Of a stretch of 23,828 nucleotides of DNA, positions 1 through 23,828 are shown one piece after another. The position numbers and the translations under genes were made by a program. This DNA is from a virus, in IMG/VR virus record IMGVR_UViG_3300028831_000047, positions 1 through 23,828 of that record; one strand, written 5' to 3'. The notes beneath the pieces were generated by a model that was not told where the DNA came from, did no database searches, and saw only the letters and a program-made list of their open reading frames with translations. Each line of letters starts with the position of its first letter. Position 1 is the stretch's first letter.

Positions 1-11
1 AGTTTTTTCAT
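1..11 (-). CDS. start of the next tail-module gene (truncated by window edge)
   Basis: Only the first codons are present: an ATG at 11-9 followed by AAA AAA, giving Met-Lys-Lys. It begins 3 bases after the stop codon (17-15) of the upstream gene, which matches the tight spacing elsewhere in the window. Nothing can be said about the product. By position it should be another tail gene. Confidence 0.4.
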
Positions 12-14
12 TGG

Positions 15-662
15 TCAAAGGGCGTAGGAGAAGTCGAGCAGGTAGTCGGCGGTCGGGACGACGCTCGAAAAGTTCACCTTAAAGCCGTCCGTCGAGACCG
101 AGCCGATGACCACGCTCGCGTGGATCAGGTCGCCGTCCTCCGGTATCGAGACGTGCGGCAGGATGCGGGTCGGCACGCTCGGGAACGCCAACCCCGTGAA
201 CTCGTAGGTGTCGACGCCGGGCGGGATGCTTACTGTCGCGCTTCTCATGTCATCGTCCTCCGGTGGTAGTATGGCCGTGATCCTCGGGCACCTGAAGTTG
301 TAGGTCACTTCCAGCCCGGTTCCGCGATGCGGTCCGAACGCGACGGATTCCAGCACCGTCCCGGCGATCAGCACGTCCGTCGTCGTCTCCCCGAACGCCC
401 CGCACCGGCACGTCAGCAGCGCAGGACCGTCCACGAGCTGGTCGTAGTGCCCGAGCTTGAACAGCTCGCACTCCGCAACCGTGTCGAACTTCCGCGTCAC
501 CGTCACCGCTAGGTTGATCGAGCGGTTGTGCCGCGCGAAGAACATGGCCGACGCCGCGCGCATGAAGTCGGCCTCTTGAACGATCTGCCTCCCGTTCAGC
601 GACGTGGCGACGACCGGGCTGTCGTCGTCGCCGATCCATACCGCGTCGTACTGAATGTTCAT
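15..662 (-). CDS. putative phage tail protein, 215 aa
   Basis: No named family is recognised with certainty. The start ATG (662-660) has a GGAAA purine stretch about 8 bases upstream, and the gene follows the tail tube gene after 23 bases. The N-terminal two thirds is a compact mixed domain that includes a short C-R-C pair around residue 85 and a YNFRCPRI segment. An acidic linker (PPEDDD, about residue 133) leads to a beta-rich C-terminal domain of about 75 residues that begins near SIPPGVDTYEF and ends in LLDFSYAL. That domain has the alternating hydrophobic pattern of an Ig-like or beta-sandwich decoration. Position directly after the tail tube protein suggests a tail structural or baseplate-proximal component. 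This assignment is inferred from context. Confidence 0.6.
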   Translation of the reverse strand: MNIQYDAVWIGDDDSPVVATSLNGRQIVQEADFMRAASAMFFARHNRSINLAVTVTRKFDTVAECELFKLGHYDQLVDGPALLTCRCGAFGETTTDVLIAGTVLESVAFGPHRGTGLEVTYNFRCPRITAILPPEDDDMRSATVSIPPGVDTYEFTGLAFPSVPTRILPHVSIPEDGDLIHASVVIGSVSTDGFKVNFSSVVPTADYLLDFSYAL

Positions 663-685
663 GCCTCATTTCCGGCACCTGCTGT

Positions 686-2245
686 TCATGGCGCAACTTC
701 CGCGTCGCTCACGAGCGCGATCGGGTTGACGGTACCGCCGCTGATAACCCGCGTGCTCGTCCACTCGACCGTCCCGACCTTGTCCTTGTTCGCCGCCCAT
801 ATCGCCTGCGCGTTGCTGATGTTCGCGCCGTAGATGCGCAGAAACAGGACCGTCCCGGTACCGTTGACCGGCGCGACGATGTCGAAGTTCTGGCCCCCGG
901 CAGACAGGCTGCGCCCGCGCGTCGCCCCGCTCCCTTGGACCTTGAGCGCCTGCAAGACGTTGTCGAACACCGCCCCGTCCGGTATCACGTCGATCTTCGC
1001 CACCAGCCCGTCGAACCAGTAGTTGGTCAGCCCGTGCGCCTCGGTCACGCGCGCCGTCAGCGACAAATCCCACGTCACCTTCGGCGGCTCGATCCCGGTG
1101 AACGACGACCACGGCGACAGCCTGATCGTCTGCACCGCCACCACCGACGCGGTCCCGGTCGTCGTCGTCTCGGCGTCCACGGTCGTCGCCGGGGGCATCG
1201 AGGTCACGGCCCCGGTGATCAGCGCACGGGCGCCGACAGCGACGAACGTCACCGTCCACCCGTCCGAGAGCGACCCGGCCACCGTCACCCCTCCCGCAGC
1301 GATCACGGACGCCAGCGCGTTGAGCGCCGTCGCGAGGTCCGCAGCCGAGATGTTGTAGGCGAGGTCGCCCGTCGTGTTCGCCCCGAACGTCAGAGTAAAC
1401 GTCCCGCCGCTAAGCCACCGGCACTCTGCCGGCGCGGTGATTATCTTGTTCACGTCGATCGCCGAGTAGGCGTTCGTCCACGGGTAGAGCTTGAGGACGC
1501 GCTTCTCCTTGTGCGACCCGTCGCCCACCACCGACACCGCCACGCTCAGCGCGGTGATCGACGGCCACCCGGCGAACGTCGCCGTGATCGCCCCGGCACG
1601 CGCCCCGACCGTCACCCACTCGACGGTGAACCCGATCTTGTAGCTCCCGGCCACGGTCACGCCACCGTCCGTCGTCACGCTCGCGAGCGCGTTCAGCGCG
1701 GTCGCCACCTGAGTCGCCGTCGCGTTGTAGGCCAGCGCCGCCGTCGTGTCCGCGCCGTACGTCAGCGTGTAGGTCAGGCTGCGCAGGTTCGTCGTCGAGT
1801 AGAGCGATCCCTCCGCGCTGCGCGCCGTCTTGTTCTTCGTCAGGAACGTGAACTCGATCTCGCCGAGCGGCTGCGCCTTCGCTGCCGGAGTCACGTCGGG
1901 CATCTTCGTTATCGCCGCCGTGAAGAACTGCGTCACCACGTCGTCCGTCAGGCTCAGGATGTAGAGCGGCACGTCGGCCCCGAAGACCAGCGTGCCCGGC
2001 AGCATGTCGAAGTAGGGGAACAGCACGGACAGGTTCTCCCACTCCCCGAGCAGCGTCGCGCTCAGCTTGAACTCTTGGTCGTCGATCCTCGTGTCGATCG
2101 GTCCGTACGCCTCCGCGCGGATCGGGAACGTCTTCGTGTTCGTCTTCAGATCCAGCGGGTTCTCAGAGTAGAGGAACGCGCCTTGGAAGATCACGACGCC
2201 TGCCCCGCTCGAAAGGCGGGTTCGGTCAACGGTTGGTAGGCTCAT
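686..2245 (-). CDS. putative tail tube / major tail protein with two internal beta-domain repeats, 519 aa
   Basis: This large structural protein sits just after the head-completion genes, where the tail tube gene is expected. Residues 1-150 and about 380-519 form the presumed core; for example VTWDLSLTARVTEAHGL and NGTGTVLFLRIYGA have tail-tube-like beta character. Between them lie two related inserts of about 100 residues. The first is residues 155-256, beginning TYTLTYGADTTAALAYNATA and ending LKLYPW. The second is residues 279-379, beginning TFTLTFGANTTGDLAYNISA and ending IRLSPW. Each contains an ATALNALASV helix followed by GGVTVAGS. Ordinary tail tube proteins are about 150-250 residues, so the inserts explain much of the extra length and probably form surface domains on the tube. 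The ATG is at 2245-2243 and no strong SD is seen. The function is inferred from position and fold character. Confidence 0.65.
   Translation of the reverse strand: MSLPTVDRTRLSSGAGVVIFQGAFLYSENPLDLKTNTKTFPIRAEAYGPIDTRIDDQEFKLSATLLGEWENLSVLFPYFDMLPGTLVFGADVPLYILSLTDDVVTQFFTAAITKMPDVTPAAKAQPLGEIEFTFLTKNKTARSAEGSLYSTTNLRSLTYTLTYGADTTAALAYNATATQVATALNALASVTTDGGVTVAGSYKIGFTVEWVTVGARAGAITATFAGWPSITALSVAVSVVGDGSHKEKRVLKLYPWTNAYSAIDVNKIITAPAECRWLSGGTFTLTFGANTTGDLAYNISAADLATALNALASVIAAGGVTVAGSLSDGWTVTFVAVGARALITGAVTSMPPATTVDAETTTTGTASVVAVQTIRLSPWSSFTGIEPPKVTWDLSLTARVTEAHGLTNYWFDGLVAKIDVIPDGAVFDNVLQALKVQGSGATRGRSLSAGGQNFDIVAPVNGTGTVLFLRIYGANISNAQAIWAANKDKVGTVEWTSTRVISGGTVNPIALVSDAEVAP
1109..1783 (-). 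repeat. two-copy internal repeat within the tail tube gene
   Basis: Copy 1 (about 1783-1478) and copy 2 (about 1411-1109) encode parallel segments: T-x-T-L-T-[YF]-G-A-[DN]-T-T, LAYN, ATALNALASV, GGVTVAGS, a W-x-V/T-V-T-VGARA-like strand, then L/I-[KR]-L-x-PW. Similarity is also visible in the DNA around the ATALNALASV and GGVTVAGS codons. The intervening segment, about residues 257-278, is not repeated. This looks like a tandem duplication of a surface domain. Confidence 0.75.
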
Positions 2246-2273
2246 AGAATGGCTTTCGGTTCGTTGGGTTGTC

Positions 2274-2861
2274 TCACGGCACCGGCTTCGGGTCGAGATA
2301 AAACACCGTCTGGAAGAGCGCGGTCACGTCGACCACGTCCTCGTCCTGCCCGTACTCGTAACTGTGCGCAAGCAAAGTCTGGAAGTTCGTCGGGCTGAAA
2401 AAGTGCAGCGACCGGACGACAAGCTCGACGATCTCCGTCGCCGTCATCAGCTTCGCCCACTTCGTGGCGTCCGATTCCTGCCCGTCTTCCATCAGCCAGT
2501 AGTAGAGGTTATCGTCCGACTGCAGGACCGAGCCAGTCGTCGGGACGCTCGTTAGCGCCAGCCGCGCCGCCTCGTCGTCCACCGTCGCGAACAGGTTCTG
2601 CTTGCGGCTCCGGTTTATCGTCACGTTTTCGAGCACCCGAACCCCGACCGTCACGTCGAACTGCGGCGACTTCGAGTTCGGCTTGGTCGTCTTGCCGCTG
2701 CTCGTCCCGACGATCGCCGCCGTCCCGAGCTTGGCCAGCCCCCGGTTGATCTCGTTGACTATGTCCAAGCGGTCGACCGTGAGCACCGTCACCCCGCGCA
2801 GCGACTCCTTCGACGACAGCTCCGACGCCACGTCGTTCTGCAAGGTGATGATCGAACTCAT
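2274..2861 (-). CDS. putative tail terminator/completion protein, 195 aa
   Basis: The start ATG overlaps the stop of the preceding gene by 4 bases (2861-2858), so it is translated with the virion-morphogenesis gene. The protein begins with a helix (SSIITLQNDVASELSSKESL), followed by DIVNEINRGLAKLGTAAIVG and beta strands such as DVTVGVRVLENVTINRS. The rest is mixed, with an aromatic cluster NLYYWLMEDG. Size, the N-terminal helix plus beta layout and position between the gpG/HK97-gp10-like gene and the tail tube are typical of tail terminator proteins in contractile and non-contractile phages. No family-specific motif is recognised, so the name rests on synteny. Confidence 0.55.
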   Translation of the reverse strand: MSSIITLQNDVASELSSKESLRGVTVLTVDRLDIVNEINRGLAKLGTAAIVGTSSGKTTKPNSKSPQFDVTVGVRVLENVTINRSRKQNLFATVDDEAARLALTSVPTTGSVLQSDDNLYYWLMEDGQESDATKWAKLMTATEIVELVVRSLHFFSPTNFQTLLAHSYEYGQDEDVVDVTALFQTVFYLDPKPVP

Positions 2862-3478
2862 TCGAGCACCCCCAGGAACGAGACAAGCTCGCGGCTTATG
2901 ACTTCCTTCAAACGCGCGTCGGACGGGATCACGTCCGGGTCGGGCGCTTGCGTGACGCCCTTCGACAGCCAGAACATTATCTTGCCGCTGAGAACCGACG
3001 TGCGGCTCGTCTTCACGCCGCTGCCTGCGACGCGCGAGCGGCCAGCGACGCGCTCCGTCGTCACCAGAGCGGCGGGCGCGTTCGGGGCCCGTCCGAACTT
3101 GACGAAGCGAAGCGGGAAGTCAGACGCGACGTGCCCGTGCGCTTCCGGCCTCGCGGGTATCGTCAGGTAGGTCTTGTTCACCGGCTTGATGGTCCCGCCG
3201 TAGTAGCGTTGGGCCATCCCGATCTTCGTGATCGACACCCGCGCCGTCTTCGCGTCCGAGTAGGCCGTCGTGCTCTTGGCCGCCTGCTCCCAGAAGTTCG
3301 TCCTGCGCCCGCCGATCGCGTTCGGCCTCGATCGGTTCAGCGCGAACAGGTACCCGCGAACCTCCTGCTGGCAGACACGCGCGACGAACTCGTGCATCTC
3401 TGCCTGGCTGTTCAACGCGCGTTCGAGCTTGCGCAGCTTCGACGCGGGCGACTCCTTGACTGTGATCAGGACGCTCAT
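2858..3478 (-). CDS. putative virion morphogenesis / tail completion protein, 206 aa
   Basis: The ATG at 3478-3476 overlaps the stop of the minor head gene (ATGA). The N-terminal half is helical and basic (SPASKLRKLERALNSQ, EMHEFVARVCQQEVRGYLF) and is followed by NRSRPNAIGGRRTNFWEQAA. A beta-rich part contains RYYGGTIKPVNKTYLTIPA and DFPLRFVKFG. The phrase 'GGTI-P...K.LTIPA' resembles Mu gpG / virion morphogenesis and HK97-gp10-like neck proteins, where the same region reads as a conserved G-G-x-I/V followed by a beta strand. The location between the minor head protein and tail genes agrees. It would act in joining heads to tails. Confidence 0.6.
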   Translation of the reverse strand: MSVLITVKESPASKLRKLERALNSQAEMHEFVARVCQQEVRGYLFALNRSRPNAIGGRRTNFWEQAAKSTTAYSDAKTARVSITKIGMAQRYYGGTIKPVNKTYLTIPARPEAHGHVASDFPLRFVKFGRAPNAPAALVTTERVAGRSRVAGSGVKTSRTSVLSGKIMFWLSKGVTQAPDPDVIPSDARLKEVISRELVSFLGVLE

Positions 3479-4737
3479 GCGACGACGCTCCTCGTCTCCT
3501 TTTCGAGCTGCTCCATGTCCTGACGCCCGGCCCCCTTCATCCAAGCGACGAAGTCCTCGACGCTCATCTCCTCGATGCCCCCGAAATGTTCCGGGCCGCT
3601 GCCGTCCGTGAACGCATCGAAGTAACCTTGCTTCGCCTCCTCCGGCCCGGGGAAGTCCAACATGGCCTTCAGCTCGTCGAACTCGCGCGTGACCGGGTCG
3701 TACTGCACGATCACGAACACGCGCTCCGACGACGGGGCGGGCCCAACGAAAACGTCCAGCGCGTCGAGATCGTCGCTGACGGTGCCGCCGACGTAGCCGT
3801 AGGGCCAAGGCATGACGCTTGCCCACATCGTCCCGTCGGACGCGATGCCGGTCCGAACGTCCCCGGCCTCCGTCTCGATCACCAGCGTCAGCCCGCGCCA
3901 CTCGCGCGTTCCCGCCGCAGGCTGCTCCTCGTCGGCCATCAGCACGCCCTTGCGCACCTTGAACCCGTCCCCGAGCGAGTCGAGAAGCGCGTCCTTTATG
4001 TCCCGCGCGAAGTTCAGCACGCCTTCCCCGAGCCCCTCGATGAACTCAAGGTCGGTCGGCTCAACGTCCTCGTCCTCATCGATGACCCCGAGCGCGACGG
4101 CTTCCTCGCGGCTCACGTCGCGAACGTCCATCCCGGAGTTGAACGCGAAAGGCGGGAACGGGTTCCCGAGCGTGTCCTTGTACCCGCCTTCACCGTCGCC
4201 CAACGCCTGCCAAACTTCGTCGTCCTTCCGCGCGATCATGCGCCCGCCGTAGAGCTGCCCACCGGCCGCCTCCCACCGCTCGAACCAGTCGCGCGGCTCC
4301 TCGCGCTCCCCGGCCCTGAACAGCTCTTGGCACGGGAACGCGTTCAGGATCACGTCGGACTGCCCCTGCTGGAAGTTCCCGAAACCCCACGCCATCTCGC
4401 TCTGCGTCCGAACGATCAGGTCTATGCGCGGGTCGTTCTGAACCTGCGGAACCGAGAGCTGGTCGGCGAGATCGCGAAGCTCCTCGCGCGCCGTCGCCGG
4501 GTTGAACCCTTCCGTCGCCCCGCGCTTCGCCCGCTTCGGTTCCAAGATCGACCCGACGGTGTCCTTCACCCCTTGAAGGAACTTCGCGTTGGTCACCCGC
4601 GCCGAGAACACCGCCCCGCGCTTGACCTGCGACGCCATCTGCCGGAGCTGCTCGCTCGACAGCGACGTGGGCAGCAGCGACTTGACCCGGTTGCTGTGGA
4701 TCGCTTCCTCGAACGGTACCAGCGACTCGAAGATCAC
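3475..4737 (-). CDS. minor head protein (Mu gpF-like) fused to a C-terminal InPase-like domain, 420 aa
   Basis: The GTG start (4737-4735) overlaps the previous TGA as GTGA. Residues about 80-260 carry the head-morphogenesis signature seen in Mu-type F proteins: a helical region with IVRTQSEMAWGFGNFQQGQ, then WFERWEAAGGQLYGGRMIAR, FPPFAFNSGMDVRDVSREEA. A linker (residues about 262-279) leads to a separate domain at residues 280-376. It has WPYGYVGGT, the acidic motif DDLDALDVFVGP (322-333), FVIVQYDP and EFDELKAML. This is the arrangement of the InPase (inorganic-pyrophosphatase-like) domain found in phage polyvalent proteins, where the usual DEHK is DELK here. The first part is probably at the portal/connector inside the capsid; the activity of the second is unknown. 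A C-terminal coiled tail follows (QDMEQLEKETR). Confidence 0.75.
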   Translation of the reverse strand: MIFESLVPFEEAIHSNRVKSLLPTSLSSEQLRQMASQVKRGAVFSARVTNAKFLQGVKDTVGSILEPKRAKRGATEGFNPATAREELRDLADQLSVPQVQNDPRIDLIVRTQSEMAWGFGNFQQGQSDVILNAFPCQELFRAGEREEPRDWFERWEAAGGQLYGGRMIARKDDEVWQALGDGEGGYKDTLGNPFPPFAFNSGMDVRDVSREEAVALGVIDEDEDVEPTDLEFIEGLGEGVLNFARDIKDALLDSLGDGFKVRKGVLMADEEQPAAGTREWRGLTLVIETEAGDVRTGIASDGTMWASVMPWPYGYVGGTVSDDLDALDVFVGPAPSSERVFVIVQYDPVTREFDELKAMLDFPGPEEAKQGYFDAFTDGSGPEHFGGIEEMSVEDFVAWMKGAGRQDMEQLEKETRSVVA

Positions 4738-4994
4738 GCCGCAGCCTCCTTCTCTTGCCCGCGCCTTATGTCGCGACGCCAAAGTATCTCCTCGCAGGAC
4801 TCGAGGGCCGTGATCGCCCGGCTCGTCTCCTTGCACGGAACGCGTCGCCCCTGAACGCGCAGCCGGTGGAGAAGAACGCCGAGCAGCTCCTCGTTCGTGA
4901 CCGCCCCGCCCGGCATGAACTCGATCGAGGTCCCGTCGCTCAGCTTGTAGCGTTCGCCGTCGACGACCGATATGAATTTCTGCTCCCCGATCAT
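4734..4994 (-). CDS. small hypothetical head-module protein, 86 aa
   Basis: The ORF is flanked on both sides by 4-base overlaps: ATGA with the connector gene at 4994-4991, and GTGA with the minor head gene at 4737-4734. This strongly supports it as a real gene. The N-terminal part looks like a beta-barrel or SH3-like fold (KFISVVDGERYKLSDGTSIE, FMPGG), followed by a helix-rich basic C-terminus (LLGVLLHRLRVQGRRV, ALESCEEILWRRDIRRG). No family is recognised. A role in head completion or as an assembly factor is only contextual. Confidence 0.65.
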   Translation of the reverse strand: MIGEQKFISVVDGERYKLSDGTSIEFMPGGAVTNEELLGVLLHRLRVQGRRVPCKETSRAITALESCEEILWRRDIRRGQEKEAAA

Positions 4995-5470
4995 AAGCCT
5001 CCGAGCGTTCGCCTCGTCGCCAGCCTCGTCGAACTCTCGACCACCGTCGCCGTCGGCCCGAACGCCATCGCCGGGTCGCTCTCCGGGTCGTTCGGCTGGC
5101 TGATCAGAAGCTGCGTGTCCTCGCGCTCGCGCAGCTTCTCCATGTCGGCCTTCGCGTCCTCGATCTGCTTCTTCTGGTCGTCCGTCAGCTTGAGCTGCGG
5201 GATGCGGTCCTGCAGCGCCTCGATCATCAGCCAGCACAGCATCCAGACGCACTCGGGCGGCACGCTGTTCGCCGTCGCGCTCAGACGGTTCCTCGGGTTG
5301 CTCGCGATCGACTGGCGAACGCGCGACGACTGGACAGGAAGCTGCGAGACGAAAGGATCGGCCTGCCCCGTCTTGAGCGCCGCCGTGCGCAGCGCGTCGA
5401 GCTGCGGGGCGACGAGGAAGGGATACAAACTGTCCGCAGTTATCACCACCCATGCGACTGTTCCGGCCAT
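4991..5470 (-). CDS. putative head-tail connector (DUF1320/gp6-like), 159 aa
   Basis: This mostly helical protein is in the position of the head-tail adaptor. The pattern 'ALRTAALKTGQADPF...VRQSIASNPRNRLSATANSVPPECVWMLCWLMIEALQDRIP' matches the general form of adaptors of this class: a helix, a loop, then a hydrophobic helix with a conserved P-x-x-x-x-W. It is followed by LKLTDDQKKQIEDAKADMEKLREREDT, a long charged helix. The C-terminal 40 residues are low complexity and rich in S/T/P. The ATG (5470-5468) follows the preceding stop by 4 bases. It would bind below the portal to join the tail. Family membership is inferred from the pattern and order. Confidence 0.6.
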   Translation of the reverse strand: MAGTVAWVVITADSLYPFLVAPQLDALRTAALKTGQADPFVSQLPVQSSRVRQSIASNPRNRLSATANSVPPECVWMLCWLMIEALQDRIPQLKLTDDQKKQIEDAKADMEKLREREDTQLLISQPNDPESDPAMAFGPTATVVESSTRLATRRTLGGL

Positions 5471-5474
5471 AGCG

Positions 5475-5927
5475 TCACTTGAGTATCGTCGCCTTGACCG
5501 CCGTCACCGTCACGTTGTTCGTCTGCGTCGTCTCGATCTTCGAGAGCTTGATCCGCGTCACGTTGACGAAGTTCGTCGGCTGTATCCAGTAGAAGCCCTT
5601 GACGTTGGTCGACCCGTTCGACGACAGCGAGTAGGAGATCGGCCCCGTCGTCGAGTAGTTCGTCGTCGCGGGCTCCGCGTCGATCGTCACGTCGAACGTG
5701 AACACCAAGTTGGACGTGGTGCTCGTCGTCTCCGCGCTGAAGATCGGCATGATCGCCATGCCGTCGCGCGACGCGCTCGTGTTCCCGACGAACAGCACGT
5801 TGCCCGTCACCGTCTTGACCTCGTTCGACAGAACGACCGGCGAGCTTAGGAAATCGCTGAACGTCTGCCCGACGCAGCAGACCGACGTTAAAACCGCCGC
5901 CGCCGCAACCGCGAGTAGTCTTTTCAT
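5475..5927 (-). CDS. secreted-type beta-rich protein with Sec signal peptide, 150 aa
   Basis: The start ATG (5927-5925) has a good SD, AAGGGA, 8 bases upstream. The N-terminus is a textbook signal peptide: positive MKR, hydrophobic LLAVAAAAVLTSV, then CCVGQTF, with a likely cut near Gly20. A lipobox is not convincing because Val precedes the first Cys. The mature part is a Thr/Ser/Asn-rich, all-beta protein with few charges (for example FTFDVTIDAEPATTNYS and TRIKLSKIETTQTNNVTVTA). A signal peptide in the middle of a phage head module is uncommon. It is separated from the capsid gene by a hairpin and from the connector by 4 bases. Possible roles include a surface-exposed capsid fibre or decoration, or an exported moron product. 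The function is unknown. Confidence 0.7.
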   Translation of the reverse strand: MKRLLAVAAAAVLTSVCCVGQTFSDFLSSPVVLSNEVKTVTGNVLFVGNTSASRDGMAIMPIFSAETTSTTSNLVFTFDVTIDAEPATTNYSTTGPISYSLSSNGSTNVKGFYWIQPTNFVNVTRIKLSKIETTQTNNVTVTAVKATILK

Positions 5928-5941
5928 TGTTGGTTCCCTTC

Positions 5942-5985
5942 AAGCGAAAACCGGACGGACGGTCTTCCCATCCGCCCGGTCGCTT
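5942..5985. terminator. hairpin between the capsid and signal-peptide genes; terminator-like for plus-strand transcription
   Basis: The left arm is AAGCGA (5942-5947) plus CCGGACGGA (5951-5959). The right arm is TCCGCCCGG (5971-5979) plus TCGCTT (5980-5985). The arms pair over 15 positions with one non-Watson-Crick pair (a G-U wobble on the minus-strand RNA) and a 3-base bulge, around an 11-base loop. On the plus strand the stem is followed by TTTT, then a run of T at 5995-6001, so it resembles an intrinsic terminator for antisense transcription. On the minus strand, the direction of the genes, there is no T tract, so it may act as an RNA-stabilising or attenuating stem below the highly expressed capsid message. 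Confidence 0.6.
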
Positions 5986-6018
5986 TTGGATAAGTTTTTT
6001 TGCCGTCCGCGTTTCGGT

Positions 6019-7020
6019 TTAGCTGATCGTCAGTTGGCGAACGCCGAGCGTCGACGTGATCACGGTGTCGGAGTAAATCTCCACCGTTATGTCGACGAGC
6101 TTCATCGTCACCTGCTGCTCGTACACCCGAACCATCGTCCCGCCCATCGTCTGCGTGACGAACCGCTTGATGTTCGACGGGTCGTCGATGCTCTGGTTCG
6201 GGTTCGCCAAGAACACGAGCACCCGGTTGCCGCCGAGGATGCCGAGCTTCGCCGTCGGCGACGACTGGTACATGTGCCGCGCCACCATGCCGCGCTGGAC
6301 GCCCACGAACTGCGCGACCTGATCGACCGTGATGCCCGCCGACGCGAAACCTCCCGCTAGGTTCTGCGCCCTGTGCGCCAAGATGCGCTTGCTCCACGCC
6401 GTCAGGTCGTAGAGCACGTTGGACGGAGGAACGCCTGCGGCCCCGACGTAGCTGATCACTTCGTTCAGCACGTCTTGGTCCGGGTCTTTCCCGCTCGACG
6501 TGTCCCACGTCTTCGCCGTGTTCGTCGCCGCAGCCGACAGCAGCGTGATCGCCCGGCGAACCTCGTTGCGCAGGATGCGCTCTTGCAGCTTCGCCACCGT
6601 GCGCTCGCGCCAGTTGGTGTTCTGGTCGACGTTGTCGAGGTCGATGCGGATCGTCAGACCCTTGTTCTTGGTCGTCCCCGTCGCCTTGTCGCTCGTGTAC
6701 TCCACGCGCTTGAAGTCGGCCCCGATCGCGCGCACGTCGTCCGTCTCGGTCACGAACGCCTCGACGTTCGGGAATGTGCGGTACTCGAACCGGCGCGGCA
6801 CCTCGGTCGGCGGCGCGATGAAGTCGATGAGCTGCTGCAAGCCCTCTTGGTCCCGCCAGCCCGTCGCGTAGGTCGTCAGCGGCTCGCTGAAAAACGCCTC
6901 GACGAAGCGCGACGTGTTCGCCATGCAGACAACGCCCGGGTTCGGGTTGCCGTTGTCTTCGGCGTACTGCTCGATGCGGAAATCGTTCCCCGCGTCGTTC
7001 GCAATCAAAATGTCTCTCAT
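6019..7020 (-). CDS. major capsid protein (HK97-fold, putative), 333 aa
   Basis: Length and position (after scaffold and decoration genes, before the connector) fit a major capsid protein. The N-terminal arm lacks a long delta domain. Typical features include FIAPPTEVPRRFEYRTFP, DNVDQNTNWRERTVAKLQER followed by the long 'spine'-like helix ILRNEVRRAITLLSAAA, then NVLYDLTAWSKRILAHRAQN, and a C-terminal beta region with GILGGNRVLVFLANPNQS and MKLVDITVEIYSDT. These match the helix and beta layout of HK97-type capsids of the kind that come with Mu-like portal genes. The ATG is at 7020-7018; the SD is weak. It would form the capsid shell after cleavage of the scaffold. Confidence 0.8.
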   Translation of the reverse strand: MRDILIANDAGNDFRIEQYAEDNGNPNPGVVCMANTSRFVEAFFSEPLTTYATGWRDQEGLQQLIDFIAPPTEVPRRFEYRTFPNVEAFVTETDDVRAIGADFKRVEYTSDKATGTTKNKGLTIRIDLDNVDQNTNWRERTVAKLQERILRNEVRRAITLLSAAATNTAKTWDTSSGKDPDQDVLNEVISYVGAAGVPPSNVLYDLTAWSKRILAHRAQNLAGGFASAGITVDQVAQFVGVQRGMVARHMYQSSPTAKLGILGGNRVLVFLANPNQSIDDPSNIKRFVTQTMGGTMVRVYEQQVTMKLVDITVEIYSDTVITSTLGVRQLTIS

Positions 7021-7053
7021 AGGTTTGGTCCGTTTAGATGTTGACTGCGTCGA

Positions 7054-7563
7054 TCACGCGAGCGCGACTCCGGTGAAGAAGATCGCGACCTCGATCTGGT
7101 CGCCCGTTGCCCCGGACGCTTGGATCGCCCGGCCGATTGCGTAGCCCGTCGAGACGGCTGTCTTGACCGTCCCGTCGCCGTTCGACTGGACCAACGCGCC
7201 CGCAGCTATGACTCCCGTCGCGATGCAGATCGTCGTCCCGACGCAGCCGGGTATCAACGCCACCGAGACAGGATCGCCAGCGGCCAGCGCGGCGTCCTCT
7301 GCAATCCCGATCGGGATGTCGGTCGCCGACGCGCTCACCGCTACGTGCGCTTCGTCGGTCCCGATCTTCACGACGTGGTACCGCGTGATGGCAGCGTCGG
7401 CGATGAGCGTCTTGCGCCCGCTGACGTGCCTCCCCGCGTTGGGTGGGTTCGCCGCGTTGACCATGTTGCGTAGTTCCGTGCGCTTCCGACGCTGGCGCCA
7501 CACGCACACGGAGGCAATGGCCAGCAGGACCAACCCGGCCCCAAGGATTCCATAAGGATTCAT
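7054..7563 (-). CDS. capsid decoration-like protein with N-terminal membrane-anchor leader, 169 aa
   Basis: The ATG at 7563-7561 has the SD AGGAA 7 bases upstream. Residues about 45-169 form a beta-rich, Ala/Gly/Val-rich domain (TLIADAAITRYHVVKIG, DIPIGIAEDAALAAGDPVSV, GTVKTAVSTGYAIGRAIQAS) typical of small phage decoration or capsid-stabilising proteins located just before the capsid gene. Unusually, residues 1-33 form a leader: a hydrophobic segment (YGILGAGLVLLAIASVCV, about residues 4-21) followed by WRQRRKRTELRN, then Met34-Val-Asn, which looks like an ancestral start. The scaffold gene has a related leader. A shorter product starting at Met34 (7464) is possible. The decoration role is inferred from fold and position. 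Confidence 0.7.
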   Translation of the reverse strand: MNPYGILGAGLVLLAIASVCVWRQRRKRTELRNMVNAANPPNAGRHVSGRKTLIADAAITRYHVVKIGTDEAHVAVSASATDIPIGIAEDAALAAGDPVSVALIPGCVGTTICIATGVIAAGALVQSNGDGTVKTAVSTGYAIGRAIQASGATGDQIEVAIFFTGVALA

Positions 7564-7587
7564 TTAAGGTTCCTGTCAGTGTTTGGC

Positions 7588-7610
7588 GGCGCTGTGGTGT
7601 TCGCAGCGCC
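7588..7610. other. small perfect inverted repeat between coiled-coil and decoration genes
   Basis: GGCGCTG (7588-7594) and CAGCGCC (7604-7610) form a perfect 7-bp stem around a 9-base loop in the 65-base gap before the decoration gene. No T tract follows in either direction, so termination is unlikely. It could be an mRNA stability or processing element for the decoration and capsid message. Hairpins of this size occur by chance in GC-rich DNA. Confidence 0.35.
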
Positions 7611-7628
7611 AGTGCATCGCGTTCGTCT

Positions 7629-7943
7629 TTACTTCTTGGCGCTTTTCGCCTCGTCGTCCGCTTTCTTCTTCGCTGCCGCTTCGGCGGCCTCGCGCTCTTT
7701 CACCTCCCGGTCGTGCGCCTGCTGGCGTCGCACGACTTCGATCGCGTCCTTCTCCGATAGGCCGTGCCGCATCTTAAGCGCGACGGCCTCGCGTATGTCC
7801 TCGGTCACGCCGGCAGTCTTTAGCTGCCCCTGCAGCTTGCCGATCTGCATGTGGAGCCCTTGGATCGTCTCCTTGAGCCGCTGGTTCTCTGCGGCCAAGT
7901 CTTCCACCGCCGCGTTCGGGTTCTCTTTCTCGTCTTTCGCCAT
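7629..7943 (-). CDS. small coiled-coil protein of the head module, 104 aa
   Basis: This is a highly charged helical protein. Residues about 10-45 have heptad-like spacing (NAAVEDLAAENQRLKETIQG, then MQIGKLQGQLK). Next comes a short globular segment, GVTEDIREAVALKMRHGLSEKDAIEVVRRQQ. The C-terminus is a Lys/Ala/Glu-rich helix (EREAAEAAAKKKADDE) ending in AKK. The composition matches the scaffold protein just upstream, including the AAAKKKA[DE]DE phrase shared by both. It may be an accessory scaffold or a chaperone for the decoration or capsid protein. The ATG is at 7943-7941, 33 bases after the scaffold stop. The function is inferred. Confidence 0.6.
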   Translation of the reverse strand: MAKDEKENPNAAVEDLAAENQRLKETIQGLHMQIGKLQGQLKTAGVTEDIREAVALKMRHGLSEKDAIEVVRRQQAHDREVKEREAAEAAAKKKADDEAKSAKK

Positions 7944-7976
7944 AGTTCGGTTTTGCCCGTCAGGGCGGTTGAGTGT

Positions 7977-8795
7977 TTACGCTGCCTTCCGCTGCGGGAC
8001 AGCCGACTCCGGTTGGTGCATCCCGGCCAGCAGCGCCTTGCCTTTCTCCGACGACTTTACTTTCGAGTAGGCTTGGTCGTAGGTCAGCTTCTGGTCCACC
8101 ATCACCTTCGCGACCTCGTTCGCGAACTCCTGCGCGTTGCTGACGCCCTTCGAGCGTTCGCCCCCGAGCCCGTCGCTGGCGGTACCGCCGCCCGGCAGAG
8201 CTGGCGCTTTCTCCGTCAGCTTCTTCACCTCGGCGTCGAAGTCCGTCGCGTTGGCCAGCAGCTTCTCCGTCGCTTCCTTCTCCGCCGCGGTGATCTTCTT
8301 CGCGATGATCAGGTTCGAGACGATCAGACCGATGCGCGCTTGGCGCTCGTTCGCGAAGTTCCCTTCGGCAGCCGTCAGCTTCTTTTGGAGGTCGGCCTTC
8401 TCGTCTTCGGCCTTCTTCTTCGCGGCGGCCTCGTTCGCGGCGAGCGTCTCCTTGTCCTTGAGGTCCTTCGCCAGCTTCTCGTTCGCCTTCTCCATGTCGG
8501 CAACCTTCGACTTGATCGCCTTGTCGTCCGGGTCGGCGTCCGTGGCCATCGCCGTGTTGTAGGCTTTCTTGACGGCCTCCTCGTTCGCGCTCTCGTTCAG
8601 CCCGAGAAGCGACAAGACCATCTTGCGGTAGTCTGCCGTCGCGCCGGTTCCCGGGTCGCCCTCGTTGGCCATGCTGCGAAGACGCAGGCGGCGCTGGCGA
8701 AGGCTCCACCGGCTGGCTCGCCAGCAGAAGAAAACGATCAGGAAGATAGGAGCTAGCGCCCCGGCGATGATGATTGCTGCGAGTATCGTGTTCAT
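7977..8795 (-). CDS. prohead scaffold protein with N-terminal transmembrane leader, 272 aa
   Basis: From about residue 42 this is a typical scaffold: YRKMVLSLLGLNESANEEAV, like the 'LLGL.e.A..e.v' opening of the Mu gpI/Z scaffold region. A long Lys/Glu/Ala coiled coil follows (EKLAKDLKDKETLAANEAAA, then KADLQKKLTAAEG). The C-terminal part is conserved-looking, with AQEFANEVAKVMVDQKLTYD and KGKALLAGM. It would nucleate capsid assembly and be removed by the protease encoded upstream. Before this are about 41 residues with a strongly hydrophobic segment (ILAAIIIAGALAPIFLIVFF), then CWRASRWSLRQRRLRLRS and Met42-Ala-Asn. No internal start with a clear SD is visible, but initiation at 8672 (Met42) cannot be excluded. 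The start region is A-rich (TAAAAAACCAAAAAACAATG) rather than SD-like. Confidence 0.75.
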   Translation of the reverse strand: MNTILAAIIIAGALAPIFLIVFFCWRASRWSLRQRRLRLRSMANEGDPGTGATADYRKMVLSLLGLNESANEEAVKKAYNTAMATDADPDDKAIKSKVADMEKANEKLAKDLKDKETLAANEAAAKKKAEDEKADLQKKLTAAEGNFANERQARIGLIVSNLIIAKKITAAEKEATEKLLANATDFDAEVKKLTEKAPALPGGGTASDGLGGERSKGVSNAQEFANEVAKVMVDQKLTYDQAYSKVKSSEKGKALLAGMHQPESAVPQRKAA

Positions 8796-8809
8796 TGTTT
8801 TTTGGTTTT

Positions 8810-9403
8810 TTATACGGCCTTCGTTTGAGAACGCTCGACTTCGTGAGGACACGTCCTCCCAAGACTTCGAGCCATATTGCAATTCATGCATAGTACCCCG
8901 TAGCCTTGCGGATACCCGCTTCGCTTGAGATACCGATAGAAGTTCGTCGCCCCGCGAATCTTTAACTGAGCTCTGTGCTGCTTGCCACCGCCGTTGCTGT
9001 GGTCGATCGAAAGAAATTCGATGTGACTCTCGCCGCAACACGCGCAGCGCGGAACCGTCTCGTCGGAATAGTGCGCCAACACTTCGATCTTCAGTTGCCT
9101 GTTAGCTACTGTCGACGTAGCCAAAATCGCTTCGCGTTTCGACGGATAAGACTTCCTTCGTTGCTTGTTGATCTTTTGACCCATCGACTTCCACCACTGT
9201 CGTCTCTTACGCAAAATGATTTCGCGATTCGCGACGTGGTAATGACGCTTCTGCGTCAGAACCTCATCCTTGTTTTTTCGATACCTCGCTTTCGCTTGAG
9301 CTCGGATCAAAGCGCGTTTTTTCACGTACCGCGCCTTGCGCTTCGCTACTTGCTCCGGGCGTCGGTAATAATCCACGACTTGGTAGTGATGTTTGTAGGC
9401 CAT
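8810..9403 (-). CDS. free-standing HNH endonuclease, 197 aa
   Basis: The C-terminal half has the zinc-bound HNH/His-Me finger layout common in phage intron-type endonucleases: RCACCGE (Cys120-Cys123), IEFLSIDHSNGGGKQHR (Asp134, His135), FYRYLKRSGYPQGYGVLCMNCN (Cys172, Cys175) and a final CPHE. The N-terminal 95 residues are very basic, with repeated Y/K/R-rich segments (YYRRPEQVAKRKARY, RAQAKARYRKNKD, RKRRQWWKS) that probably bind DNA. Base composition is visibly lower in GC than the flanking head genes. It lies exactly between the protease and scaffold genes (gaps of 4 and 14 bases), with no sign that either is interrupted. It is likely a mobile homing-type element. Assignment as a nuclease is firm; its target is unknown. 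Confidence 0.9.
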   Translation of the reverse strand: MAYKHHYQVVDYYRRPEQVAKRKARYVKKRALIRAQAKARYRKNKDEVLTQKRHYHVANREIILRKRRQWWKSMGQKINKQRRKSYPSKREAILATSTVANRQLKIEVLAHYSDETVPRCACCGESHIEFLSIDHSNGGGKQHRAQLKIRGATNFYRYLKRSGYPQGYGVLCMNCNMARSLGRTCPHEVERSQTKAV

Positions 9404-9407
9404 TGCT

Positions 9408-10805
9408 TTAGTCTTCGAGTTCTAACTGCAATTTCCCACAGATTTTTTTGGCAGTGTCCTCGTCGTAGCCGCCCTTGCCTTCCATGTGCACGAGGCACGC
9501 GTCGAAATTCTCCCACGGCCCGAACGAGTTGACGAACGCGGTCATCCCGCCTTTGAACGTCCCCTCCTTCTCGTCGACCATCGAGCGCACCCGGCGCATG
9601 TTGGCCATCCGTCGGGCCGCCTTCATCGGGGCGTCCGCTGCGCCCTCGTTCTTGTCGTCTTCGTTCGCGACCGGCTCGAACACCGTCTTGCGCTCGACCT
9701 GCTTCGGGTCGCCTTCGGCCAGGACGATCTCTCCGGCCTTCACCGTGAACTCGTGGCGATAGTAGAGATCGTCGGGGCACTGGCAGATCACGCTCCACGG
9801 TTCCGACACCGTCTCCGGCGCGAACACGTCCGTGATCCAGATGCTGCCGGGATACTGGCGGCCCGCTGGCGGCGCTTTCTTGAACCGCGCGTCGTTGTTC
9901 AGAACCGACTGCAGCTTCTCCCGCACGTCGTTCGTCGAAAACTCGTTCGCCGCGTTCGCAGCTTTCGCCGCGTCGTCGTCCTCTGGTTGCCCTGCCTTCT
10001 TGCTCGTCGTCAAATGGTGCTGCGCCATCTTCGCGTGCTGCTCGCACGCGGCGTCGCGGATCGGGCAGCCGCCCTGCGCTTTGCTCGACGCGTCGTTGAG
10101 CTTCTTCGCGTCGATGTGCGCCTTGACCGCCTCCTCGTGGTCGCCCGGGTCGTTGGTCGTCGCCGCCTTCGCCGTCGCTTTGAAAGCTGCCTTCGTCGCG
10201 GCCTCCGCCTCGTCGACGAAATCCTTACGCACGTTCCCGAACAGGCGCAGACGCGCGAGCCGCTTGAACTGCGTCGCCTGCTGCGCTTCGTTCGCCGCCG
10301 TCACCGGGGGCACCGGGATGTTCGGCTCGTTCGTGAACCCGACCGACTTCAGCCGTACCGGACGCCACACGCCTTTCTCGTTCGGGTCTTCCTTGAGGAA
10401 CCAGTTGACGCTGTGCCCGCCGAACGCTTCGTCGGCGATCATCGACTCGCCCTCGCTCCCGAACCGGACTCCGGCCCACAGGCCGTCGTCGCGTGCTTCG
10501 AGGTCCTTGATGCGCCCGTAGGCTTTCGTGTCCTTGTAACGCTCGTTGAACGCCGGGTGGTCCGGGTGGCCGATGTACCACGGCAGGCCGAGTACGCGCT
10601 TGGGCAGGCTCGTGACCTTCTTGAACTCGTTGACGATGTTCTGCGCGTCGGCTTTCTCCAGACGCTGCAGCCCTTGCTTGTTCGGCCAGTCGCCGTAAGG
10701 CGCGAGCATCGCCCACCTGATCTTCGTCTCCTCCTTCGGGGCCGAGAACTCGTTGGAGAAAAGGATCGAGGGGAACTCGAAAGCGATCGCCTCGCTGTTG
10801 GCCAT
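9408..10805 (-). CDS. Mu I-like prohead protease, 465 aa
   Basis: The N-terminal domain reads like phage Mu gpI-type proteases: IRWAMLAPYGDWP near residue 30, GLPWYIGHPDHP (His80, His83), GRIKDLEARDDGLWAGVRF, then EAFGGHSVNWFL (Ser132 probable nucleophile region) and LKSVGFTNEPNIPV. It would cleave scaffold and capsid arms in the maturing head. The middle region (about 175-290) is Ala/Lys-rich and helical. A further domain at 300-390 has QYPGSIWITDVFAPETV and QCPDDLYYRHEF. The C-terminus (about 400-465) is Arg/Met-rich and ends with FDACLVHMEGKG..DEDTAKKICGKL, a tail found on several phage morphogenesis proteins. Chosen start: ATG at 10805-10803. In-frame ATG at 10835 and GTG at 10847 are alternatives, and no start has a strong SD. 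The scaffold is encoded separately. Confidence 0.8.
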   Translation of the reverse strand: MANSEAIAFEFPSILFSNEFSAPKEETKIRWAMLAPYGDWPNKQGLQRLEKADAQNIVNEFKKVTSLPKRVLGLPWYIGHPDHPAFNERYKDTKAYGRIKDLEARDDGLWAGVRFGSEGESMIADEAFGGHSVNWFLKEDPNEKGVWRPVRLKSVGFTNEPNIPVPPVTAANEAQQATQFKRLARLRLFGNVRKDFVDEAEAATKAAFKATAKAATTNDPGDHEEAVKAHIDAKKLNDASSKAQGGCPIRDAACEQHAKMAQHHLTTSKKAGQPEDDDAAKAANAANEFSTNDVREKLQSVLNNDARFKKAPPAGRQYPGSIWITDVFAPETVSEPWSVICQCPDDLYYRHEFTVKAGEIVLAEGDPKQVERKTVFEPVANEDDKNEGAADAPMKAARRMANMRRVRSMVDEKEGTFKGGMTAFVNSFGPWENFDACLVHMEGKGGYDEDTAKKICGKLQLELED

Positions 10806-10910
10806 CAGTTGGAACTTTGGACGCCTGACTCGCATCACGGGCGGCACTATCGTCGACGCGACACGCGGAGAGCAACAGAAAGGTTGTGGCCACCTAAATA
10901 CCGCAGTCGC

Positions 10911-11987
10911 TTACGGAGCACTTGGCCCGCCTGCTTCCTCACCTAAAATAAAGCTCTCCAAGTCTTCCGGTGGTCCCCGGAACAAGTTGTGTGAACCTGT
11001 GTACTCAGGGACAAGCGGCGGGTATTCATCGTAGTCAATGTGAAGAATCCCATAAGGAGCAAACAAGTGGTAAACGCGACTCGTGGTGGTTGGCCCGTTG
11101 CCCCAGACAGCGTTCGCATCGTCCAAGGACACTGCCAACAGCACATCGCCTTCAAAAAGATAAGTAGAGCCAACCAACGGTCCTACGAGTGTTGGGCTTT
11201 CTCCTGTAACATCGAAAATTGAGTAGCCAGTCAAATTGACGGGAACGGAGTAACTTTCGTCAACATCGTTGATAGTCACTTGGATGCTGCCGCTGTTACG
11301 AACTACCAAGGTTGCCCAATCTCGAATACCCTGTGCAGAGGGCGGGCTGCTGGTGCCGCCGCTGAGGTCAATCGTTCCTGAGACGAAGTCTTCGCTGGCG
11401 ACGCAGCGGGCGAGGATGTGGTCAACGCTGGCTTGAGAGAGGGCGCAATTTGCGAAGTTAAGAGTTGATCCGTCACCGGGCAAATACGCTGGAAGGCTCA
11501 AGTCTTCGAGAATGGAGCAGCCGTGGAAATCTATCGAACCACTGACAAGCGAGGGCGCAGAAAACCCGGTCAACTGAGTTAGGGTCGCCGATAATGTTCC
11601 GTCGATCGTTTCGATGCCGTTCAGTGCAATCTCTCCTTCTCCGTCGATAAGAGCCGCAAGATCCAAATCAAGACTTCCTGTGGTATCTGCAATGGCAGGA
11701 CTCCAAGTGATACCTGATGGAGCGCCCTCAACAGCCACCCAGTCCGCGCTCGTTACTCCGGTGCTCCGCCAGTAGGCATTCGCGTCTATGTCGTGGTAGA
11801 GCTGGTTCAGGAACGCTGGCGTGACAACGTCGATCGGGGAACCGGAGCCGAATTTGCCGCCGCCTTCGCCAGCCTGCTCAACGAGATAGTCGTCCCACGC
11901 GATCTGGTGCTGCGCAACCTCAAGCGCGTCGGACGGCTTCAACCCGGCTGATATTTTCGACGCCACCAGCGTTTCAAGTTTGCCCAT
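10911..11987 (-). CDS. LRR/beta-repeat structural protein, chimeric composition, 358 aa
   Basis: The ATG (11987-11985) has SD AGGAAG 7 bases upstream. Residues 1-52 are helical and end in a Gly-rich linker (LETLVASKISAGLKPSDALE, then GEGGGKFGSGSP). The next 30 residues (VTPAFLNQLYHDIDANAYWR) are still GC-rich. After that the DNA changes to a clearly lower GC content and the protein becomes an LRR-like beta-solenoid: LDLDLAALIDGEGEIALNGI, TLTQLTGFSAPSLVSGSIDF, ILEDLSLPAYLPGDGSTLNF. It also carries the phrase 'SGTIDLSGGTSSPPSAQGIRDWATL', which I recognise as a recurrent motif in phage and bacterial LRR-like proteins. The C-terminal 80 residues contain VYHLFAPYGILHIDYDEYPP. It is probably a surface or fibre-like structural protein with an acquired body. 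The exact role is unknown. Confidence 0.65.
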   Translation of the reverse strand: MGKLETLVASKISAGLKPSDALEVAQHQIAWDDYLVEQAGEGGGKFGSGSPIDVVTPAFLNQLYHDIDANAYWRSTGVTSADWVAVEGAPSGITWSPAIADTTGSLDLDLAALIDGEGEIALNGIETIDGTLSATLTQLTGFSAPSLVSGSIDFHGCSILEDLSLPAYLPGDGSTLNFANCALSQASVDHILARCVASEDFVSGTIDLSGGTSSPPSAQGIRDWATLVVRNSGSIQVTINDVDESYSVPVNLTGYSIFDVTGESPTLVGPLVGSTYLFEGDVLLAVSLDDANAVWGNGPTTTSRVYHLFAPYGILHIDYDEYPPLVPEYTGSHNLFRGPPEDLESFILGEEAGGPSAP

Positions 11988-11991
11988 AGGT

Positions 11992-12153
11992 TCACTTCCT
12001 CCTGGCGTTGGCCATCTGAGCAACGCGCGTCAGCGTGGCCTTCGCCCACCGGGACAAGTTCCCGTTCGCCACTTCCTTGAACGCCTGCTTCTGCGTCGGC
12101 GTCACGCGCATCTTCAAAATCTCCGACGCCTTCTCTTGGAGGTTAGTGGCCAT
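11992..12153 (-). CDS. small RHH-like protein, 53 aa
   Basis: The ATG (12153-12151) lies 11 bases inside the end of the portal gene. The stop (11994-11992) is 4 bases before the start of the next gene, whose SD lies in the last codons of this one. Translation begins MATNLQEKASEILKM, then RVTPTQKQAFKEVANGNLSR and WAKATLTRVAQ. The RVTP...F...A...N.S.W pattern of one strand plus two helices looks like a ribbon-helix-helix (MetJ/Arc-type) DNA-binding protein, though proof is lacking. The close packing at both ends argues for a real gene. Confidence 0.6.
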   Translation of the reverse strand: MATNLQEKASEILKMRVTPTQKQAFKEVANGNLSRWAKATLTRVAQMANARRK

Positions 12154-13963
12154 TTGGAGTTGGCGCTGGCGTCGTCGAGCGAGGAGTCGATCGACGGTGA
12201 AGCTCTTTGTGCGCGAGCGGGCGCGGGCCGGTGACCAAACCGTTGAGCAGCATCACGCCCATCAGGTCTTGCAGCCCTTGGGCGTTGTCGGGCGTCTTGT
12301 TCGCCTTGCGTAGGTAGACCGGGAGATCGTCGCGCAGCTTCTTAAGCGCCGCCTGCATCTGCTCGTCGTTCGCCATCTCGCTGATCGCCTTCAAGCGGTC
12401 GCGCAGCGGCTTGAGCGCGAGCGACGTGTCCTTGGCGAACCGGGCCTTCGCGCGGTTCAGGAACACCTTGGAAATCTGCGCGGCGTTGGCCGCCGTCTGA
12501 CTCGCGATGTTTCCGTTGCGGTGTCCGTTCCCGTTCCTGTTCGCCGGAGCGCCGTTCGGGTCGTCCTCTTCGCCGTCGAGCCCTTGCCCCGGCACCGCGG
12601 CTGGCTGCGGAGCCGACAGCATCTCCTCGTCGTCCTCCGCTTCCGCGCGGCCGTAGCGTTCGAGCGCCGACGCGATCGACAGCTTGACGCCGCAGCTCAG
12701 CAGGAACTGGTCGACCGCGATCTCAAGGTTCAGGTCTTTCGGCTTCGGGATGTTCAGCTTGACGTACGCCTTCGGGACGACGTTCTGGCCGAAATGCCAG
12801 CGCAGCACGACCGGGTCGATGTAGTGGTTCAGCGTCTCGGTGATCATCTGCCCGTTGTGCTGCTCGATCAGGTCCGTCTCGTCCCCTTGCAGCGACGCCC
12901 CGGTCCCTTCCGCGTGCTTGCCAGACGAGAGCGTGCCAAGGTCGGCCCCGCGTGCGACCGCGCAGATCGCCTTGTCGATGTAGTCCACGAGCAGCGGGTA
13001 GGGCAGTTGCCCGGTCGCTCCGAACTCCAGCTTCTCGATCGCGTCGGCGATCCCGATGATGAGCGCCGAGTCGGTCCCGATCGCTTCGAGCGCACGCTTC
13101 ATCGCGTCGAAACCGGGCGTCCCGTTCGGGTGCGTCGTCTTCCCGATCGGCAGCGGCATCCCGTTGCGCTCGGAGTAGATCAGCCAGTCGCGCAGCGCGA
13201 TCGTTTTGTACATCCAACCGACGCTGATCGCCTCCATGATCCCGTCCCCGACGGTGACCATCCACTGGCCGTCCGTCAGCGTGATCCCGTCCCAAGCGAA
13301 GTTGCCGCAGAAGCGCAGCGAGCCAGTCCGGTTCTCGAAGAACCAGAGCGGGACGAAGACGAAGCTGGCCGTCAGCCCGAGCACTTCCCCTTCGTCGTCG
13401 ATCTGCGGCTTCCAGACGATCTCGTGGACCGCGTACTTCTTGAGCGTCGCGTCCATCATCTGCAGAACGAGCGTCCCGAACCCTCCGCGCTGGTTGCGGT
13501 CGACCGCGTTGGTGCATTCGAGGTTCGAGTAGAAGTATTCGAGCGCCTGCGCGTGCTTCTCCGCCTCGACCGGGTCTGCCCCTTCGACCTTCACGATCTC
13601 GTAGTCGCGGCGGGCCAGCGCCATCTTCAGCTTTCCCGTCGCGCTCTTGATGACGAGGTCGCGCGATTCGAGCGCGTCCATCGTCAGGCTGAACCGACGC
13701 ATCGTCCCGACGTTCCACTCGGACAACTGCGACGTGAGGGCTTCCGGCGAGAGGTGCGCGATCGGCTGGAACCTCGCCTGCCGGTAGAGGTAGACGGCGG
13801 CGGGGTTGATCAGCGACAGCGCCTGCGAGGTCTGCTGAACGTCAGCGCCGCCGAGACGCTGCGTCGCAAGGTTCGCTGGCGGCGACAGGTCATAGGACGG
13901 CTTCGGGAGGTCGGGCGTCGGGAGTGCTGCGTTGGCCGTCGTCTTGCTTTTCGCTTTCGGCAC
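12143..13963 (-). CDS. portal protein, DUF935/Mu gp29-like, 606 aa
   Basis: This large protein has the typical body of the Mu gp29 portal family. An N-terminal helical section contains LINPAAVYLYRQARF and LSEWNVGTMRRFSLTMDALE, followed by DLVIKSATGKLKMALARRDYEI. A conserved central region reads YKTIALRDWLIYSERNGMPL, PIGKTT, then ALEAIGTDSALIIGIADAIE, as in other DUF935 proteins. Further on is LVDYIDKAICAVARGADLGT with ETLNHYIDPVVLRWHFG. The C-terminal 150 residues are a low-complexity linker (PNGAPANRNGNGHRNGN) and a helical segment. It forms the dodecameric vertex through which DNA is packaged. The start is uncertain: GTG at 13963 has GGTAAG 8 bases upstream, while TTG at 13969 is too close to it. 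Confidence 0.85.
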   Translation of the reverse strand: MPKAKSKTTANAALPTPDLPKPSYDLSPPANLATQRLGGADVQQTSQALSLINPAAVYLYRQARFQPIAHLSPEALTSQLSEWNVGTMRRFSLTMDALESRDLVIKSATGKLKMALARRDYEIVKVEGADPVEAEKHAQALEYFYSNLECTNAVDRNQRGGFGTLVLQMMDATLKKYAVHEIVWKPQIDDEGEVLGLTASFVFVPLWFFENRTGSLRFCGNFAWDGITLTDGQWMVTVGDGIMEAISVGWMYKTIALRDWLIYSERNGMPLPIGKTTHPNGTPGFDAMKRALEAIGTDSALIIGIADAIEKLEFGATGQLPYPLLVDYIDKAICAVARGADLGTLSSGKHAEGTGASLQGDETDLIEQHNGQMITETLNHYIDPVVLRWHFGQNVVPKAYVKLNIPKPKDLNLEIAVDQFLLSCGVKLSIASALERYGRAEAEDDEEMLSAPQPAAVPGQGLDGEEDDPNGAPANRNGNGHRNGNIASQTAANAAQISKVFLNRAKARFAKDTSLALKPLRDRLKAISEMANDEQMQAALKKLRDDLPVYLRKANKTPDNAQGLQDLMGVMLLNGLVTGPRPLAHKELHRRSTPRSTTPAPTPNGH

Positions 13964-14036
13964 GCACAACGCTTACCAACGGAGCGCCGCCTGCGTCAAC
14001 ACCCGTTTTCCGTCCCGGCGCAGCCAGCCCGATCTT

Positions 14037-14171
14037 CTAGCGTATGAACGCGCGGTCTGCGGGAGTCGATCCCGGCCCGAACGAGAGCGAGCCGTTCTTC
14101 CATCCGAGACGCACGGCGTTCGAATACTCCTTCACGAGGAACGCCATCAGTTGGGTTTGCGTCTCGGTCAT
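14037..14171 (-). CDS. small hypothetical protein, 44 aa
   Basis: The ATG (14171-14169) overlaps, as ATGA, the TGA at 14170-14168 that ends the second half of the frameshifted gene upstream. This coupling supports it as a real gene. The sequence includes QLMAFLVKEYSNAVRLGWKN and ends SLSFGPGSTPADRAFIR. It is probably a small helical protein. No family is recognised. The gap to the portal start is 73 bases (13964-14036), in which I see nothing beyond the SD-like GGTAAG of the portal. Confidence 0.5.
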   Translation of the reverse strand: MTETQTQLMAFLVKEYSNAVRLGWKNGSLSFGPGSTPADRAFIR

Positions 14172-14465
14172 AGCTTGAGATTCTCGCGCAGCAGACGAAC
14201 CGCTTCGCGCTCCGACTTCGCGTAAGCGCAGACGCCAGCCTCGTCGAGCAGCCGCCCGACTTTCGCGACGCCAGTCGATCGCGTCGGACGTTTCAGTGAC
14301 GCCGTAGCCGAACTTGCGCGCCGACGGCATGTGGATCGCCATCCAAGGTTCGTCCAGCCCTGCGCAGCGGTGCGTCTCGATGCCGAGCAGCTTCTTCGTT
14401 TCGGTCAGCTTGGCGCGACTCGACTTGCAGCTCTGCGGCACGTCGATGAGCGTCGGCGTTCTCAT
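14168..14465 (-). CDS. small phage gene needing a +1 frameshift (indel or programmed recoding), about 98 aa
   Basis: The first half begins at ATG 14465 (ATGA overlap with the gene before it) and reads well: a basic helix SSRAKLTETKKLLGIETHRC, then PWMAIHMPSARKFGYG. Around 14270-14250 this frame turns into Arg/Ala-rich text of shadow type (WRRESRAAARRGWRL). The +1 frame there instead reads VGRLLDEAGVCAYAKSEREA followed by VRLLRENLKL, which is protein-like, and ends in a TGA that overlaps the next start. That frame has no ATG, GTG or TTG of its own back to its preceding stop. The total length, 298 bases, equals 99 codons plus one. The gene therefore seems to be one ORF with a +1 shift near CGCGAAAGTCGGG. 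The cause is either a sequencing or natural one-base insertion, or programmed frameshifting. No family name is claimed. Confidence 0.55.
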
Positions 14466-15037
14466 AGCTCGTCCGCGTTCGGCTTCGGCGCGATCGGGTT
14501 CTGCTCGCGGAACTGCCGCCACGCTTCCTCTTTGTTCGACAGCTTCGCGCTGCCAACCTTCTTGTAGCTTACCGTCTTCCCGTGGCCCTCGCGTATCAAC
14601 TGCCCGCGCCCGGCCATGTCCATCAGCAGCACGCACACCGAAGTGATCTTGTCGGCGTACTTCGCGTGCTTCGCCATGATCGCGTCGCGAACGTCGCCCG
14701 GCGTGAACGAGCCGTCGAGCCCGTCGACGACTTCCTTGATGGCTTCCGAGATGCCGGGACGACGACGCCCGCCCCTGCGCTTTGGCCCGCCGTTGGCTTC
14801 CGGCTTGGTCACGATCGCTGGCTGCTCCACCCTCGGGTAGCGTTTGCGGTAATGCCGCGTCCCGGACGCTAACGGCTCGACCGGCTTCGCTGGCGCCGTC
14901 GACCCGTTGATGACGCCGCTCAGGTGCTCGGCGCAATCTTCCAGCTTGACGATCTCCGCGCGGAGCTGCTCGATCTTCGAACGGATTTGGGTCAGGGCGT
15001 CCTTCAAGATTTCTTCGCTCGTCGTCACGGTGATCAT
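14462..15037 (-). CDS. coiled-coil plus winged-helix-like protein, 191 aa
   Basis: The ATG (15037-15035) overlaps the previous TGA. Residues about 5-45 are a helix with coiled-coil spacing (SEEILKDALTQIRSKIEQLR, AEIVKLEDCAEHLSG). A Pro/Arg-rich linker follows, with KRRGGRRRPG. Residues about 97-165 look like a winged helix: SEAIKEVVDGLDGSFTPGDV, RDAIMAKHAKYADKITSVCV, LLMDMAGRGQLIREGHGK, TVSYKKVG. That is the layout of small DNA-binding wHTH domains in which the wing is the GQLIREG..KTVSYKK hairpin. It may regulate this gene cluster or bind phage DNA. Function beyond DNA binding is not inferred. Confidence 0.6.
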   Translation of the reverse strand: MITVTTSEEILKDALTQIRSKIEQLRAEIVKLEDCAEHLSGVINGSTAPAKPVEPLASGTRHYRKRYPRVEQPAIVTKPEANGGPKRRGGRRRPGISEAIKEVVDGLDGSFTPGDVRDAIMAKHAKYADKITSVCVLLMDMAGRGQLIREGHGKTVSYKKVGSAKLSNKEEAWRQFREQNPIAPKPNADEL

Positions 15038-15714
15038 AAAGCCTCTAACGCGCGACGGATGCGGGACAGCATCTCGTTCACGTCTTCGCCTTCGCGCCAG
15101 TTCGCGGCCTGATCGAACGCGTCGAGCACGCGCTGCTTCGTCAGAGAAGGAGCCAACGGCCATCGCCTAGAGTCCTTCTCATCGGGCGGACTGCAAGGCT
15201 TAGAGTCCGCTTTCGTCGACCCGCTCGCGTAGAAGTTCGCCAGCGACTGGCCGCGATAGGATTGGCCGTCTCCGAACTCCGAGCACACGCCGCGAGACGC
15301 TTCCTTGATCGCCTTCTCCGTCGGAGGCTTCCCGTTGGTCTTTTTGACGGCCTCTTTGAAGACTCGTTTCCGGCTCCGTTTCGGCACCTTCGCCAAAGCG
15401 CGAAACGCCTTTTCGGAAGTGGCTTTCGCCAATGTTTGCAGGGGTTTGTCGGTGTCCAACGCGTTGGACATTTCTTCCTTGGCGTCCCATGCCTGCAAGA
15501 GCATGTAAACGGTCGATCTCTGCTTGCCCCATTTCTTCAAACAGTAATCCTTGAACGTCTCAAATTCGCCTCGATAAAGACGCTTGTCCCGGATCGTTCG
15601 TAGTGCTTCGGCGCACGTCTTCATGTGCCCAAAACTTTCCTCCGCGATGCGCTCCATCCGCATCAGCTCGTTTCGCTCCGCCGTCGTCAGCTCTTCCGTC
15701 GCTGTCTCGCTCAT
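15034..15714 (-). CDS. HTH DNA-binding protein of the 'RD-RLYR...F..Y' type, 226 aa
   Basis: The ATG (15714-15712) has SD GAAAGG 5 bases upstream. Residues about 30-75 contain CAEALRTIRDKRLYRGEFET, FKDYCLKKWGKQRSTVYMLL and QAWDAKEEMSNAL. This motif, a helix with R-D-x-R-L-Y-R followed by F-x-x-F/Y and a W-G-x-S/R-x-x-x helix-turn-helix, is familiar from proteins of mobile elements that resemble ParB-associated or DUF3102-like DNA-binding factors. The middle is Lys/Arg-rich (KVPKRSRKRVFKEAVKKTNG). The C-terminus is helical (TKQRVLDAFDQAANWREGED). It is preceded by a strong nested stem-loop at 15730-15801, which may be its own operator or leader. Its role, regulator or DNA organiser, is inferred. 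Confidence 0.65.
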   Translation of the reverse strand: MSETATEELTTAERNELMRMERIAEESFGHMKTCAEALRTIRDKRLYRGEFETFKDYCLKKWGKQRSTVYMLLQAWDAKEEMSNALDTDKPLQTLAKATSEKAFRALAKVPKRSRKRVFKEAVKKTNGKPPTEKAIKEASRGVCSEFGDGQSYRGQSLANFYASGSTKADSKPCSPPDEKDSRRWPLAPSLTKQRVLDAFDQAANWREGEDVNEMLSRIRRALEAL

Positions 15715-15729
15715 GGTGACCTTTCAGTT

Positions 15730-15801
15730 CGTCCGCGCGGCTGATCTGGGCGCACCGTCGAAGCGGAGGTGAAACGCTTCGGGAAGCCCGCCGCGCGGAC
15801 G
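15730..15801 (-). promoter_or_regulatory. nested stem-loop leader directly before the HTH gene
   Basis: The outer arms CGTCCGCGCGGC (15730-15741) and GCCGCGCGGACG (15790-15801) are a perfect 12-bp inverted repeat. Inside, GGGC (15748-15751) pairs with GCCC (15786-15789), and CGAAGCG (15759-15765) pairs with CGCTTCG (15775-15781) around a 9-base loop. As minus-strand RNA the structure ends 4 bases before the SD GAAAGG of the gene starting at 15714. No T tract follows, so it is not an ordinary terminator. It could be a 5' leader that controls translation, an operator for a dimeric protein such as the HTH product, or a small RNA. The rest of the 161-base gap also holds a weak 6-bp inverted repeat, TGGACG (15843-15848) and CGTCCA (15868-15873). 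Confidence 0.6.
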
Positions 15802-15875
15802 GATTGAATGGTCGCTGGTGCTTGGCCGATCAAAGCCATGCGTGGACGTTACTCGACGCGTTGCTGGCGTCCAAC

Positions 15876-16073
15876 TCATTTCTCGTCGAACTGGCCGTAG
15901 TCGATGTCCTTGTAGTCGCAGTCCTTGTTCGAGCACTCCCACCAGTCGGGCTGCGCTTCCTGAGCGCGACCCGGCTCGTCCTCGCGCGACGAACGTCTCA
16001 GCATCTGCCGTCCGCACATGGGACACCTCGGGCCTTTCGGCTTCGCCATCCCGCGTCTGAAAAACTCAGGCAT
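15876..16073 (-). CDS. small zinc-ribbon protein, 65 aa
   Basis: Translation from ATG 16073 gives MPEFFRRGMAKPKG, then CPMCGRQMLRRSSRE. An acidic linker leads to DWWECSNKDCDYKDIDYGQF. The CxxC...CxxxxC arrangement is that of a short zinc ribbon, as in many small phage proteins. An internal ATG at 16049 is an alternative start; the 16073 start has purine-rich AAAGAGAAAG upstream. It is the first gene after the terminase terminator hairpin. The role is unknown; nucleic acid or protein binding is likely from the fold. Confidence 0.65.
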   Translation of the reverse strand: MPEFFRRGMAKPKGPRCPMCGRQMLRRSSREDEPGRAQEAQPDWWECSNKDCDYKDIDYGQFDEK

Positions 16074-16100
16074 ACCGTTTGCTTTCTCTTTTGTCCTACG

Positions 16101-16121
16101 ACCGCAATGGTCAACTCGAAA
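16101..16121 (-). promoter_or_regulatory. weak promoter-like site after the terminase unit
   Basis: On the minus strand a TTGACC hexamer (near 16114-16109) is a good match to a -35 box, upstream of the small zinc-ribbon gene. The region 16-18 bases further on is only AAAAGA/AAGAGA, a poor -10. The same place has a small inverted repeat, GACC-N5-GGTC. It is listed because a new transcription start would be expected after the terminator-like hairpin. Evidence is weak. Confidence 0.2.
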
Positions 16122-16140
16122 CAAAACTGACTGACTGACC

Positions 16141-16182
16141 GGGCGGGGCACGGTGTTCTGGATTTGCCGCCGTGCTCCGCCC
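16141..16182 (-). terminator. GC-rich hairpin downstream of the large terminase gene
   Basis: GGGCGGGGCACGG (16141-16153) and CCGTGCTCCGCCC (16170-16182) pair over 13 positions with one mismatch around a 16-base loop. It lies in the 177-base gap (16074-16250) after the terminase stop. On the minus strand it is followed by GGTCAGTCAGTCAG, then TTTTGTTT about 14 bases past the stem, so it resembles an imperfect intrinsic terminator for the terminase operon. A second short hairpin (16188-16203, CGCCC-N6-GGGCG) lies just upstream of it. The ACTG unit repeated three times at 16126-16138 follows the main stem. Confidence 0.55.
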
Positions 16183-16250
16183 CCTTCCGCCCGCGTTTGG
16201 GCGAAGGAACGCAGCGGGACCGAAACGACCGGAGCCACCGCAGCGAGCTT

Positions 16251-17747
16251 TCAGAACCGAGTGCGCGAGTAGCGCGGCATCGACGCCCCGCTCGTCCGCG
16301 CGTTGCTCTGCTCGACGACCGTTGGCTTGTTCATCAGGTTGCTCACGCATATCAGATAGCCGCCGCTGACCGAGTCGACTATGTCGTCATGCTCGCAGTT
16401 CGGGGCGAACGTGTCCATCTCGTCGAACAGCATCCCGTTCCACGGCCCGCGCACGCACTTTATGATCCCGTCCTCCAATCTCGTCCCCCACATCGAGGCG
16501 CGCATCTCCTTCGACCCTTCCGGCACGTCCGGGACGACGACGTGGCCGAGCATCTCGGCGTCGTCCTTTATGTCCTGATAGTAGCCAAGCTGTGTCCCGT
16601 TTGCTTCGATCGCGACGATGACCTCCGCGCCGTCGCGCTTCGCCACCTCCTTGATCTTCGCCTTCCCTTTCGGCCACCGCCCGTTGACGCGCTCGACGTG
16701 GAGGATGAACACCTTCCCGTCGAACGTCACCCCGATCTTCGCCCCGGCCAGGTAGTCCGCTCCCTTCGTCTCGGAAAACGCTAGGTCCCATCGCCTGACG
16801 ATCTTCATCAGCGGCGGAACGTCGCAGGCGTCGACCATGTCGAGCGCCGAGCTGTCGAGTATGTTCCCTTCGAGCGAGCGCGGGTTGCCTTGGTACCGCG
16901 CTTCGAACGCGCGTCCTCCCATCGCCTGCTTGCTCGCCATCAGCGCGTCGAGCGGGAACCTGTCAGGCCAGAGCGCGTCGCCTTGAACGCGCCCGAGCGG
17001 GTCGTTCGCGTCGGCGAGCGCCGGAAGCCGAAGCTCCTCCCATTTCTCGCCGTCGCCGTTCTTGCTCGCCGCGATGAGCTTCCCGGCCAAGTCCTCCGTC
17101 GACCAGCGCGACATGATCAGCACGATCGCGCCGCCCGGTTCGAGACGGTCGCGCAGCGTCTCTTTGTACCACTCGTAGGTGTTCTGGAGCGCCAGCCTGT
17201 TGTATGCGTCCGCGCGGTCCTTCACCGGGTCGTCGATCAGGATCAGGTTCGCCCCTTTGCCCGTCGGGGAACCGAGCACGCCGATCGACCTGAACGACGA
17301 GCGATAGGCCGTCGTCAGCGCCCAGTCGTGAACAGCCGAACTGTCGTCGCGCACGCGCACGTCGGGGAACACCTCCGCGAAGCGCGGGTTGAACGACACG
17401 TTGTTGCGCACCGTCCGCGAGAAGCCCGTCGAAAGGTTGGCCGAATGCGAGACGCAGATGATCGACCGCTCGGGGTTCCGCCCGAGATACCACTGCGGGA
17501 ACTTCTCGCAGGCCAGCGAGCTTTTCCAGTGGCGCGGCGGGCAGGTGATGAACAGGCGCTTGACCTCGCCGCGCTCGACGGCTTCGAGACGCTCGGCGAT
17601 CGACCGCAGGTGTGGCGACCCGTAGGACGACGCGGCGTTGGTGTCCGTGAACTGCGCGAACTCGATCAGCTCATGCTTCGCCAGCTCGCGCCTCGCCCAC
17701 CTTACCGTTGCCGCTCTCTCCGTTGTGCTGATGTTTAGCTTCGCCAT
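16251..17747 (-). CDS. terL: terminase large subunit (TerL), 498 aa
   Basis: This is the ATPase and nuclease motor that packages DNA into the prohead. The N-terminal ATPase has a Walker A loop in CPPRHWKSS (69-77), adenine-binding-type sequence before it, Walker B LILIDDP (168-174) and a coupling motif IMSRWSTEDLAG. The C-terminal RNase H-like nuclease has IVRRWDLAFSETKGADYLAG (Asp321), VIVAIEANGTQLG (Glu381) and CEHDDIVDSVSGG (Asp454/455), so the acidic triad is complete. Trp74 replaces the Gly commonly found in the P-loop. The length is normal. The start at 17747 lies 77 bases inside the small subunit gene and has no clear SD; no later Met is near, so coupling to the upstream gene is likely. 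Confidence 0.95.
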   Translation of the reverse strand: MAKLNISTTERAATVRWARRELAKHELIEFAQFTDTNAASSYGSPHLRSIAERLEAVERGEVKRLFITCPPRHWKSSLACEKFPQWYLGRNPERSIICVSHSANLSTGFSRTVRNNVSFNPRFAEVFPDVRVRDDSSAVHDWALTTAYRSSFRSIGVLGSPTGKGANLILIDDPVKDRADAYNRLALQNTYEWYKETLRDRLEPGGAIVLIMSRWSTEDLAGKLIAASKNGDGEKWEELRLPALADANDPLGRVQGDALWPDRFPLDALMASKQAMGGRAFEARYQGNPRSLEGNILDSSALDMVDACDVPPLMKIVRRWDLAFSETKGADYLAGAKIGVTFDGKVFILHVERVNGRWPKGKAKIKEVAKRDGAEVIVAIEANGTQLGYYQDIKDDAEMLGHVVVPDVPEGSKEMRASMWGTRLEDGIIKCVRGPWNGMLFDEMDTFAPNCEHDDIVDSVSGGYLICVSNLMNKPTVVEQSNARTSGASMPRYSRTRF

Positions 17748-18252
17748 TGGTGAGCGCGTTCGGTTCGAGGGTGTGGATGATCCTGCGCAGTTGCGCCGGG
17801 GTCAACGTCGGCGGCTCGGTCTTGTCCTCCGTCTGGATCGGGACGCCGTCCGGCCCGCTGAGCTCGGTCCGCTTCGGAGCGTCGAGCCCGAGCAGCTCGT
17901 CGATGCGCTGGCGTGCGCGTATCTTCGCGCCCGGGGAAGCGTCTCCGGCCATGATCATGGACTCGTAGAAGGTGAAGGAGTCGGCGCGGTGCTGCTCGCG
18001 CGATCGCGCGAAACGCTTCTGTATGTTTTTCCTCGCGCGAACCATGTAACGGTTGACGCTGTTCCAGTGGATACCGTACTTCTTGCAGATGGCGGCGTGG
18101 ATCTGGGAGGGGCGAGCGCCCCTGGCCATGAGCAGCTCGACCTCCTCGATGCGTTTTTCGAGTTCGTCGTTGGTAGGCTTGAGGCCGTTGGGGCGTTGGG
18201 CGACGTTCTTGGAGTGGTGGTCGGGTTTCGGTTTCGGGGTGTGGTGCTTCAT
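17671..18252 (-). CDS. terS: putative terminase small subunit, 193 aa
   Basis: The ATG (18252-18250) overlaps the TGA of the methyltransferase gene. The protein has a basic N-terminus (His/Lys/Pro-rich), then ELEKRIEEVELLMARGARPS with QIHAAICKKYGIHWNSVNRY, a helix-turn-helix that would bind the packaging site. A helical region follows (RARKNIQKRFARSREQHRAD), then KIRARQRIDELLGLDAPKRT, a phrase common in small terminases that may lead into oligomer formation. The C-terminus (about 120-193) is disordered-looking. The location immediately before the large subunit with a 77-base overlap supports the call. Role: recognise phage DNA and hand it to TerL. Confidence 0.8.
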   Translation of the reverse strand: MKHHTPKPKPDHHSKNVAQRPNGLKPTNDELEKRIEEVELLMARGARPSQIHAAICKKYGIHWNSVNRYMVRARKNIQKRFARSREQHRADSFTFYESMIMAGDASPGAKIRARQRIDELLGLDAPKRTELSGPDGVPIQTEDKTEPPTLTPAQLRRIIHTLEPNALTNGEAKHQHNGESGNGKVGEARAGEA

Positions 18253-18923
18253 TCTCGCCTTTCTACGACCCACCCGACGAACTCTCCGAACTGGAAGAAG
18301 ACGCTGGCGCGTCCGTCGAAGACGGAGGGTTCGATGGGCCGCTGGTACCCCGCGAGGCTGAGTTCCTTCTCGACGATCTCGGCGGGGGTGGTGCCGGAGT
18401 CGAGCTTCCACGACATGGCCATCCTGCGGAGGACGGTGCCGACGTAGCCTTGGGGGGTGACGGTCTTGTCGACGACGACGAAGGCTCCGCCCGGGCGAAC
18501 GAGCGAGCACATGCGGTTGATCCACGCGCGTCGGTCGGCTACCGGGAAGAACATCAGGCAGAGGAAGGCTACGGCGAAGTCAAAGGGGGCGTAGTCGTAG
18601 GCGATCGCGTCCGCGACGACGAGGTTCTGCGGCCCGCCGTAGTGGGCGGCCATCTGCTCGGACTCCTCGATCGCGGTGAAGCGTGCTTTGCGCGCTTCGA
18701 GAACGTCGCGCAGGGCGTTGCCGATGTTGCCCGTGCTGGCGCCTATGTCGTAGACGAGCCCGCCCTTCGGGACGTAGTGCCTGCCGAGATGGGCGACGGC
18801 TCGCGTGGCGAGGTCGTACCACGGGAGCTGCTCGCGAACGTGGGAGTCGAACCGCTTGGCCACATCGGCGTCTTTGAACGTCCAGTTCTGCGGTATCCAA
18901 GCCTGCGCGTGGGCGTCGCTCAT
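18249..18923 (-). CDS. class I SAM-dependent methyltransferase, CmoA-like, 224 aa
   Basis: The protein has the Rossmann methyltransferase motif I VYDIGASTGNIGNALRDVL (57-76), a motif II acidic region FTAIEESEQMAAHYGGP, motif IV-like FDFAVAFLCLMFFP, and an R-P-G-G-x-F-V-V-x-D strand. The N-terminus (WTFKDADVAKRFDSHVREQL, then PWYDLATRAVAHL) resembles the entry region of CmoA, the enzyme that makes carboxy-SAM for tRNA wobble uridine modification. The 'YD[IL]G.S.G' form also agrees. It is linked by ATGA overlaps to the gene before (18923-18920) and after (18252-18249). The substrate is unknown: tRNA, small molecule or DNA base modification are possible. CmoA-like is a family impression, not a function claim. 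Confidence 0.75.
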   Translation of the reverse strand: MSDAHAQAWIPQNWTFKDADVAKRFDSHVREQLPWYDLATRAVAHLGRHYVPKGGLVYDIGASTGNIGNALRDVLEARKARFTAIEESEQMAAHYGGPQNLVVADAIAYDYAPFDFAVAFLCLMFFPVADRRAWINRMCSLVRPGGAFVVVDKTVTPQGYVGTVLRRMAMSWKLDSGTTPAEIVEKELSLAGYQRPIEPSVFDGRASVFFQFGEFVGWVVERRE

Positions 18924-19330
18924 AGGACGAAGCTCCTGACGGAGCGGCGGGCGGTTTGGCGGTTCTTAGAGCTGTTCCACCAGCGGTTGACGCCTGAGGG
19001 GTGGGGGACGACGACGAAAACAGCGTTTAGACCGGTTTGCGGGCTGAAGTAAGCGGGTTCTAGCCCTAGCGCGGAGGCGGTTTTGAGCCCTAGAACGACG
19101 ACCCGGCCCCGGAATCGGCGTTTCGCCGCTTTCGCGACGGGGAACGCGTCGCCCTTGCCGTTTTTCCCCGGCCAGCGGTCGAGCAGGTTCACGCGGCGGT
19201 ACCGCAGGAAGGTTTCCATCCCGACGCCGAGCAGGTCCGCGAGGAAGCGGCCAGAGCGCCCCGACAGCGGCTGGCGCGGGTCGCTCGTCCTGCTCGGCGC
19301 TTGGCCGACGAAGGTCACTTGGTCGCGCAT
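18920..19330 (-). CDS. uracil-DNA glycosylase-superfamily protein, 136 aa
   Basis: The ATG at 19330-19328 lies 16 bases inside the end of the methyltransferase gene. The fold signature is clear: VTFVGQAPSRTSDPRQPLSG followed by RSGRFLADLLG (the UDG-type motif A, G-x-A-P...G-x-S-G-x-x-L), the strand GRVVVLGLKTASALGL, and motif B VPHPSGVNRWWN (109-119), an H-P-S-G-x-N found in this superfamily. At 136 residues it is shorter than most family 4 or 5 enzymes and lacks the Cys residues of the Fe-S types. It may remove uracil or mismatched thymine from DNA or, as in some phage relatives, be a non-catalytic base-recognition protein. The motif A catalytic residue cannot be assigned safely. Confidence 0.75.
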   Translation of the reverse strand: MRDQVTFVGQAPSRTSDPRQPLSGRSGRFLADLLGVGMETFLRYRRVNLLDRWPGKNGKGDAFPVAKAAKRRFRGRVVVLGLKTASALGLEPAYFSPQTGLNAVFVVVPHPSGVNRWWNSSKNRQTARRSVRSFVL

Positions 19331-20499
19331 GGCTTTAAGATGCGGTCGCGGATCGTCTCGGCGACGGCGCGCATCATGAGCGGCGGGACGGCGCGTCCGA
19401 GCCGCTCCCACTGCTTGGCGAAGACGCCCGTCAGAACGAAGTCGTCGGGGAACGAGCAGATCCGTTTCAGCTCGGCGATGCTGAACTTCCTTCGCTCGGT
19501 CGGGTGGACGACGCTCGCGACGCCGCTCAAGCCTCCGAGGGCGGTCACCGTCGCGCAGGGCTTGCTTCTGGAAGGCTTCGAAAGGTTCAGGTACTTCTGC
19601 GACTGGCTTCCCTCGTTCGTCTTGTCCCACTCCTTGGCGATCGCGTAGCGGGCGATGCTCGTCTCCTCCTCGACGGCGAACTGGTGCGACGCGCTCCCGA
19701 GGATCGTCGGGCACGGCTTGTTGTGGCTGAACGATTGCTTCTTGCTATCGAACGGCATCCCGTGGCCGCCGTAAATCTTCGCCTGCTTCCCGCTCGGGGA
19801 GTCCATCCACGGGATCGCGTCGCGCATCGAGTAGCGGTAGGGCAGCGGGGACGGGAACTGCGGATCGGTTTCGAGATCGTTGCGGACGCCGACGAAGAAA
19901 AGGCGCTGGCGCTGCTGCGGGACGCCGAGCCACTGCGCGTCGAGCAGGCGGCAGCCGACCCGGTAGCCGCAGCCCTTGAGCGCCGCGAGCGTCTCGAGGA
20001 ACACTCCTTTCGCGACACCCTTGGCGAGCCCGCTGACGTTCTCGGCGACGAAGACGCGCGGCTGTATGCCGTCGAGCAGGCGAACGAACTGGCCGAACAG
20101 ATCGTCGACGCGCTGCTCGGTGTCGGAGTAGTGCCTGACTTGGCCCCAACCTTTCTCGCGCTTCCCGGCCATCGAGAACGACGCGCACGGCGGGGAACCT
20201 TCGAGCACGTCGATCTCGCCGCGCTTCCTTCCAACGTCTGACAGCACGCCCTCTGGCGTAACGTCGCGGATGTCTTTCTCGCAGACGATCACCTTCGGGT
20301 GGTTCAGCAGGTAGACCTCGCGTGCTGCGGGCACGAACTCGTTCGCCCAAAGAACTTCGAACCCGGCCATCTCGAATCCGAGACACGAACCGCCGCAACC
20401 GGAAAACGTCGAGACGACCGTGAAGCCGCACCGCGGCAGCGAGCGAACCTTCTTCATCGAAGGGACGTGATAGGCAGGCTTGTCGTTGCGTGCGCTCAT
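19315..20499 (-). CDS. C5-cytosine DNA methyltransferase (Dcm/M.HhaI-type), 394 aa
   Basis: This is a complete m5C methyltransferase: motif I TFSGCGGSCLGFEMAGF (31-47), motif IV GSPPCASFS (101-109) with the catalytic Cys105, motif VI FVAENV (150-155), motif VIII QQRQRLFFVG (195-204), a target recognition region in between, and motif X RAVPPLMMRAVAETI near the C-terminus. Chosen start: ATG at 20499-20497, which overlaps the TGA of the ParB-like gene. An upstream start at 20538 would run into that gene. It modifies cytosine in phage DNA, probably to evade restriction. No cognate endonuclease is adjacent, so it looks like an orphan. The target sequence cannot be read from the protein. Confidence 0.93.
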   Translation of the reverse strand: MSARNDKPAYHVPSMKKVRSLPRCGFTVVSTFSGCGGSCLGFEMAGFEVLWANEFVPAAREVYLLNHPKVIVCEKDIRDVTPEGVLSDVGRKRGEIDVLEGSPPCASFSMAGKREKGWGQVRHYSDTEQRVDDLFGQFVRLLDGIQPRVFVAENVSGLAKGVAKGVFLETLAALKGCGYRVGCRLLDAQWLGVPQQRQRLFFVGVRNDLETDPQFPSPLPYRYSMRDAIPWMDSPSGKQAKIYGGHGMPFDSKKQSFSHNKPCPTILGSASHQFAVEEETSIARYAIAKEWDKTNEGSQSQKYLNLSKPSRSKPCATVTALGGLSGVASVVHPTERRKFSIAELKRICSFPDDFVLTGVFAKQWERLGRAVPPLMMRAVAETIRDRILKPCATK

Positions 20500-21047
20500 G
20501 ACGGCTTGCCGCTCCACTGATACCCACACTTGGGGCACTTGTGCTCGATGGGCAGGTTCTCGTCGACGACGGGGAACCCGGTCGGCGGCCGTATCGACGC
20601 CAGCAGCGAGTCGACCTCGTCAGTCGTCATCGCCGTCAGGTCGAAGTCGTTGTTCATGTCGCTCAGGAGCGCGGCCAGCGCGGCCTTATCGTCGTCGCCC
20701 ACCGAGCGGTTCGCCGCGATCATGCGCTGGACGTGCGTCTTCTCGTCGTAGTTCACCACGACCACGTCGGCGGAGTCGTAGCCGAGCTGCTCCAAAATTT
20801 TCCTGCGCAGGTGGCCGCTGACGAGCATCCCGTTGCGCTTGTTCCACACGAGCGGGTCGAAGTAGTCGTTCTTGAGCGACCGCTTCAACGACTCCCACGC
20901 CGGGGTGTCGGGCACCGGATGCAGCCTCGGGTTGTCGGGATGAGGAACCAGCTTCGCGATCGAGACGCGCTGGATCGTCAGCTTGGCTTGGAGTCCGGTC
21001 TTGGGTTTCTGCGTCGGCGCTGGCTTGCCGTTTTTCATGAGAGGCAC
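20496..21047 (-). CDS. ParB/Srx-fold nuclease-like protein with C-terminal zinc ribbon, 183 aa
   Basis: Residues about 24-120 form a ParB N-terminal-like domain: IQRVSIAKLVPHPDNPRLHP, SLKRSLKNDYFDPLVWNKRN, then MLVSGHLRRKILEQLGYDSA with the G-H-x-R-x nucleotide-binding motif at 78-82, and VVVVNYDEKTHVQRMIAANR. In phages such domains commonly sit beside or fuse with DNA methyltransferases, as here. The C-terminal KCPKCGYQWSG (170-180) is half of a zinc ribbon. The GTG at 21047 and the ATG at 21038 are both possible starts; AAGGA lies 3 and 12 bases before them. It could act with the methyltransferase encoded next to it. The nuclease activity is unproven. Confidence 0.8.
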   Translation of the reverse strand: MPLMKNGKPAPTQKPKTGLQAKLTIQRVSIAKLVPHPDNPRLHPVPDTPAWESLKRSLKNDYFDPLVWNKRNGMLVSGHLRRKILEQLGYDSADVVVVNYDEKTHVQRMIAANRSVGDDDKAALAALLSDMNNDFDLTAMTTDEVDSLLASIRPPTGFPVVDENLPIEHKCPKCGYQWSGKPS

Positions 21048-21078
21048 TGTTCCTTGTATCCGATTGGCGCTCGGCGCG

Positions 21079-21345
21079 TCAAGGCGTCAGTCCAGACGCC
21101 CGCTTGCAGTCGAAACAATCGCAGCCGGTCACCGGCAGGTTCGTCGTCGGCGCGTTGGTCGCGAGCTTCTCGAACGCCATCGTGTTTTTGTAGTCCAGCG
21201 CCCCGCGCCTGCTGTTGCGCCGGACGCCTTTCACCCACTGCGCAGCGTGCCAGCGGTCGACGTGCCGGATGAAGTCGTAGGTCTTCATGCCGTGCAGCGG
21301 CCCGCTCGTGTGCAGCCGCTCGAAGAAGATCGAGACGGCACTCAT
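21079..21345 (-). CDS. hypothetical protein with Cys cluster, 88 aa
   Basis: The ATG (21345-21343) overlaps the helicase stop as ATGA. The sequence includes SIFFERLHTSGPLHGMKTYD, FIRHVDRWHAAQWVKGVRR and a C-terminal GCDCFDCKRASG with three Cys residues in six. No family is recognised. Aromatic and basic content with the Cys cluster hints at a small nucleic acid or metal-binding protein. A 31-base gap (21048-21078) separates it from the next gene. Confidence 0.55.
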   Translation of the reverse strand: MSAVSIFFERLHTSGPLHGMKTYDFIRHVDRWHAAQWVKGVRRNSRRGALDYKNTMAFEKLATNAPTTNLPVTGCDCFDCKRASGLTP

Positions 21346-23021
21346 GCTTCCTCCTCGATGTTCTTTCGAAGCAGCTCGCGCAGCACCGTTCTCGCGAGCA
21401 CGCGCTGCGCGTTCGCAGCCTCCTCCTCTTTCGGGACGATGAGCCCGTTCATCACTTGGTCGATGTGGCCCGTCTTCTCCCCGAGCAGCCGGTCGATCAC
21501 GCGGTCGACCGCGAACGCCGACAGCCAGTAGGACGTCACCGGCCACTTCGTGCCAGCCCGGTACGCTCGATCCTCCGCCTGCTCCGCGTCGCCGGGCGTC
21601 ATCGGGCGGTCGAGCAGGATCACCGTGTTCGCCGCCGTCAGGTTCAGCCCGATGCCGCCCGCGTCGATCGTCGCCGGGAACACGCGCTGCCGCCCCGCTT
21701 GAAAGTTCGACACGATGCGGTCCTTGTCCGCGTTGCTGAGCCCGCCGAGATACGCGACGCACGGCGCGTCGGGCTCGCCGCTGTGCCCGCTAACCGCGTA
21801 GTGGTTCGCGATCTTCTGCGCCGTCTCTCTGAACGCCGTGAAGACGAGCACCTGCCCGCCCTCTTCCAGCGCGTCGTCGATCAGCTCGATCGCCGGTTCG
21901 ACCTTCGCCGCGCTCGACGCCTGCCGCAGGAACGTCAGCAGCGCGACCGCCTCCGCTTCCTTCAAGACCTCGCCAGCTTCCACGCGCTGGTTGAACCCGG
22001 CTCGGCACTCCGCCAGCTTTCGATCGTAGACGGCCTGCACTTCCTCCTTCGGCTCGACGTTCAGGATGACGCGCGTCTTCGGGGGCAGGTCGAGGCACTC
22101 CGACTTTTTCTTTCGGAGCATCCAACCTTTCAACTGCTCGTTCAGCTCGTCAAGATGGGCGACGCCCGTGTTATCCCAAACGTCTATGAACTCGCCGCGC
22201 ACCTTGATCTGCTTCCTGTGCCCTTCGCAGAAGTGCTGCTCGTAGCGCGACCGGTTCGCTGCGACCGGGTGCTTGATCGCGCGCAGCAGCGGCAGCAGGT
22301 TGATCGGCCTGCCGTTGCGCATCGGCGTCCCCGACAGCAGGAACGTCGCGAACGACAGGTCGGCCAAGTCGAGGAACGCCTTCGTCCTCGCGCTCCGCAT
22401 CGACTGAGCATAGTGCGCCTCGTCGGCGATCAGGATGAACCGCTGGCCGTCCTCCGGCTTCGGGACCTTCGCCCACGAGTGGAGCTGGATCGGAACCCAC
22501 ACCGCGCGGCTCTCCGCCTGCCAGTTGCTTTTCAGGTTGGCGGGGCAGATCACCTTGATCGGGTAGCCCGTCACCTCCGACAGCTTCTTCGCCGCGACGA
22601 GCGCGACGCGCGATTTGCCGGTGCCCATATCGTGCGCGAGGATGACCCGGCGCGACTGGACGAGATGAACGACGGCCTCCTTCTGGTGCTCGAACAGAAC
22701 CTTGCCGTCCTTAAGCGGCTGGCCGAGATCGCCGAGACGCGCGATCGCTTCCTCGGTGAACGCGTCCTCGTTGCGCTTGGCGGCCTGCGCGGCCTCCTCC
22801 GCCTTGATGAACTCCTTCGTGATCTCGCAGCCGCCGAACAGCGTCGGCCAGTTCACCTGCCCGAGCGAGTCGGACGACAGACGCCACGTCTTCGTCTCCC
22901 CGTCGTAAGGCTTGGTCACCGGGTAGCGGTGCGACAGCGCCTTGATCTTCTCGACGAGCGCCGGGTGGTACCGGAAGCTCACGAGCACCTGCCCGCGTTT
23001 GTAGTCGATCGTCGCGTTCAT
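21342..23021 (-). CDS. SNF2/HARP-like DNA helicase-translocase, 559 aa
   Basis: Superfamily 2 motifs are all visible: Walker A HDMGTGKS (130-137), motif II ADEAH (199-203), SGTPMRNGRP (230-239), motif V DAGGIGLN (453-460), and motif VI QAEDRAYRAG (481-490), near identical to the SNF2 Q-x-x-D-R-x-x-R. The N-terminal 60 residues (RGQVLVSFRYHPALVEKIKA, then KTWRL) resemble the HARP module of SMARCAL1-type annealing helicases, which fits a fork-remodelling role. Small phage versions are common in replication modules. The ATG (23021-23019) overlaps the previous gene as ATGA. It would act on phage DNA during replication or recombination. The C-terminus is helical. Confidence 0.88.
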   Translation of the reverse strand: MNATIDYKRGQVLVSFRYHPALVEKIKALSHRYPVTKPYDGETKTWRLSSDSLGQVNWPTLFGGCEITKEFIKAEEAAQAAKRNEDAFTEEAIARLGDLGQPLKDGKVLFEHQKEAVVHLVQSRRVILAHDMGTGKSRVALVAAKKLSEVTGYPIKVICPANLKSNWQAESRAVWVPIQLHSWAKVPKPEDGQRFILIADEAHYAQSMRSARTKAFLDLADLSFATFLLSGTPMRNGRPINLLPLLRAIKHPVAANRSRYEQHFCEGHRKQIKVRGEFIDVWDNTGVAHLDELNEQLKGWMLRKKKSECLDLPPKTRVILNVEPKEEVQAVYDRKLAECRAGFNQRVEAGEVLKEAEAVALLTFLRQASSAAKVEPAIELIDDALEEGGQVLVFTAFRETAQKIANHYAVSGHSGEPDAPCVAYLGGLSNADKDRIVSNFQAGRQRVFPATIDAGGIGLNLTAANTVILLDRPMTPGDAEQAEDRAYRAGTKWPVTSYWLSAFAVDRVIDRLLGEKTGHIDQVMNGLIVPKEEEAANAQRVLARTVLRELLRKNIEEEA

Positions 23022-23284
23022 GGGAATTTCTTGGTGAACTTTTCGTTGAGCGGCATCCGCGTCAGCAGGTCGCCTTGCGGGTGGCGCGTGGCGATCCCGA
23101 ACCGTCCTTCCAACGTTGGCAAATCGTGGCAGTCCGCGCAGACGCATAGCCCGCTCGGGCTGACGAGAACCGATCGGTTCGGCTTTCCGCACGCGTCGCA
23201 AACCTTGTTGCTGTCTCGCTTCAACACGCCGCCCTCAGCCAGCATCGCCGTCCACACTTCGTCGAACTTTTGAATTGCGTTCAC
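23018..23284 (-). CDS. small Cys-pair (zinc-ribbon-like) protein, 88 aa
   Basis: The GTG start (23284-23282) overlaps the preceding stop as GTGA. Residues 27-57 contain NKVCDACGKPNRSVLVSPSG followed by LCVCADCHDLP, with a CxxC and a C-x-C-x-x-C set, so a zinc-binding ribbon is likely. The C-terminus is basic (MPLNEKFTKKFP). It belongs to the operon with the helicase. No specific function is recognised. Confidence 0.6.
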   Translation of the reverse strand: MNAIQKFDEVWTAMLAEGGVLKRDSNKVCDACGKPNRSVLVSPSGLCVCADCHDLPTLEGRFGIATRHPQGDLLTRMPLNEKFTKKFP

Positions 23285-23649
23285 TTCGGCTCCTTTCCTT
23301 CGACGTAGGTCCAGTTGGCTTCCTTCCACGCGTCGCGCGTCATCCGGCCCTGCGGCGTCTCGACCATGTCGAAGAAGTCGAGTTCCCATAGCGCCATGAC
23401 GCCTTCGCCGCGCCACACGCTCACCGCCACGATCGGGGCGCCGTCCTTGATCGCGTCTCCGCAAGAGTCGCACATCAGGCTTTGCAGCGCCTCCGTGATC
23501 TGCTCGCCGTTCGCGACGACCGTCAGCGAGTGGTCGTCAGGCTTGCGGGCCGGTCCAGCCAACGCGCGGCACTTGAACCCCGCCCGAACGTCTTCTTCCG
23601 TCAACTGCGGCCGGTTGCCGCACTTCTCGCACAGTATCCTTCTTGCCAT
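23281..23649 (-). CDS. Cys-pair protein of the early operon, 122 aa
   Basis: The start ATG (23649-23647) has a strong SD (GGAAAGGAAG) 7 bases upstream, within the end of the preceding gene. The N-terminus has ILCEKCGNRPQLTEEDVRAG, and a second pair, LMCDSCGDAIKDG, lies in the middle, so the two CxxC motifs may join in one zinc site. After that comes a beta-rich domain (PIVAVSVWRGEGVMALWELD) and WKEANWTYVEGKEPK. No family is recognised. It is possibly a small regulatory or DNA-binding protein. Confidence 0.6.
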   Translation of the reverse strand: MARRILCEKCGNRPQLTEEDVRAGFKCRALAGPARKPDDHSLTVVANGEQITEALQSLMCDSCGDAIKDGAPIVAVSVWRGEGVMALWELDFFDMVETPQGRMTRDAWKEANWTYVEGKEPK

Positions 23650-23651
23650 AC

Positions 23652-23828
23652 CTACTTCCTTTCCTTTGTTTGTTTCAACTCCTCGAACACTTCCAGCAGC
23701 AGCAGCCCGGCTCCGAGCTTCGGTTCCGTGCGCCTGCTCTCGTCCTGCGCCAGCCACGCGTCCAGAACCGGGCGCGCCGCGCAACTGCTCGTCCGCGCTT
23801 CGTAGAGGCGAACCAGCTCCGCCTTCGC
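23652..23828 (-). CDS. C-terminal end of a gene cut by the right window edge
   Basis: The reading frame is open from the edge to TAG at 23654-23652 and gives 58 residues: AKAELVRLYEARTSSCAARP, then a helix with LDAWLAQDESRRTEP, and LLLLEVFEELKQTKERK. It ends 2 bases before the next start, and its last codons contain that gene's SD. No function can be assigned. Confidence 0.55.
   Translation of the reverse strand, partial: AKAELVRLYEARTSSCAARPVLDAWLAQDESRRTEPKLGAGLLLLEVFEELKQTKERK

Follow-up and report, generated by a model that had tools for sequence, protein, structure and literature searches.

Propeptides, maturation motifs and membrane-attached proheads are already known among phages. Heads of phage T4 form at the inner membrane and detach following cleavage by gp21 (PMC9026906; PMC9958956). 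Proheads of SPN3US remain membrane-bound without the protease, and their release has been described just as "in some way dependent" on it (PMC7411985). Cleavage in T4 and phiKZ falls after Glu (PMC9026906).

The locus described here lies in the window, the whole 23,828-base stretch of DNA that was analyzed, which is the record of an uncultured virus whose phage group is related to prophages of Verrucomicrobiota bacteria. As in T4 and in SPN3US/phiKZ (gp245/gp175 protease), several head proteins carry predicted N-terminal propeptides that end in one short, common protease motif. The gp21 sites of T4 are (L/I)-x-E, whereas here the motif is hydrophobic-Ala-Asn, with a protease of the Mu I type. 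T4 proheads are attached via the portal gp20 and YidC; here the decoration protein (and one scaffold) has its own predicted transmembrane anchor. The capsid set of SPN3US/phiKZ is unrelated to the present one, and in the literature searched, with most subscription journals outside its reach, no description was found of the Asn motif or of a capsid decoration protein that carries a transmembrane propeptide. Literature on DUF2190, Verrucomicrobia phages and transmembrane propeptides in capsid assembly yielded nothing relevant.

Resemblance to Mu and Mu-like phages (protease I/scaffold Z; JBD30) includes the PF10123 protease of relatives, the Mu-type portal PF06074, and the encoding of protease and scaffold in a single reading frame in most relatives (an approximate count). 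In the window, by contrast, the scaffold is a separate gene behind the HNH-like gene. The JBD30 minor capsid protein was considered as a leader-bearing relative and rejected, being a protein of 113 residues with a hydrophilic N-terminus and no membrane leader. By profile and fold, the cement domain belongs with PF09956 (formerly DUF2190; TW1, HFTV1, Pam3); the decoration protein of the window differs in its transmembrane, motif-terminated leader, at the end of which the members of PHROG 673 begin.

We propose, with a probability of roughly 0.55, that the leaders are head-protein propeptides ending in a motif for the phage's own Mu-I-type protease, and that they would act as membrane anchors released by maturation proteolysis. 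If true, a cleavable transmembrane capsid anchor would give a simple molecular form to the link between proteolysis and release in T4 and SPN3US.

The head module and its two hydrophobic leaders

The head module occupies the minus strand, its genes following one another as terminase, portal, protease, HNH-like gene, scaffold, small gene, decoration protein and major capsid protein (MCP) (Table 1). Relatives of the MCP were gathered from viral contigs and Verrucomicrobiota genomes, among them strain LW23 and Brevifollis gellanilyticus, the nearest relative being L013 (~70% MCP identity). Searches with tblastn against 50,697 records of named phages, using the decoration protein, the MCP and the MCP of L022, returned zero relatives, and no RNA families or tRNAs were found in the window.

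Table 1. Positions of head-module genes and predicted protein segments in the window.
Feature	Position	Strand	Basis
Terminase	16251-17747	-	Head module
Mu-type portal	12143-13969	-	PF06074
Maturation protease, Mu I type	9408-10847	-	PHROG 328 head maturation protease, 5.6e-11
Protease N-terminal leader (M)RVRRPKFQ-LMAN; motif	10797-10805	-	Motif analysis
HNH-endonuclease-like gene	8810-9403	-	C..C / DH / C..C pattern in sequence; GC 0.52 vs 0.64
Stand-alone scaffold gene	7977-8795	-	ORF; leader residues 1-41, then body
Scaffold leader, residues 1-41 (MN + predicted transmembrane segment + Arg-rich stretch)	8673-8795	-	No counterpart in L013
Scaffold leader, hydrophobic/predicted transmembrane stretch, residues 8-24	8724-8774	-	Mean Kyte-Doolittle 2.86 over 17 residues
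Scaffold, predicted cleavage motif M-A-N, residues 42-44	8664-8672	-	phi-A-N motif analysis
Scaffold body, further phi-A-N at residues 119, 147, 180 and 224	7977-8663	-	Motif counts vs shuffles
Small conserved gene of the head region, flanked by the scaffold and decoration genes	7629-7943	-	Profile matches in 42 loci
Decoration gene	7054-7563	-	ORF; leader residues 1-33, then cement domain
Decoration leader, residues 1-33 (MN + predicted transmembrane segment + Arg-rich stretch)	7465-7563	-	Type kept in most of 47 non-redundant relatives
Decoration leader, hydrophobic/predicted transmembrane stretch, residues 5-21	7501-7551	-	Mean Kyte-Doolittle 2.51 over 17 residues
Decoration, predicted cleavage motif(s) M-V-N-A-A-N, residues 34-39	7447-7464	-	P-2/P-1 covariation with MCP motif (43 phages)
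Predicted mature decoration (capsid cement) domain	7054-7446	-	Pfam PF09956, 5.6e-07; PHROG 673, 1e-17
MCP gene	6019-7020	-	Propeptide 6916-7020 + mature MCP 6019-6915
MCP predicted N-terminal propeptide ending V-C-M-A-N, residues 1-35	6916-7020	-	Asn35 conservation
Predicted mature MCP, HK97 fold	6019-6915	-	PHROG 1005; Foldseek to BB3626, HFTV1 and HK97 capsid proteins

The scaffold ORF starts MNTILAAIIIAGALAPIFLIVFFCWRASRWSLRQRRLRLRSMANEGDP and the decoration ORF starts MNPYGILGAGLVLLAIASVCVWRQRRKRTELRNMVNAANPP. The initial annotation had recognized in both a hydrophobic and Arg-rich leader placed before unrelated bodies, and had considered the two leaders consistent with a duplicated cassette. 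The individual elements are present as it described them. Each leader contains a 17-residue stretch with a Kyte-Doolittle value above 2.5, followed by RQRR and Met-Ala/Val-Asn; 15-16 of 19 bases agree at the Met42 and Met34 codons; and the DNA shared at an offset, CGCCAGCG (CGCTGGCG on the plus strand), corresponds to the RQR codons of both genes, two codons out of register. The bodies are indeed unrelated, with Phage_cement_2/PHROG 673 in the decoration protein and the coiled C-terminal part of a Mu-I-like protease/scaffold in the scaffold.

Recruitment of one duplicated DNA cassette to both genes, for which the agreement at the Met codons and the similar RQRR codons might speak, is nonetheless extremely improbable. 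The best alignment of the two leaders covers their last 15 residues (Arg-rich stretch and Met-x-Asn), and once Met-Ala/Val-Asn is removed, the leader score is 25 compared to 24.1 in block-preserving shuffles (p=0.40), no better than for random hydrophobic-plus-basic segments. At least 15 of 19 bases match in 28% of codon draws for the two peptides at local codon frequencies (P=0.28), which means that the peptide in common and the codon usage are enough to account for the DNA match. Moreover, 3 of 19 decoration leaders from other phages match the scaffold leader of the window at least as well as its own decoration leader does, the RQRR codons are out of register, and the scaffold copy is missing in L013, where the decoration leader is of the same type as in the window and the scaffold leader is short and different (MKKILKALFGFNAVIQ-MAN). 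The non-random part common to both leaders is the terminal motif, which recurs in two further head proteins.

The HNH-like gene, with its lower GC content, sits exactly between the protease and scaffold genes, which are fused in most relatives. Pfam and PHROG profile searches with this gene gave zero matches. It is possibly a homing-type insertion, although L013 also has split protease and scaffold genes without such a gene.

An Asn motif in four head proteins

The key point overlooked in the initial annotation is that the S/N-Met-Ala/Val-Asn end has the form of a maturation-protease-type motif, which occurs in the MCP and the protease as well. Since this end is shared with those two proteins, the leaders are probably removable propeptides. 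In general form the motif is [L/F/A/M]-[A/small]-Asn, and it is common to both leaders, the start of the MCP domain, the protease N-terminus and many sites in scaffolds; the predicted propeptide boundaries of all four proteins (MCP, protease, scaffold and decoration protein) are thus marked by one short motif. In the window it reads VVCMAN-TS in the MCP, FQLMAN-SE in the protease, LRSMAN-EG (plus four internal sites) in the scaffold, and LRNMVNAAN-PP in the decoration protein, where it is ambiguous, with Asn39 chosen by automated alignment and Asn36 by eye.

Conservation of the motif is most evident in the MCP. Of 85 sequences, 81 have Asn and the other four Asp immediately ahead of the conserved domain, in the context hydrophobic-Ala-Asn-Glu/Asp/Ala, and Asn35 is invariant in an alignment of 25 sequences; residues 1-17 are modeled with low confidence by AF2. 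The decoration leaders of relatives end in hydrophobic-Ala-Asn immediately N-terminal to the cement domain. Among 41 scaffolds, phi-A-N was observed 131 times versus 26 in shuffles, and the window scaffold alone has five phi-[AV]-N sites, with 1.2 expected (p=0.012). Only the non-primed side is shared between proteins, with a hydrophobic residue at P3, Ala at P2 and Asn at P1, whereas P1' is Glu in the MCP and Ile in the decoration protein. Because the sharing is limited to residues up to and including Asn, cutting after Asn is the likeliest arrangement, and we infer that the motif is a cleavage site of the maturation protease.

The variable residues of the motif covary between head proteins. 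At P-2/P-1, the two residues before Asn, in 43 phages with <70% MCP identity, the MCP and decoration motifs agreed with a score of 226, compared to 113.6 +/- 13.5 in shuffles (p<=5e-5), and a partial Mantel test controlling for MCP identity gave r=0.55 (p=2e-4). The motifs had initially been read by eye, and the result was therefore checked against an automated alignment. Of the 117 adjacent column pairs in the re-extracted decoration alignment, the motif pair reached z=7.0 and the other 116 at most 2.7. The signal is position specific: -2 pairs with -2 (z=5.3) and -1 with -1 (z=5.2), and the crossed pairings are near zero. The MCP motif likewise predicts the motif of the protease N-terminus (z=5.9) and of the scaffold (z=6.6) in the same phage, provided that both are anchored on Asn; with other residues as the anchor, z does not exceed about 1. 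Individual phages illustrate this agreement, such as L084 (QFCN in MCP, decoration protein and protease), L004 (HLSN, HLCN and HLCN, in the same order) and L016 (EFN-A, QYN-A and QVN-A).

Part of the covariation is explained by phylogenetic inheritance. On the MCP tree, about 2-2.6 independent pairs agree and 0.3 oppose, which is the right direction with too few pairs for significance, and the protease-core control gives z=2.8; some tree signal therefore remains. The simplest cause of the covariation would be one enzyme reading all four head proteins, for which the maturation protease is the natural candidate: PF10123 (Mu-like_Pro) scores above the cut-off in the proteases of L012, L022, L023 and L024 (up to 1.8e-29), and the window protease, which has no Pfam match at the 0.01 threshold, is recognized by PHROG 328. 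Across dozens of uncultured phages, the co-evolving motif yields predicted mature N-termini for four head proteins, along with a predicted Mu-I-type protease specificity that is open to testing with peptides.

Several relatives show variants of the MCP region. L064 has two tandem MCP genes (5893-7971 of that locus), each with the Asn motif (ICAAN-ESRF). In L084, L085, L086 and L087 the MCP has an additional N-terminal segment with the motif present twice (FFAN-EES and QFCN-AGA in L084), which resembles a duplicated propeptide. The only MCPs with an Asp motif are those of L073, L090, L092 and L093, which belong to the relatives whose decoration protein has no leader or almost none.

Decoration and scaffold leaders: hydrophobic segments and translation starts

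The mature part of the decoration protein is a cement domain. Its PF09956 match scores 30.3 bits (Pfam cut-off 24) over residues 53-160, and the AF2 model (mean pLDDT 87) comprises a helix at residues 3-34, a loose, low-confidence linker at 35-49 that contains the motif, and the domain itself at 50-161. Foldseek places the model with the capsid-stabilizing proteins of HFTV1 (E 3e-06), Pam3 (7.7e-05) and TW1 (8.7e-04), and also with the base of the phi29 head fiber; a sequence search of solved structures with the decoration profile gave a marginal match to HFTV1 alone (E=0.78).

A clear transmembrane segment, called from hydropathy and charge alone, is present in frame in the decoration leader of 27 of 47 non-redundant phages, with a 17-residue stretch at Kyte-Doolittle 2.0-3.2. 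Net charge in these leaders averages +0.1 before the segment and +3.9 after it, and in 25 of the 27 the C-terminal, cement-domain side is the more positive, corresponding to a C-in orientation. By hydropathy and charge, the leader thus has the makeup of an anchor, with some 17-20 hydrophobic residues and positive charges on the cytoplasmic side. Since the positive charges lie on the side of the cement domain, that domain should stay in the cytoplasm. The same distribution makes it very improbable that the leader is a Sec-type signal by which the cement domain would be carried out into the periplasm or envelope; the N-terminal position and hydrophobic core would suit such a signal, but the charge is opposite to what it would need.

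A further account places the hydrophobic frame outside the protein altogether, with translation starting at Met34 of the decoration protein and Met42 of the scaffold. Alignment of PHROG 673 members from residue 33 onward is what this account would predict, and in a small number of distant relatives (L066, L090) the leader is absent or almost absent. The initial annotation had itself pointed to such starts as evidence against its reading. For the decoration protein, a start at Met34 is disfavored: the motif residue is Leu, Phe or Ala rather than Met in most relatives, and the shared cleavage motif accounts for Met34. In 11 of the 27 transmembrane leaders, the stretch from the end of the membrane segment to the seventh codon after Asn contains no ATG, GTG or TTG, and translation must therefore begin upstream of the segment. 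In addition, a hydrophobic segment in frame is a particular feature of decoration genes (24 of 47, versus 0 of 47 for the MCP, 0 of 46 for the protease and 0-1 in shifted forward frames), and Met1 of the window decoration protein is preceded by AGGA. For the two proteins together, late starts are judged distinctly improbable, and from its sequence features the decoration leader appears to be a real, family-wide propeptide.

The scaffold is a different case. Each of the stand-alone scaffolds (window, L013, L007 and L079) has a basic or hydrophobic leader of its own, with Asn at the end, and only that of the window is clearly transmembrane (2.86, compared to 0.66-1.39 in the others); no transmembrane scaffold leader was found among the relatives examined. 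The scaffold ATG at 8795 lacks a Shine-Dalgarno sequence. Because the transmembrane leader is confined to the window phage, translation of its scaffold may begin at Met42.

The decoration leader also varies across the family. About a third of the relatives have no clear transmembrane segment, the leader being short and basic or amphipathic, or missing (L066, L090), which indicates that anchoring is not essential family-wide. On the MCP tree, the distribution of transmembrane and non-transmembrane leaders requires six changes, at least two of them forced by supported branches; the segment has therefore been gained or lost more than once. Differences between the decoration leaders of the window and L013 fall 8, 8 and 9 at the three codon positions, and the lack of a third-position excess indicates that the leader evolves fast. 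The dN/dS ratio for this pair was uninformative, as the leader is too short and fast-evolving.

Possible membrane anchoring or capsid targeting, and neighboring genes

The motif is shared and co-evolves in four head proteins, and the decoration leader is in frame and in most cases contains one transmembrane helix. A leader of this kind with a co-evolving cut site suggests that parts of the head stay attached to the cell membrane up to the point at which the phage's own protease cuts. The decoration leader would insert as an N-out/C-in anchor, holding the cement domain (and, in the window phage, the scaffold too) at the cytoplasmic face of the inner membrane, where the anchored proteins could concentrate or nucleate prohead assembly. 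Once the prohead is complete, the maturation protease would cut MCP, protease, scaffold and decoration protein at the same motif; loss of the anchors would then allow the head to leave the membrane for DNA packaging. Cleavage, insertion, tethering and release are all predictions of this sequence-based model. The proposal of membrane-tethered head assembly in the initial annotation accordingly finds support for the decoration protein, through the in-frame transmembrane leaders and their C-in bias. More tentatively, this lineage of tailed phages as a whole may build its heads at the membrane by means of disposable transmembrane propeptides, with the shell-maturing protease also severing the tether, so that maturation and release would be one step.

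The main difficulty for the anchor model is geometric: cement proteins with the fold of the decoration protein lie on the outside of the shell, and the protease acts within it. In the Mu-like phage JBD30, the procapsid lacks the decoration protein, which binds only after expansion. The principal rival dispenses with membrane insertion: the leader would serve for capsid targeting, as in the internal proteins of T4, and would dock to the scaffold core inside the prohead before being cut, with the hydrophobic stretch packing against other leaders or the core instead of a bilayer. In T4, these internal proteins are directed into the prohead by N-terminal propeptides of 10-20 residues, which gp21 removes (PMC7411985; PMC9026906), a pattern that the decoration leader and its motif would fit. 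The decoration motif must be reachable by an internal protease, and in several relatives the leaders are short and amphipathic (L020, L021, and the scaffolds of L007 and L013). However, the hydropathy of the 27 transmembrane leaders and their C-in bias exceed the needs of docking, and the fold of the decoration protein is that of outer-surface cement proteins. Capsid targeting is therefore considered rather unlikely, and release of membrane anchors by maturation proteolysis is the preferred reading.

Other features of the module are recorded here as separate observations. The C-terminus of the window protease (9408-9530, minus strand) has a KGGYDEDTAKKICGKL-type tail that resembles the XkdF-like ends of other phage proteases; in the L013 protease, this tail lies in the middle of the protein. 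A GLxxxDAxEVxxxQxxxxD-type motif is common to the small gene between scaffold and decoration protein, conserved in about half of the loci, and to the N-terminus encoded by the gene at 10911-11987 (minus strand). Downstream of the capsid genes, the reading frame at 3475-4836 (minus strand) contains an inorganic pyrophosphatase domain (PF18823, 2.5e-32).
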